64,000 bases of DNA from Crenothrix polyspora (GTDB lineage Bacteria > Pseudomonadota > Gammaproteobacteria > Methylococcales > Methylomonadaceae), in the NCBI GenBank assembly GCA_945877505.1, contig CAMDWT010000002.1:1-64000 (forward strand). The letters run 5' to 3'. The notes under the pieces were generated by a model. The model made no database searches. It was not told the origin of the DNA and worked only from the letters and a program-made list of their open reading frames with translations. A program made the translations under genes and the position numbers. Below, one piece after another: positions 1-64,000 of the stretch (the stretch's first letter is position 1; every line of letters starts with the position of its first letter).

Positions 1-251
1 GGGAGGCCACGCTTTACGTCAATAGCTTTAGTGTTGATGAGGCCAATAATGATAAAGGTTACCGCATTAGAGCTTTGCAACAGGGCGCCAGCCAGAGTGC
101 CGGTGGCCGCCGCTGCGAATGGGTTGCCGCCGGCTTTAGCCATTAAGCGACGAAAAGTGGAGCCTGTTAAGCTTTTGAGGCTACTGCTAACATTAGCAAT
201 GCCAATAAAAAAAAGCCCTAAACCACAAAGAATATTGAGCGTGATTTCCAT
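1..251 (-). CDS. Na/Pi-cotransporter family protein, N-terminal part (truncated by window edge)
   Basis: Minus-strand translation from ATG at 251: MEITLNILCGLGLFFIGIANVSSSLKSLTGSTFRRLMAKAGGNPFAAAATGTLAGALLQSSNAVTFIIIGLINTKAIDVKRGL, with the QSSNA-type motif of the PNaS/NptA family; not in the ORF track because it runs off the edge. Confidence 0.8.
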   Translation of the reverse strand, partial: MEITLNILCGLGLFFIGIANVSSSLKSLTGSTFRRLMAKAGGNPFAAAATGTLAGALLQSSNAVTFIIIGLINTKAIDVKRGL

Positions 252-256
252 TAATA

Positions 257-925
257 CTAGACTCTTGATTTGTCAGTGGTTGCTCTTATACCTATCCAGA
301 ATGAAAATATAATAAAAAACATACTACTGGCAACGCAGATGCTGATCCACCAAACATGTTTTTGATAAGATTTAGCATGGTCCTGATTGTTTGAGCGCAT
401 TTCATTTTGAACGGCTAAGGAAAGTTTAGTGGTTAGCTCAGGAAATATTTTATCTAATGGTCGATCTAAACCGCGGACGCTATTATCGATATCATTCACG
501 TGAGCCGGAGTATCAACTTTTATGCTGCTTAATGTATTTAAATAGGTTTCTACTAATTTTTTATGGCTGTCAGTTAGTGATTTAAGTTGATTAAGAGATT
601 CACCTTCAAAAGCAGAACTTACAGAGGTAAGGCGTTGTTGAACTTGATCAGTTTGAGCATTAAAGTTGGTAAAGTAGGTTTGATAATCTGAACTATTCTT
701 GCCGCGTAGTAGTAGGTTTTTCCATTCTTGAATTTGCATTTTAAAATGGGTGTGTGCTTCTTCAAGGGTGAGTGCCGCCACTAAGAGTTTTTGTTGTGTT
801 TGGCTGGCTTTATCTTCTTCACGTTGAACCGAATCCATAAGATACAATGAGCTTAAGCCGGTAAGAAGTACAAAAAAAATGGCGGTTGCCATGAGACGAA
901 TTTGCGTGTTTATTTGTGATTTCAT
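257..925 (-). CDS. Membrane protein with periplasmic four-helix-bundle (4HB_MCP-like) sensor domain, no signalling domain
   Basis: 222 aa; N-terminal TM, about 150 aa helical periplasmic region, C-terminal TM (WWISICVASSMFFIIFSFWIGI), then a short tail. Confidence 0.6.
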   Translation of the reverse strand: MKSQINTQIRLMATAIFFVLLTGLSSLYLMDSVQREEDKASQTQQKLLVAALTLEEAHTHFKMQIQEWKNLLLRGKNSSDYQTYFTNFNAQTDQVQQRLTSVSSAFEGESLNQLKSLTDSHKKLVETYLNTLSSIKVDTPAHVNDIDNSVRGLDRPLDKIFPELTTKLSLAVQNEMRSNNQDHAKSYQKHVWWISICVASSMFFIIFSFWIGIRATTDKSRV

Positions 926-1072
926 TGCGTAATCCTTAAAACTGTTAGTGTTGTTAGCTAGAGAAGCGCGTATTGACTGAGATATGTTTGGCTATTTAAT
1001 TAGAACCGTATATCTAAAATGATGCAATAAAAAAAGCGATTAAGGTTGTTTTATTTAAAATACGCTAAGGTA

Positions 1073-2350
1073 TTAATTACAAATACGTTTAACGGGGAAG
1101 TGGCAGCTAAAGCAACTACCTTTATGGAGCTCACTAGTGATAACTAGGTGAGCTTCATGCCGCATCAGTACATGTTTAACGATGGCTAAACCAAGCCCTG
1201 TTCCATTTACTTTTATAAGACGTTTGGTTTCAACACGGTAAAATCTTTCAGTAACTCTTGGAATGTCAGCTTTTGGAATGCCTTCGCCATTATCTTCGAT
1301 AGCTAATGTGATGAAACCTTGTTCTTGAAACCAACGCACTTTTACCAATGAGTCGGCTTTCGAATATTTAAGTGCATTGACCACTAAATTAGTGAAAGCG
1401 CTACGTAATTCTTGTTCTTCGCCCATAATATGCGCTGAACTTTCAAGGGTTAATTGGATTCGTTTTGGAGAGTTGCCCAAAACATCACTTTCTGCGCATA
1501 CTTGGCTTAATAAGGCAGGTACATCAACACAATGTGTTTTTTTCTGTTGGGTTTCTAGTTTAGTCAATAATAATAAGTCATCAACAAGATGTTGCATCCG
1601 TTCGGTTTGCCCTAGCATTTGCTTAAAGGAATTGGTTAATAGAGGCGATTGCTCATCATCTAGATCCTGTAAGGTTTCCAAATATCCTTTTAAAACGGTT
1701 AATGGCGTTCTCAGTTCGTGGGAGACATTGGCCACAAAATCTTTACGCATACGCTCCATCTTTTTAAGCTGAGTAATGTCTTGTGCAAGGAGGAGTCGAA
1801 GCCCTGCTCCATAAGGAATAACACGAACTTCGAGGATAATACGGTTATCGACAGGTGAAGGTAAAATGACGGAGTCTTTGTAATTTCTTAATTTGAGATA
1901 GCGAATAAAATCTGGAAAACGAATAAGGTTGGGGATTCGTTGGCCCTTGTCAGACTGATGCAAGCCAAAAACGTCTCTTGCTGCTTTGTTGGCCCAGTCA
2001 ATTTCATCATTTATGCCTAAAACGATAGCGGCATCAGGTAACGCTTCGGTCGATTGTCGAAATTGGTCAACCATTTTCCCGAGCTTTTTTTTGCGTTGCT
2101 TATCTTGTTTTTTTAAACGATAAACATGATAGTAAATTTCTTCCCAAATGCCGGTTGTTTTAGGATATTTACCTCGCCCACCGGTGCTTATCCATTTTTC
2201 AAATTGGTTGATCTGAAGAATCATGCGAATGATAATGCCTAGCATGATTAAAAACAGCAGCATGATTAAGTGCCCTGTTATTGTTCCTGCGATAATGGAA
2301 ACAAATAACAGCAGCAGGACTAAAGTGATTTCTTTTTGCCAAACGCCCAT
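1073..2350 (-). CDS. phoR: Phosphate regulon sensor histidine kinase PhoR
   Basis: PAS domain, HisKA (FVANVSHELRTPLTVLKGYLETL), HATPase (NLVVNALKYS...DNGEGIP...GTGLGLAIVKHVL); adjacent to phoB. Confidence 0.95.
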   Translation of the reverse strand: MGVWQKEITLVLLLLFVSIIAGTITGHLIMLLFLIMLGIIIRMILQINQFEKWISTGGRGKYPKTTGIWEEIYYHVYRLKKQDKQRKKKLGKMVDQFRQSTEALPDAAIVLGINDEIDWANKAARDVFGLHQSDKGQRIPNLIRFPDFIRYLKLRNYKDSVILPSPVDNRIILEVRVIPYGAGLRLLLAQDITQLKKMERMRKDFVANVSHELRTPLTVLKGYLETLQDLDDEQSPLLTNSFKQMLGQTERMQHLVDDLLLLTKLETQQKKTHCVDVPALLSQVCAESDVLGNSPKRIQLTLESSAHIMGEEQELRSAFTNLVVNALKYSKADSLVKVRWFQEQGFITLAIEDNGEGIPKADIPRVTERFYRVETKRLIKVNGTGLGLAIVKHVLMRHEAHLVITSELHKGSCFSCHFPVKRICN

Positions 2351-2354
2351 AATA

Positions 2355-3047
2355 TCAATCTGTTAAAGAAAATCGATAGCCAAAACCACGAACGGTTTTA
2401 ACTAAATCTTCACGACCATATTCCTCAAGGATTTTTCTAAGGCGGCGGATATGAACATCAATTGTACGCTCTTCAATATAGACGGTGCGTCCCCATACTT
2501 GGTCGAGTAGTTGGGTGCGCGTGTATACCTTGTCAGGATGCGTCATAAAAAAATGCATTAATCGAAATTCGGTAGGGCTGACCTCTAATTGACGGTCACC
2601 AATACTTAGTCGATGCTGTTCAGTATCGAGGGTCAAATCACCTATTATTATTTGTGCTTGACCTTGTATTTTTCCAGATCTGCGTAAAACAGTTCGAATA
2701 CGCGCGACTAATTCTTTGGGGGAAAAAGGTTTGGTGACATAGTCATCTGCGCCAATTTCAAGTCCTCTAACTTTGTCTTCTTCTTCGCCACGCGCGGTTA
2801 ATAAGATAATGGGTATCTCGCGATAAATAGGTTCTTTTTTTAAACGTCTAGCCCACTCAACACCACTGATGCCGGGCAACATCCAATCGAGAAGGATTAA
2901 GTCAGGAGAGCTCTCATCTAAGTGTTTTTGAGCATCTTCCGCGTCAGTTGCGGCAAGGGCCAAAAAACCGGCTTGTTCAAGAATCATTATTAACATGCCT
3001 CTTATAGCATCTTCATCTTCAACAACGAGAATAGTGAAATTAGACAT
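2355..3047 (-). CDS. phoB: Phosphate regulon response regulator PhoB (OmpR family)
   Basis: Receiver domain plus winged-helix domain (VWGRTVYIEERTIDVHIRRLRK); the ORF track starts at 3083 but MSNFTILVVEDE is the likelier start (3047). Confidence 0.95.
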   Translation of the reverse strand: MSNFTILVVEDEDAIRGMLIMILEQAGFLALAATDAEDAQKHLDESSPDLILLDWMLPGISGVEWARRLKKEPIYREIPIILLTARGEEEDKVRGLEIGADDYVTKPFSPKELVARIRTVLRRSGKIQGQAQIIIGDLTLDTEQHRLSIGDRQLEVSPTEFRLMHFFMTHPDKVYTRTQLLDQVWGRTVYIEERTIDVHIRRLRKILEEYGREDLVKTVRGFGYRFSLTD

Positions 3048-3263
3048 AAATAATTTATCAAATATAAAAAGATATTGTATCAAACTGTATGTTACTTTTT
3101 AATGACAAACAGCAGTGGGTTTTTATCAGTGACTTTCCTGTTTATTTTTTTCGTACCGCCTGATTGATGGTAAGTTCTTTTGTGCTATGTTTTTTAAATA
3201 AATTTCTGATCGCAATGAATTACAATGCCACAGATTTTTTAATTAAAGACGCAAAAAAGTAAA

Positions 3264-3572
3264 ATGACCAATTCAAAAATATATCTTAATGTCCCTTATG
3301 CTCAAAAAGATGCGGTTAAAGCGTTGGGTGCTAGATGGGATGCCGTTAATAAAAAATGGTATATTTCAAGCGATTTAGAAAGTAGCCTTTTTATAAAGTG
3401 GCAAGTAGCGTCGATGCCCCTTGATGTTTCCTTAGCATCAAAAGTTAAAAAAAATCAATCGACAGTAACGCTAAATACGACGATGAACGGTGATGATACG
3501 CCAGGCGTCTTCACTTATCCAGCGGATAAAGATTTTATTGCGTATGACGGTGATGTGCCGCCTTGGAGTTAG
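3264..3572 (+). CDS. DUF5710-domain protein
   Basis: KIYLNVPYAQKDAVKALGARWDAVNKKWYI matches the DUF5710 pattern. Confidence 0.75.
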   Translation: MTNSKIYLNVPYAQKDAVKALGARWDAVNKKWYISSDLESSLFIKWQVASMPLDVSLASKVKKNQSTVTLNTTMNGDDTPGVFTYPADKDFIAYDGDVPPWS

Positions 3573-3595
3573 TTACTGTTATGTGGTTATATTAA

Positions 3596-4099
3596 ATGAC
3601 GATCTTAAAATATCTCACGGGTTATTCGGTAACAGTAACGAATCAAGTACAGGCTTTAATTGATACCCATAAATTAGGTGATGTTTTATTAAAGAAGTAT
3701 CCGATTAGTCATGATATTAGGACTGATAAGGCTCTTTATAATTATGTCATCGATATGAAGAATCGTTTTCTTAAGCAATCTAATTCGCTCAGTAAAGTTA
3801 TTTACGACGATAAAATTGATGTGCTGCATCAGGCTTTAGGGTTACACACCTTTGTTTCTAGAGTGCAGGGGAATAATCTGAAATCAAAAAATGAAATTCG
3901 AATAGGATCTGTTTTTAAAAAATGCCCTCAAGAACTATTACAAATGATTGTTGTTCATGAGTTGGCTCATTTGAAAGAAAAGGATCATAACAAAGCTTTT
4001 TATAGGTTATGCGTGTATATGGAGCCTGATTATTTTCAGTTAGAGTTTGATATGAGGCTTTATTTGACGTATTTGGATATAGCGGGCAAGCTCTACTGA
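3596..4099 (+). CDS. YgjP-like zinc metallopeptidase (M48-type domain)
   Basis: VVHELAHLKEKDHNKAFYRLC zinc-binding motif; small protein. Confidence 0.8.
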   Translation: MTILKYLTGYSVTVTNQVQALIDTHKLGDVLLKKYPISHDIRTDKALYNYVIDMKNRFLKQSNSLSKVIYDDKIDVLHQALGLHTFVSRVQGNNLKSKNEIRIGSVFKKCPQELLQMIVVHELAHLKEKDHNKAFYRLCVYMEPDYFQLEFDMRLYLTYLDIAGKLY

Positions 4100-4223
4100 A
4101 GTTTGGCTTTAGTTATTTCGACACTAATAAACCTAATCAAAATAGAGCGTCACTTAGAAGGGTATTGAGTTTATTTACCCTTGATTCGTGCGCTCTTAGT
4201 AATAAAAAACAAGGGTCTAAGCC

Positions 4224-4898
4224 TTAGCTTTCAAATGAACGTTTATTACCAAAAGCCGTTTGCCAGTCAAGACTAAATTGATCAACAGCAGGCTGTACCG
4301 AGGGATGGGCGAATAATTGTACGGCAATATCATACGGTAGCGTGATGGCGGCCACGCCAAGTTTCAGCACATCCATGACTTGCTGTACGTTTTTGAAACT
4401 GGCCGGTAACAGTTTGCTGTTTAAGTGATGTTGGTTTAGAAGACATTGTAAATCAGCGACGACACCTACGCCATCAGCACCAATGGCATCAATTCTATTG
4501 ACATAGGGTGCAAGGTAGTCGGCACCACATAGGGCGGCAAGGAAGCCTTGTTGCGCACTGTAAATGGCTGTGGCTAATACGGTAATATTTTCGGTTTTTA
4601 TTTGTTTGATGGCGGCAAGGCCGATTTCAGTTGCCGGTATTTTTACGACCATATTATAAGGAAGTTCATCGATCTTTCTTGCTTCTGCTACCATTTCATC
4701 AACGGTTACGCTGGTCACTTGCACATGAAAACAGGCTTTTTTACCTAGGATACTGTCCAACTCTACCAGCAGTTGATTAAGGCCGATACCTGATTTCGCT
4801 ATAATTGAAGGATTTGTTGTTACTCCTTTGATTGGCAGGCAGGCGTTAAAACGTGCAACATGTTTAGCATCAGCGGTATCAAGATATAACTCAAACAT
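4224..4898 (-). CDS. fsa: Fructose-6-phosphate aldolase / transaldolase-like protein
   Basis: MFELYLDTADAKHVARF...GVTTNPSIIAKSG and the lysine-containing VVKIPAT motif. Confidence 0.85.
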   Translation of the reverse strand: MFELYLDTADAKHVARFNACLPIKGVTTNPSIIAKSGIGLNQLLVELDSILGKKACFHVQVTSVTVDEMVAEARKIDELPYNMVVKIPATEIGLAAIKQIKTENITVLATAIYSAQQGFLAALCGADYLAPYVNRIDAIGADGVGVVADLQCLLNQHHLNSKLLPASFKNVQQVMDVLKLGVAAITLPYDIAVQLFAHPSVQPAVDQFSLDWQTAFGNKRSFES

Positions 4899-5065
4899 TT
4901 TCTATGTCCTTAATAATTTTTTGGTTATTTTAACAGGCTGTTTCAACTTAAAGGTAAGTCACTTTAATTTTACTGCGATTATAGATGTTAGGTGATCAAT
5001 TAGTTTATGCCCTTATCCATGAATACGGGGCGATTTTTGTTAAAGTGGATGCAGAATAGATGACT

Positions 5066-5524
5066 TTAAATTAAAGTTCTTGTGGTGTGAGCCAGAAATT
5101 TATCTAATTGATTGGCAAAGGCTTGTACATCACGTGAACTCAAGGTGGAGGGTCCTCCTGTATTAATACCTGAGGAACGTAATGACTCCATAAAATCACG
5201 CATATTTAAACGTTCTTTAATAGTCTCTTTATTGTAGAGTTCGCCACGAGGATTAAGCGCATGAGCTTTTTTTTCAAGGACTTCATAAGCGAGAGGAATG
5301 TCACTGGTAATGACTAAATCACCGAGAGTTAATTTTTTGATAATTTCGTTATCAGCTACATCAAAGCCAGAGTTTACCAGCAAGAGTTTTATATAAGGTG
5401 AAGGAGGAATGGGTAGTGATTGATTGGCTACAAAGGTGGTCAGTATTTTAGTGCGATTAGCGACTCTAAATAAAATGTCTTTGATCACTTTAGGGCAAGC
5501 ATCCCCATCAACCCATATTTGCAT
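5066..5524 (-). CDS. YaiI/YqxD family protein (DUF188)
   Basis: [25 protein letters not shown]...[27 protein letters not shown]. Confidence 0.9.
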
Positions 5525-5764
5525 AGTCTTAATTTGTCGTTAAAGTGAAGGGTTGTTGGATAAAGGTAATTAATGAAGCACGGATTGATTATAGACGTTT
5601 ATTTTCTTAAAGAAAGGAAATAAAGCGGCTAAAAACAATGGAAATAGGGTCGCTAAATTTTTGTAGATCTGTCGTTAGGTAAGGGATTTTGTGTGTTGAG
5701 CGTAAAGTTCAATGAGTATTTTGTATTGATTGGAAAAGTGCCAGTAGATTCTAAAGGATAAGTC

Positions 5765-6790
5765 ATGATCTTAAAACATATTACATTAGATACACATATT
5801 AGTTTGGCTCACGGAAATGGAGGTCGATTAATGAGAGATTTAATTGATCAGATTTTTGCCCGCCATCTTAAAAATGATTTATTGAGTACGCAGACTGATG
5901 CCGCTCTTATTCCATTAAATGTTAAAGCGGGTGGGGTGGTTATCACTACCGATGGGTTTACTGTTGAACCACTGGAGTTCCCCGGTGGAGATATTGGCAG
6001 TTTAGCGGTACATGGCACCGTCAATGATTTGGCGGTTTCAGGTGCAACACCGCTTTATTTAACCTTGAATGCTTTTATCGAAGAAGGTTTGGAAATTGCT
6101 TTGTTAGATCGAATTGTACAAAGCATGGCAAAAGCTTGTCAGGAATGCGGTGTGAAGATTGTAGCAGGTGATACAAAAGTGGTGCGGCGAGGTCAGGGAG
6201 GTGGTATTTATTTTGCGACAACGGGTGTTGGACAGCGACCTTTACATTTAAAGTTGGGTTTTGAGCAGATAAAAGTCGGCGATTTTATTTTATTAAGCGG
6301 CACTGCCGGTGATCATGGTACGGCGGTGATGTTGGCGCGAGAACAGTTTGGCTTGAAGGGAGATTTAAAATCAGATGCTGCCAGTGTTATACCCATTACG
6401 CAGCTGTTACTTGAAACGCCAGGGTTAAGATTTATGCGTGATCCGACCCGAGGTGGGATTGCTACCATAGCGCATGAAATTGCACAGGCAACTTCTAACG
6501 CTGTCCGATTTTATGAGGCTAAAATCCCTATCAATGATCAAGTGAGAGCCGTTGCTGAAATGCTGGGCTATGATCCTTTATATATGGCCTGTGAAGGTCG
6601 AGTATTAGCCGTCATCGATCCAACTTATGCAGAAACAGCACTACATAATTTACATAAGGCAGGCTATTTAGAGGCTGCAATAATGGGTCGAATAGAGTCG
6701 GGCTATCCGCATGCCTTGATTGAAACGATAATAGGGGGTGAGCGTATTTTACAAGAGTTGGAAGACGATCCTTTGCCACGAATTTGTTAA
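5765..6790 (+). CDS. hypE: Hydrogenase expression/formation protein HypE
   Basis: HGNGGRLM, GGDTKVV-type AIRS motifs, and the characteristic C-terminal PRIC-COOH tail. Confidence 0.95.
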   Translation: MILKHITLDTHISLAHGNGGRLMRDLIDQIFARHLKNDLLSTQTDAALIPLNVKAGGVVITTDGFTVEPLEFPGGDIGSLAVHGTVNDLAVSGATPLYLTLNAFIEEGLEIALLDRIVQSMAKACQECGVKIVAGDTKVVRRGQGGGIYFATTGVGQRPLHLKLGFEQIKVGDFILLSGTAGDHGTAVMLAREQFGLKGDLKSDAASVIPITQLLLETPGLRFMRDPTRGGIATIAHEIAQATSNAVRFYEAKIPINDQVRAVAEMLGYDPLYMACEGRVLAVIDPTYAETALHNLHKAGYLEAAIMGRIESGYPHALIETIIGGERILQELEDDPLPRIC

Positions 6791-6858
6791 ATAAATTTGT
6801 TTAATTTGATGTTTTTTATCCACAAAGAGAAATACAGGATCATAAGAAGTAGATAAAG

Positions 6859-6894
6859 ACTCTCGTTATATCAAGCTATAGCGAGAGTTTTTTT
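6859..6894 (+). terminator. Rho-independent terminator after hypE
   Basis: 12-bp stem actctcgttata / tatagcgagagt followed by a T run. Confidence 0.85.
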
Positions 6895-6924
6895 GGGTAA
6901 AAATTTGACGAATGATGCTTTAAG

Positions 6925-8325
6925 TTAAAAAGTAATTTTATCACCTACTTTGGGAATGGTTGCGCTCCAACCTGTCCGATTAAAGGATGCTTGTAAAGAT
7001 AAAGCGGCTGATTTTTCTCCGTGAACGAGATAAAGTCTAGGCTTAGGTGTATTAAAATGACTAGCCCATGCTAATAATTGACTTTGGTCAGCATGGGCGC
7101 TTAATGCACCTAGGGTGTGTATTTTAGCGGCAACATTGATTTCTGAACCAAGGATTTTTATATGTTTCTGGTGGCCATCAACAAGTATCCTTCCTAGCGT
7201 ACCCTCGGCTTGAAAACCGGCAATAATGATATGAGCATTATGCCGCCATAAATTATATTTAAGATGATGACGTATGCGCCCTCCGTTGCACATTCCACTG
7301 CCGGCTATAATTATTGCTCCCCCCGCAATCCGATTAACAGCCATTGATTCTTCTGTTGATTCTGAATAAATCAAACCTTTAAGCCAAGCATGCCATCCTT
7401 GGGGCGCTATTTTTGTGAACTCGGGATCGTCAATATTAAAAAGATGGCTATGGTTCGCATAGATTTCACTAGCGCTAATAGCCATTGGGCTATCTAAGTA
7501 AATTTGTTGTTGAGGTAATCCACCTTGGCGTTGTATTTTACCTAGCCAATAAATTAAGTCTTGAGTACGCCCCACCGCAAAAGCTGGAATAATAACATTG
7601 CCGCCATTTTTTGCGGCCTCTGCTAATGTTTCACGTAATTCAGTCAGGGTGTTGTCTAAGGGTTTATGATCACGATCACCGTAGGTTGATTCCAGTAATA
7701 ATATATCGGCATCACTTAAAATGCACGGGTCACGTAATAACGGTGAGTTTGGATTACCTAAGTCACCTGAAAAAACCAGTGTTTTAACTCTATTTTGGTC
7801 GTTAATGCGCAGGCGCACAATTGATGAGCCGAGAATATGTCCTGCTTCATGAAAAGAAACGGATACACCTTCGAGTATTTCTTTTTCTTCATAGTAGCTG
7901 ATCCGTTGTCTAAGTTTTAATAAGGCTTCAACATCTTCCAGATCATAAAGTGGTTCAAGTAATTTTTTTCCGGCACGTTCGCGTCGCTTATTTTCCCACT
8001 CGGTATCTCTTAATTGGATGTGAACAGCATCTCTAAGCATTAATTCAAGAAGGGAAAAGCTGGCGTCGGTAAGAAATACGGGCCCCTTAAAGCCTTCTTT
8101 AACTAATTTTGGTAGTCGTCCACAATGGTCAAGATGAGCATGAGAGAGTACCACTGCATCGAGACTAGCAGGATTAAATGGAAAATCTGCTTCATTTTGT
8201 TGTTCTGTTTCTTTTGAGCCCTGAAACAATCCGCAATCTAATAATAGGCGATGGGCGTTGGTTTCAAGTAAATAACAGGAACCGGTTACTTGGCCTGTAG
8301 CACCGAAAAAAGTAAGATTTGTCAT
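6925..8325 (-). CDS. MBL-fold beta-CASP hydrolase (CPSF73/YSH1-like)
   Basis: SHAHLDHCGRLPKL, GHILGSS, ESTYGDR, GMCNGGRIRHHL, HGEKSA motifs. Confidence 0.9.
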   Translation of the reverse strand: MTNLTFFGATGQVTGSCYLLETNAHRLLLDCGLFQGSKETEQQNEADFPFNPASLDAVVLSHAHLDHCGRLPKLVKEGFKGPVFLTDASFSLLELMLRDAVHIQLRDTEWENKRRERAGKKLLEPLYDLEDVEALLKLRQRISYYEEKEILEGVSVSFHEAGHILGSSIVRLRINDQNRVKTLVFSGDLGNPNSPLLRDPCILSDADILLLESTYGDRDHKPLDNTLTELRETLAEAAKNGGNVIIPAFAVGRTQDLIYWLGKIQRQGGLPQQQIYLDSPMAISASEIYANHSHLFNIDDPEFTKIAPQGWHAWLKGLIYSESTEESMAVNRIAGGAIIIAGSGMCNGGRIRHHLKYNLWRHNAHIIIAGFQAEGTLGRILVDGHQKHIKILGSEINVAAKIHTLGALSAHADQSQLLAWASHFNTPKPRLYLVHGEKSAALSLQASFNRTGWSATIPKVGDKITF

Positions 8326-8336
8326 AGTGGGACCTT

Positions 8337-9248
8337 TTAATCAGGTTGATGAGCGTCATTAACGGTGTAGTTTTTCAGAATTAAATGCCATGCTTGTTCG
8401 GCAGTTTCTGCATATTGAATAAGGTTGCGATCGCAAGGGGTGATGACACCTTCTTCGACCAGCATATCGAAATTAATTAAAGTATTCCAGTATGTTTCCC
8501 CGAATAAGATGACGGGGATAGGTTTAACTTTTTTGGTTTGTATAAGGGTAAGTGCTTCAAACAGTTCATCTAGAGTGCCAAATCCACCAGGAAAGGCAAT
8601 TAACGCAACCGCCCTCATTAAAAAGTGCATTTTTCGAATAGCGAAGTAATGAAACTGGAAGCATAATTCAGGAGTAATATAAGGATTAGGTTTTTGTTCG
8701 CCGGGTAGCACAATATTTAGGCCTATACTTTTTCCTCCGATATCTGCGGCGCCTCGGTTAGCCGCTTCCATAATTCCAGGTCCTCCACCCGTGACGACAG
8801 TTAATGCTTGTTTAATGTTTTTGTCACTTAAGGTGATAAGGGTGCCCAGTTTTCGAGCTTCTTCGTAATAATGGCTTTTTTTTAAGAGACGGCATGCTAT
8901 TGCCAGCTTATTTTCAAGATCAGGATTGCTTGGGTTTAAGGCCAAGAGTTGTTCGGCGTGCTGTACATTTTTTAGCGCCGATTCATGGTCAGAAATACGG
9001 GCACTACCGAAAACAACCACTGTTGATTTTATATTTTCTTCTAATTGCGCTAGCTCAGGTTTAAGTAGTTCAAGTTGTAAGCGCACAGGTCTTAGTTCAT
9101 CACGCATGATGAAGTCAAAGTCATCGTAAGCTAAGCGATAAGACGGAGAATGGCTTTGCGGGGTGCCGTAATCATAAGATACATTGGCTACATCTTCTTT
9201 TGCAGAAGGGAAAAGACTTTCACAAGGGATTACGGTTTTATTTGCCAT
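8337..9248 (-). CDS. LOG family / TIGR00730 Rossmann-fold protein
   Basis: VTGGGPGIMEAANRGA and PGGFGTLDELFEALTLIQ motifs. Confidence 0.9.
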   Translation of the reverse strand: MANKTVIPCESLFPSAKEDVANVSYDYGTPQSHSPSYRLAYDDFDFIMRDELRPVRLQLELLKPELAQLEENIKSTVVVFGSARISDHESALKNVQHAEQLLALNPSNPDLENKLAIACRLLKKSHYYEEARKLGTLITLSDKNIKQALTVVTGGGPGIMEAANRGAADIGGKSIGLNIVLPGEQKPNPYITPELCFQFHYFAIRKMHFLMRAVALIAFPGGFGTLDELFEALTLIQTKKVKPIPVILFGETYWNTLINFDMLVEEGVITPCDRNLIQYAETAEQAWHLILKNYTVNDAHQPD

Positions 9249-9442
9249 CAGCTTTCCTTGATAGGGTAGCGTAAGATAAATGTTATATTACCCATAAAAT
9301 TCAGTAAACTTTTATGGCTTGGACTAAATCATGTGCTTAGTTATAGTAACGCAAGTTGTGTGACGTAAGATAGCATGAAGGCAAAAAAGGATTTTTTTGT
9401 AGTGAGTTTATTGTCTGCAGATTAGTATATTAAGTAAATGGG

Positions 9443-11404
9443 GTGTTTATGCAGTGTTTGAAAGGATTGTTTGTTGCTTATAAACGATGGCAATCGTGTG
9501 CTAGGCGAGGATTTTTTTTAAAGAGACATTGCTCTTACATACTGCCTCAGTTGATGGTGTTTTTTTTATTGAGTTTATCAACTCAGACGTTGTTAGCTGA
9601 CAGTGTAATCGATCAAATAAAAGGTTTAATGACTGAGAATGGCGTTCTGTTAAAGGATGCAGTCGACAAGCAATCTGCTAATTTATTAGATGGCATAATA
9701 GCCTCTGAAAACAGAGAGCTGTTTGACGAAGTGTCGTTTATAAATACGACAAAATATAATTCTTATTTACAGAGACCTGATTTTAAAAATCGCTCTGAAG
9801 ATCTTGAAGCGCTTTATAAAGCGACAGGCTATAAATTATTATGGTTAGGCAGCCCTGAGGCAGAAAAAAAGACGGCCGAGGTGTTGGATGTATTAGAAAA
9901 AGTAGCGTTTAATGGTTTGGACCCAAATAATTATGACGCACACTCTTTAAAGCAAAAACTACCTGCGGCTTTAAAGTTAGCCGCTGATAATTATAAACAG
10001 CTAGCGCTCTATGATACGGCTATTAGTATATCGTTATTACGGTACTTGCATGACTTACATTATGGTCGGGTCAATCCAAAAGCAATAAATTTTAATCTTA
10101 AATTAAGAGATAAAAAGTTAATTGATTTACCAAACTTAATTAAACAAAATTTACAGCAAGGCACACTTTCTCAGTTGCCTGAATTAGTAGAACCTAAATT
10201 AAAACAATATCAGGGGCTAAAGAAAGCCTTGATTACTTATCGTCAATTGGTTAAAGATCAGCTTGTTTTTAATATGGTTTTTTCAAACCCCATTAATCCT
10301 GGTGATGAACTTGCCAATGGTGATGAGTTAACGCATTTTTTAGCCGCTGTTGGCGATATGCCTAAAGGGTCCGAAAGTGAGTCTAAAAAAGTCACTCGTT
10401 ATTCAAGTCAATTAGTGGCGGGCGTTAAAAAATTTCAGCTTCGGCATGGGTTGAATGTTGATGGCGTTATAGGTAAAAGTACAGTTGTAGCAATGACTGC
10501 CCCTTTAAGTCAGCGAGTCACTCAAATTGAGTTGGCAATGGAGCGCTTGCGTTGGTTGCCTGAGGCCAGCGCCGGCGCTTCTATTGTCGTCAACATTCCA
10601 GCTTTTCAATTATGGGCGTTTGATGACCTTAATGAGATTAATGCAAACATGCCGAATATGCGTGTAGTGGTTGGTAAAGCATTAAAAAATGAAACGCCAG
10701 TATTGATGGCAGAAATGCGGTTCATTGATTTTATGCCTTATTGGAATGTCCCTTACAATATCGTTAAGAAAGAAATATTACCTAAATTAATTGAGAATCC
10801 TGGTTATTTAGCCGCAGAAAATATGGAGTTAGTGAGCACCTTTGGTAATGAGACAAAAGCGGTTGCTTTTAATGCGACATCAATGAGCGGACTCAAGCAA
10901 GGTAACTTACGAATCAGACAACGACCTGGTAAAAAAAATGCACTAGGTAAAGTAAAATTTATATTCCCGAATAAGAGTGACGTTTATCTGCATGATACGC
11001 CGTCTCATTCTTTATTCAGTCGATCTCGAAGAGATTTTAGTCATGGATGTGTGCGGGTAGAAAATCCGGATCAATTGGCTGAGTTTGTTCTCAAAAATCA
11101 ATGGACAAAAGAGGCGATTGATGAGGCGATGGCTGCTGATAAAACACGACGTGTCGTCTTAAAAAAATCGATTCCGGTATTGTTTTTTTATGTAACCTCT
11201 TTTATTGATCAATATGATAATTTGACTTTTTACTCAGATATTTACGGCTATGATACGGTTCTAGAAAACGCGCTTAATAAAGTAGTCGATGTGTCAGATC
11301 AGGAGATTTTTGCACAGCCTGCTTCTTTAGGAGAAGCAACAGTTATGCCGCCTAAAGAAGGAATAAAACTAGAGCTTGGTTCGGAGGGTGATGTGGCGCC
11401 TTGA
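9443..11404 (+). CDS. L,D-transpeptidase YcbB/LdtD-type
   Basis: Peptidoglycan-binding region (FQLRHGLNVDGVIGKSTVVAM) plus YkuD catalytic motif (HDTPSHSLFSRSRRDFSHGCVRVENP). Confidence 0.9.
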   Translation: MFMQCLKGLFVAYKRWQSCARRGFFLKRHCSYILPQLMVFFLLSLSTQTLLADSVIDQIKGLMTENGVLLKDAVDKQSANLLDGIIASENRELFDEVSFINTTKYNSYLQRPDFKNRSEDLEALYKATGYKLLWLGSPEAEKKTAEVLDVLEKVAFNGLDPNNYDAHSLKQKLPAALKLAADNYKQLALYDTAISISLLRYLHDLHYGRVNPKAINFNLKLRDKKLIDLPNLIKQNLQQGTLSQLPELVEPKLKQYQGLKKALITYRQLVKDQLVFNMVFSNPINPGDELANGDELTHFLAAVGDMPKGSESESKKVTRYSSQLVAGVKKFQLRHGLNVDGVIGKSTVVAMTAPLSQRVTQIELAMERLRWLPEASAGASIVVNIPAFQLWAFDDLNEINANMPNMRVVVGKALKNETPVLMAEMRFIDFMPYWNVPYNIVKKEILPKLIENPGYLAAENMELVSTFGNETKAVAFNATSMSGLKQGNLRIRQRPGKKNALGKVKFIFPNKSDVYLHDTPSHSLFSRSRRDFSHGCVRVENPDQLAEFVLKNQWTKEAIDEAMAADKTRRVVLKKSIPVLFFYVTSFIDQYDNLTFYSDIYGYDTVLENALNKVVDVSDQEIFAQPASLGEATVMPPKEGIKLELGSEGDVAP

Positions 11405-11427
11405 TGGTTTTAAGGGTAAGTTAGACG

Positions 11428-12129
11428 TTACCAATTTCTAATTTCACCTGTGTCTAAATGAACAAAGTCATTTTGAGGGTAGTAACCTACACCGCCTTTT
11501 GCCATTGCCAGCGCAGCCTTGTTAATTGTTCTGGCGGACATACCTTCAACTCTGATATCAATAGCTCTTCCTTGCATATGAAAACTATGCTCAGCGACCC
11601 CATGGCTATGTTTGCGCAATGCAGCATTAGTGAAAGGTGAGCGATAACCGGAAACAATATGAAAAGGTTTATTAATGCCGAGTGTTTGCTTTAGATCAAA
11701 TAATTGATCCAATAATGCGGTGTCGATGGGATGTATGTCATCGGTATGATAATCACGCAATAAATAATTAATTTCCTGAAGTGCGTCTTTAATATATCTG
11801 CCGCGCTCAAAATAAGTTAGCTTTAATTTATCCCCAGTATGAGCATGTTCAAAAGATAACATTTTATGAGAGTGTGAGTGAAAATCCTCGGTATTTGTGT
11901 GACGAGTTAGTATGCGTGAATGGAGTGATTTTGGGTTTTTATGAGCTGATTTTAGAGGCTCGTAGTGATAGTTTTTACCTGGATGAATTATGTCTCTGAC
12001 CGTTGCAGAGGCAATTCCAGATCCACTGAGTGTAAGTAAGGAAACGCCTGCCATTTGCTTAAGAAAGGTACGTCTAGAAGCAATCTTACTCTCTTCGTCT
12101 GTTACGTTTTTTAATGGTTGCTTGTTCAT
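11428..12129 (-). CDS. YcbK-like DUF882 / M15-family peptidase with Tat signal
   Basis: Twin-arginine SRRTFLKQMAGVSLLTL; HIVSGYRSPFTN...SFHMQGRAIDIRV; HLDTG. Confidence 0.88.
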   Translation of the reverse strand: MNKQPLKNVTDEESKIASRRTFLKQMAGVSLLTLSGSGIASATVRDIIHPGKNYHYEPLKSAHKNPKSLHSRILTRHTNTEDFHSHSHKMLSFEHAHTGDKLKLTYFERGRYIKDALQEINYLLRDYHTDDIHPIDTALLDQLFDLKQTLGINKPFHIVSGYRSPFTNAALRKHSHGVAEHSFHMQGRAIDIRVEGMSARTINKAALAMAKGGVGYYPQNDFVHLDTGEIRNW

Positions 12130-12414
12130 GAGTATTTCCAGTTGACGCTTTAGGTGCTATTTTCCTTGTGTAGCCTTAAATTTATCTTAAGCCGCTATAA
12201 AATATCTTGTAGGATTTTAAATAAGTCTAGATGTGAATGTCAGTTGTCCATGTCAATAAATCGATTATTGTTATCATTCAATGAGTAGACAGTAATTTTT
12301 TATACCTTATTGGTGAGATATTTATAATTGTCTGATTTAAAAGTATTGATATAGTAGGGCTGCTTCTGCTATATAAGTGGTCACTGGCTTGAATTTTGCA
12401 CTATTAACGACACA

Positions 12415-13728
12415 TTGCTAACGGATGACATCAATATGAGTAAACGAATCGTTAAGCCATCGACCTATCTGATTGAAGTTAAGGCGCTTTCTGATCGTAT
12501 TGTTAAAGCGCAACAACCAATAAGGATTCTTGATGCTATTAAATGGGATGATAATATTAAGCAGGCGTTTTTTAAAGGAAAGTGTAAAAATCCTCCTATA
12601 GTAACAACAGATTATTATCAAAATAGACCCTTAGGTTTCGATCCTGCTGAAAAGAAGCAAGAGTTTTATCAAATTGAACGAGATTTAGTCAGGAAGTTGG
12701 GTCAACTTAATCCTCTAAGCGTCATTATGCGACGTATTAGTAGAGAGTATCAAGATGTGGTTTGTATGCTAGAAGCTAGAGGTACGCCGGGATTTTCAAA
12801 TATTTCTCAAGAACTATACGGCTCTTCTCAAGATGTTTTTCATGTGGGTGATCCTACCATTGCTAATTTGGGTAGTATGATGGAGTCAACGTTATCTCAA
12901 TTAGTACAGCTTGATTTTCTGAGCGAAGAGCCCAAAACAATAAGCGCAAAAGATGCCGTGGCTATTCTGAATGACAGAATAGAAAGTGTATTTCCAGGTG
13001 AAGGTCTACGCGCTATGTTGAGCGATGGAATTATTGCCGATGCGGCTGCGGGTACAGATTATATTAAGATACGCGCCGATGCGTTATTTAATATGCGGGA
13101 TTTGCGGGTTCTTGAGGTTCATGAGGTCTGGGTGCATTTGGGGACAACGTTGAATGGCTTGGCTCAACCTTATTGTACTTTTCTAGGAAAAGGTCCTCCT
13201 TCTGCAACGGTTACCCAGGAAGGCTTGGCAGTCCTAATGGAGATATTAACATTTAGTTCAACGCCTAATCGACTCATGCGTTTGATTAATAGGGTGCGTG
13301 CGATTACCTTGACAGAGGAGGGTGCAGACTTCATGGATATATTTAATTTCTTTAAAGATAAAGGTCTAGATGATGAAGAAAGTTATATGCTCAGTAGTCG
13401 AGTTTTTAGAGGAAGTAGTTCTGATGGGTTACCCTTTACTAAAGATCTGACATATCTCAAAGGTTTTGTACTGACTTATAATTTTATGCGACTCGCTGTC
13501 AGTAAAGGTAAGCCTGATCGCATCCCTCTGTTGTTCTGCGGTAAGACCATGATTGAAGATATGAAAGTATTGGTAGATTTGGTGGATGAGGGGACCGTAA
13601 TTGCGCCTCGCTTTTTACCGCCTCAATTTAGAGATTTAATGGGCTTATCAGCTTGGTTGAGTTTTAGTCGTTTTATGACTTCTTTAAACTTTAGGCAGCT
13701 TGAGCAGGATTACGCTAATATTTTGTAA
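12415..13728 (+). CDS. Flavohemoglobin-expression-modulating QEGLA-motif protein (DUF1704)
   Basis: HEVWVHLGTTLNG...VTQEGLAVLMEILTF; a start at the ATG of MSKRIVKP is also possible. Confidence 0.85.
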   Translation: MLTDDINMSKRIVKPSTYLIEVKALSDRIVKAQQPIRILDAIKWDDNIKQAFFKGKCKNPPIVTTDYYQNRPLGFDPAEKKQEFYQIERDLVRKLGQLNPLSVIMRRISREYQDVVCMLEARGTPGFSNISQELYGSSQDVFHVGDPTIANLGSMMESTLSQLVQLDFLSEEPKTISAKDAVAILNDRIESVFPGEGLRAMLSDGIIADAAAGTDYIKIRADALFNMRDLRVLEVHEVWVHLGTTLNGLAQPYCTFLGKGPPSATVTQEGLAVLMEILTFSSTPNRLMRLINRVRAITLTEEGADFMDIFNFFKDKGLDDEESYMLSSRVFRGSSSDGLPFTKDLTYLKGFVLTYNFMRLAVSKGKPDRIPLLFCGKTMIEDMKVLVDLVDEGTVIAPRFLPPQFRDLMGLSAWLSFSRFMTSLNFRQLEQDYANIL

Positions 13729-13786
13729 TTGATCAAATGCTGACTTTACCATTGGTGACTTTTTGCAAGGACATTATTTTATGTCT

Positions 13787-13815
13787 AAGCCATCAATTTA
13801 AACTGATGGCTTTTT
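13787..13815 (+). terminator. Rho-independent terminator
   Basis: aagccatca / tgatggctt stem followed by TTTTT. Confidence 0.8.
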
Positions 13816-13997
13816 GGATTTTGATTAAGCTAAAGATTAAGGTTGGGTCATGTAATAGCTGAAGTTTAAGGGAAAGTGTGTTTTTATAAGCACTTATAAG
13901 AAATACTGTCTAAGTAAAACATCAAGAGTTCTTACGAACCGGTTCGACATTTAACGATTCGACTTAATATGTTCGTATCTGCAACGAAAAAATATAA

Positions 13998-16900
13998 ATG
14001 AAAAAAAAATTACTGACCTTTTTCAATGCTCTATCGAAAGATGAGCAAAACATTATGCTGGTTTTAGCTGTAAATTATGCCCCTGTTGGCCAATCTACCT
14101 TGCAAGGATTGCTAAGTGCAACCGGTTATTTTGAGCCTAAGACCATAATTTTGATGTCCAAATCGTTGCGAGATAAATTACAAAAAGCTGATTTAGTTTC
14201 TATCACGGCAGATGGTGCTCGTTGTCATGAGGCAATTACTGAGCCTTTGATGCGACAAGCTATAACGCAACCTTGGTTTAATAAGTTAGCACAATTACTG
14301 ATTGCTGAGCCGAGTTACTATTATCCAGAAAGAGTGAGTCTATATCATGCTGTAAAACAATTGCGAATTTTCCTTTACCAAGGTAATGACGCTGCTTTTG
14401 CCGCTAATGCTGAACGATTACGTACTGACCATCCTAAAGACTTTATTAGTGTTCTTAGTAAGCTATTTTTTGTGGATTATTCTGCTGAATGGTTCTTGTC
14501 CTTGTCGGATCAAATTAAGGCATTAACGTTAAGCTATTTTTTGCATGATGGCCGAATGCATCTCAAAGATGTTTCTTTTCATTACCAGTTGCTGGAGCAG
14601 TTGTTTGGTGCGGTCAAGCATGATAATCCAGAAATTAATCACATTGTTATTGAGGAACGATTGTTTCGAAGTGACTTTAAAGAGGTGGAGGCTTGGTTGG
14701 CCGGCGATTTATCAGCGAATGGCTTAAAGTTATTGGGGACCTTGCGTTTTTTGCAGAATCGAAACCTTGAGTCTATTGATCTATTTAACACATCAATTAA
14801 AACACTAAAGAAAACAACGGGTAAGCGAAATATTTGTATTGATGGCCTACCAGGTTATTTTTTTAATCTAGCTTTGTGGCGTAGTCGTAATGTCAATAAT
14901 ATGACCCTTCTTAAGCAGCAGGCCCAATTAACGATTAAACAGGGTGTTCAAAGTGAATACTATGTGCTTAATTTGATGTTGTTGGAAGCTGTTGATATCT
15001 ATCAGGGTAAAAGAACCGTTGAACAAAGTCTTGGCCTGCTGAGAGTCGGTGAACAGGCGTATGATCACTTATTTCATACCTTATTAATGTATTGGATTGG
15101 TGAGGCTAAAATAATAACGGACAATCCTAGTAATAGTGGTTTTCTTGAAGCATTGGCTGGGTTTTGTCAGCAAGCCCAACAAACAGGTTATTTTTGGTAT
15201 GCGGCTGTCAGCTCTTCTTTGCTGCAAAGATTAGCTTATAAAAATAAGACTATTCTGCTAATTGCACAACAATACTTACAATCACCCTTTAATGAAATCA
15301 TAGATTTATTGCCACAAGTTTCTGCTTGGCAAAGAGCTTTAGAGGCATTAAATCAACTGACTGTTGAACCTTCTGTGACTGATCAAAAAGAACTACGTTT
15401 GATTTGGTCGCTTAGTTTAGAGGGCAATCTAGTCACGTTAGTGCCAAAAGAACAGCGCCTAGGTAAAACAGGGAGTTGGACTAAAGGGCGGGTTATTTCT
15501 TTAAAAAGACTTTACCATAATATGGCTGAATTTGATTATTTAGCGGAACAAGATCGTCGTATTTGTGCGCATATCCAAATTGAAAAAGAATCTGATTATT
15601 ATGGATATTATAATAAAGAAATTTATGTCCTGCCCAGTAATGCGATTTCAGAGGCTGTTGGTCACCCAAGCATTTTTTGGGTTAATCAGGAATCGTTAAA
15701 TAATCCTGTTGACATTACTCTGTCAGAACCTCAATTACTGGTTAAAGAACAGCAAGAAAATCTGCATATCTCTTTAATACCACAAATTACTACACAGAAG
15801 ATTATAGCTCAGAAAACAGCTAGCAATGGTTTGTTGGTCTACATTATTAATGAATCACATCGCCATGTCGCTGATATATTAGGTAAAAATGGCTTAACGG
15901 TTCCTGTTAGTGCTCGCCAGCAGGTTATTGATTCAATTTCTTCAATTTCATCAATGTTGACGGTGCAGTCTGATATTGGTGGAAGTTCCACGCATGCCAT
16001 TAATGTTAATGTTGACAGTCGATTACACATCCATTTGCAGCCTATTGGGCAGGGCATACAAATAGAAGTATTTGTGCAGCCCTTTAGCGAGGGAGGTCCG
16101 CTTTATAAACCGGGCGTTGGTGGAACTACCGTATTGGCTGAAATTAATGGCACACAATTGCAAACTACGCGTGATTTTAAACTTGAAAATAGCTCTTTAA
16201 ATCAAGTGTTATCCGCATGCCCTGAATTATATGTCGTTAAAGAGCCAAAATGGCAATTGGACGATCCCGAGTCTGCACTAGAAGCCTTGTTGCAACTTCA
16301 AGCATTAGATGATTTCGCTGTGCTTGAGTGGCCCAAAGGTAAAAAAATACAACTGAGTCGTGAAACCGGACTCTCGCAAGTGCAATTTTCAGTGCGTAAG
16401 GAAAAAGATTGGTTTAGTGTTGAAGGCAATATACAGGTTGATGGAGAACAAGTATTAGATATGCAACGTTTAATGGGCTTATTAAACAGTTCTACAGGAC
16501 GCTTTTTAAAGCTTGAAGATGGGCAGATTATTACGTTAACTCGTGAACTACGGCAGCGGCTTGATGATTTGTCTGGTTTGGGTGATGTGCAAAAAGACAC
16601 AGTACGCTTTCATCCTCTAGCCGCATTAGCGTTGGATGAGATCACTAATGGCATGGCTATTACGGCTAGCAAACCATGGAAAGATCAATTAGTTAGATTA
16701 AATGAAATGGGAGATTTAAATCCCAAAGTACCGTCAACCCTACAAGGTGAATTAAGAGATTATCAGCGAGAAGGATTTCAATGGATGATGCGCTTGGCTC
16801 ATTGGGGGGCGGGTGCTTGCTTAGCTGATGATATGGGGTTGGGTAAAACCATACAAGCCCTTGCTTTAATTTTATCTCGTGCACCTAAAGGACCTACGTT

Positions 16901-18125
16901 GATATTGGCGCCAACATCAGTTTGTATTAATTGGTTGGAAGAAGCGCAGCGATTTGCTCCTACGTTGAATGTTTATCAATTTGGCGCTGGAGATCGGCAA
17001 GATATGCTGGATAACGCGGGTCCTTTTGATTTAATAGTGTGCAGTTATGGTCTGTTACAAACCGAAGCAGATCGCTTGGTCCAAAAAAAATGGCATACCT
17101 TGGTCGCTGATGAAGCACAAGCCATAAAAAATGCATTAACTAAGCGCTCTAAAGCCGCCATTGCTTTACAAGCTGATTTTAAATTAATAACCACAGGTAC
17201 GCCTATAGAAAACCACCTGGGTGAATTGTGGAATTTATTTAATTTTATAAATCCTGGCCTACTAGGATCCTTGCAGAGGTTTAATGAGCGTTATGCTCAG
17301 GCTATTGAAAATCAACAAGATCATGAGGTTCAGCAACGACTTAGAAAGTTATTAAGGCCGTTTATTTTACGTCGACTTAAAAATGATGTTTTAACAGAGT
17401 TACCCTCACGTACTGAAGTTACTTTACATATAGAATTAAGCGCAGAAGAGCGGGCCCTTTATGAGGCCTTACGTCGCAATGCCATGCAGGCTATGACATC
17501 ATCAACTGATCAGCCAGGACATAAGCAGTTGAAAATATTGGCTGAAATCATGAAGCTTCGACGAGCCTGTTGTCATCCTCGACTGGTAATGGAGGAAAGC
17601 ACCTTGGCAAGTTCAAAGCTGCAAGCATTTGAAGAGTTGGTTGATGAGTTGTTAGATAATCGGCATAAAGCTTTGGTCTTTAGTCAGTTTGTGGGACATT
17701 TAAAATTAATTCGGGATTTATTAGATAAAAAAGGCATTCATTACCATTACCTTGATGGTTCGACCCCTGTTCCACAGCGTAAAAAAGCCGTTAATTTGTT
17801 TCAGTCAGGCGAGGGCGATTTATTTTTAATCAGCCTTAAAGCCGGAGGTACTGGTTTGAATCTAACGGCTGCAGATTATGTTATTCATATGGATCCATGG
17901 TGGAATCCAGCTGTAGAAGATCAAGCTTCTGATCGAGCGCATCGTATGGGACAAAAGCGCCCTGTCACTATTTATCGTTTGGTAGCCAAAGATACGATAG
18001 AGGATAAAATTGTTGATCTGCATAGGCATAAGCGTGATTTAGCGAATAGTCTCTTAGAAGGTGGGGAGGTTAGTGGGAAAATGTCTGTTGAAGATATGAT
18101 GGCATTGATAAAAGATATTGATTAG
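13998..18125 (+). CDS. SNF2-family DEAD/DEAH helicase
   Basis: LADDMGLGKTIQAL, DEAQ, TGTPIENHLGELW, LISLKAGGTGLNLTAADYVIHMDPWWNPAVEDQASDRAHRMGQ. Confidence 0.93.
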   Translation: MKKKLLTFFNALSKDEQNIMLVLAVNYAPVGQSTLQGLLSATGYFEPKTIILMSKSLRDKLQKADLVSITADGARCHEAITEPLMRQAITQPWFNKLAQLLIAEPSYYYPERVSLYHAVKQLRIFLYQGNDAAFAANAERLRTDHPKDFISVLSKLFFVDYSAEWFLSLSDQIKALTLSYFLHDGRMHLKDVSFHYQLLEQLFGAVKHDNPEINHIVIEERLFRSDFKEVEAWLAGDLSANGLKLLGTLRFLQNRNLESIDLFNTSIKTLKKTTGKRNICIDGLPGYFFNLALWRSRNVNNMTLLKQQAQLTIKQGVQSEYYVLNLMLLEAVDIYQGKRTVEQSLGLLRVGEQAYDHLFHTLLMYWIGEAKIITDNPSNSGFLEALAGFCQQAQQTGYFWYAAVSSSLLQRLAYKNKTILLIAQQYLQSPFNEIIDLLPQVSAWQRALEALNQLTVEPSVTDQKELRLIWSLSLEGNLVTLVPKEQRLGKTGSWTKGRVISLKRLYHNMAEFDYLAEQDRRICAHIQIEKESDYYGYYNKEIYVLPSNAISEAVGHPSIFWVNQESLNNPVDITLSEPQLLVKEQQENLHISLIPQITTQKIIAQKTASNGLLVYIINESHRHVADILGKNGLTVPVSARQQVIDSISSISSMLTVQSDIGGSSTHAINVNVDSRLHIHLQPIGQGIQIEVFVQPFSEGGPLYKPGVGGTTVLAEINGTQLQTTRDFKLENSSLNQVLSACPELYVVKEPKWQLDDPESALEALLQLQALDDFAVLEWPKGKKIQLSRETGLSQVQFSVRKEKDWFSVEGNIQVDGEQVLDMQRLMGLLNSSTGRFLKLEDGQIITLTRELRQRLDDLSGLGDVQKDTVRFHPLAALALDEITNGMAITASKPWKDQLVRLNEMGDLNPKVPSTLQGELRDYQREGFQWMMRLAHWGAGACLADDMGLGKTIQALALILSRAPKGPTLILAPTSVCINWLEEAQRFAPTLNVYQFGAGDRQDMLDNAGPFDLIVCSYGLLQTEADRLVQKKWHTLVADEAQAIKNALTKRSKAAIALQADFKLITTGTPIENHLGELWNLFNFINPGLLGSLQRFNERYAQAIENQQDHEVQQRLRKLLRPFILRRLKNDVLTELPSRTEVTLHIELSAEERALYEALRRNAMQAMTSSTDQPGHKQLKILAEIMKLRRACCHPRLVMEESTLASSKLQAFEELVDELLDNRHKALVFSQFVGHLKLIRDLLDKKGIHYHYLDGSTPVPQRKKAVNLFQSGEGDLFLISLKAGGTGLNLTAADYVIHMDPWWNPAVEDQASDRAHRMGQKRPVTIYRLVAKDTIEDKIVDLHRHKRDLANSLLEGGEVSGKMSVEDMMALIKDID

Positions 18126-18185
18126 CTATAAAGTGAGTTAACGGGACGATTAATAATAAGGTTATAACAATTCAAAAGGATCTTT

Positions 18186-18668
18186 ATGCGTAAAACAGTG
18201 ATTGAGGACGTTACAAAAAAAAGCTCATCTTTTAGCGTGGGCTTTTTAGATCTTGAACAAATGGCGAGGGTAGAAATAAGTTCGGAAAGCCAAGATCATC
18301 CTATAGAGAATGCCTTATTGGACGGTATGAATTCAGGGTGGGAGGCCTCTCAGTGCGGCGAGCAAATGATACGCCTTATCTTTGATCAGCCCCAGACAAT
18401 TAAACATATACAGTTAATTTTTGATGAGCAAAAACAGGCTCGCACTCAAGCCTTTGTTTTATTATGGCGCAAAGAGAATGAAGCGAATTTTCAGGAAATT
18501 TTGCGTCAGGAATATCATTTCAGTCCACCGCTTACTTCTAGGCAAGTAGAAGATTATACCGTTGATCTTAAACAGTTAAGCGTGCTTGAATTACGGATAA
18601 TTCCTGATATCAGTGGTGGAGACGCACATGCATCACTCACTCGTTTGCGGTTGTCAGTGTTGGAATAG
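18186..18668 (+). CDS. Small protein with F5/8-type C (discoidin-like) features, function unknown
   Basis: 160 aa; beta-rich pattern GWEASQCGEQMIRLIFDQPQTIKHIQLIFDE; downstream of the helicase in the same orientation. Confidence 0.5.
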   Translation: MRKTVIEDVTKKSSSFSVGFLDLEQMARVEISSESQDHPIENALLDGMNSGWEASQCGEQMIRLIFDQPQTIKHIQLIFDEQKQARTQAFVLLWRKENEANFQEILRQEYHFSPPLTSRQVEDYTVDLKQLSVLELRIIPDISGGDAHASLTRLRLSVLE

Positions 18669-18687
18669 GGTATTTAATAGCGGAAGC

Positions 18688-19101
18688 TTAAAAATCAACT
18701 TTCCCCCTTAATTGTTTAAGTTGGCCTTGTTTTGTTTTGCTATTTAAACGTTTTACTTTTGATCCCTTAGTCGGTTTGGTTGCTTTACGACTTTTATAGC
18801 GAATAGCGACACTGGTAATCAAGGTTTTTAAACGATGATAGGCATCCTCCTTGTTCTTTTCTTGGGTTCGAAATTGTTGTGCCTTGATGATAATGACACC
18901 GTCTTTTGAGATTCGTTGATCACTAAGTTCCAATAATTTTAGTTTATAGCTCTCCGGTAAAGACGAAGCTTTAATGTCAAAGCGCAAGTGAATAGCCGTT
19001 GAAACTTTGTTTATATTCTGCCCTCCTGAGCCTTGTGCACGAATAGCGTTAACTTCTATTTCATTTTCTTTAATATGCAGTGTGCCGGATATTTGTAACA
19101 T
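18688..19101 (-). CDS. arfB: Alternative ribosome-rescue peptidyl-tRNA hydrolase ArfB
   Basis: RAQGSGGQNINKVSTAIHLRFD GGQ motif and basic C-terminal tail. Confidence 0.93.
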   Translation of the reverse strand: MLQISGTLHIKENEIEVNAIRAQGSGGQNINKVSTAIHLRFDIKASSLPESYKLKLLELSDQRISKDGVIIIKAQQFRTQEKNKEDAYHRLKTLITSVAIRYKSRKATKPTKGSKVKRLNSKTKQGQLKQLRGKVDF

Positions 19102-19329
19102 TTCTGTAAAGTATTTTAGAGCAGAAAAAATTAATTAAGGCGTCGCTCGATTTGTGGTTGTTTCATAGCCATTTCGATTCATAGTTATTGGGCGATAGAT
19201 ATCCCAATATAGAGTAGTCAATGATTACTTTACATAACTAGTAGAGAGTTACCAATTATAGCCGTATATCTTTGACGCGCTAGATTTGTGTTATTAATAC
19301 CGGTTAAACCTCTATATCGTATCACAAAG

Positions 19330-19357
19330 TTGACATTATCAGATTATTTTGTATATT
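19330..19357 (+). promoter_or_regulatory. Candidate sigma-70 promoter for hipBA
   Basis: TTGACA-N16-TATATT; -10 ends about 9 nt before the likely ATG (19367). Confidence 0.45.
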
Positions 19358-19366
19358 CTATGTTAC

Positions 19367-19663
19367 ATGACAAGCAAAAATCACATCATATATCCTTCTG
19401 AAAAGAAAATACTAACCGACTTTGGCGAAAGGCTAAAGCTTGCCCGTTTGCGCCGTGGAATCTCAGCAGAGATACTGGCACATCGATCATCTATTTCCAG
19501 AATGACGCTTCATCGTGCGGAGCAAGGCTCTCCGGCTGTTTCTATGGGGACCTATTTAAGAATACTTGCAGCACTTCATTTAACGGATGATATTAATTTA
19601 TTGGCGAAAGATGATAAGTTGGGGCGCAGACTGCAAGATCTTGAGTTGATCAAAAAAAGGTGA
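19367..19663 (+). CDS. hipB: HipB-like XRE-family antitoxin
   Basis: HTH: LARLRRGISAEILAHRSSISRMTLHRAEQGSPAVSMGTYLRILAAL; the ORF track start at 19349 is TTG, while ATG 19367 (MTSKNH) is more likely. Confidence 0.85.
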   Translation: MTSKNHIIYPSEKKILTDFGERLKLARLRRGISAEILAHRSSISRMTLHRAEQGSPAVSMGTYLRILAALHLTDDINLLAKDDKLGRRLQDLELIKKR

Positions 19664-19666
19664 GTC

Positions 19667-20968
19667 ATGAGCAGCAATAGGTTAGAGGTCTGGATAGACG
19701 CTGATTTTATAGGTGAAATCCTTAAGATTGGAACGCTTGCTAATAACGAGGGTAGCATTCGCTTTAACTATGATCCTAAATGGCTTAAGCATCCGCAGTG
19801 TTTCAATATCGATCCTGATATTTATCATGACAATTCGGTATCTTATCCAGATCCAGTTCTAGGTAATTTTGGTATTTTTATGGACTCATCTCCTGATAGG
19901 TGGGGGCAGACGCTTATGAAGCGCCGCGAAGCACTAGAAGCAAAAGATCAAAATCGCAAACCAAAAAACCTCTACGCTTGGGACTTTTTGGTTGGCGTTC
20001 AGGATGTAACGAGGCAAGGCGCACTTCGCTTTAAGTTGGAAGACACAGATGTTTTTTTAAGTGACCACAAATTATCTGCGCCACCACTCACAATGCTCAA
20101 AGAGCTTGAATTCATTGCAAAGGAGTTATCAAATAAACGTATTGATGATTTAAATGCATTAAGACGATGGCTTAGCGTGTTAGTTGCGCCAGGAGCTTCT
20201 TTAGGTGGCGCTAGGCCAAAAGCAAACTTCACGGAAACTGATGGCTCCATCTGGATTGCTAAATTTCCCTCAAAAGATGATGAACGAGATATCGGTGCAT
20301 GGGAGGGCATTACCCATCAATTAGCTATTGCGGCAAAAATTAATGTTCCTCAAGCAAAAATCATTAGATTGAATGGCGAGCACCACACTTTTTGCGTCAA
20401 GCGATTTGATCGTCATGAAAACAAAAGAGTTTTCTATGCGTCCGCCATGACATTGCTTAAAAAATCAGAAAGCGAAGGATCAAGTTATCTTGATATTGCT
20501 CAATGCTTAATGACAGGAAGATCAAATTCATCGATTGAGCCTAACCTCGAACAATTATTTAGGCGTGTGGTATTTAATGTTGCTGTAGGCAATAAGGATG
20601 ATCATTTACGTAATCATGGCTTCATATTATCCGAATCTGGCTGGCGGCTTTCACCTGCATTTGATATTAATCCGAATATTGACAAGGCTGAACATGTCCT
20701 TAATATCGATGATTCTGACAATCGCCCAAACATGGATACTGTAATGGCCACCTCATCAATGTATGAACTAGCGCCAGCAAAGGCAGAAAATATTATTGAT
20801 GAAATTATCAGTGTTGTTAAGGATTGGCGAATTGTAGCTAAAAGAATTGGTGTTTCAAATGCTGATATTGAGTTGATGGCATCAGCATTTTTGCAACATG
20901 TCCAAGCTAAGCCAATCATTCATGCTGATTATGAATATTCTGTCCGAACTTTAACACCTAAAACCTAA
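19667..20968 (+). CDS. hipA: HipA-like serine/threonine kinase toxin
   Basis: PDRWGQTLMKRRE, GASLGGARPKANF, FCVKRFDRH, NVAVGNKDDHLRNHGFI, DINP motifs. Confidence 0.93.
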   Translation: MSSNRLEVWIDADFIGEILKIGTLANNEGSIRFNYDPKWLKHPQCFNIDPDIYHDNSVSYPDPVLGNFGIFMDSSPDRWGQTLMKRREALEAKDQNRKPKNLYAWDFLVGVQDVTRQGALRFKLEDTDVFLSDHKLSAPPLTMLKELEFIAKELSNKRIDDLNALRRWLSVLVAPGASLGGARPKANFTETDGSIWIAKFPSKDDERDIGAWEGITHQLAIAAKINVPQAKIIRLNGEHHTFCVKRFDRHENKRVFYASAMTLLKKSESEGSSYLDIAQCLMTGRSNSSIEPNLEQLFRRVVFNVAVGNKDDHLRNHGFILSESGWRLSPAFDINPNIDKAEHVLNIDDSDNRPNMDTVMATSSMYELAPAKAENIIDEIISVVKDWRIVAKRIGVSNADIELMASAFLQHVQAKPIIHADYEYSVRTLTPKT

Positions 20969-21207
20969 CGTATCGGTGGAGTTAAATTTTTACTTCAAGT
21001 GTTCAACTTTAGTAAAGGAATTCATTTTTTCGCATCGATTCTCCTTGGGTATTCTTCGTTATTTTCTTGATCTTTTTGCCCATCAAGTGGTATAAAATTT
21101 TGCGGTCTATGATCAATTAAAAGATTAAGAATCGAGTGCTTTGCTAAGTTTTCTGGAGTTAGTTGATTTGAAACAGATTATATTTTTTAACAAAATGAGG
21201 GTAAACG

Positions 21208-21600
21208 ATGTTTGTAATAAAAAAGATAAAAATAACGAGCTTAATTCTACTGGGGTTAGTGCTTCTAACTATTCATAACAAGCAAGCAGTAGCCCAAGAA
21301 AACATAAAGCTGTCTAAAGCAACTTTATTAGAAAAAAGGATTGAACTTCCGAGTAAAAATATAGAGGCTAAGGTGGTGCGTGTAATATTTCCTCCTGCTT
21401 TTGTAACGCCTTGGCACACGCATGAAGGTCCAGGTCCCCGATACGTGGTAAAGGGTAGGTTAAAGGTTGTCGAAGGGGGTAAAGCCACTATTTATTCTGC
21501 AGGTGAGACATTTTGGGAGTCAGGAGATTTAATGTCAGTTGAAAATATGGGGGAAACCCTCGCCGAATTAATTATTTTTGAATTAGCACCCAGCAAATAA
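21208..21600 (+). CDS. Secreted/membrane-anchored cupin-domain protein
   Basis: N-terminal hydrophobic segment; PPAFVTPWHTHEGPGPRYVVKGRLKV cupin motif. Confidence 0.85.
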   Translation: MFVIKKIKITSLILLGLVLLTIHNKQAVAQENIKLSKATLLEKRIELPSKNIEAKVVRVIFPPAFVTPWHTHEGPGPRYVVKGRLKVVEGGKATIYSAGETFWESGDLMSVENMGETLAELIIFELAPSK

Positions 21601-21922
21601 TACAAGCACTGTTTAGTCTCTTCTAAGTCCTTTAAAACTTCCCTTCCTTTGCCAGGCTTTAGTTGCCTTGAGCGCAACTAAAGCCATGACAGTCAGTTTT
21701 TTTCATTATAGTGGCGCACCTATAAGAGTCTTGTACAAGGTTTGTATAGGTTTAGCTAGGTTCTTTGTGCTGATACAATAATTTAAATAAGATAAATAAT
21801 TACAATAAGTTGTGATTATTTATTGTGCCTTTACATCATTTCCCCCGCTTTTTTATAGCTGAAATAAGCTAACGATGATTTCAACTTATCTTTATTTTGT
21901 TCATGTTTTGTTAAACTATACT

Positions 21923-21951
21923 TTGACAAAATTAAAAGCAATTGATACTCT
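21923..21951 (+). promoter_or_regulatory. Candidate sigma-70 promoter upstream of the RpoD-like gene
   Basis: TTGACA-N17-TACTCT. Confidence 0.35.
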
Positions 21952-22144
21952 ATTTCGAAACGATTAGTAAACAAATAGTTAATAACGAGTTTGATGATTT
22001 TTCTAATCGTAAAAATAGGAGTGAGTTCTTATTTGAGTTTTAAAAATAAAAATAAAAAAAAATAAGTAAATGTTTATCTTATCCAAGGTTCGATAAACAG
22101 CTATTTAAATTTTCAAAATACTCTGTTTGTGAGGATTTGGTGTT

Positions 22145-23524
22145 ATGGCTTATTTAAATACACAGTTGTCAAAGCAAGACTTAATGGTTGTTGATAAAGC
22201 GACTGTTAGTGTTGAGTCGTCAATACAAAATGATACGGTAACTGAAAATTATGTGGAAAACAGCAATTTCCATATAGCTAGTAAATTAAAAATTGAGAAA
22301 AGTAAGCTTATAAACGCACTTTCTCAATTTCCAATGACGGCATTATGGCTTTTAAATCAATATGAACAACGCACAGATATCGTTGAGCAAGATGAAGATT
22401 TAACGGTAGAGGCAGAATTAACAACCGACTTAAAAGAGATAAAAAAATATTTTTATAGCTTATCGGGAAATTCGCTAACAGATAATAGTTATGCCGCTGA
22501 AAAGCAAGATCTAACTACAGCTTTACAATTATTTGCATTTACTTTCAATGACTTGGTTGGGTTAGTAGACATGTTTGTTTTTGCCTACAAGTTTAGGGGA
22601 TTGTGTTATCAGTCCGGTAGTCAAAGTAATAAAAAAGAGTCTGATCTAATGCTTAAAAGATTAGAAGGAGATGCACGTCGCAGCAAAAACAAAGCCTCCG
22701 TTTGGTCAGAAATATTTCTCAGCTATGATGAGCAGTTCCTCTTTCTATCGAGTAGCGATATGCATAAATATTTTACTGAAATTGTTTTTTCAGAGAATAG
22801 CTGGTTGAAATTACGACAACAGTTAGCAACCGCTAACTCACGATTAGTCTTATTTATAGCAAATCAATATAAAGGTGGCTTCTTAGATTTTGATGATCTT
22901 GTTCAAGAAGGTCAGACGGGTTTGTTAAAGGCAGTTGATAGATATGACTATCGTTTAGGATTTCAGTTTTCCACTTACGCAGGCTATTGGATTAGACAAG
23001 CTATTTCTAGGTCTTTGTCACGCTGTGAGAGAGTCGTAAGAGTTCCTTGTGGGCAAGTTGCTAACATGAATAAAGTCTTTAGAGTTAAAGATCAATTTAT
23101 TGCGCAAAAAGGCAGAGAGCCAAGCTTAAAAGAATTGGCAGAGCAAGTGAAACTGTCGCCTGAAGAAATAACATCTATTTTCGCAATTTCCCAAACAGCA
23201 ATATCTCTTGAGGGTACGGAAGAGGAAGGTGAAGTTTTATTTTCACCCATTGATTATCTTGAGCAAGAGGTCTTTGTCGATTCGTTTAAGAAAATATCTA
23301 AAATGGATTTGGATTCTCTGATAGGGAAGGCAATTAAAGGGCTAAATCCTCGAGAAGCAAAAGTCATTAGCTGTCATTTTGGTGTTGAAGTTGAAAATAG
23401 TATGACCTTACAAGAGATTGGTGCTGAGCTTAATTTAACTAGGGAACGCGTTAGGCAAATTCAGGTAATGGCCCTGAATAAAATTCGCCGAAGTTTTGGA
23501 GATCAACTAGTCGCCTTTTTATAA
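22145..23524 (+). CDS. RpoD-like sigma-70 factor (divergent paralog)
   Basis: Regions 2-4: ANSRLVLFIANQYKGGFLDFDDLVQEGQTGLLKAVDRYDYRLGFQFSTYAGYWIRQAISRSL ... NLTRERVRQIQVMALNKIRR; divergent N-terminal half that aligns by eye with the RpoD non-conserved region. Confidence 0.9.
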   Translation: MAYLNTQLSKQDLMVVDKATVSVESSIQNDTVTENYVENSNFHIASKLKIEKSKLINALSQFPMTALWLLNQYEQRTDIVEQDEDLTVEAELTTDLKEIKKYFYSLSGNSLTDNSYAAEKQDLTTALQLFAFTFNDLVGLVDMFVFAYKFRGLCYQSGSQSNKKESDLMLKRLEGDARRSKNKASVWSEIFLSYDEQFLFLSSSDMHKYFTEIVFSENSWLKLRQQLATANSRLVLFIANQYKGGFLDFDDLVQEGQTGLLKAVDRYDYRLGFQFSTYAGYWIRQAISRSLSRCERVVRVPCGQVANMNKVFRVKDQFIAQKGREPSLKELAEQVKLSPEEITSIFAISQTAISLEGTEEEGEVLFSPIDYLEQEVFVDSFKKISKMDLDSLIGKAIKGLNPREAKVISCHFGVEVENSMTLQEIGAELNLTRERVRQIQVMALNKIRRSFGDQLVAFL

Positions 23525-23693
23525 TATACAAACGCTATAAAGCAAGTTACTATTTAAATCCTGCTAAAAAGGTAGGAAATTTTTAGTTATTTAAAACTGA
23601 TGTAAAAGTGACGTGGCAACATCAAGTTCAGGATGCAGCTGTAGTTAACCGTAACGCTACATTGATCTTTTTAAAAGGTCAGGAGATTAGACC

Positions 23694-25613
23694 ATGAAAA
23701 AACATATACTAAACGCCCTACTCTGGAGTGTTGTATTGGCCGGGGCATTTCTTATTTACAATCGTGTAAATACCACGCCAGCCATAGACGAATCACTCGC
23801 TTATTCTGAATTTATTGTAAAAGTTAAGAATAAGTTGGTTGATCGAGTAGAAATGACAGGGCAAACAATTAAGCTGCGGACAGCTGATGGTCAAAACTAC
23901 GAAACGTACAATCCAAATGATCCACATTTAATTGATGATCTATTAAGCGCGGGCGTTCAAGTTAGAACTAAGCCACCTGCTCAACAATCACTTTTTATGC
24001 AGATGTTTATCTCATGGTTTCCTATGTTGCTTTTGATCGCTGTATGGATCATTTACATGCGTAAAACACAAGGTGCAGGCATGGGAGGGAATGCCTTTGG
24101 TAAAAGCAAGGCTAAATTACTTGAAGAAGATAAGTTAACGGCTACTTTTGCCGATGTGGCTGGCTGTGAAGAAGCTAAGGAAGAAGTTACTGAGCTGGTT
24201 GATTTTTTGGCAGATCCACAAAAATTCCAAAAATTGGGTGGTCAAATTCCCCGTGGTATTTTGATGGTGGGGCCTCCAGGAACCGGTAAAACATTGATTG
24301 CAAGAGCCATTGCAGGTGAAGCAGGTGTTAAGTTCTTTACGGTGTCTGGCTCTGATTTTGTAGAAATGTTTGTTGGGGTGGGCGCATCAAGAGTTAGAGA
24401 TATGTTTGCTCAAGCTAAAGAACATGCCCCCTGTATTATTTTTATTGATGAGATTGACGCGGTGGGTCGCCAAAGAGGCGGTGCTGGCATGGGTGGTGGT
24501 AATGATGAACGTGAACAAACACTTAACCAGTTGCTGGTTGAAATGGATGGGTTTACAGGGAACGAAGGCGTCATCGTCATTGCAGCAACCAATCGTGCAG
24601 ACGTCCTCGATAAAGCGTTATTAAGACCGGGTAGATTTGACCGTCAAGTTAATGTGGGTTTGCCTGATGTAAGAGGGCGAGAACAGATTTTGAATGTACA
24701 TATCAAAAAAGTACCTGCAGCTGAAGATGTTAATTTAAAAGATATTGCACGAGGTACGCCTGGCTTTTCCGGCGCAGAGTTGGCAAATGTAGTAAACGAA
24801 GCCGCCTTATTTGCTGCAAGATCGAATAAAGTGCAAGTGAATATGAGCGATCTTGAGAAAGCAAAAGACAAGATACTAATGGGTGCTGAGAAACACACCA
24901 TGGTTATGACTGAAGATGACAAACTATTAACAGCCTATCATGAGGCTGGACATTGTATTGTTGGACAATCTTCACCTGATCATGATCCAGTGTACAAGGT
25001 TAGCATCATGCCACGAGGTAGAGCGTTAGGTATAACGATGTTTTTACCTGAAAGAGATCAATACAGTGCCAGCAAACGTAAGTTGGACAGCCAAATCTCC
25101 AGTTTATTTGGTGGAAGAATTGCTGAGTTAATGATTTATGGTGGTGACCGAGTAACAACCGGCGCATCAAATGATATCGAACGTGCGACAGAATTGGCTC
25201 GTAACATGGTGACTCGTTGGGGTTTTTCTGAAAAATTGGGACCTTTGGTCTATGGTGAAGAAGGTGGACAACCTTTCATGGGCTATCCTGGTTCACAAGG
25301 CAGTAAAGTTTCGGGGACGGTTGCCCAACAAATAGACGAAGAAATTCGTGCGGTGATTGATAGTAATTATCAGAAAGCAGAAACGATATTGCAGGAAAAT
25401 ATCAGTATTCTTCATAAAATGGCTGATGCATTAATGAAATGGGAAACCATCGATAAAGATCAAATTGATGATTTAATGGCGGGTAATGAGCCTCGTCCAC
25501 CCAAAGAAGATGCTGAGCCCGTTAAGACAGATTATTTAAAGCAGGATAAAGTTGACATAAGTAAACCAAATAAAACTAATATCAACAAAAACAAACCTGC
25601 CGGACAAGTTTGA
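23694..25613 (+). CDS. ftsH: ATP-dependent zinc metalloprotease FtsH
   Basis: [32 protein letters not shown]; 2 N-terminal TMs. Confidence 0.98.
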
Positions 25614-25627
25614 GGTGCGCTCATTTA

Positions 25628-25656
25628 GGGGGAGGGTATCCTCCCCCTTTTTTTTG
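25628..25656 (+). terminator. Rho-independent terminator after ftsH
   Basis: gggggagg-gtat-cctccccc followed by T8. Confidence 0.92.
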
Positions 25657-25753
25657 CCTTCATTTTAGATATTAAGTTGTTATTGTAGGTTTTAATGTAC
25701 GCATTCTATGATTATCAACTTTTGTTTGTATAAAAGCGCATTCGGAGAGAATA

Positions 25754-26134
25754 ATGAATAAACATAATATATTTTGGATTGTTGTTTTAATGATGATAGC
25801 GACTAATTCTTGGTCTTATGGAAGTAGCAGTAGTTCTAAGGCTTGTGCAAAGCCTAAGTTTTCTGAGTACTTACCCGTTGAAAATTCAGAAGTGGCAGTG
25901 GGGTCAAACTTTTCATTTAATGCCTCTGCAAATACCCATCCTAATAGCATAAAGGTTGCTGTAAAAGGCTTGCCAGTTAAGGTGACTGTAAAGCTTAAAA
26001 ATGCGGGTAATTATGAGGTGAGTGGTGTAATTCCTAGAGAATTAAATGATACTTTCGCTAGAATTTCAATTGATGCAGAGGCTGACAGTAGTTGCAATGG
26101 TGGCGGCGGCTGGTTAATCAAGATAACCAAATAA
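25754..26134 (+). CDS. Secreted hypothetical protein, SoxZ/Ig-like beta sandwich style
   Basis: Signal peptide; KVTVKLKNAGNYEVSGVIPRELNDTFARISIDAEADSSC. Confidence 0.55.
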   Translation: MNKHNIFWIVVLMMIATNSWSYGSSSSSKACAKPKFSEYLPVENSEVAVGSNFSFNASANTHPNSIKVAVKGLPVKVTVKLKNAGNYEVSGVIPRELNDTFARISIDAEADSSCNGGGGWLIKITK

Positions 26135-26307
26135 CAGTAAATTAACAAAAAATATTAGTTTTTTAGTTTGTTACAAGGTCCATAGTGTTTTATTTAAGCT
26201 GAAAAACACTTTAAGTAAGTCAATTAAAAAGCAGTAAAGTTGTTTGAATGTTTTAAAATAATAAAGCTTAGGAAGGGATTTTTTGGAGGGTGTATTAAAA
26301 TAATTGG

Positions 26308-26330
26308 AAGGGCGACCCATGAGTCGCCCC
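26308..26330 (-). terminator. Hairpin, candidate terminator for the RRM gene
   Basis: gggcgac-ccatga-gtcgccc; no strong T tract. Confidence 0.45.
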
Positions 26331-26355
26331 TTATCTTTCGGTCAAAATCGCTTAT

Positions 26356-26622
26356 TTAATTGCGTCGACCATTTTTACCAGTAGCGGGTTCTTCAAATTT
26401 AACTTTTAAAGGCTTTCCGCAATACAAATTGCCATCAAGTGCTGCTATAGCTGCTCGGGCTTCGTGACCTTCCATTCCAATAAAACCAAAACCTCTACAT
26501 TTACCGCTAAAAATATCGGAAACAAGTTGAATGGAGCGGACTTTGCCATATTCTGAAAATAAAGCTTGAACACTAGCCTCAGTGGCCTCGCTGGGTAAGT
26601 TTCCTACAAAAAGTCGTTTCAA
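26356..26622 (-). CDS. RRM-type RNA-binding protein
   Basis: KRLFVGNLPSEATEASVQALFSEYGKVRSIQLVSDIFSGKCRGFGFIGM (RNP1/RNP2). The track start (26682) is upstream; a TTG at 26622 preceded by AGGA gives MKRLFVGNL. Confidence 0.85.
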   Translation of the reverse strand: MKRLFVGNLPSEATEASVQALFSEYGKVRSIQLVSDIFSGKCRGFGFIGMEGHEARAAIAALDGNLYCGKPLKVKFEEPATGKNGRRN

Positions 26623-26732
26623 AAGACATATCCTAAATTCAGGGGGTGGGTTGATGGGCCGGATTAACCGGCTGTGCCACAACCCCGCATGGTCATTTAG
26701 GCGGAGTTGGGTGTCAGAAAGTAGCTTTTAGC

Positions 26733-26939
26733 TTACGCTGAAGTTACATTTGAAGCTTGAGGGCCTTTGGCGCCTGATTCAACTTCATATTTTACAGCTT
26801 GACCTTCAGCGAGTGTACGGTAACCACCGTCACTTGCGATTGCAGAAAAATGTACGAATACATCGGCGCTGCCATCACTAGGAGAAATAAAACCGAAGCC
26901 TTTCGACTCGTTAAACCACTTAACAGTACCAGTTGCCAT
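26733..26939 (-). CDS. Cold-shock domain protein (CspA family)
   Basis: [34 protein letters not shown]. Confidence 0.97.
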
Positions 26940-27160
26940 GAAACTTCCTCAATAAATGAATGTAAATATTTTATTGCAAATCATACCGGGCACAAAAAGG
27001 AATAACGGATGAGATTTCTGAAAAGTGCTGATTAACATGCAAAACTTATTAAATAGAAGTCTCGCATTATGAGCGTAGTACTGTCCACTAACTTCTCTAT
27101 TATAGTAGCTAATCCTTAGTATAGCCATCTAATCTTTAGTTAAGGTGACTAGCAGTCATT

Positions 27161-29395
27161 TCATTTCCAGATGCTAATAATATTGGTAAAGTCATCTGTC
27201 CAGGTTTTCATATCGAAATATAAGGGCATTTTTTGCCAATTACCTAAGCGACTCATATTAAGAGGAGATAACGCTTCTGGGTTTTTTGCCAAAACAACCC
27301 AATCAGTAGCTATTACAAGAGGTATATCCTGTTGAGGTTTGTATTCTTGTATCAGTGCAGACCAATGTAAGTGCTCAGCATGAACTGACAAGACTTTTTT
27401 AAGGGCTAGGTGACGATTAGTTATATGAAAGGCTAATAGGCCATTAGGCTTAAGTTTTTTGAAGTAAATTTCTAGTGCTTCTTGTGTGAGTAAATGTGTG
27501 GGGACAGAATCTGAGCTAAAAGCATCCATTACCAATAAATCAAAGGTGTTATCAGGTTCTTTTTCCAGTGATAAGCGTGCATCACCCAAGCGTATTTTGG
27601 CATGACTCGCGCATAGCTTAAGATAGCTAAAATATTCAGGGTTACTGGCAATATCGACAACCAAGGGGTCGATTTCATAAAGTGTCCAGTTTTGTTGTTC
27701 TTTGGCATAGCAGGCTAAAGCCCCTGCACCGAGCCCAACGATACCGACCGTCCAATTCTGATTAATATTGTTATATTCTTTGAAAAGTTGCCCCATAGGG
27801 CCGGGTCGACTGTAATAAGTTAAGGGGGTTGTGGCTAAATCGGAGGGTAAACGTTGTGCGCCATGTTTAGTGGTGCCGTGAAAAAGTTCATGATATTTTT
27901 CAGGTTGATTTTGTTCAGAGGTTAATTCACTTTCTCGTACGGAAAGAACACCAAAAAAGGAACGATCTTGATACAGTGTATTAGAGGAAAGTCCATGAAG
28001 TCCGAGCGCAAGAAAAATGATCGCGCCTGTTAGCAATGCGAAAGCGACGGGTTGCTTGCGAAGAAAATAAGTAACAACAGTTAATGAAATTAAAATAATA
28101 ACGATGACATCAAAATATTGCAGTAAATTGCCTATATTATTATAAACAAGCAGTCCCGTTATAATGAGCAAGCTGGGCCCTGTTATTTGCAGAAGCAGTC
28201 CTTTTGTGGAAGGGGTTGTTTGCCACGGTCGTAATAATAAAGCAGCGACAATCATGAGAGGGTATTCATAGATACCATTGAATACGAACGGTGCAACAAA
28301 AGTGTTGAACATGCCGCCTAACATTCCACCAAATGACATAATCAGGTAGAAATTTGTTAAATATTGCGTATGGGGTCTGTTTTTGGCGAGTTCGCCATGA
28401 CAAACCATAACGGCAAAGAAAAAAGCCAGTAAGTGAAGTATTAGATAAGCCCAGTAAGGCAAATCCGCTGGATTGATAAACGCATAGGTAATAAAGGGTA
28501 GGAGTACCAGTGGTTGTAGCTTGACCATTATTGAATGTGTTTTGTCATTCCATTTAGAGAAAACGATAACAAAAGACAATAAATATAAAGTCAGTGGAAT
28601 AATCCATAACAATGGCACGGATGCAATATCGGTGCTGATGAAATTGGTTAAACCTAAAAGTAAGCTGGAAGGGACAAAAGCTAAAGCCAGCCAGTGTAAT
28701 TTTCTAAATAGACTTAGGTTATTTTCTGCCGGAGAATGTTCATCAATGATGATAGTGGTTTGTTGAGTTCGCCACAATATGAAGGCACAACCACTTATTA
28801 AAAAACAAAGTACTAGGTAGCCCAAGCTCCAATAAATTTTTTGATTCGACAATCCTATTGTTGGTTCAAGTAAAAAAGGGTAGCTAAGTAAAGCAATGAG
28901 ACTGCCAGTATTACTGGCAGCATAGAGATAATAAGGGTCATGACTGGTTTTATGGCCAATATTAGTAAACCATTTTTGCACTAACGGTGCTGTCGTGGAA
29001 ACCACGAAAAAGGGTAAGCCTATAGCAAGTAATAGAGTCCAGAGTAGCCAAATTGTAGGGTTGGTATCTGTTGGTGGCGTAGTATTTTCGGGTAAGGCGA
29101 GTGGTAAAGCTAAGAAGCTAAGCGCAATAACAAGCGCATGGATCTGGATTTGTCGGTGTCTGCCAAAGCGTGTAGAAATAGTATGCGCATATAGATAGCC
29201 TAGAAACAATATTATTTGGTAAAAAACCATGCAGGTATTCCAAACTGCCGGAGAACCACCTAACAAGGGTAATAATATTTTTCCGAATAACGGTTGCAGA
29301 ACAAACATTAGCGACGCGCTAATAAATAAGGTTCCAGCAAATAATAGGGTTAACGATAAGCTTTGGTTTTGTTTTTCTTCAGAAGTGTAGCTCAT
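27161..29395 (-). CDS. Fused MFS-like/spermidine synthase-like membrane protein
   Basis: About 14 hydrophobic segments followed by a SpeE-like Rossmann methyltransferase fold (VGIVGLGAGALACYA...YEIDPLVVDIA...DLLVMDAFSSDSVP). Confidence 0.88.
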   Translation of the reverse strand: MSYTSEEKQNQSLSLTLLFAGTLFISASLMFVLQPLFGKILLPLLGGSPAVWNTCMVFYQIILFLGYLYAHTISTRFGRHRQIQIHALVIALSFLALPLALPENTTPPTDTNPTIWLLWTLLLAIGLPFFVVSTTAPLVQKWFTNIGHKTSHDPYYLYAASNTGSLIALLSYPFLLEPTIGLSNQKIYWSLGYLVLCFLISGCAFILWRTQQTTIIIDEHSPAENNLSLFRKLHWLALAFVPSSLLLGLTNFISTDIASVPLLWIIPLTLYLLSFVIVFSKWNDKTHSIMVKLQPLVLLPFITYAFINPADLPYWAYLILHLLAFFFAVMVCHGELAKNRPHTQYLTNFYLIMSFGGMLGGMFNTFVAPFVFNGIYEYPLMIVAALLLRPWQTTPSTKGLLLQITGPSLLIITGLLVYNNIGNLLQYFDVIVIILISLTVVTYFLRKQPVAFALLTGAIIFLALGLHGLSSNTLYQDRSFFGVLSVRESELTSEQNQPEKYHELFHGTTKHGAQRLPSDLATTPLTYYSRPGPMGQLFKEYNNINQNWTVGIVGLGAGALACYAKEQQNWTLYEIDPLVVDIASNPEYFSYLKLCASHAKIRLGDARLSLEKEPDNTFDLLVMDAFSSDSVPTHLLTQEALEIYFKKLKPNGLLAFHITNRHLALKKVLSVHAEHLHWSALIQEYKPQQDIPLVIATDWVVLAKNPEALSPLNMSRLGNWQKMPLYFDMKTWTDDFTNIISIWK

Positions 29396-29501
29396 TATTA
29401 TTAGGGGCAGCTGCGTTATGATTGTTATTTTAATGCGCTAATAATAAAGCATTTGATAGGAAATGAGTTCAATTGAATGTAATTTTTTAGGATTAGTCGT
29501 T

Positions 29502-29732
29502 TTATCCGCCATCACCAATGTTTTCCCATACATTTGTATTATGATCTTCCAACTCATGTAGTTTTTTAGTGGTTATGAGTTGTTTGGCACGAAGTTCTTC
29601 AAGTTCGTGCTGATAGGCAGGTAATAAGTCGGCAGCATTGTCCTTGGATTTTATGACCAAGAAATCAATTTTAGCGCTATGCTCAATAAGTTCAGTAAGT
29701 AATCTTTGTCTGTATTCATCAGTTGTTTTCAT
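29502..29732 (-). CDS. Hypothetical protein (76 aa)
   Basis: ORF with coding-like composition located just downstream of fdsD on the same strand. Confidence 0.45.
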   Translation of the reverse strand: MKTTDEYRQRLLTELIEHSAKIDFLVIKSKDNAADLLPAYQHELEELRAKQLITTKKLHELEDHNTNVWENIGDGG

Positions 29733-29877
29733 GGGATTATCCTTGAGCTTGTTTATTTATAAGTCATCTTAAAATAAAGCCAATCGAAGGTAAGCTGTTG
29801 CCCGATTTATTAAATAGGAAATAATGGCCCCGTCAATTGTTCCTGATAAAAGCAAACCTGATTACTCAAAGAAAAAA

Positions 29878-30093
29878 TTATGATTGCTGAAGTTTTAAAA
29901 TGGCTACCTTAGTTAAATCATTTAAGCCGCTTCCATCTTGCATGCAATAAGTGATGATATCGTTACGCATTCTTGGATCCCAAGATCTTAAGATATGTTT
30001 TGATATGCCTTCAGCGGCAATTTCTTTATTGCTTTCTGCGTTAAAAAAATCACTAATATCATTGGCCATTCTGATAAGTCTGTCAATTTTCAT
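29878..30093 (-). CDS. fdsD: NAD-dependent formate dehydrogenase delta subunit FdsD
   Basis: IDRLIRMANDISDFFNAE...HILRSWDPRMRNDIITY; last in the fds operon. Confidence 0.9.
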   Translation of the reverse strand: MKIDRLIRMANDISDFFNAESNKEIAAEGISKHILRSWDPRMRNDIITYCMQDGSGLNDLTKVAILKLQQS

Positions 30094-30099
30094 GGTTCA

Positions 30100-30933
30100 T
30101 CACAAATTGTTGTTATGGGTTAAGCGTTGCGGATGCGTGTAGATAACATGCTGATCATCACGGGCAAAGCCTATTAAAGTAAGACCTGTTTCATTAGCTA
30201 AGCGTATAGCTAATCCAGTCGGAGCCGATATTGCTGCTAGTAGGCTAATACCGACCCATGCTGTTTTTTGTACCATTTCGTAACTAGCCCGACTAGTAAC
30301 GATTACAAAACCGGCTGATAAATCTTTATTGTTACGTAATAAAAAGCCGATTAATTTATCAAGTGCATTATGTCTTCCAACATCCTCTCTAATCTCAACG
30401 ATACCTTGGTTAGGTACGACCCAAGCTGCAGCATGAACGGCTCCTGTCACTTGGTTTAGCGTTTGGTGCTTAGAGAGTTCTGTTAAAGCAAGGTGTAAAT
30501 CTTCAGCAGATACGGCTATATCACTCTTAACAGGTTGCGGCTGGCGGATAGCCTGATTTAAAGTGCTTGCACCGCATAAACCGCAGCCTGTTCGTCCTGT
30601 TAAATTGCGTCCTTTATCAGCCATACACTGAAATCGATGATCTGGGATTTTTAACTGAACCTCAATACCTTTTGAACGATTATAAATCCGAGCGGATAAT
30701 AGTTCCTGTGGATTTTTAATAATACCTTCAGTGATGCTAAATCCCAGCGCAAATTCTTCTAGATTAGTCGGAGTTGCAAGCATAACGACATGAGGCATCC
30801 CATTGTAAATCAGGGAAATAGGTACTTCTTCTGCAATAAAATCCTGTTTCCTTTCGTACAGAGTGCCCTTCCAGCGATCAACGGTGGTTTGTTGATAGCT
30901 GGGCCAACCTAAGTCTAATAATAGTGAGTCCAT
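30100..30933 (-). CDS. fdhD: Formate dehydrogenase accessory sulfurtransferase FdhD
   Basis: GRTGCGLCGA motif; VREDVGRHNALDKLIG; SRASYEMVQKTA. Confidence 0.96.
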   Translation of the reverse strand: MDSLLLDLGWPSYQQTTVDRWKGTLYERKQDFIAEEVPISLIYNGMPHVVMLATPTNLEEFALGFSITEGIIKNPQELLSARIYNRSKGIEVQLKIPDHRFQCMADKGRNLTGRTGCGLCGASTLNQAIRQPQPVKSDIAVSAEDLHLALTELSKHQTLNQVTGAVHAAAWVVPNQGIVEIREDVGRHNALDKLIGFLLRNNKDLSAGFVIVTSRASYEMVQKTAWVGISLLAAISAPTGLAIRLANETGLTLIGFARDDQHVIYTHPQRLTHNNNL

Positions 30934-31070
30934 GTTTCAGATCACTCCCATTGGTATAAATGGGTTGTGGGAACGGCTCCTTTGAATTGATAATAAATAA
31001 TGTAAAAGCTCTCTTGCAACACGTAAAGTTGGATGTTCACCCCGTTGTATTACAAAGGACTTTATTATCG

Positions 31071-33923
31071 TTAAACATTACTAATACCTTGTTCGAGCAA
31101 ATCGAGTTGTTTTTCAGAAAATGCTTGGTATTTTGCTTGCCATTCAGAGGGTTGGTTCACTTTACTGATTTGAACTGCGGTCACTTTGTATTCGGGACAG
31201 TTAGTTGCCCAGTCAGAGTTGTCAGTTGTGATTACGTTAGCGCCTGATTCTGGAAAATGAAAGGTAGTATAAACAACGCCAGGTTGAACACGATCAGTCA
31301 CAAGCGCCCTTAATACAGTTTCACCGGCTCTACTTTTAATTCCGACCCAATCATCTGTTTTTACACCACGATCTTCAGCATCATGAGGATGAATTTCCAG
31401 TAGATCTTCAGCATGCCATGCATTATTTTCGGTACGACGTGTTTGTGCGCCAACATTGTATTGCGACAAAATACGCCCTGTAGTCAGTATTAAGGGGTAT
31501 TTGCTAGATGAACGTTCAGTCGTTGGAATGAATTCGGTAAGCATAAATAAACCTTTGCCGTCATCACGCATAAAACTATCTTCATGCATGATTGGGGTCC
31601 CTACTGAGGCTTCGTCATAGCAAGGCCATTGGATGCTACCTAGTTGATCTATTTTTTCATAACTAACACCTGCGAAAGTAGGTGTTAGGCTAGCAATCTC
31701 ATCCATAATCTCAGAAGGATGATTATAGTTCATGGGGTAGCCCATGGCATTGGCGAGCAATTGCGTGACTTCCCAATCTTGGTAGCCGGCTAATGGGGTC
31801 ATGACTTTACGTACAGGCGAAATTCTACGCTCTGCATTAGTAAAAGTGCCAGATTTTTCTAAAAAGGACGCGCCTGGTAAAAATACATGCGCAAATTTAG
31901 CGGTTTCATTAAGAAAGATATCTTGAACAATAACACATTCCATAGAGCGTAACGCAGCATGAACATGTTGTATATCTGGGTCTGATTGGGCAATATCTTC
32001 ACCCTCGCAGTACAATCCCATGAAGTTTTTATCAAGAGCGGCATCGAACATATTAGGAATGCGCAAGCCTGGTTCTGAGCTCAATTCTGCTTGCCACGCT
32101 GCTTCAAACATCTGGTGCGTGACGGGATCAGAGACATGGCGATAGCCTGGGAATTCATGAGGGAACGAACCCATGTCGCAAGAACCTTGCACGTTATTTT
32201 GACCGCGCAATGGGTTAACACCCACACCTACACGACCTAAATTTCCGGTAGCCATGGCCATATTAGCTATGCCGATAACCATAGTTGAACCTTGGCTATG
32301 TTCAGTCACACCTAGACCATAGTAAATGGCGGCGTTGTTAGCTGTTGCATAGAGTCTTGCGGCAGCTCTTATTTCTGTTGCAGGAACCCCTGTTATGGAT
32401 TCTGTTGCTTCAGGTGAGTTGTGCTCCTGTGCAATAAATGTTTCCCATTTTGAAAATGAGGCAATATCACAGCGATCCTTAACAAAGGCTTCGTCCATTA
32501 GTTTTTCAGTAACGATCACATGAGCGAAGGCGTTGATTAAAGCGACGTTAGTGCCAGGGCGTAATTTCAAATGATAATTAGCTTTAACGTGCGGTGAGTT
32601 TTTGACTAGATCGATCTCACGTGGGTCAACGACGATTAATTTTCCACCTTGACGCAGACGTTTTTTCATCTGTGAGCCAAAGACTGGATGGCCATCAGTA
32701 GGGTTGGCGCCAATAACGATAATGACATCGGCTTTCATAACGGAGTCAAAATCTTGTGTGCCTGAGGACTCACCAAAGGTTTGCTTAAGGCCGTAACCTG
32801 TTGGGGAGTGGCAAACTCGCGCGCATGTGTCAACATTGTTATTGCCAAAACCCGCTCGTATCAGTTTTTGCATAATATAGACTTCTTCATTAGTGCAGCG
32901 CGAAGAAGTAATTCCACCGATAGCGTCTTTTCCGTATTTAGCTTGAATTCGTTTTAGTTCTGAGGCGGCATGATTAATAGCAACCTCCCAACTAACTTCT
33001 TGCCAAGCGTCTTTAATACTGGAGCGAATCATGGGCTTTGTCATGCGGTCTTTATGGGTAGCATAGCCAAATGCAAAACGTCCTTTAACACAAGAGTGGC
33101 CATGATTTGCTTGACCATCTTTATTCGGAACCATGCGGATGACTTGTTCGCCTTTCATTTCTGCTCTGAATGAGCACCCGACGCCACAGTAAGCACACGT
33201 TGTAATAATGGCATGTTCAGGTTGGCCGTGATCAATGACCGATTTTTCCATGAGTGTTGCAGTAGGACACGCTTGAACACACGCACCACAGGAAACACAT
33301 TCAGAATCCATGAAAGATTCATTTTGACTGGGTGATACTTTAGAATCAAAACCACGACCGTCAATAGTTAACGCAAAGGTGCCTTGGGTTTCTTCACAGG
33401 CTCTAACACATCGAGAGCAGACAATGCATTTGCTAGGATCAAAGCTAAAATAAGGATTGCTTTCGTCTTTGATGGCATCGAGATGGGTTTCAATAGGATT
33501 GTAACGGACTTCACGGAGGCCAACAGCACCCGCCATGTCTTGCAACTCACAATCACCATTAGCAGAACACGTTAAACAATCGAGTGGATGGTCCGAAATG
33601 TAGAGTTCCATTACACCACGACGAACTTCAGCCAGTTTTTGGTTCTGGGTAACGACTTTAAGGCCTTCGGCGGCTGGTGTCGTACAGGAAGCCGGCATCC
33701 CCCGCCCCCCTTCTATCTGAACAACGCAAAGTCGGCAAGAGCCAAAGGGCTCAATACTGTCTGTGGCACATAATTTGGGTATGTCAATGCCTATAGAGGC
33801 GGCTGCCCGCATGATGGAAGTGCCTTCAGGAACCGTGACGGTAAATCCATCAATTTCTAAGGTAACTAGATGACTTGCGGTGCTGGCTGGTGTGCCAAAA
33901 TCTTGTTCTTTATTGATGCTCAT
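31071..33923 (-). CDS. fdsA: NAD-dependent formate dehydrogenase alpha subunit FdsA (Mo-bis-PGD)
   Basis: [2Fe-2S] and [4Fe-4S] N-terminal domains (CRLCVV, CIVCSRCVRAC, CVSCGACVQACP), CAYCGVGC, VDTCARVCHSPT at the molybdenum site. Confidence 0.97.
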   Translation of the reverse strand: MSINKEQDFGTPASTASHLVTLEIDGFTVTVPEGTSIMRAAASIGIDIPKLCATDSIEPFGSCRLCVVQIEGGRGMPASCTTPAAEGLKVVTQNQKLAEVRRGVMELYISDHPLDCLTCSANGDCELQDMAGAVGLREVRYNPIETHLDAIKDESNPYFSFDPSKCIVCSRCVRACEETQGTFALTIDGRGFDSKVSPSQNESFMDSECVSCGACVQACPTATLMEKSVIDHGQPEHAIITTCAYCGVGCSFRAEMKGEQVIRMVPNKDGQANHGHSCVKGRFAFGYATHKDRMTKPMIRSSIKDAWQEVSWEVAINHAASELKRIQAKYGKDAIGGITSSRCTNEEVYIMQKLIRAGFGNNNVDTCARVCHSPTGYGLKQTFGESSGTQDFDSVMKADVIIVIGANPTDGHPVFGSQMKKRLRQGGKLIVVDPREIDLVKNSPHVKANYHLKLRPGTNVALINAFAHVIVTEKLMDEAFVKDRCDIASFSKWETFIAQEHNSPEATESITGVPATEIRAAARLYATANNAAIYYGLGVTEHSQGSTMVIGIANMAMATGNLGRVGVGVNPLRGQNNVQGSCDMGSFPHEFPGYRHVSDPVTHQMFEAAWQAELSSEPGLRIPNMFDAALDKNFMGLYCEGEDIAQSDPDIQHVHAALRSMECVIVQDIFLNETAKFAHVFLPGASFLEKSGTFTNAERRISPVRKVMTPLAGYQDWEVTQLLANAMGYPMNYNHPSEIMDEIASLTPTFAGVSYEKIDQLGSIQWPCYDEASVGTPIMHEDSFMRDDGKGLFMLTEFIPTTERSSSKYPLILTTGRILSQYNVGAQTRRTENNAWHAEDLLEIHPHDAEDRGVKTDDWVGIKSRAGETVLRALVTDRVQPGVVYTTFHFPESGANVITTDNSDWATNCPEYKVTAVQISKVNQPSEWQAKYQAFSEKQLDLLEQGISNV

Positions 33924-33944
33924 GATTTATTCCTCAGATCGTTA

Positions 33945-35498
33945 TCAGGCTACGTTAGCTTCATTATCAATACCGAAATCTTTCGGAAAATGATTTAAAG
34001 CACTTAATACAGGGTAGGGGGTCATCCCACCTAATGCACAAAGCGAGCCGTTAAGTAAGGTATTGCATAGGTCACGCAACAAAGGAATGTTTTTCCCAAT
34101 ATTTTGACCAGCAATAATACTGTCTATAACTTCATAGCCACGGGTAGAGCCAATTCGACAAGGTGTACATTTACCACAGGATTCAATTGCACAAAATTCC
34201 ATGTTGTATCTGGCCAATTCAGCCATATTTGCAGTTTCATCGAAAGCAACTACACCACCATGGCCGAGTACAGTCCAATTTGCTGCGAATGCTTCATAAT
34301 CCAAAGGCGTATCAAATTGAGATTCGGGTAAATAAGCGCCTAACGGACCTCCAACTTGAACGGCTTTAATGGGTTTTCCTGTTGCTGAGCCACCACCAAA
34401 ATCATATAAAAGTTCTCGCAACGTCATACCAAAAGCCAATTCAACTAGGCCTGCATGCTTAATATTGCCAGCAAGTTGTAAAGGTAAGGTGCCCCGTGAA
34501 CGCCCCATGCCAAAATCACGGTAATAGTCACCGCCTTTATCTAAAATAATGGGCACAGAGGCTAAAGAAATGACATTATTAACCACAGTGGGCTTGCCAA
34601 ATAGACCACTAATAGCGGGCAAGGGTGGTTTAAATCGAACTAAGCCTCGTTTGCCTTCAAGGCTTTCCATTAAAGAGGTTTCTTCGCCGCAAATATAAGC
34701 ACCAGCGCCTAAGCGAACTTCAAGATGAAAGGCTTTGCCACTGGCTTTAATGTCATCGCCTAAGTAACCGGCGGCATAGGCTTTTTCAATGGCAGTGGCC
34801 AGCGCTTTGTGGGCATGAGGATATTCTACTCTAAGATAGATGTAACCTTGGTTCGCACCAACAGCGAGGCCAGCAATAGTCATGCCTTCAATTAAAACAA
34901 AGGGATCTCCTTCCATAACCATTCGGTCAGAAAAGGTACCCGAGTCACCTTCATCAGCATTACAGATAATATATTTTTGTTCTGATGGCGTATTAAGTAC
35001 TGTATTCCATTTAATTCCAGTGGGAAAAGCTGCGCCTCCACGGCCACGTAAACCTGAGTCCGTAACGGCTTTAACAATGTCAGCTTGCGTCTGATTTAAC
35101 GCATTCGATAAGCCTTTATAGCCGTCATTCTTAATGTAGTCTTCTAAACTAATGGGATCCGTTTTGCCAATACGTGCAAAGGTTAATCGCTGTTGTTTTT
35201 TTAGGTAACTGAGTTCTTCAGTTAAACCTAAAAACAAGTCATGTGCGCCACCTTCTAGAAAATTTGCGTCAAAAAGGCTAGTTATGTCAGAACGCTTAAC
35301 AGGGCCGTAGGCTATTCTGCCTGAAGGGGTGTCAATTTCCACAAGCGGTTCTAGCCAAAAGAGACCTCTGGAACCATTGCGGATTAATTGAATGGAAATA
35401 CTTCTTTTTTTGGCTTCTTCAATAATAGCGGAGGCGATTCTGTCGGCGCCCAATGAAATTGCGCTCGAATCACAGGGTACATAGATTGTAAAACTCAT
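33945..35498 (-). CDS. fdsB: NAD-dependent formate dehydrogenase beta subunit FdsB (NuoF-like)
   Basis: [59 protein letters not shown]. Confidence 0.97.
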
Positions 35499-35971
35499 GC
35501 CGATGCCTCAATTTCATTAATAGTTGTATCAAAACTCTCTGTTGATACTCGGCCATAAATTTCAGTACCAATCTGCATAGCGGGTGAACATGCACAATTT
35601 CCTAAACAATAAACAGGTTCAAGAGAAAATTGACCGTCTGCGGTTGTTTCATGAAAATCAATACCTAAGCGAGATTTAACATGATTTTCTAGATGCTTAC
35701 CGCCCATAGCTTGACAAGATTCGGCACGACAAAGGTGGATGGTATTTTTGCCTGGCTTAGTATTTCTAAAATAATGATAAAAGCTGATAACACCATGAAC
35801 TTCAGCGCGAGAAAGGTTCAAAGCCTTGGCGATGGTGGGAATGCTTTCATCTGGGACAAAACCTAACGTATCTTGAATGGCATGTAAAATAGGCAATAAA
35901 GCGCCAGGTTTATCCTTAAGTGAGGTGGTTATATTTTGCACGGTCACTTGCATAGTGCTTGATTCGGTCAT
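35495..35971 (-). CDS. fdsG: NAD-dependent formate dehydrogenase gamma subunit FdsG (NuoE-like)
   Basis: [32 protein letters not shown]...[13 protein letters not shown]. Confidence 0.96.
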
Positions 35972-36284
35972 ACTTAACTCTCAATAGCGATTCTGTTCGT
36001 TAAAACAACGCATAGCCTGTGCGTGTCTTAAAATGTTTCGCTAGCATAGCACAAGAAAATTTATGTGTAAAAGACACAATATGTAGGTTTTATTATGTAA
36101 ATTAGAGGATTGAGAGGTTCAGAGAATACAGCGATAGATAAAGCTGATTTTAATGAACTAAAAATAAGTTTAAAGCGGTATTAAAAAAGATAATAAATCA
36201 AATAGAAGCTGGTTTTTTTGAAGGATTTATTTGAACAAAAAAAGCAGGGGGAGGGCTGGATTGATAGGTTTTTCTAGGAGGTAC

Positions 36285-36325
36285 ATAAAAAAACAGCCGC
36301 CTTATTTAAAATAGGGCGGCTGTTT
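36285..36325 (-). terminator. Rho-independent terminator for the downstream-strand cspA gene
   Basis: aaacagccgcc / ggcggctgttt stem; T-rich tract on the minus strand. Confidence 0.85.
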
Positions 36326-36333
36326 AATAAGCA

Positions 36334-36534
36334 TTAGATGATAGTGACTTCTTCTGCTTGAGGGCCTTTTTGACCTTGGGTAACAGTAAACTGTACTTTT
36401 TGGCCTTCATCAAGAGATTTAAAGCCTGAGCTGTTAATGTTACGGAAGTGAACAAAAACATCAGGGCCATTCTCTTGTTGAATAAAGCCGAAACCTTTTT
36501 CTGCGTTAAACCATTTAACTGTACCAGTAGTCAT
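36334..36534 (-). CDS. Cold-shock domain protein (CspA family)
   Basis: [33 protein letters not shown]. Confidence 0.97.
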
Positions 36535-36752
36535 TTTAAGTCCTATGTAAAATATGTAATTAAAGCCTTGAGAGGCTATTTAGCGCTGGGAAATTTAAGA
36601 ATTACTTATGATAAACAGGACGAGCAATATGGTAAAAACTTCGTAAAGATAAGCATAACGGTAAAACAATTTACAAGCTAAAATAATTTTATAGTGATGC
36701 TTTAGTAAAGTCAATAATTTTAGTCCCTAGCAAATGGGGCATTTTAGAGCGG

Positions 36753-38303
36753 TTATTGGAAATAGATTGCCGCACTAATTAGTGTCGCACTAAGGATTAC
36801 CGTCCATAAAGTTGAGCGGTGATTTGTTTCTAGTTGTTGGCGGAGTAATGCAATTTCTCGTTGTTGTATGTCTGCTTGTTGATGAGTTTGAGCTGCATTA
36901 TTAAGCGCTTTGTAAATTAAAGAAGGTATTTCTGGGAATTGTTCAGCAAATTCTGGAAATTGTTTTATTAGTTTATTAAATTTTGCTTTAGGCCCTAAAC
37001 GTTCATGAAACCATTCTTCCAGAAAAGGTTTTGCGGTTTGCCAAAGATCGAGCTCAGGATATAGTTGTCGCCCTAAACCTTCAATATTGAGCAACGTTTT
37101 TTGCAAAAGGACTAATTGCGGTTGTACGTGCATATCAAAGCGACGTGCAGTTTGAAATAGACGTAATAATAATTGTCCAAAAGAAATATCTTTCAGCGGT
37201 TTTTCAAATATGGGTTCACAAACGCTACGAATGGCCGATTCAAACTCTTCAATACGGGTAGTACTGGGGACCCAGCCAGATTCTACGTGCATTTCAGCAA
37301 CTTTACGGTAATCTCGATTAAAAAAAGCAAGAAAGTTTTCGGCCAGATAACGCTGATCAGATAAAGATAAAGAACCGACAATGCCAAAATCAACGGCTAT
37401 ATACTTATCCGGTACTTCAACAAAAATATTACCGGGATGCATGTCGGCATGAAAGAAGTTATCTCTAAATACTTGCGTGAAAAAGATTTCTACACCACGT
37501 TCTGCGAGCAATTTAAAGTTGGCTCCCTTTTCTTTTAGTTGTTCTATTTCGCCAACGGGAATGCCATAAATTCTTTCCATGACCATTACTTTTTTTCGCG
37601 TAAGAGGCCAATGCACTTCTGGGATATAAATCAGTTCGGAGTTTTCAAAATTTCGACGTAATTTTGCTGCGTTCCCCGCCTCTCTAACGAGATCAAGTTC
37701 ATCAAGTGTTGTTCTTTCAAATTCAGCAACTACATCAATCGCGCGTAATCGCCGTGCATCTGGCCAGAATTTTTCTGCAAAACGGGCTAATTCATAAAGT
37801 AAGCCAATATCAGAAAGAATTCTTTTTTCGATGTCTGGGCGGAGTACTTTAACGATTACATTTTCTCCCGTATGGAGAATAGCGGTATGGACTTGTGCAA
37901 CAGAAGCTGACGCTAAAGGAGAGGGATCAAACTCTGCAAAGGCTTCGGCAATAGACATCCCCAGTTCTGTTTCAATGATGTTACGGGCAATTTCATTGGC
38001 AAAGGGAGGTACTCGGTCTTGTAGTTTTACCAGTTCATCTGAAATGTCTTCTGGTAACAAATCTTTACGCGTCGATAAAGCTTGGCCAAACTTAACATAA
38101 ATCGGCCCGAGATCCTCTAAAGCGCGCCGTATTCTGAAGCCTCGTGAATCAGTTTGAGATTTAAGCCAGTAACTAGGGGTGATAAAAGCTAAATAGCGAA
38201 TAGGTCGAAATAAATGAGTCTTTAAGACAATTTCATCTAAACCATGAAAAATAAGAACCCAGTTAATATGGATCAGGCGAAATAATAATTTAGGTCGGAT
38301 CAC
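36753..38303 (-). CDS. ubiB: Ubiquinone biosynthesis kinase-like protein UbiB
   Basis: LEDLGPIYVKFGQALSTRKDLLP; ASVAQVH; HADMHPGNIFV; AVDFGIVG. Confidence 0.96.
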   Translation of the reverse strand: MIRPKLLFRLIHINWVLIFHGLDEIVLKTHLFRPIRYLAFITPSYWLKSQTDSRGFRIRRALEDLGPIYVKFGQALSTRKDLLPEDISDELVKLQDRVPPFANEIARNIIETELGMSIAEAFAEFDPSPLASASVAQVHTAILHTGENVIVKVLRPDIEKRILSDIGLLYELARFAEKFWPDARRLRAIDVVAEFERTTLDELDLVREAGNAAKLRRNFENSELIYIPEVHWPLTRKKVMVMERIYGIPVGEIEQLKEKGANFKLLAERGVEIFFTQVFRDNFFHADMHPGNIFVEVPDKYIAVDFGIVGSLSLSDQRYLAENFLAFFNRDYRKVAEMHVESGWVPSTTRIEEFESAIRSVCEPIFEKPLKDISFGQLLLRLFQTARRFDMHVQPQLVLLQKTLLNIEGLGRQLYPELDLWQTAKPFLEEWFHERLGPKAKFNKLIKQFPEFAEQFPEIPSLIYKALNNAAQTHQQADIQQREIALLRQQLETNHRSTLWTVILSATLISAAIYFQ

Positions 38304-38943
38304 AAGTTACCTTTGTTTGAAGTCGATCAATTCTACTTTGTAAGCGGTCAAAGTCAGTGCGAAGTAAATCAATCTGCTTATAAAAAATATCCATTTCAGG
38401 TGGAGCAGGAAGATCGCGTGTCTCTTCTTGCAAGAATTCTGAAGCATTAAGTCGAAAAGTTTCAATAGACTCTTGTCCCCAATTTTGACTGGCCCTGACA
38501 AATTGAATTATGTTATTTGCTAATGTGTCGCCTGTGTAACGCGCTAATTGTTGTTCAAGATTAATATCGAGTTTGGCGAATAAGGTTTGAAACTTTCTGC
38601 CTGTTTGCATATCGCCTTCAATGACAACCTTGCCAGAGAAAATTGACCTCATAGGATTTGAGCTAAGCCCCATTAAGCCAAAAGCAAACGCTGAGCCAGT
38701 AAGTCGTGTACTGGGTTCATCACTGCTGTAATCAAGCAGTTGAATTGAGTCAACACTAGGGCATAAATAAATAGTTTCATTAAAGGGTGTGATAGTGACG
38801 GCGATAGTTTTTCCTGCTATGGGCGTCAGAAACGTAGCAACATTCTGATCCATAGCAAGAAACTTGTTTAGCGCAGTCTCTAAGATGCTCATTAATAATG
38901 GTTTGAGGGTCATACTAGATTTTGTAGCCTCTATGGACAGCAA
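38290..38943 (-). CDS. ubiJ: Ubiquinone biosynthesis accessory factor UbiJ (SCP2 domain)
   Basis: Position between ubiE and ubiB; SCP2-like N-terminus with C-terminal coiled coil. Confidence 0.88.
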
Positions 38944-39664
38944 CGATACCTTGGCTCATGTTGAAAAACTCACAGCGCTCTAAACCGGCATTCTCCATCA
39001 TTTTTTTAAGCTCATCTTGTTTAGGGTGCATGCGTATTGATTCAGCAAGATAACGATAACTGTCTTCATCTTTGGCAACAAATTTACCGATTTTAGGGAG
39101 TAGTTTAAATGAATAAAAATCGTATACTTTTTCAGTGATTTTATCGACAGGATGAGAGAATTCCAAAACGATAACGCGTCCACCTGGTTTTAATACTCGA
39201 TACATTGATCGTAACGCAGCATCTTTATCGGTAACGTTTCTAAGACCAAAAGCGATGCAAACGCAATCAAAAGTATTATCTTCAAACGGAAGGCATTCAG
39301 CATTAACTTGTGCATAGCGAATGTTACCAATCAAGCCTTTATCAATCAGTCGATTACGTCCTGTGCGTAGCATCTCAGAATTGATGTCGGCTAAAACAAC
39401 TTGACCGTCTTTTCCAACACGTTGTTCAAATAGCACGGTTAAGTCGCCAGTACCTCCTGCCAAATCAAGTACTTGCTCGCCTTTTCGGACATTGCTTAAT
39501 TGAACAGCAACCCGTTTCCAGATACGGTGTATTCCAAGAGACATCAAGTCATTCATAATGTCGTACTGTCCTGCAACAGAATCAAATACACCGCGAACTA
39601 GATTAACTTTATCTTCAGTAGCGACTTGTTTAAAACCAAAATGGGTGGTGTTATCTTTTGTCAT
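38915..39664 (-). CDS. ubiE: Ubiquinone/menaquinone C-methyltransferase UbiE
   Basis: [64 protein letters not shown]. Confidence 0.97.
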
Positions 39665-40062
39665 ATTTGTTCCGTAATTTTTAGTGTTTCTTTGCGTTTA
39701 TGTCCAGCGATTACAAGCTTATTAAGATAATTTGCCCATAAGGACTGATATTCAGAGCCTAATTTATAGAGTAGATCCCATGTGTAAATGCCACTATTGT
39801 GACCATCGCTAAATACGAGAGCGACCGCATAATTTCCAATAGGTTTAATCTCTATAATGCCCACATCTTCTTTATCTAGTTGCAGTATTTCTTGTCCTGG
39901 AGCATGGCCAACTGCTTCCGCCGATGGCGTATAGACGCGAAGATATTCACAGGGTAATTGGAAAGTGCTACCCTCTGCAAAACTTACATCAAGCCTATTA
40001 GAGGCTTGATGTAATTTAATTTCAGTAGGCCAAGTATTACAAGGAGTTACAATTAAGCGCAT
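39661..40062 (-). CDS. DUF971 (gamma-butyrobetaine hydroxylase N-terminal-like) protein
   Basis: [22 protein letters not shown]...[27 protein letters not shown]. Confidence 0.88.
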
Positions 40063-40120
40063 ATAATATAATAAAAATCAGCTATCACCGATAGTTGAGT
40101 GCTGTTAAGAGTATGTTTTG

Positions 40121-41446
40121 TTATAAAATATAACGACTTAAATCTTCATCTTCTGCAAACTCAGTTAAGTGCTGATCAACATAGTTAGCATCAATTATGA
40201 TGGTTTTTTCGCTAAGGTCAGGTGCATTATATGAGATTTCTTCTAGTAATCTCTCTAGCATCGTGTGAAGCCGTCTTGCGCCAATATTTTCAGTCGTTTC
40301 ATTGACTTGCCAGCCCAGTTCTGCAATACGTTGAATGCCATCTAAGGCAAACGTTAGTGTTACGCCTTCAGTCGCTAATAACGCCTCATACTGTTCTGTT
40401 AATGACGCATTGGGCTCAGTTAGAATACGAACAAAGTCATCTGCAGTTAATGCACTTAACTCGACACGAATAGGGAAACGGCCTTGTAGTTCTGGTATTA
40501 AGTCCGATGGTTTGGCTACATGGAAGGCACCCGAAGCGATGAAGAGTATATGGTCGGTTTTGATAGCGCCATATTTTGTACTGACTGTACTTCCCTCTAC
40601 TAAGGGTAATAAATCTCGTTGAACGCCTTCGCGGGAGACTTCGCCTCCGCCACCACCCAATTCTGAGCGCTTGCAAATTTTGTCTATTTCATCAAGAAAT
40701 ACAATACCATTTTGTTCCACAGCATCAACGGCGCGACTACGAATATCATCTTCATTAACTAGCTTAGCGGCTTCTTCTTCTTGTAAAGCATGCAATGCTT
40801 TTTTAATGGACATTTTACGTGATCGAGTCTTGCTTGAGCCCATGTTTTGAAACATGCCTTGTAACTGACTTGTCATTTCCTCCATGCCGGGAGGTGCCAT
40901 GATTTCTACGCCCATCGGGGCTACATTGATTTCAATTTCAATTTCTTTAGTGTCTAAGTCGCCTTCGCGTAGTTTTTTACGCATTTTTTGACGAGTAGAA
41001 TCTTCAGTGTCTGAAAGCATGCCGGCATCAGCTTTGGGTAGCAGAATATCGAGGATTTTTTCTTCAGCAGCGTCGTAAGCTTTAGTTTGAACTTTTTCCA
41101 TCTCCGCCATGCGTGTCATATTGACGGCAGTATCAACTAAATCTCGAATGATGGATTCAACATCTCTACCGACATAACCGACTTCAGTGAATTTAGTTGC
41201 TTCGATTTTTATAAAAGGAGCATTAGCTAAGCGAGCAAGGCGGCGAGCAATTTCTGTTTTACCAACACCAGTAGGGCCAATCATTAAAATGTTTTTTGGT
41301 GTAATTTCATCGCGCAACGTAGGGGCTACTTGCTGGCGACGCCAACGGTTTCTCAATGCGATAGCCACAGATCGTTTGGCGCTGGCTTGACCAACAATAT
41401 GTTTATCTAGCTCACTTACAATTTCTTTGGGGGTCATCTGTGTCAT
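40121..41446 (-). CDS. hslU: ATP-dependent protease ATPase subunit HslU
   Basis: [45 protein letters not shown]. Confidence 0.98.
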
Positions 41447-41450
41447 GCGA

Positions 41451-41996
41451 TTACTCGTTGGGTTCGGCGTCTAATTCTTCTATGCGGAGATTGTGGTTGG
41501 TATAAATACAAATATCAGCGGCTATATTTAGGGACCTTTCGACAATTTCACGTGCGCTCAGATTGGTGTTTTCAAGTAATGCTCGGGCGGCAGCCTGTGC
41601 AAAAGCACCGCCTGAGCCTATAGCCATCAGGTCAAATTCAGGCTCGATAACATCGCCGGTTCCAGAAATAATTAAAGAAGTTCTGGCATCGGCAATAGTG
41701 AGTAAAGCTTCTAGTTTACGGAGTGCTCTATCCGTACGCCAGTCTTTAGCCATTTCAACAGCCGCTCTAGTTAAATTACCGCGATGCTTTTCTAATTTAC
41801 CTTCAAAGTGCTCAAATAAAGTAAAGGCATCTGCCGTTGCGCCAGCAAACCCTGCAATAACTTTGTCGTGATATAATCGGCGAACTTTTCGGGCATTACC
41901 TTTCATGACAGTGTTACCTAAAGTGACCTGTCCATCACCGCCAATAACAACTTTGTTGCCTCTGCGAACAGAAAGTATGGTTGTTCCTCTAAACAC
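41451..41996 (-). CDS. hslV: ATP-dependent protease peptidase subunit HslV
   Basis: [40 protein letters not shown]. Confidence 0.98.
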
Positions 41997-42278
41997 TTTA
42001 ATATCCTAAGCTTTAAAAAATATAATGTTGATTTTACATGGTATCAATAGAAAATGTGGGAAAAAAACAGAAATGCTTCGGCCGGTAATGGTTATTGAGA
42101 ACATTTATGAGAAAGCCGAATTAGGATCGAGACAGAGTAAAGTGATTAGTCTGTAGTTGGATATTGTTGTTAGGGGGCTTGAGTGGAAAATAAAGCATGA
42201 CAAAAGCTCAGTATAAGCCCTATTATTTTAATTTTTTAAGTTGATTCTCCGTATAACTTGCTGCATAAGGTTTAAAGC

Positions 42279-44165
42279 ATGTCGATCCATTATATTTTTA
42301 GTTTAATTATCATTGCATTTTTTGTGGGTTGTGCGCCGACTCGGCAAATTACGGTTGATTACCCTTCTGCTCATGTTGCTGAGACGCAGTCAGCTCAGTT
42401 AACGCAGTCACATCCTTTTCAAGCACTACCTGGGTTTCAGGTTATTGATGGCGATGATTATTATGTAAGACTAATTTCTGAGTTCGACTTTAAGGGGGAG
42501 AATGTATTAAAAAGTGGTTGCAGTAACATTGCACCATCCTATGAGAAAGGTGATTTGTCATCTACCCTTATATTTTCTGTGAAGAATGAAAGCCTCGTTT
42601 TTAATAATGAGGCGGTAGGATTTTTATACCAAGCGGGCTCGGGAAAGTGTAATTTTAAATTTGATGCAAAGAAAATAACACTTACACCCTGGATGCGTTT
42701 GGATTTAGGTAAGGAAACTCAGGTTGATTATAGTTTTTTATCTAGTGCGAATAGTGATGTTGATGTGTCCGGCTTAGTGGGTGATGTGACAACTGCCAGT
42801 AACATGCTAGCGTTAACAGGTGTTGGTATGGGCGTTTCTGTAGTGGGTCAGTTTGCGGGTCAATGGGCAAAGAATAATCCTCAAGCTCTCGCAAAATCAA
42901 CGTCAGCAAAGCATAGTTCGGAGTCACATTCGCTTCCTACTTTTATAAGTTTTTCTGGTAAGACAGGCGCACTTAATCAAACGATATTTAAGGTATATGC
43001 AGTTGCCGAAGGTGGTATCAATATCTTTGCTTCGGATACGCAGCCAATAGGTGAGCTTAAGATTTACCCTGAAATTATTCCTTCTTTATTATTAAAGACG
43101 ACTCCAGAGGGTATTCCTGATGCAAGAGATTTGTCTTTTGATGAAATTGGCTATTTACCCATTAAGACGGCAACGGGTGAGATAAAATTATTGCAACTGA
43201 TTGAACAATCGAAGCATCCAGCAAAGCCAAATCTAAAGCCAAACTGGAATAATTATGAAGAGGTTGAAAACAATTGCCGAAAAATAAAATTGGTGATGAA
43301 GGATTTAGGGTTTAATAAGTTTGATCGTAATGCATTTCTGTATTATTTTTTGATCAATGATAATAATTGGAAAAATTATAATATAACGCATCAGAAAGCA
43401 CTAAGCGACGAGCTAAACTTGAAAGTGATGGAGTCTTATCGGAAAAAAGGTTTCGGGATGTGTCTAGCTACAGAAGATTATGCGGTTATGAAGGCGATTG
43501 GATTGCCTGTTAATTTATCCTCAGATTGGCAGGTGATTGAAGATACTGGGCAGAAAAAAGAACAATTTTTAACCCCACTTAAATCGATTGAGCGACAGTT
43601 AATCTCTGTACTAAAAAACTCAAATAGAGCTGAAATGGAGCGACAATTATATCCTTTGCTAGCAACCACTAAGACGGGTGAGGGCAGTGTGTTATTGCAA
43701 AATCATTTGGGTGAGTTTGGTTTGGAGAAGTTATTGGCTAGTCCGGTGGTTGAGCCGGTTGCGACACCCCTTCCTGACGCGACAGCTCAGCCTTCAATAG
43801 TTCCTGTTACGCCTGCTTTACCTAATTCAGTGGCCAGTTCAATGCCAGGTGAGGGGCTTGTTGTAAGTGCGCGCCAATTGGTGCAGGTCTTTTCTGGTTT
43901 GTCTTTTGATGAGTTTAGCTGCGCACGTATTATTCCTAATCAATTAGGTAAGTCAACGGCAAATGAAGGTATCTTGTTGTTTACCACTAAAGAAGGAAGT
44001 CCACGAGCAAAAGGCGGCGCCATGGAGTTTGAGTTCTCAAATGGTAAAATAAATAGAATTGCTTTTCAGTTATCGACTTTTCGAGATTTAGAACAGGATG
44101 TGGTTGAGCACCCTGAGTCGGGTGGTTGTCGAATAGACCCTTCTTTTGTAAATAAATTACATTAA
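42279..44165 (+). CDS. Putative lipoprotein, function unknown
   Basis: N-terminal lipobox-like FFVGC; 628 aa with Ser/Pro-rich linker before the C-terminal domain. Confidence 0.65.
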   Translation: MSIHYIFSLIIIAFFVGCAPTRQITVDYPSAHVAETQSAQLTQSHPFQALPGFQVIDGDDYYVRLISEFDFKGENVLKSGCSNIAPSYEKGDLSSTLIFSVKNESLVFNNEAVGFLYQAGSGKCNFKFDAKKITLTPWMRLDLGKETQVDYSFLSSANSDVDVSGLVGDVTTASNMLALTGVGMGVSVVGQFAGQWAKNNPQALAKSTSAKHSSESHSLPTFISFSGKTGALNQTIFKVYAVAEGGINIFASDTQPIGELKIYPEIIPSLLLKTTPEGIPDARDLSFDEIGYLPIKTATGEIKLLQLIEQSKHPAKPNLKPNWNNYEEVENNCRKIKLVMKDLGFNKFDRNAFLYYFLINDNNWKNYNITHQKALSDELNLKVMESYRKKGFGMCLATEDYAVMKAIGLPVNLSSDWQVIEDTGQKKEQFLTPLKSIERQLISVLKNSNRAEMERQLYPLLATTKTGEGSVLLQNHLGEFGLEKLLASPVVEPVATPLPDATAQPSIVPVTPALPNSVASSMPGEGLVVSARQLVQVFSGLSFDEFSCARIIPNQLGKSTANEGILLFTTKEGSPRAKGGAMEFEFSNGKINRIAFQLSTFRDLEQDVVEHPESGGCRIDPSFVNKLH

Positions 44166-44499
44166 TTAATGATGAATAGCTAAAGGGGGCGCCAGATTAA
44201 AAGGTGTGGTACTGGAATAAGTTTTACGATAAATCTATTTATTGACAGCTCATGGCTTTAAAGCGGGAGTTAATTTAGCGCAAAGGCGATCAAGTTTTCT
44301 TAATAATAAACGTCATATTTATGGGGTAAATTACAATTGATAATAAGGACAACTGGTATAGATAAGCATCATAGGTTAAAATCATCTGGTTTTTTGTGAT
44401 AATTATTACGTAAATGGAGTGAGGCTAAGTTTTTGGTCTTGAAGTTACGAAGATATATTACTTGCAAGCATTTATAACTACTATCGAAGAGGCTGCTCA

Positions 44500-45621
44500 G
44501 TGAACAAAGCAAAGCAACTATTCGCAGGTCTGATCTTAATGGCTTCAGGGCTGGGAACAGTACAAGCGGACTATACGCTAAATTTAATGAAAGGGGTTAC
44601 AAAGGTCAGTAATGACATTTATGACCTTCATATGCTGATTCTATGGATTTGTGTAGTCATAGGGGTTGGTGTTTTTGGGGCCATGTTTTACTCAATTTAT
44701 CACCACCGTAAATCAAAAGGGCATCAAGCGGCTCAGTTTCATGAAAACACAACAGTTGAAATCATTTGGACGATAATACCGACCCTGATTTTGGTTGCTA
44801 TGGCTATTCCAGCAACAAAGACTATGTTGGAATTAAGTGATGTTGAGAAATCAGATATGACCATCCAAGTTACTGGGCGCCAATGGTACTGGGATTATAA
44901 ATATCTGGACAGTGACATTCATTTCGAAAGTCATTTAGATGAAGCGAGTGAAAGAGTCCATAGAACGGTTGGTGCTGATCCTCGATCCGTTCCTCATTAT
45001 TTATTAAACGTTGATAAGCCACTCGTCATTCCAGTAAAGAAAAAAGTGCGTTTTGTATTAACTTCAGTTGATGTAATTCACTCTTGGTGGGTGCCAGATT
45101 TAGGCTGGAAAAAAGATGCAAATCCTGGCTTTATTAATGAAGCATGGACATCTGTTGATAAGGCAGGAACTTATCGCGGCCAATGTACAGAGTTGTGTGG
45201 AAGAGACCATGCTTTTATGCCTATTGTCGTAATTGCCTTAGAGCAGCCTGAATACGATGCATGGGTTAAAAAGACCTTAGAGCAACAAAAACAAAAGCCT
45301 GATTTAAGTGATCAAAGTCGCGAACAATTAATGGCACATGGAGAATCGGTTTATTTGAAAAATTGTGTCGGCTGTCATCAAATTAATGGTGCCGGTGTTC
45401 CTGGGCTCATTCCTGCCTTAACAGGTAGCAAAATTGCGACAGGTAAATGGGAGTCTTTAGATGGCTTCTTACGCGCAGGTACAGCTAAAATGCCATCCTT
45501 TTCTAAATTAGATGGTAAAGAATATGCAGAGCTGATGACTTATGTTCGCAATAATCTGGGCAATAAAGTGGGTGATGAATTACAACCCAAGCAAACGGCA
45601 CTTCCAGACGATGATGACTAA
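44500..45621 (+). CDS. coxB: Cytochrome c oxidase subunit II with C-terminal cytochrome c domain
   Basis: CuA motif GQCTELCGRDHAFMP; heme motif CVGCHQINGAG; GTG start. Confidence 0.96.
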   Translation: MNKAKQLFAGLILMASGLGTVQADYTLNLMKGVTKVSNDIYDLHMLILWICVVIGVGVFGAMFYSIYHHRKSKGHQAAQFHENTTVEIIWTIIPTLILVAMAIPATKTMLELSDVEKSDMTIQVTGRQWYWDYKYLDSDIHFESHLDEASERVHRTVGADPRSVPHYLLNVDKPLVIPVKKKVRFVLTSVDVIHSWWVPDLGWKKDANPGFINEAWTSVDKAGTYRGQCTELCGRDHAFMPIVVIALEQPEYDAWVKKTLEQQKQKPDLSDQSREQLMAHGESVYLKNCVGCHQINGAGVPGLIPALTGSKIATGKWESLDGFLRAGTAKMPSFSKLDGKEYAELMTYVRNNLGNKVGDELQPKQTALPDDDD

Positions 45622-45676
45622 GCTAATAGCGCGCTTGTCGACTCACACTTTTTTAATAATTTTCGAGGTATAACGT

Positions 45677-47317
45677 ATGTCTGCTGTTGTAGATGAACAT
45701 GATCATCATGCTGATGATCATCACGATCACGGCCCTGAAAAAGGGTTGTTAAGATGGATTACTACTACAAATCACAAAGATATTGGCACATTGTATTTAT
45801 TGTTTGCCTTAGTGATGTTTTTTGTTGGTGGATCAATGGCAATGGTTATTCGTGCAGAGTTATTTGAACCGGGTTTACAATTTGTAGATCCAGCGTTTTT
45901 TAACTCAATGACGACTATGCATGCTTTGGTTATGGTGTTTGGAGCGGTTATGCCGGCTTTCGTAGGTTTGGCTAACTGGCAAATACCTTTAATGATAGGC
46001 GCTGCTGATATGGCGTTGCCGCGCATGAATAACATGAGTTTTTGGATGTTGGTTGCGGGTGTATTATTGCTAGCAAGTACACTATTTATGGAAGGTGGCG
46101 CCCCAAATGGGGGTTGGACATTATATCCGCCCTTAGTGCTGCAACCGATTACCGTTGGAAAAGCATTGCCATTCGCGGTCTTTTCGGTACATTTGTTAGG
46201 TATTTCTTCCATAATGGGTGCGATTAATATTATTGCTACTATATTTAACATGCGTGCTCCAGCCATGAAAATGATGGATATGCCCTTGTTTGTTTGGACT
46301 TGGTTGATTACTGCCTTTTTGTTGATTGCTGTTATGCCTGTATTTGCGGGCGCAGTTACTATGTTGTTAACTGATAAGTTTTTCCACACTAGCTTCTTTA
46401 ATGCTGCGGGTGGTGGAGATCCAGTGCTGTACCAACATATATTCTGGTTCTTTGGACACCCAGAAGTTTATATTATGATTTTGCCAACTTTTGGTGTTGC
46501 TTCTACTATTATTCCAGTATTTGCACGTAAACCTTTGTTTGGTTATGCTTCTATGGTTTGGGCGACTGCTTCCATTGCATTTTTGTCTTTTATCGTTTGG
46601 GCTCACCATATGTTCACAGTCGGTATGCCAGTCGCCGGTGAGTTATACTTTATGTACGCCACCATGATTATTGCAGTTCCGACGGGTGTTAAAGTCTTTA
46701 ACTGGACAGCCACCATGTGGAAAGGTGCGATGACTTTTGAAACCCCTATGTTGTTTTCAATTGCCTTTGTTGTCCTGTTCACTATGGGTGGCTTTACTGG
46801 TTTGATGATGGCTATTGCGCCTGCAGACTTCCAGTATCATGATACTTATTTTATCGTTGCTCATTTTCATTACACCTTAGTGCCGGCTTCAATTTTCATT
46901 CTAATGGCTGCTGGTTATTTTTGGTTGCCTAAATGGACTGGACACATGTACAACGAGAAAGTAGGGCAATTACATTTTTGGTTGTCAGCTATCTCCGTTA
47001 ATATATTGTTTTTTCCACAGCACTTTTTAGGATTGGCAGGAATGCCACGTAGAATTCCCGATTACGCTGTGCAATTTGCAGATTGGAATATGATTTCCAG
47101 TATTGGTGGTTTTATATTTGGCGCCAGCCAGTTACTTTTTCTTTATATCGTTATTGATACGATTAGAGGCGGTACGGGTGAAAAGGTCTCTGATGAGGTT
47201 TGGGAAGATGCGAGCAAGCATGGATTGGAATGGACATTGCCATCCCCCGTTCCTTATCATACTTGGACAATACCACCGACAAGTGTGCCAACTGAACATG
47301 TTTTAGATTCACATTAA
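45677..47317 (+). CDS. coxA: Cytochrome c oxidase subunit I
   Basis: WFFGHPEVYIMILP, VWAHHMFTVGM, DTYFIVAHFHYTLVP. Confidence 0.98.
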   Translation: MSAVVDEHDHHADDHHDHGPEKGLLRWITTTNHKDIGTLYLLFALVMFFVGGSMAMVIRAELFEPGLQFVDPAFFNSMTTMHALVMVFGAVMPAFVGLANWQIPLMIGAADMALPRMNNMSFWMLVAGVLLLASTLFMEGGAPNGGWTLYPPLVLQPITVGKALPFAVFSVHLLGISSIMGAINIIATIFNMRAPAMKMMDMPLFVWTWLITAFLLIAVMPVFAGAVTMLLTDKFFHTSFFNAAGGGDPVLYQHIFWFFGHPEVYIMILPTFGVASTIIPVFARKPLFGYASMVWATASIAFLSFIVWAHHMFTVGMPVAGELYFMYATMIIAVPTGVKVFNWTATMWKGAMTFETPMLFSIAFVVLFTMGGFTGLMMAIAPADFQYHDTYFIVAHFHYTLVPASIFILMAAGYFWLPKWTGHMYNEKVGQLHFWLSAISVNILFFPQHFLGLAGMPRRIPDYAVQFADWNMISSIGGFIFGASQLLFLYIVIDTIRGGTGEKVSDEVWEDASKHGLEWTLPSPVPYHTWTIPPTSVPTEHVLDSH

Positions 47318-47366
47318 AGGTAAAAGATACATTGTGGGTTTTTACCTGCAATGTATCGCTTAAATT

Positions 47367-47465
47367 ATGACAATAAAAAATAAAAATATTTTAACGGCCG
47401 TTGTTTTAGTGGCGATTACAGTCATTGTTTATATGTTTGCTGTCGCTCAAGCTGTTGCTCAATGA
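47367..47465 (+). CDS. Small single-TM protein (32 aa), candidate cytochrome oxidase small assembly protein
   Basis: ATG-initiated MTIKNKNILTAVVLVAITVIVYMFAVAQAVAQ; its TGA overlaps the ATG of ctaG (ATGA); absent from the ORF track because of its size. Confidence 0.6.
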   Translation: MTIKNKNILTAVVLVAITVIVYMFAVAQAVAQ

Positions 47466-48013
47466 CTGGAAATGCAGCAAAGAAAAATCTTAGATTAGCC
47501 AGGACATTGTTCTTGGTTGCAGTAGCTATGTTTGGTTTTGGATATGCATTAGTTCCTATTTACGATGTTTTATGTGAATGGAAATGGATAGAGAGAGATC
47601 GTCCTGACGACATTAAAAAAGTCCCAGAAACAGCTTACAAAGTAGATGTGAGTAGGGGTATTACCATAGAGTTTATGACCACTTTAAATGGGTCGACTCC
47701 GATGGAATTCAAAGCAGAAAAGAAACAATTAAAGGTTCATCCGGGTGAATATTATACGGTGAACTTTTATGCAGAAAATAAAACTGACAAGGACATGCTC
47801 GCGAGGGCAATAGCTAGTTTTTCACCTGCCGTTATTAGTAGCTATTTTGAAAAGGTGGAGTGTTTTTGTTTTTCTGAACAAACATTTAAGCCTAGAGAAA
47901 AGAAAATCATGCCGATGCGTTTTGTAATAAATCCAGAGATACCTGAACAATACAAAACTATTACGCTGTCATACACATTTTTCGATAATACTGAAAATTT
48001 AGTAAAAAAATAA
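47462..48013 (+). CDS. ctaG: Cytochrome c oxidase assembly protein CtaG/Cox11
   Basis: ALVPIYDVLCEW; VECFCFSEQTFKPREKKIMPMRFVI. Confidence 0.96.
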   Translation: MTGNAAKKNLRLARTLFLVAVAMFGFGYALVPIYDVLCEWKWIERDRPDDIKKVPETAYKVDVSRGITIEFMTTLNGSTPMEFKAEKKQLKVHPGEYYTVNFYAENKTDKDMLARAIASFSPAVISSYFEKVECFCFSEQTFKPREKKIMPMRFVINPEIPEQYKTITLSYTFFDNTENLVKK

Positions 48014-48025
48014 AAGGGGAAGGAT

Positions 48026-48877
48026 ATGTCTACAAATACCGCTTATTACATTCCGCATAAAGCGACTTGGCCAGTTATTGGTACAGCTGGTTTGATGACG
48101 ATGCTGGCTGGATTTGCAAATTATTTAAACGGCTCATCAATTGGTCCTGCCTTAATGGTAATTGGACTGCTTATTTTTGTTGTCATGTTAGTGGGTTGGT
48201 TTACTTTGCAGGCAAAGGAAAGCGAATCGGGTATGTATAACCATGAAGTTGGCATTTCATACCGTCATGGAATGATGTGGTTTATATTCTCGGAAATTGT
48301 TTTTTTTGCAGTATTTTTCGGTACCCTCTGGTACACACGTAATCTTTCAGTGCCATGGTTAGGTGAGGGGGCAACTAAAGAGTTGTTATGGCCTTCATTT
48401 GATGCAACTTGGCCAACAAATGGTCCTGGTAAAGTGGGCGGTGATTTTGAATCTATGGGTGCGTGGGGATTGCCATTCCTGAACACTTTAATTCTTTTAA
48501 CAAGCGGTGTTACCTGTACTTGGGCACATCATGGTCTACTTGCAAAAAATAGAGATCAATTGATTAAAGGATTAATAGCGACGGTTGCCTTGGGATTTTT
48601 GTTCGTTACTTTTCAAGCAATTGAATATCATGAAGCCTACACAGACATGGGTTTAACCTTAGGTTCTGGCGTTTATGGATCTACGTTTTTTATGTTAACA
48701 GGCTTTCATGGCTTTCATGTGTGTGTTGGTGCCATTATTCTGAGTGTTGTCTTATTTCGTAGTACACAAGGACATTTTAAGCCAGAAAATCATTTTGCTT
48801 TTGAAGCCGCTGCTTGGTATTGGCATTTTGTTGACGTTGTATGGTTAGGTTTGTTCGTATTCGTTTATTTAATGTAG
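48026..48877 (+). CDS. coxC: Cytochrome c oxidase subunit III
   Basis: SEIVFFAVFFGTLWY; LTGFHGFHVCVGAIIL; EAAAWYWHFVDVVWLGLFVFVYL. Confidence 0.97.
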   Translation: MSTNTAYYIPHKATWPVIGTAGLMTMLAGFANYLNGSSIGPALMVIGLLIFVVMLVGWFTLQAKESESGMYNHEVGISYRHGMMWFIFSEIVFFAVFFGTLWYTRNLSVPWLGEGATKELLWPSFDATWPTNGPGKVGGDFESMGAWGLPFLNTLILLTSGVTCTWAHHGLLAKNRDQLIKGLIATVALGFLFVTFQAIEYHEAYTDMGLTLGSGVYGSTFFMLTGFHGFHVCVGAIILSVVLFRSTQGHFKPENHFAFEAAAWYWHFVDVVWLGLFVFVYLM

Positions 48878-48891
48878 TGTGAATTTGCACT

Positions 48892-48930
48892 AAAAAAGCG
48901 CTACCTCATAATAGGTGGCGCTTTTTTTTT
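48892..48930 (+). terminator. Strong (potentially bidirectional) terminator after coxC
   Basis: gcgctacct-cataat-aggtggcgc flanked by A6 and T9; lies between convergent genes. Confidence 0.92.
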
Positions 48931-48956
48931 GTCATCATGTTTTGTAAGGTAGATGT

Positions 48957-49217
48957 TTATTTATTTGAAGGCTCTTCTAGGGCTGGTTTTTGCATGTGCA
49001 TTGTTACACCTAAGCCATGAGGTTTAAATAGACCTGTTGCAAAGGCAATAAAAATAAAAATAAACAGCAACATTGAGAGTGTAATCCGAAAGGTAAGTGA
49101 TCTAACCGTCTTTAGTGATTGTTCTTCATTTTTACGGTTGACTAAGTGAAATAAGGCAGAGCCAAGGCTGATAATAATAAGGATAAAGGCAATAATAATG
49201 AGGCTTTTTATAATCAT
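48957..49217 (-). CDS. Twin-TM protein (DUF2909-like)
   Basis: Two TM segments; typical location between coxC and surf1. Confidence 0.75.
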   Translation of the reverse strand: MIIKSLIIIAFILIIISLGSALFHLVNRKNEEQSLKTVRSLTFRITLSMLLFIFIFIAFATGLFKPHGLGVTMHMQKPALEEPSNK

Positions 49218-49320
49218 GAGAGAGTGGTATTTTATGGAATGTTTATATATTTTCGTTTATTAATGCATCTCTGCCAATAGGTTAAATGAAAAGGATGTAT
49301 ATTAACAAGAGTACTATTCA

Positions 49321-50034
49321 ATGAGATTTAAAAAAGTACCCACTATTACCTATTTATGTTTGATGCCATTGTTGATTTCGTTAGGCTTTTGGCAATTAGG
49401 GCGCTCTGAAGAGAAAAAGATTATTCTTGAAAAGCAAAATCAAGCGTTTGCTTCTTCTGAAGTCCTACTGCTCTCAAGTTTGGGTGATTATGATATTAAG
49501 TTGATAAGATACATGAAAGCGCAGGTTGTTGGTTCATATGACAGCGCTCATCAATTTCTATTGGATAATCAGATTAAAGGGGGGAAAGTAGGTTATTTTG
49601 TATTGACACCTTTTATTTTTGAAAATAAATCACAGGCTATTTTAGTAAATAGAGGCTGGGTTCCTTTAAATCAAAATAGAGATATTCTCCCTGATATTAC
49701 CATTAAGAATCAGCAATCCGTGATTACTGGAAGGATTAATCAATTCCCAAGTGTTGGCATAAAATTAGCCGGTGTCGAAATTCCAACGGAAGGCTGGCCA
49801 TCCGTATTGCAGCTTATAGATACTCAAATTTTGACAAAAAAAATGGGATACAGCCTGTTACCTTTTCAGCTTGAGTTGGGCCAAAACCTACCAGAAGGGT
49901 TTAATCGAGATTGGCAAAAAACAACCGTCATGCTGCCAGAACAACACATAGCCTATGCGGTTCAATGGTTTTCGTTGGCATTGACCTTATCAATATTATT
50001 TATTTGGTACAGTAATAAAAAAAGTGATGAATAA
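49321..50034 (+). CDS. SURF1-family oxidase assembly protein
   Basis: LGFWQLGRSEEK; FLLDNQIKGGKVGYFVLTPF; VNRGWVP. Confidence 0.93.
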   Translation: MRFKKVPTITYLCLMPLLISLGFWQLGRSEEKKIILEKQNQAFASSEVLLLSSLGDYDIKLIRYMKAQVVGSYDSAHQFLLDNQIKGGKVGYFVLTPFIFENKSQAILVNRGWVPLNQNRDILPDITIKNQQSVITGRINQFPSVGIKLAGVEIPTEGWPSVLQLIDTQILTKKMGYSLLPFQLELGQNLPEGFNRDWQKTTVMLPEQHIAYAVQWFSLALTLSILFIWYSNKKSDE

Positions 50035-50764
50035 ACAACAAAAGAAAAACAGGCTAACAATACTGATTATTTTTGGATTAACTATTATTCCTTTTTTAAT
50101 CGCGTTAGTTCTAAAGGAGAATCCCAGTTTGGTTAAGGGGACCACCAATACGGGTCAATTGATAGTTCCTCCTTTAGCGACACAATATAGCGATTTTATT
50201 GGCTTTGACGCATTCTCTGTTAAAAATATTAGTGAACTACTGGGGCATTGGTTAATTGTTAATGTAATTCCGGGCAATAACTGTAATGAGATATGTCTTG
50301 ATGCATTACTTAAAACCAAGCAACTAAGGTTGATGTTAAATAAGGAGTTGCCACGAACACGCCGTATCGCCATGATTTTTAAAGAGCCTCTTGAAGTTGA
50401 TGCAAATGAATGGTGGCTAAAAGATACGCTTTTGTGGCGTCTACGTCGCACTGATAATAAGGAAGATAAGACGCTTTTATTGAGTTTTCTTCGGGAAGAC
50501 CAGAAATTAGATGATAAGTTAATTGATAAGTTAATCGGTGAGGATAATCGCGAATTTTCTCTTAATTCAGATCTTATTAGAGTTAAACCTAGTTTAGAAT
50601 TGAATAAGAAAATTGTCGCTATTCGGAAAGGAAATATACCAGATGGAATGTTATTTTTGATTGATCCATTGGGTAATATAATGATGCAATATGAGGCAGG
50701 CTTTAATACTTATAAAGTGAAAGAAGATCTTATGCATTTACTTAAAATTTCACAAATTGGTTAG
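50024..50764 (+). CDS. SCO-like/oxidase-assembly associated membrane protein
   Basis: N-terminal TM; CNEIC (CxxxC) in a thioredoxin-like context; PDGMLFLIDPLGNIMMQYEAG; between surf1 and the ctaA-like ORF. Confidence 0.75.
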   Translation: MMNKQQKKNRLTILIIFGLTIIPFLIALVLKENPSLVKGTTNTGQLIVPPLATQYSDFIGFDAFSVKNISELLGHWLIVNVIPGNNCNEICLDALLKTKQLRLMLNKELPRTRRIAMIFKEPLEVDANEWWLKDTLLWRLRRTDNKEDKTLLLSFLREDQKLDDKLIDKLIGEDNREFSLNSDLIRVKPSLELNKKIVAIRKGNIPDGMLFLIDPLGNIMMQYEAGFNTYKVKEDLMHLLKISQIG

Positions 50765-52725
50765 TGGGAAATAACATGTTTAGAAAATTAACGTTATTTA
50801 GCTTTTTTTTAACGCTAATAATTATTGTATTAAGTTCTTGGTTTAGAACCTTGGTGGTTGATCAAACCTTAATTAGTGCAGGATTTATTGGTTTAGTAAA
50901 AGACACTATCTATGATTATTTACTGGTAACGTTAGCCTTATCAATATCGGTGGTGAGCGTACTTTCTTGGTGGCAAAAGTCAGGTAAAGTCCCAGCATTA
51001 ATGACAACATTGCTTTTAGTTCTTTTGCTTGTCTTGCAAGCAACATTACTCGTTGTTACCAAAACGATAGCTGAAATGCCTCTTGTTATTGTGACTCATA
51101 TTGTTTTGGGGCTGTCTACGTTTTGGTTGCTTTATTGGCTGTATTTAAGAGCTAATCCGTCTATAACGGGCTTAGTCAGTGCAAAAGAACCTGTTCGAAC
51201 GGGTTTTGTAAATATGGCCCGATTGGCAATGTTTTTGTTAGGGTTACAAATTCTTTTGGGTGCTTGGGTTGGCGCTAATCATGCGGGTTTAGCGTGTAGC
51301 GGATTTCCCCAGTGTAATGGTCAATGGCTCCCTAGCGCTGATTACGAAAATGCGCTCAATTTAGTGAATGGAATAGTCTCTGGTTATACTGGCGTTATCT
51401 CTTTTGATGCTCAAGTAGCCGCTAACTGGTTGCATAGAATTGGCGCCTTATTAAGTTTTCTGTTGCTAAGTGCTGTAATGTTTAGTGCAACCAGTCTTTA
51501 TTCTTCAAAACCAGTTAAAAAGGCTGGTTTATGGCTGGGTGGGTTACTGTTTTTACAAATTGGCTTGGCAATTATTGCTATTAATTTACAGATGCCTTTC
51601 TGGGCAGTCCCCGTTCATCAACTTTTAGCAGCCTTGCTAATGTTGCCGTTGATTGCGATCAGTTTTTATAGTCGCTTTGCTTTTGAACAAACCAAGACCT
51701 CCGGCGAAATAAGGGTTACACCTGAGAAAAAGATTCCAGAGGCAAGCGGAGCATCGGTTCCTGTAGAAACGACATTTGATGATATTTATGTTGAGCTTCC
51801 GGCTGAGTCTTTATATTTACGGCTTAAGTCACAGCTAAAACGCACTCGGTCAGGTTTAAGCGTTATTCTTGCTAGCTTGCCATTGGGGCAAAAAGGCATA
51901 AATGATGATTTACTGGAGGACATTGAGGCTGGATTGTTAATGGCTGATGTGGGCATTGATGCCACTACGGAAATTATCAATCGCTTAACAAAAAGCCTTG
52001 AACGACATCAGTTAAAAGATGGCTTGGCTGTATCAATAGCGTTAAAGCAGGAATTGTTAAATATCCTCAAGCCTTGTAGCCTACCTTTACAGATACCAAA
52101 GCAAGATACTCCGTTTGTTATTTTGGTTGTGGGTGTGAATGGCGCAGGTAAAACAACAACAATCGGTAAATTAGCCAAACGTTTGCAGGCTCAAGGCCAT
52201 AGTGTAATGTTAGCCGCTGGAGATACTTTTAGAGCGGCAGCTGTTGAGCAGTTGCAAGTTTGGGGCGAGCGTAATGGCATTCATGTGGTTGCTCAGCATA
52301 CAGGAGCAGATTCTGCTTCAGTTATTTATGATGGATTACAATCAGCAAAGGCTAAGGGTATTGATGTTCTCATTGCAGATACAGCAGGGAGACTGCACAC
52401 GAAATCAAATTTAATGGATGAATTGAAGAAAGTAAAAAGGATTATGGGCAAATTAGATGAACAAGCCCCGCATGAAGTATTATTGGTTTTAGATGCTGGA
52501 ACTGGACAAAATGCGCTTTCACAGGCAAAGTTATTCAATGAGACTGTGGCTTTATCAGGATTGGTGTTAACTAAATTGGATGGTACGGCAAAAGGGGGCG
52601 TTATTTTTGCACTAGCTAAACACACAGGGATTCCTATTCGTTATATAGGGATAGGTGAAGGCATCGATGATTTACAGGATTTTGATGCGGAATTGTTTGT
52701 TGATGCCTTGTTCGTCAAAGATTAA
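50764..52725 (+). CDS. Heme A synthase (CtaA/COX15)-like membrane protein fused to FtsY NG domain
   Basis: N-terminal about 305 aa: 8 hydrophobic segments with GAWVGANHAGLACSGFPQCNGQWLP, NWLHRIGA, VPVHQLLAAL. C-terminal about 330 aa: full FtsY (DDLLEDIEAGLLMADVG, VGVNGAGKTTTIGKLA, AAGDTFRAAAVEQL, DTAGRLHTKSNLM, TKLDGTAKGG, YIGIGEGIDDL). Start GTG 50764 or ATG 50776. Confidence 0.93.
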   Translation: MGNNMFRKLTLFSFFLTLIIIVLSSWFRTLVVDQTLISAGFIGLVKDTIYDYLLVTLALSISVVSVLSWWQKSGKVPALMTTLLLVLLLVLQATLLVVTKTIAEMPLVIVTHIVLGLSTFWLLYWLYLRANPSITGLVSAKEPVRTGFVNMARLAMFLLGLQILLGAWVGANHAGLACSGFPQCNGQWLPSADYENALNLVNGIVSGYTGVISFDAQVAANWLHRIGALLSFLLLSAVMFSATSLYSSKPVKKAGLWLGGLLFLQIGLAIIAINLQMPFWAVPVHQLLAALLMLPLIAISFYSRFAFEQTKTSGEIRVTPEKKIPEASGASVPVETTFDDIYVELPAESLYLRLKSQLKRTRSGLSVILASLPLGQKGINDDLLEDIEAGLLMADVGIDATTEIINRLTKSLERHQLKDGLAVSIALKQELLNILKPCSLPLQIPKQDTPFVILVVGVNGAGKTTTIGKLAKRLQAQGHSVMLAAGDTFRAAAVEQLQVWGERNGIHVVAQHTGADSASVIYDGLQSAKAKGIDVLIADTAGRLHTKSNLMDELKKVKRIMGKLDEQAPHEVLLVLDAGTGQNALSQAKLFNETVALSGLVLTKLDGTAKGGVIFALAKHTGIPIRYIGIGEGIDDLQDFDAELFVDALFVKD

Positions 52726-52730
52726 ATATC

Positions 52731-53387
52731 ATGATAAATTTCGTTAATGTAAGCAAGCGCTATCCTGAAACAGGGGATGTATTGCGTAATGTTAGTTTTC
52801 ATTTGCGGCGGGGTGAAATAGCTTTTCTTACAGGGCATTCAGGTGCGGGTAAAAGCACCTTATTGAGATTGATTGCGGCCATGGAGAAATGTGGCCGCGG
52901 ACAGATCTTAGTAGATGGGCAGGATCTTGGTCAGGCTAAAGAAAGTCAACTTCCCTTTATAAGAAGAAAAATGGGGTTTATCTACCAAGATTATAAGTTA
53001 CTTCAAGATAGAACCGTTTTCGATAATGTTGCTTTGCCTTTAATAATAGCTGGCTTTGGGCATCATGAGATTACTCGTCGAGTAAGGGCTGCATTAGATA
53101 AAGTAGGTTTGGCCGGTAAAGAAAAAAAATATCCTTTTGCATTATCCGGTGGTGAGCAGCAAAGGGTAGGTATAGCAAGAGCGGTTGTTAATAAGCCGCC
53201 TATTATTATTGCTGATGAGCCTACTGGAAATCTTGATCCTGATTTGTCTGCAGAAATTATGTTTTTATTTGGGCAGTTTCAACAGGTTGGTGTCACCGTT
53301 TTGATTGCTTCTCATGATATTTCGTTAATTACACAATTAAATCATCGTGTATTAAAGTTGGATCATGGGCAATTGATATCGAGTTGA
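52731..53387 (+). CDS. ftsE: Cell division ATP-binding protein FtsE
   Basis: GHSGAGKSTLLR; ALSGGEQQRVGIARAVV; ADEPTGNLDP. Confidence 0.97.
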   Translation: MINFVNVSKRYPETGDVLRNVSFHLRRGEIAFLTGHSGAGKSTLLRLIAAMEKCGRGQILVDGQDLGQAKESQLPFIRRKMGFIYQDYKLLQDRTVFDNVALPLIIAGFGHHEITRRVRAALDKVGLAGKEKKYPFALSGGEQQRVGIARAVVNKPPIIIADEPTGNLDPDLSAEIMFLFGQFQQVGVTVLIASHDISLITQLNHRVLKLDHGQLISS

Positions 53388-53390
53388 ACT

Positions 53391-54410
53391 ATGAAGTATA
53401 TTAATAAAAATCGTATTAAGAAAGACCCACCTATTAAGTCAGTAAAACAAGAGGTACGCCAAACTAAAACAGCGGGTGGAAATTTTGTCGATAAACTAAT
53501 AGCTTATCGAGATCATCAAGTTCACGTTTTGTTTTCGAGTCTTAGTCGGCTGATTGCTTCTCCCTTTACGACAGTAATGACTATTACTGTATTAGCTATC
53601 GCTATATCACTTGCGAGTGGTTTTTATATTTTAGTCGTCAATTTGCAACAATTAACAGGCAATCTGGAAACTAGCAATCAAATTTCAATTTTTTTAAGAG
53701 ATGATGTTTCTGATGCTCATGCGAAAAAATTAGTCGACACTTTTAAAGCCAATGTTAATGTTCAGGAGGTTAAATTAATAACACGAGAGCAAGCATTAAC
53801 TGAGTTTAAAAACTATAGTGGTTTTGGTGCTGCAATTAGTGTTTTGGAAACAAACCCTTTACCCATTGTCATTCAAGTATTGCCGAAGAATACCTTGGAT
53901 GATAAGCAGGAACTGGGTAAGCTAATGGAAAGTTTTCAGCAGTCTCCAGAGGTTGATTTTGCTCAGATGGATTTGCAGTGGGTTGAACGTTTACAGTCTA
54001 TTGTGGAGTTAGCTCGCTTGTTTGCAAATTTATTAAATATGCTATTAGGGGCCGCTGTGTTGTTTATTATTGGCAATACGATACGCTTAGAGTTACATAC
54101 TCGAAGGGAAGAAGTGGTTATTGCAAAATTGGTAGGTGCAACGAATTCATTTATACAGCGACCCTTTTTATACAGTGGTTTTTGGATAGGCTTTATTTCA
54201 GGTGTGTCGGCATGGTTTATAGTTGCTATAGGCATGTTGATCCTCAAACATCCAGTAGAAAAACTTTCTGGACTTTATGAAAGTGATTTTCAGTTAGTTT
54301 TTTTAAGTTTCGGCGAGACATTTATACTTATTTGTCTTTCATCGGCGCTCGGGGTTTTGGGTTCTTGGGCGGTACTTGTTTGTCAACTCCGCCACACAAG
54401 ATTAGAATAA
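53391..54410 (+). CDS. ftsX: Cell division protein FtsX
   Basis: Four TMs; VLAIAISLASGFYILVVNLQ...; directly after ftsE. Confidence 0.95.
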   Translation: MKYINKNRIKKDPPIKSVKQEVRQTKTAGGNFVDKLIAYRDHQVHVLFSSLSRLIASPFTTVMTITVLAIAISLASGFYILVVNLQQLTGNLETSNQISIFLRDDVSDAHAKKLVDTFKANVNVQEVKLITREQALTEFKNYSGFGAAISVLETNPLPIVIQVLPKNTLDDKQELGKLMESFQQSPEVDFAQMDLQWVERLQSIVELARLFANLLNMLLGAAVLFIIGNTIRLELHTRREEVVIAKLVGATNSFIQRPFLYSGFWIGFISGVSAWFIVAIGMLILKHPVEKLSGLYESDFQLVFLSFGETFILICLSSALGVLGSWAVLVCQLRHTRLE

Positions 54411-54429
54411 AATTAGATGTAAAAAATTA

Positions 54430-54456
54430 TTAGCACTCTTATTTAGAGAGTGCTAG
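54430..54456. promoter_or_regulatory. CIRCE operator (HrcA binding site) upstream of rpoH
   Basis: TTAGCACTC-TTATTTAGA-GAGTGCTAG: 17 of 18 arm positions match the consensus TTAGCACTC-N9-GAGTGCTAA with exact N9 spacing; 36 bp before the rpoH ATG. Confidence 0.88.
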
Positions 54457-54491
54457 AATTAATACAAAGTTTATTTCTAAGGAGATACCAC

Positions 54492-55349
54492 ATGAGTAAC
54501 GCTTTAGCTTTACCGGTAAATTTATCAGTTGGAACCTTTGATGCCTATTTAAATTTGGTTCGGCAAATGCCCAGATTAACTTCTGAACAGGAGCGCGAAT
54601 TAACCTTGAGATTTAAAGACGAAGGTGATTTAGAGGCGGCAAGAGAGTTGGTTATGACCAATTTACGTTTTGTTGTTCATGTTGCTAGAGGTTATAGCGG
54701 CTATGGTCTTTCTATGCCTGATATTATTCAAGAAGGTAATATTGGCCTTATGAAGGCTGTTAAACGTTTTGATCCTGATGTTGGTGTGCGCTTAGTTTCT
54801 TTTGCCGTGCATTGGATAAAAGCAGAAATTCACGAGTATGTGATAAAAAATTGGGGAATTGTAAAGGTTGCAACGACTAAGGCGCAGCGCAAACTTTTCT
54901 TTAATTTACGTAAATCTAAGAAAAACATTGGTTGGTTGTCGAATGACGAAGCCATGGCCATTGCAGCAGATTTAAATGTCGAGCTAAGTGATGTCTACGA
55001 AATGGAAAAACGTCTCGGTAGTCAAGATATGTCTTTTGATATGCCTGTCGATGAGTCCACGGAAGAAAGTGGCACCTATCCAGCAAATTATCTTCATCAA
55101 CACGGAACTGATCCCTCAATTTTGCTTGAAAATGCTGATTGGGAAGGACATGGACACGATTTATTGTCAGAAGCAATGGCGGAGTTAGATGCGCGCAGTT
55201 TTGATATTCTTTCAAGTCGTTGGTTGAGTGAGAAAAAAGCCACTTTGCATGAACTTGCAGATCGGTACAATGTCTCTGCTGAGAGAATTAGGCAGTTAGA
55301 GCAAAATGCTATGAAAAAAATCAAAGCTGCCGTTGTTATGGCAGCCTAA
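54492..55349 (+). CDS. rpoH: RNA polymerase sigma-32 factor RpoH
   Basis: DLVLxN-type region 2 (LRFVVHVARGYSGYGLSMPDIIQEGNIGLMKAVKRFDPDVGVRLVSFAVHWIKAEIHEYVIKNWGIVKVATTKAQRKLFFNLRKSKK, the RpoH box); ATG 54492 preceded by AAGGAG; the track start 54450 lies inside the CIRCE element. Confidence 0.97.
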   Translation: MSNALALPVNLSVGTFDAYLNLVRQMPRLTSEQERELTLRFKDEGDLEAARELVMTNLRFVVHVARGYSGYGLSMPDIIQEGNIGLMKAVKRFDPDVGVRLVSFAVHWIKAEIHEYVIKNWGIVKVATTKAQRKLFFNLRKSKKNIGWLSNDEAMAIAADLNVELSDVYEMEKRLGSQDMSFDMPVDESTEESGTYPANYLHQHGTDPSILLENADWEGHGHDLLSEAMAELDARSFDILSSRWLSEKKATLHELADRYNVSAERIRQLEQNAMKKIKAAVVMAA

Positions 55350-55372
55350 TTTCCTATTAAAGTAGGCGATAA

Positions 55373-55410
55373 CAAAAAGGCTTATCGATTGTATTGATAA
55401 GCCTTTTTGT
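55373..55410 (+). terminator. Rho-independent terminator after rpoH (possibly bidirectional)
   Basis: caaaaaggcttatc ... gataagcctttttg perfect 14-bp arms. Confidence 0.92.
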
Positions 55411-55481
55411 TTGTCTGTAACTCGTTAATCTATTCCCATTAAAAAGGGTGATTGAGTTTTTGAGACTTGATGCGCTTAGTA

Positions 55482-55718
55482 TTAAGCCGGATCTAGTAAG
55501 TTTAAAACAGTTTGTGCTTGTTCAGCAGCTTCATGTCCCAAGTTCGTTAAGTAACCACCATCTTCCTGGGTTACTAAGCCTTTGTTGAACAGTCTTTTAG
55601 TTGCAGCAATAGATTCAGGTGCTGCGTTTTTATGTACCTTTATTCCTTCTTGAGTCGTGCTAAGGTTGTAGCGAACCAAAATATTAATTTCGTCTACAAT
55701 GTCTTGAGTATAGGGCAT
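55482..55718 (-). CDS. TIGR02647-family protein
   Basis: MPYTQDIVDEINILVRYNLSTTQEGIKVHKNAAPESIAATKRLFNKGLVTQEDGGYLTNLG. Confidence 0.8.
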   Translation of the reverse strand: MPYTQDIVDEINILVRYNLSTTQEGIKVHKNAAPESIAATKRLFNKGLVTQEDGGYLTNLGHEAAEQAQTVLNLLDPA

Positions 55719-55851
55719 GGGTAATCCTCACAATTTGTAATATTAAGTGGTCATCATAAAGCTATTTACATTGGAACGCGCATCTTTTTTTACGAGTATT
55801 TATAGGATACGGAATATTTTTAAAACAAACAGCCGTAAGCGTTTCTTTTTG

Positions 55852-56175
55852 CTAGTAACGTTGGATCGAACTGTCACAATTACAAGACCAAGCATCAATG
55901 CCACCTATTAAATTGGTAACATTCTTAAAGCCTGATTGAATTAGAAAATTTGCCGCTTGTTGGCTACGCATGCCGTGATGACAAAGCACAACAATGTCTT
56001 GATTAGGATCTAATTCTGTCAATCTGTTGGGAAGTTGATTAAGAGGAATAAGTGTGCTGTTAGTGATATGTGCGTATTGGAATTCTTGGGGTTCTCTTAC
56101 ATCCAACAAGAACAAGGGTTCTTTTTGATCAATTTTCTTATAGAGTTCAGTTGCTGATAATTGTTTGACGGTCAT
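55852..56175 (-). CDS. Rhodanese-like sulfurtransferase
   Basis: FLLDVREPQEFQYAHI...VVLCHHGMRSQQAANFL. Confidence 0.93.
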   Translation of the reverse strand: MTVKQLSATELYKKIDQKEPLFLLDVREPQEFQYAHITNSTLIPLNQLPNRLTELDPNQDIVVLCHHGMRSQQAANFLIQSGFKNVTNLIGGIDAWSCNCDSSIQRY

Positions 56176-57344
56176 AAGGATCTCTTGTTAATAAAATGTT
56201 CTAAGCGTTGCATTGCTACTTTCATTATAGCTATGGAGGTTGTATAAGAAAAACGAAGCATGTGATGGGCTTCATGCTTGCCAAAGTCAATTCCCGGCGT
56301 TATTGCCAAGCCTTCAGACTCCAACAAATCTGAAGCAAATTGATGGCTGTCATCCGTAAATTTTTTACAATTAGCATAAATATAAAAAGCACCTTCTGGT
56401 TTGATGGGGATTTCGAAACCTATTCGTAATAAATTCTCATAGAGAAAGTTACGTCTGGCAGCAAATTCTGAGCGTCTGTATTCAAGTTCAGTTAAGGTGG
56501 TGTCATCAAAGGCGGCTAAAGCAGCGTATTGAGATTGCGTAGATGTGGCAATATAAATATTTTGCGCTAATTTCTCAGTGGCTTCAATAAATTCATCTGG
56601 CACAATTAACCAGCCAATACGCCACCCCGTCATGCCAAAATACTTAGAGAAACTATTGATTATAAAAACATTGTCGCTGTATTTTAGTGCAGTTACAGCT
56701 TTTTGGTCATAAACTAGGCCATGATAGATTTCATCTGAATAAAAACAACCACCTAGATTATTAACCGTGTTTATGGCTTTTTTTAATTCTTCAGGATTAA
56801 TTAATGTACCTGTCGGATTGGAGGGTGACGCAATTAATGCACCTTTGGAAGAGGATGACCAATGCGCTTTAATTTGTTGTGCTGTTAATTGATAATGGGA
56901 ATTTGCATCAACAGGAATACTTTTTGTTATACCGCCAAACAAAGTGCTGAAATTACTATTGCAGGGGTAGCAAGGGTCCGCCATCAGGACTTCTTCATTT
57001 GGGTTGAGACTGACACCAAAAGCTAGTAAAAAGGCACCAGAAGCGCCAGGCGTTACAAATATGCGTCGTTGATCGACTGTAATGCCATGTTCTTGTAGAT
57101 AGAAAGCGGCTATTTTGTTTTGTAGTTCGGGTAAGCCGGCTGCAGGCGTGTATTTAACGGCTCCTGTCTTAAGATGCTTAATACCAGCTTCAATTATAGT
57201 TCTAGGTGTGGGAAAGTCCGGTTCACCAATTTCCATATGAATGACATCAATACCTTGCGCCTCCAATTGCTTAGCTCGTCGTAGTAACTCCATGACATGA
57301 AACGATGAAATTTTTGAATTCCGCTCGGCCAATCGACGTTGCAT
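56172..57344 (-). CDS. Class I/II pyridoxal-phosphate aminotransferase
   Basis: PSNPTGT; SFSKYFGMTGWRIGW lysine motif. Confidence 0.95.
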   Translation of the reverse strand: MQRRLAERNSKISSFHVMELLRRAKQLEAQGIDVIHMEIGEPDFPTPRTIIEAGIKHLKTGAVKYTPAAGLPELQNKIAAFYLQEHGITVDQRRIFVTPGASGAFLLAFGVSLNPNEEVLMADPCYPCNSNFSTLFGGITKSIPVDANSHYQLTAQQIKAHWSSSSKGALIASPSNPTGTLINPEELKKAINTVNNLGGCFYSDEIYHGLVYDQKAVTALKYSDNVFIINSFSKYFGMTGWRIGWLIVPDEFIEATEKLAQNIYIATSTQSQYAALAAFDDTTLTELEYRRSEFAARRNFLYENLLRIGFEIPIKPEGAFYIYANCKKFTDDSHQFASDLLESEGLAITPGIDFGKHEAHHMLRFSYTTSIAIMKVAMQRLEHFINKRSL

Positions 57345-57457
57345 TTGCTGTTTATCCTTAAATTAAAGGTAAATGATACCAATAATCCTTGCTAACTGGC
57401 GAGTATTCCGTTATAAATGCGCAGTTTTTATTTATATTGATCTATAGGAGTTAATGG

Positions 57458-57892
57458 ATGACCGATAGTGCTAAACCAACTGCATCACCTTTCAGTTTTA
57501 AGCCTTATAACGAAACAAAAGGCGAAGAATATATGAATGAAGCTCAATTAAAGCATTTTGCGACCATTTTAAAAAACTGGAAAGCAGAATTAATGCACGA
57601 AGTGGACCGTACCGTGCATCACATGCAAGATGATGCTGCTAACTTCCCTGACCCAAATGATAGGGCTACTCAAGAATCAGAGTTTAGTCTGGAATTAAGG
57701 ACACGAGACAGAGAGCGCAGACTAATTAAGAAAATTGATGAATCTCTTAAAGAAATTGAATCAGGTGATTATGGCTTTTGTGAGTCTTGTGGCATAGAAA
57801 TAGGTATACGTCGCCTTGAAGCTAGGCCGACGGCTAGTTTGTGCATTGACTGTAAAACACTGGATGAGATTAGAGAAAAACAAATGGGCTAA
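57458..57892 (+). CDS. dksA: RNA polymerase-binding transcription factor DksA
   Basis: [34 protein letters not shown]...CIDC zinc finger. Confidence 0.97.
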
Positions 57893-57902
57893 ATAGGTTA
57901 GC

Positions 57903-58775
57903 GTGATTGATAGACAGTCTTATGTTGGCCGGTTTGCTCCTTCACCTACCGGCCCTTTGCATCTAGGTTCGCTTTATACTGCACTAGCTAGTTTTTTAGA
58001 TGCCCGTTCTAAGCAAGGCTTGTGGTTACTTCGGATTGATGATCTAGATACTCCCCGAAATATCATTGGTGCAGCTGATAATATAGTAAGAACCTTAGAC
58101 ACATTTGGTTTGCATTGGGATGGTGCGATTGCTTATCAGAGCCAAATGCTTGCAGATTATCAAGAAGCGTTGGAAAAATTATTAAACAAACATATTCTTT
58201 ATCCGTGTACCTGTAGTCGAAAGGATTTGTCGACAGTTTATTCAGGACACTGTCGAGATCAACAGAAATCACCTGAAAGTGCTTACTCCTACCGAATTAA
58301 AACAGATGAAAAAGTTATTTCTTTTGTCGATGAATTACAAGGGTTAATCTCATATAATCTTGCTGATTATGGCGATTTTATTTTAAAAAGAAAAGACCAT
58401 GTTTTTGCCTATCAGTTTGCTGTTGTAATTGACGATAACAGGCAATTGATTAACCATGTTGTGCGTGGCGCAGATCTCTTAGAATCAACTCCTCGACAGA
58501 TTTATCTACAACAAAAATTAGCGTTAAATACGCCTAGCTATATGCATGTCCCTATTATTGTCGATGCGCAAGGCTATAAACTCAGCAAGCAAACACTCGC
58601 AACAGCCGTTGATTTAAGTCATCCAAACTTAGTTATTTTTGAACTGCTTACTTTATTAAAGCAAAACCCACCACGCACTATTCAGCAAGCCTCAGTAAGA
58701 GAGTTACTTGAATGGGGAATAGAGAATTGGACTCCATCAAAGTTAGAAAACTGTCTGTCTATTAGTCAAAGATAA
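57903..58775 (+). CDS. gluQ: Glutamyl-Q tRNA(Asp) synthetase
   Basis: GRFAPSPTGPLHLGSLYTAL; LLRIDDLDTPR; lacks the tRNA anticodon-binding domain; dksA-gluQ synteny. Confidence 0.95.
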   Translation: MIDRQSYVGRFAPSPTGPLHLGSLYTALASFLDARSKQGLWLLRIDDLDTPRNIIGAADNIVRTLDTFGLHWDGAIAYQSQMLADYQEALEKLLNKHILYPCTCSRKDLSTVYSGHCRDQQKSPESAYSYRIKTDEKVISFVDELQGLISYNLADYGDFILKRKDHVFAYQFAVVIDDNRQLINHVVRGADLLESTPRQIYLQQKLALNTPSYMHVPIIVDAQGYKLSKQTLATAVDLSHPNLVIFELLTLLKQNPPRTIQQASVRELLEWGIENWTPSKLENCLSISQR

Positions 58776-59014
58776 AAAGTCCAATTAGACAATGCTATGA
58801 CTATTCAATGGATAATTTCTTGAGTTTGGTGTTGACTAGGCAACTAAAGGTTTAACGGTTATTATATAGAAGGATGTACCTTAATGATTTATGAATCTGA
58901 TGTACGTAATTGTCTTGAATAATTTTACGCTAACCCCATTATTAATCCGGGGTTATGTATATTTGGCGAGTCAATAGGACATAACTAACAATCTAATTAA
59001 TAACGGAGATACTT

Positions 59015-59590
59015 ATGGCAATATCACTTAGTAAGGGCGGTAACGTTAATCTTAGCAAAGAAGCACCGGGACTAAATAAAATTGTGGTGGGCTTGGGCTG
59101 GGATTCTCGAGCCACTGATGGTGCGGCATTCGACTTAGATGCCAGTGCTTTTTTGATTAAGCCGGATGGTAAAGTAAGATCAGACAGTGATTTTTGTTTT
59201 TACAATAATAAAGTTGTTGGTGAGGGTGCTGTTCAGCATGCTGGTGATAATACGACTGGCGTAGGTGATGGTGATGATGAGACTATAAAAGTAGAATTGT
59301 CAAAAATCCCAAGCGATGTCGATAAGTTGGTATTTGCTGTAACGATTCATGAAGCCGATTTGCGTAAACAAAATTTTGGTCAAGTTAATCATGCCTATAT
59401 TCGAGTCCTCAATGAGCAAGGGGGTCAAGAAATAGCTCGTTATGATCTAAGTGAAGATGCATCGATTGAGACAGCGATGATCTTTGGGGAAATCTACCGT
59501 GTGGGTGATGATTGGAAATTTAAAGCCGTTGGTCAAGGTTTTGCAGGCGGGCTTGGGTCCTTGGCTTCCTCTTTCGGCGTTAGTATTTAA
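59015..59590 (+). CDS. TerD-family protein
   Basis: [25 protein letters not shown]; calcium-binding [14 protein letters not shown]. Confidence 0.95.
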
Positions 59591-59683
59591 GCCGTTTACA
59601 CAGCAATCTTTTTTCTTTGAGCGATAAAAGTTGGATGATGATACATCGTTCTGTTTTATCCTCATTATTCTAGCCCAACAATT

Positions 59684-59714
59684 GAGCAGATTTATTAAGT
59701 AAATAAATCTGCTC
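59684..59714. terminator. Perfect 13-bp hairpin between the two terD-like genes (attenuator/partial terminator candidate)
   Basis: gagcagatttatt-aagta-aataaatctgctc; only a weak T tract follows. Confidence 0.5.
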
Positions 59715-59779
59715 TAGCCCTTATTTAAACAAAATGAGTGGTTATCAATATGGGTATTTAATTTAGGAGCAGTGTATTT

Positions 59780-60373
59780 ATGGCTATTAATTTGCAAAAA
59801 GGACAAAAAATCTCGTTATCGAAAGAATCGGGTGGTTCCTTAAGTAAAGTTGTTATGGGTTTGGGCTGGGATGCAAAAAAAAGCAGCGTAGGATTATTGA
59901 AAGGGATGTTTGGCGGAGGTAATACTAGCGCTATCGATTTAGATGCGTCTTGCGTTTTATTTAATGAACAAAATGCGGTGGTTGATACGGTATATTTTGG
60001 GCAATTAAAGAGCCGTGATGGGAGTATTCTGCATACAGGTGACAATCGTACTGGCGAAGGTGACGGTGATGACGAGCAGATTATTGTTGATTTAGATAAA
60101 ATCCCCTTAACGGTTAAATCATTGGTTTTTACAGTGAGTTCTTATACCGGGCAAACGTTTGATACAGTTGATAATGCGTATTGTCGCATTGTTGATAACA
60201 GCAACAATAATGAAGTAGCCCGTTACACCTTAAGTGCGCAAGGCTCACACACGGCTCAAATTATGGCTAAATTATATCGTCATAATGGTGAGTGGAAAAT
60301 GCATGCCATTGGTGAAAATGGTACAGGTAGAACCATTGCTGATATCTTGCCGCAAATTGTTATTCATTTGTAA
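59780..60373 (+). CDS. TerD-family protein
   Basis: VVMGLGWDAKKS...AIDLDASCVLF; DNRTGEGDGDDEQI. Confidence 0.95.
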   Translation: MAINLQKGQKISLSKESGGSLSKVVMGLGWDAKKSSVGLLKGMFGGGNTSAIDLDASCVLFNEQNAVVDTVYFGQLKSRDGSILHTGDNRTGEGDGDDEQIIVDLDKIPLTVKSLVFTVSSYTGQTFDTVDNAYCRIVDNSNNNEVARYTLSAQGSHTAQIMAKLYRHNGEWKMHAIGENGTGRTIADILPQIVIHL

Positions 60374-61389
60374 TGAGAATATGGTTTAACAAAACATTTT
60401 CAACTATAAGCGCTGTTTTTAGAGATCTTCGCCAATCAACGTCTGATGGCGAAGTCACCCTGATTTGCACCCACTCCCACCAAGCGGCATCCGCTTTCTT
60501 AGCCGCTGATGAAAGCTATCTTGAGCCCGATTTAATGGGCATGGCTTATGTGGAATGGTGCGTAGATTTTTGTCGGCAGCATCAAATTAATTTATTTTGG
60601 CCAGGTAAGGAAGCGGCCTTGATCAGTAAATTTCATATGTTGTTTCAGGCTATTGGTGTAGAAGTCTTGTCGGTTGCAGAATATCAAACATTGATGTTAT
60701 TGCATGATAAAGCACTTTTTTATACTGATTTGAGTCCAGATGTCGCCAAAGCAATGGATTTTATCGCCGTTAATAATGCCGATGACTTTGATAGTGCTAT
60801 CGAACAATTATCAAAAAAGCATCAGAAGTTGTGTGTTAAGCCAGCGGTATCCGTTTTTGGTTTGGGATTTCGGGTTCTGGACACTCAGCGTGATAGCATC
60901 ACCCAATTACTTAAAGGTGTTGAGTATCAAATTCCTTTACAAGAATTAAGGCGTGGCATGAATAATACCCCGCAATTTGAAACTTTATTAGTCATGGAGC
61001 ATTTGGGTGGCCCTGAATGGAGTGTTGATTGTGCAGGCCAAAAAGGTGAGTTACTGTGTGCGGTGCAGCGTAAAAAATCCCAATTAGCCGGTTATGGTCA
61101 AACCATAGATAACAATATCGCTTTAGAAGACATGGTGACTCGGTTAACCAAGCATTACAAATTAAACGGTTTATATAATATTCAATTTAAAGAGGGTGCT
61201 AATGGACCACGTTTATTAGAAATTAATCCAAGACCTTCGGGCGGTTTTGGTATGGCTTGTTTGTCGGGTGCCAATTTGGCGTACATTGCCTTGCAAAGTA
61301 TTAAAGGTGAAACCTTCCAAGTACCTACTATCAATTATGGCCTTAGGGTCGCTGAAGTCAATACGCCGGTTGTTTTGAATGGAATGTGA
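60373..61389 (+). CDS. ATP-grasp protein of the Ter-associated type
   Basis: Overlaps terD by one base; KLCVKPAVSVFGLGFRVL...LEINPRPSGGFGMACLSGAN. Confidence 0.88.
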   Translation: MRIWFNKTFSTISAVFRDLRQSTSDGEVTLICTHSHQAASAFLAADESYLEPDLMGMAYVEWCVDFCRQHQINLFWPGKEAALISKFHMLFQAIGVEVLSVAEYQTLMLLHDKALFYTDLSPDVAKAMDFIAVNNADDFDSAIEQLSKKHQKLCVKPAVSVFGLGFRVLDTQRDSITQLLKGVEYQIPLQELRRGMNNTPQFETLLVMEHLGGPEWSVDCAGQKGELLCAVQRKKSQLAGYGQTIDNNIALEDMVTRLTKHYKLNGLYNIQFKEGANGPRLLEINPRPSGGFGMACLSGANLAYIALQSIKGETFQVPTINYGLRVAEVNTPVVLNGM

Positions 61390-61466
61390 CCCTTATGGGG
61401 TACGTAATTAAACCACTCACTCCTATAGTTATTTTCTACTACGTCCAATAGTTCTCAGATTAAATT

Positions 61467-62666
61467 ATGCAAAAAAAAGTAACTGTCAACTTAGATACTG
61501 GAACACTTGAATTGAAAGTGGAATCAGGACATATTCCGCTTAAGCGTTTGTTGGGTTTTGCAGCACGGGTAAATAGTAAGCGTAAGTTTTTACTGGTCAG
61601 TAAAGTTTTGGGTAAGCATTATCCCGTATCACCTATAACGATGAGCTGGTCTTATCGTGCGTTAGCAAGAGCTGTTTTAAAGGACGGAATAGGTGAGTCT
61701 TCAGTGTGGATTGGTATGGCGGAGACAGCGACTGGATTAGGTTATGGTGTATTTGAAGCAGCCAGCTTAGCAGGCATTAAAAGTGCCTTATTTATACAAA
61801 CAACGCGCTATCATCTAGAAACTATTGAGCGCCTTGAATTCCAAGAAGCCCATAGTCATGCGACTGACTTTTTCTTATATTACCCTCAACATCCTGAATA
61901 TAGAGAACGATTTTTAAAGGCAGAAACGCTGGTATTGATAGACGATGAAATCAGTACAGGTAAAACTTTTTTACGACTTATCAAAGCTTATCAAGCCGTA
62001 AATCCTAGCCTGCGTAAAGTGTTTATTGTCAGCTTGGTTAATTTTGCTCATCCCGATGATCGAATAGCCTTAGAGACTCAAGCGGGTGTTGCAGTTGAGT
62101 GGGTATGTTTTAGGCAAGGTTTTATGGATTTCATAGCCTGTCAGAATGATGTCTTAGAAAATATGACTGTTAATGTCTTAGGTAATGGTGCTTGTAAGAA
62201 ACATTTACTAGCGTGGCCTGGACGATTAGGTATGGCAGAACCGATCAGTTTGGATGCTGAGGTTATTGAACAATTATACATAAGCGGCTTTAAATGCAAT
62301 TCGGAAGATACTAAACCTGTTTTAGTCCTAGGGACGGGTGAATGTATCGCTCCGGCCTACTTGTTGGGTCGCACGTTGGAACGTAATGGTTTTAAAGTAA
62401 AAGTGCAAAGTACGACACGTTCGCCGATTCATGTGGGTAATGATATTAAAAGTGCTTGCCAATTTGAAGATAACTACGAAGATAATATACCCAATTTTAT
62501 TTATAATTTAGAGCCTGAAGCGTATCAGGATATTGTTTTATGTCATGAAACGCCACTTAATCAATCAATAATTAATCGATTGCATGCATGGCAAGCCATT
62601 AGTGCTCGATTTGAAATCTACCCAAATAATCCTCACCATGCAAAGTTATATTTTTTTAGACCTTGA
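61467..62666 (+). CDS. Ter-associated phosphoribosyltransferase (PRTase_2/TRSP-like)
   Basis: PRPP-binding-type motif LVLIDDEISTGKTFLRLIKA; GMAETATGLGYGVFEA. Confidence 0.88.
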   Translation: MQKKVTVNLDTGTLELKVESGHIPLKRLLGFAARVNSKRKFLLVSKVLGKHYPVSPITMSWSYRALARAVLKDGIGESSVWIGMAETATGLGYGVFEAASLAGIKSALFIQTTRYHLETIERLEFQEAHSHATDFFLYYPQHPEYRERFLKAETLVLIDDEISTGKTFLRLIKAYQAVNPSLRKVFIVSLVNFAHPDDRIALETQAGVAVEWVCFRQGFMDFIACQNDVLENMTVNVLGNGACKKHLLAWPGRLGMAEPISLDAEVIEQLYISGFKCNSEDTKPVLVLGTGECIAPAYLLGRTLERNGFKVKVQSTTRSPIHVGNDIKSACQFEDNYEDNIPNFIYNLEPEAYQDIVLCHETPLNQSIINRLHAWQAISARFEIYPNNPHHAKLYFFRP

Positions 62667-63393
62667 TGACACACTGTTTCAGACGATAAGAAAATGTGGA
62701 TTAGGCGCGGATGATCCTCAATTACAGGTGCGAGCCTATTTGCCTGATGGAACCCCTAATTCATTCGCGACGTATAAACAGCAATGGTTGTGGCATTGGC
62801 TAGAAAAAGGTTTCAAAATTGTGCCTGTTACTGGGCGCGATGGATTTGCTTTTGATCGTGTTACATTACCGTTTCAAGAGGAAATTGTCTTAAATCATGG
62901 TGCTGTTATTTTGGATAAAGACCGTAATATTGATCGTGTTTGGATGGCTAAAATAATGCAAGAATTACCCAAGTATCATGAACTCTTACTTGAGTTATGG
63001 TCAGAAATAGAGGCTTATTGTCTTTGTAATAAGGGTTATAAAGTACGCTTAGTTAATGACTTCGATGTAACTTGGTACGGTGTAATTAAGCATGTCGAGG
63101 GTACTGAAGCGCCTTTAGAATTGATATTGAAGGGTATTATTAAAAAACACCCTTATATTCTCAATGGCAGTTTATATTGGCATTTGAATGGCAATAATTT
63201 AGCAGTGTTGCCCAAAATTATTAACAAAGAAAGTGCGGTGAGTTATTTAATTAATAATTATAAAAAACAGCATCCTGCCTTAGTAACTTTTGGAGCAGGA
63301 GACAGTAACACAGATGCGCCTTTTATGGGTTTATGTGATTACGCATTAATTCCAAAAAATACACAATTATATCAATCGCTGGCTTTAGCTTAA
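62638..63393 (+). CDS. HAD-superfamily hydrolase
   Basis: MQSYIFLDLDDTLFQT motif I; VPVTGRDGFAFDRV; TFGAGDSNTDAPFMGLCDY; internal ATG 62638 is preferred over the track start 62584. Confidence 0.88.
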   Translation: MQSYIFLDLDDTLFQTIRKCGLGADDPQLQVRAYLPDGTPNSFATYKQQWLWHWLEKGFKIVPVTGRDGFAFDRVTLPFQEEIVLNHGAVILDKDRNIDRVWMAKIMQELPKYHELLLELWSEIEAYCLCNKGYKVRLVNDFDVTWYGVIKHVEGTEAPLELILKGIIKKHPYILNGSLYWHLNGNNLAVLPKIINKESAVSYLINNYKKQHPALVTFGAGDSNTDAPFMGLCDYALIPKNTQLYQSLALA

Positions 63394-64000
63394 TGAAAGA
63401 CACTTGGCCTTTTACGGGGAGTTACAAGCCTGACGATGTGCAATTTTTGCTAAAACCGATCAGTTTGATTGACACGCCCGTGCACCTAAAAGAAAGTCTG
63501 ATCCAGTCAGGTCAGAAGCATTATTCTGAAATGCTGAGTCATGAGGCCTTGCCTTCGACTGATTATTTGTCATTGTTCTATGAGGCGATGGTGGCCAATC
63601 AGGATCGTATGGCCGAGCATTTGTTGCTGCTAGCGGAAGGCATTATCGCTACTCGTCGGCATCCTATTACTTTAGTGTCGTTAGCCAGAGCAGGAACACC
63701 TATCGGGGTATGTCTTAAGCATATATTAAAGCGGTATTTTAATATTGAAGCTGAACACTATTCAATTTCTATTCTTAGAGATGTAGGTGTCGATACAAAT
63801 GCCTTGCGTTATATTTTGAAAAGTCATGCCCCAGAATCGTTAGTCTTTGTAGATGGCTGGACAGGAAAAGGCGTTATTGCAAGGCAATTAGCCAACAGTT
63901 TGCAAGCTTTTGCCAAGAGTGATGGCGTTCATATTGTTCCGGAGTTATATGTATTAACTGATTTATCGGGGTGGGCTGCCGTTGCGGCCTCTACGGAAGA
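63393..64000 (+). CDS. StiP-like (PRTase_1) Ter-associated protein, truncated at the window edge
   Basis: Translation from ATG 63393 (TAATG overlap): MKDTWPFTGSYKPDDVQFLLKPISLIDTPVHLKESLIQSGQKHYSEMLSHEALPS...LVSLARAGTPIGVCLKHIL...VFVDGWTGKGVIARQL; not in the ORF track. Confidence 0.85.
   Translation, partial: MKDTWPFTGSYKPDDVQFLLKPISLIDTPVHLKESLIQSGQKHYSEMLSHEALPSTDYLSLFYEAMVANQDRMAEHLLLLAEGIIATRRHPITLVSLARAGTPIGVCLKHILKRYFNIEAEHYSISILRDVGVDTNALRYILKSHAPESLVFVDGWTGKGVIARQLANSLQAFAKSDGVHIVPELYVLTDLSGWAAVAASTE

Follow-up and report, generated by a model that had tools for sequence, protein, structure and literature searches.

CarH and LitR are MerR-type repressors that sense light through adenosylcobalamin, and the light-induced sigma factors LitS of Streptomyces and CarQ of Myxococcus are of the ECF type. 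To our knowledge, the CarH/LitR circuits described so far drive ECF sigma factors or pigment genes. In Escherichia coli, the protease FtsH degrades the sigma factor RpoH; we know of no case in which a second FtsH is linked to a sigma gene or to hflKC. CarH operators consist of 11-bp units, nnnnTnnACAn, arranged in tandem, and the -35 box is often part of them (PMC9304148); the motifs GxxW, EH, GxxH, and GxxxP have been reported as the signature of light-responsive cobalamin domains (PMC11796333). The class II LitR proteins PplR1 and PmlR2 of Pseudomonas use a TGTACA-N12-TGTACA site at the sigma70 -35 element of light-induced genes (PMC9758184). An extra FtsH beside the housekeeping copy, PaFtsH2, is described for Pseudomonas aeruginosa clone C (PMC10850787). 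Here we describe a locus of the order Methylococcales in which a putative CarH-type site at the promoter of an RpoD-type sigma gene suggests a previously undescribed light-stress switch.

The 64,000-nucleotide stretch that was analyzed (the window) comes from a 2.46-Mb Methylobacter-like metagenome-assembled genome (MAG) of this order, whose contigs are fragmentary. On its forward strand, positions 22145 to 23524 hold an intact open reading frame with an ATG start for a 459-residue, group-2-like sigma factor of the RpoD type. Pfam matches to Sigma70_r2, r3, and r4 all exceed their cut-offs, and RpoD-like regions 2-4 are the sequence mark of a group 2 sigma factor, a class defined as well by being dispensable for growth. 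The top curated NCBIfam families were RpoD-type models, each far short of its cut-off, and the RpoS models also scored under theirs; since every curated model fell below its cut-off, no existing equivalog fits the protein. The best NCBIfam score belonged to MzaA, the RpoD-like sigma factor of the MZA defense system, through the common sigma regions; at 236.8 bits against a cut-off of 800, a defense link was rejected. A canonical 613-residue rpoD lies on contig C25 of the source genome, rpoS and rpoE are also encoded outside the window, and rpoH is found in the window at 54450 to 55349. With its own RpoD, RpoS, RpoE, and RpoH in the genome, the protein is therefore an additional factor. The first-pass annotation had called the gene a divergent, non-housekeeping RpoD paralog, provided that a canonical rpoD lay elsewhere in the genome; the C25 gene bears this out, and the sequences quoted in that annotation were correct.

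Two other origins for the gene were considered and rejected. A second sigma copy, 70% identical to that of the window, lies on the 5.9-kb contig C104 of the same assembly, and this contig matches the genome of another species at 99.4% identity over 5.5 kb, so the copy is probably contamination rather than a true duplication. Plasmid and phage collections held no close relative; the nearest matches, all below 60% identity, resemble ordinary RpoD-like sigma factors and do not support a mobile origin. Farther upstream, between arfB and a cupin gene, a HipB/HipA-like pair (104 and 433 residues, named by sequence appearance only; 19349 to 20968) looks like a recent insertion, because in close relatives arfB lies near the sigma gene and the pair is missing.

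Related sigma loci numbered 42 in a species-level genome collection, nearly all of them in genomes named as methanotrophs; the cultured Methylobacter psychrophilus Z-0021 also has the locus. An order-wide search of 301 genomes placed the core family in many genera of one family, and more divergent sigma factors (about 37 to 45% over regions 2-4), likewise upstream of ftsH, in other genera and families. In a tree built on regions 2-4, the ftsH-linked sigma factors, core and divergent alike, formed one clade sister to RpoD (support 93) and separate from RpoS; as regards RpoS, this placement agrees with the first-pass annotation. RpoH was left out of this final tree because its long branch had attached inside the divergent sigma factors. 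A class-wide draw of 370 gammaproteobacterial genomes included 365 from outside Methylococcales; among the matches listed for these, only RpoD-sized proteins and no member of the clade were seen. A 520-residue RpoD-like protein with a long branch, encoded in a MAG of the same genus (contig C590 of G030), is distinct from this family. Searches of an open literature library for methanotroph sigma factors, for light, and for FtsH listed no paper that, judging by title and abstract, dealt with this sigma-ftsH pair.

Alignment with RpoD located what the protein has kept and lost. It shares with RpoD/SigA (group 1, sigma70) regions 2, 3, and 4, part of region 1.2, and the non-conserved region (NCR), but, at 459 residues, it lacks region 1.1 and, of region 1.2, the first half (TTDPVRMYMREMG); the earlier reading of a missing region 1.1 and a retained NCR remnant was seen in the same alignment. 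RpoS is likewise a relative of RpoD that is without region 1.1 and coexists with a full rpoD, but it forms a clade of its own, is itself encoded in the source genome, and differs from the window sigma factor, which keeps an NCR-like domain. This helical domain, which corresponds to the latter half of region 1.2 together with the NCR, spans residues 41 to 215 (22265 to 22789) by alignment, AlphaFold2, and Foldseek; it is followed on the same strand by region 2 (residues 228 to 293, 22826 to 23023; PF04542), region 3 (residues 308 to 356, 23066 to 23212; PF04539), and region 4 (residues 396 to 448, 23330 to 23488; PF04545), with the -35 helix TRERVRQI intact in the alignment. The AlphaFold2 model, built from 36 relatives, had a mean pLDDT of 73; its first 36 residues are disordered, and residues 41 to 215 lie mostly at 70 to 96 with a low stretch at residues 78 to 86. 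Foldseek aligned nearly all of the model with PDB chains of sigma70, but TM-scores were only 0.3 to 0.4, and the way in which the model arranges its domains overall is therefore unreliable.

Upstream of the gene lies a conserved operator-promoter block. A putative CarH/LitR-like operator occupies forward-strand positions 21897 to 21929, where tandem 11-bp repeats TTGTTCATGTT TTGTTAAACTA are followed by TACTTTGACAA, which contains the -35 box TTGACA (21923 to 21928); after a 17-bp spacing comes a putative -10 box, TACTCT (21946 to 21951), which reads TACATT in most relatives. Both boxes were assigned from sequence and conservation. Throughout Methylobacter-type genomes, the whole block (21897 to 21951 in the window) reads TTGTTCATGTT TTGTTAAACTA TACTTTGACA-N17-TAnnnT, that is, tandem 11-bp repeats of the form TTGTnCAnGTT abutting TTGACA-N17-TAnnnT, and many positions are more than 90% conserved in 29 aligned upstream regions. 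Searched as two 11-bp repeats plus TTGAC, the pattern was found at 46 of 66 sigma loci, which span many genera (47 loci with a looser pattern), and never in 20 rounds of dinucleotide shuffling; these exact counts, like those for whole genomes below, are descriptive, because pattern and loci were chosen after the sigma promoter had been seen. Even the loose pattern was missing from 19 of the 66 loci, at least four of which carry visible near-variants, while several divergent loci look different; the G040 and G037 loci gave no recognizable match. With two 11-bp repeats and TTGACA, the site resembles CarH operators in part: the TnnACA core is perfect at sites of some relatives, but the promoter of the window sigma gene departs from the CarH consensus in its cores (TGTTCA and TGTTAA) and in a spacing to TTGACA of 14 bp, not 11. 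Like the class II LitR sites of Pseudomonas, it is a TGTACA-type site overlapping a sigma70 -35 element, but it has an 11-bp tandem geometry in place of the N12 spacing.

The same operator recurs at other promoters. Across 18 whole genomes, allowing three mismatches, the pattern gave 68 matches against 13 for the reversed pattern; in the source genome, the figures were 6 and 0. Perfect matches in the source genome lie at the sigma gene, at the contaminant C104 copy, at a MerR/B12-binding protein gene on C25, and at position 8211 of contig C6. Three kinds of place recur: the sigma gene, the carH-like gene, and a promoter between a divergent small membrane protein gene and yfcH. The operator's reappearance at the carH-like gene and at the C6 operon owes nothing to how the pattern was chosen. 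The carH-like site, read in three genomes, lies on C25 about 40 bp 5' of the start of the gene. The C6 site sits between a small membrane protein gene with a lipocalin gene on one side and, divergent from them, a yfcH/ThyD-type SDR gene with a MauG-type di-heme peroxidase gene 3' of it on the other. In all seven genomes read, this third site lay between the membrane protein and SDR genes, in some of them with perfect TGTACA cores; the lipocalin gene followed in four (L202, L203, L205, and L210), whereas the stretches that were read of L204, L206, and L207 showed none. The small membrane protein, of about 142 residues (2594 to 3022 in L202, with its relatives), has no family above cut-off. Within the window, a two-mismatch operator-like match at 60380 to 60403, conserved in several relatives, overlaps the beginning of the gene at 60373, and its conservation probably reflects coding constraint.

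In other genera, these genes lie together. A CarH-like gene lies beside or divergent from sigma-ftsH at 15 loci, the small membrane protein gene lies after ftsH, and a yfcH-type SDR gene adjoins the pair; in Methylobacter, the carH-like gene is not adjacent to the sigma gene. Sharing of the operator in Methylobacter and linkage of the genes elsewhere therefore indicate the same gene set. In genus g29, a BLUF photoreceptor gene and a carotenoid-type oxidase gene lie beside the pair in two genomes, and a photolyase gene in one of them. The only photolyase gene found in the source genome, on contig C7, had no operator within the 7.5 kb read.

The C25 regulator is a 324-residue protein with a MerR helix-turn-helix and B12-binding domains, and its best PDB matches are CarH structures. 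It scored 125.6 bits on the NCBIfam CarH equivalog, and CarH-like proteins as a group about 126 to 132 bits, against a cut-off of 400; given a score below that cut-off, we call the protein CarH-like only. Its cobalamin domain has all four of the light-signature motifs. The reading that we favor, with somewhat better than even confidence, is that a CarH-type repressor, probably relieved by light, governs an RpoD-derived sigma factor paired with a second FtsH. We regard as rather doubtful the alternative that the MerR/B12 regulator binds the operator without sensing light directly, being B12 independent in the manner of CarA or taking its signal from a partner sensor, with the sigma factor serving oxidative, oxygen, or cobalamin status. 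In its favor, a LOV protein partner supplies the light signal to class II LitR in Pseudomonas (PMC9758184), BLUF proteins adjoin the locus in g29, and a MauG-type peroxidase gene follows yfcH; on the other hand, the regulator carries the complete set of adenosylcobalamin light motifs, and the photolyase and BLUF neighbors point to light.

Downstream of the sigma gene, at 23694 to 25613 on the same strand, lies ftsH2, which encodes a second FtsH protease of 639 residues (TIGR01241, 831 bits against a cut-off of 600) followed by a strong intrinsic terminator (25627 to 25648, forward strand). The start of ftsH2 is 169 bp past the sigma gene, in agreement with the first-pass estimate of about 170 bp. 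That annotation had also placed the sigma gene where rlmE usually precedes ftsH; this part fell, and displacement of rlmE was rejected, as the window gene is the second ftsH and the housekeeping cluster greA...rlmE-ftsH-glmM is present on contig C8. FtsH2 is 67% identical to the C8 protein, and most other genomes of the order that were read have rlmE-ftsH with folP and/or glmM at their best-scoring ftsH. The gap between the two genes (23525 to 23693, about 170 nt) is conserved across Methylobacter and Crenothrix and holds two small forward-strand hairpins. One, a conserved hairpin 3' of the sigma gene (23559 to 23577), has no T run in most relatives and is possibly a weak terminator or processing site; the other, TGATC...GGTCA (23663 to 23681), lies at the edge of the ftsH2 Shine-Dalgarno sequence and shows some compensatory changes in an RNAalifold analysis of 24 leaders. 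An Rfam search of the sigma-ftsH2 locus gave no match.

Linkage to ftsH is established across the order: of 42 relatives, 41 have an ftsH gene 3' of the sigma gene, one of them with hflKC between the two, and the remaining locus is cut by a contig end. Some divergent genera have the order sigma-hflK-hflC-ftsH2; in the source genome, hflKC lies on contig C1, unlinked to the pair. PaFtsH2 is also an extra FtsH; the Methylococcales ftsH2 differs in that it accompanies a sigma gene and, in some genera, hflKC as well. One genome from another family of the order (G055) has a second ftsH with hflC and a gene for a 153-residue protein upstream and a MerR-type gene downstream.

This near-constant neighbor, joined in several genera by hflKC, fits a further alternative, in which a heat- or envelope-stress sigma factor controls ftsH2 (and hflKC) while FtsH2 in turn degrades the sigma factor, a dedicated loop like that of RpoH and FtsH, the MerR link being incidental. 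Almost all core sigma factors moreover end in a bare ...FL, whereas RpoD ends in an acidic tail. However, divergent members end in FLEPG or FLEPRDG, so that the bare tail is not a family feature and was rejected as a family-wide FtsH degron. The source genome already has a normal RpoH, and such a loop would leave the operator common to the carH-like gene and the yfcH operon unexplained. We consider this alternative unlikely.

Promoter recognition by the sigma factor has probably shifted somewhat while remaining sigma70-like, because the -35 helix is intact, changes in the -10 helix are few, and half of region 1.2 is lost. The contact residues of the -35 recognition helix (TRERxRQI) are identical to those of RpoD; the -10 helix retains most of its contacts but carries W433Y and T440S, and nearly all core members have R423L in the base-flipping pocket (E. 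coli sigma70 numbering). Of the altered promoter recognition proposed in the first-pass annotation, the few -10 substitutions stand and lend it weak support, while the intact -35 contacts and the mostly retained -10 contacts speak against it. No target promoter was identified, and inspection of the sigma-ftsH2 gap by eye found no sigma-specific motif. Those unchanged contacts would suit a mere copy of RpoD that has sigma70-like specificity, does little on its own, and persists through its linkage to ftsH2. We think this highly improbable, as the sigma factor has been conserved in many genera along with a constant neighbor and a promoter of its own that is likewise conserved, and the loss of region 1.1 and half of region 1.2 sets it apart from a plain copy.

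Under light-relieved CarH-type control, the circuit may be pictured as follows. An alternative sigma factor would have arisen from RpoD within Methylococcales. In the dark, the C25 CarH-like protein would occupy the repeats and silence the sigma gene, along with its own gene and the divergent small membrane protein/SDR operon. Light would release it from the repeats, and the sigma factor would then steer RNA polymerase toward a photo-oxidative-stress regulon. FtsH2, with an hflKC of its own in some genera, may provide membrane protein quality control for the same stress, and perhaps limits the sigma factor by proteolysis, as FtsH does RpoH in E. coli. Like CarH/LitR with LitS or CarQ, this arrangement links a light-type MerR/B12 repressor to a sigma gene, with a divergent repressor-sigma pair in many genera and a site at the -35 element; unlike the ECF factors LitS and CarQ, the Methylococcales sigma factor is of the RpoD type and tied to ftsH2. 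An order-wide methanotroph circuit, in which a CarH-type B12 photoreceptor represses an RpoD-derived, non-ECF sigma factor paired with and proteolytically controlled by its own FtsH2, with HflKC in some genera, is less likely than not, and we put it forward tentatively.

If the proposal is correct, the pairing of an RpoD-derived sigma factor with a dedicated FtsH would represent a novel arrangement, and the operator would predict members of the regulon. It would also point to a concrete regulator by which methane oxidizers living in illuminated lake water may deal with light.
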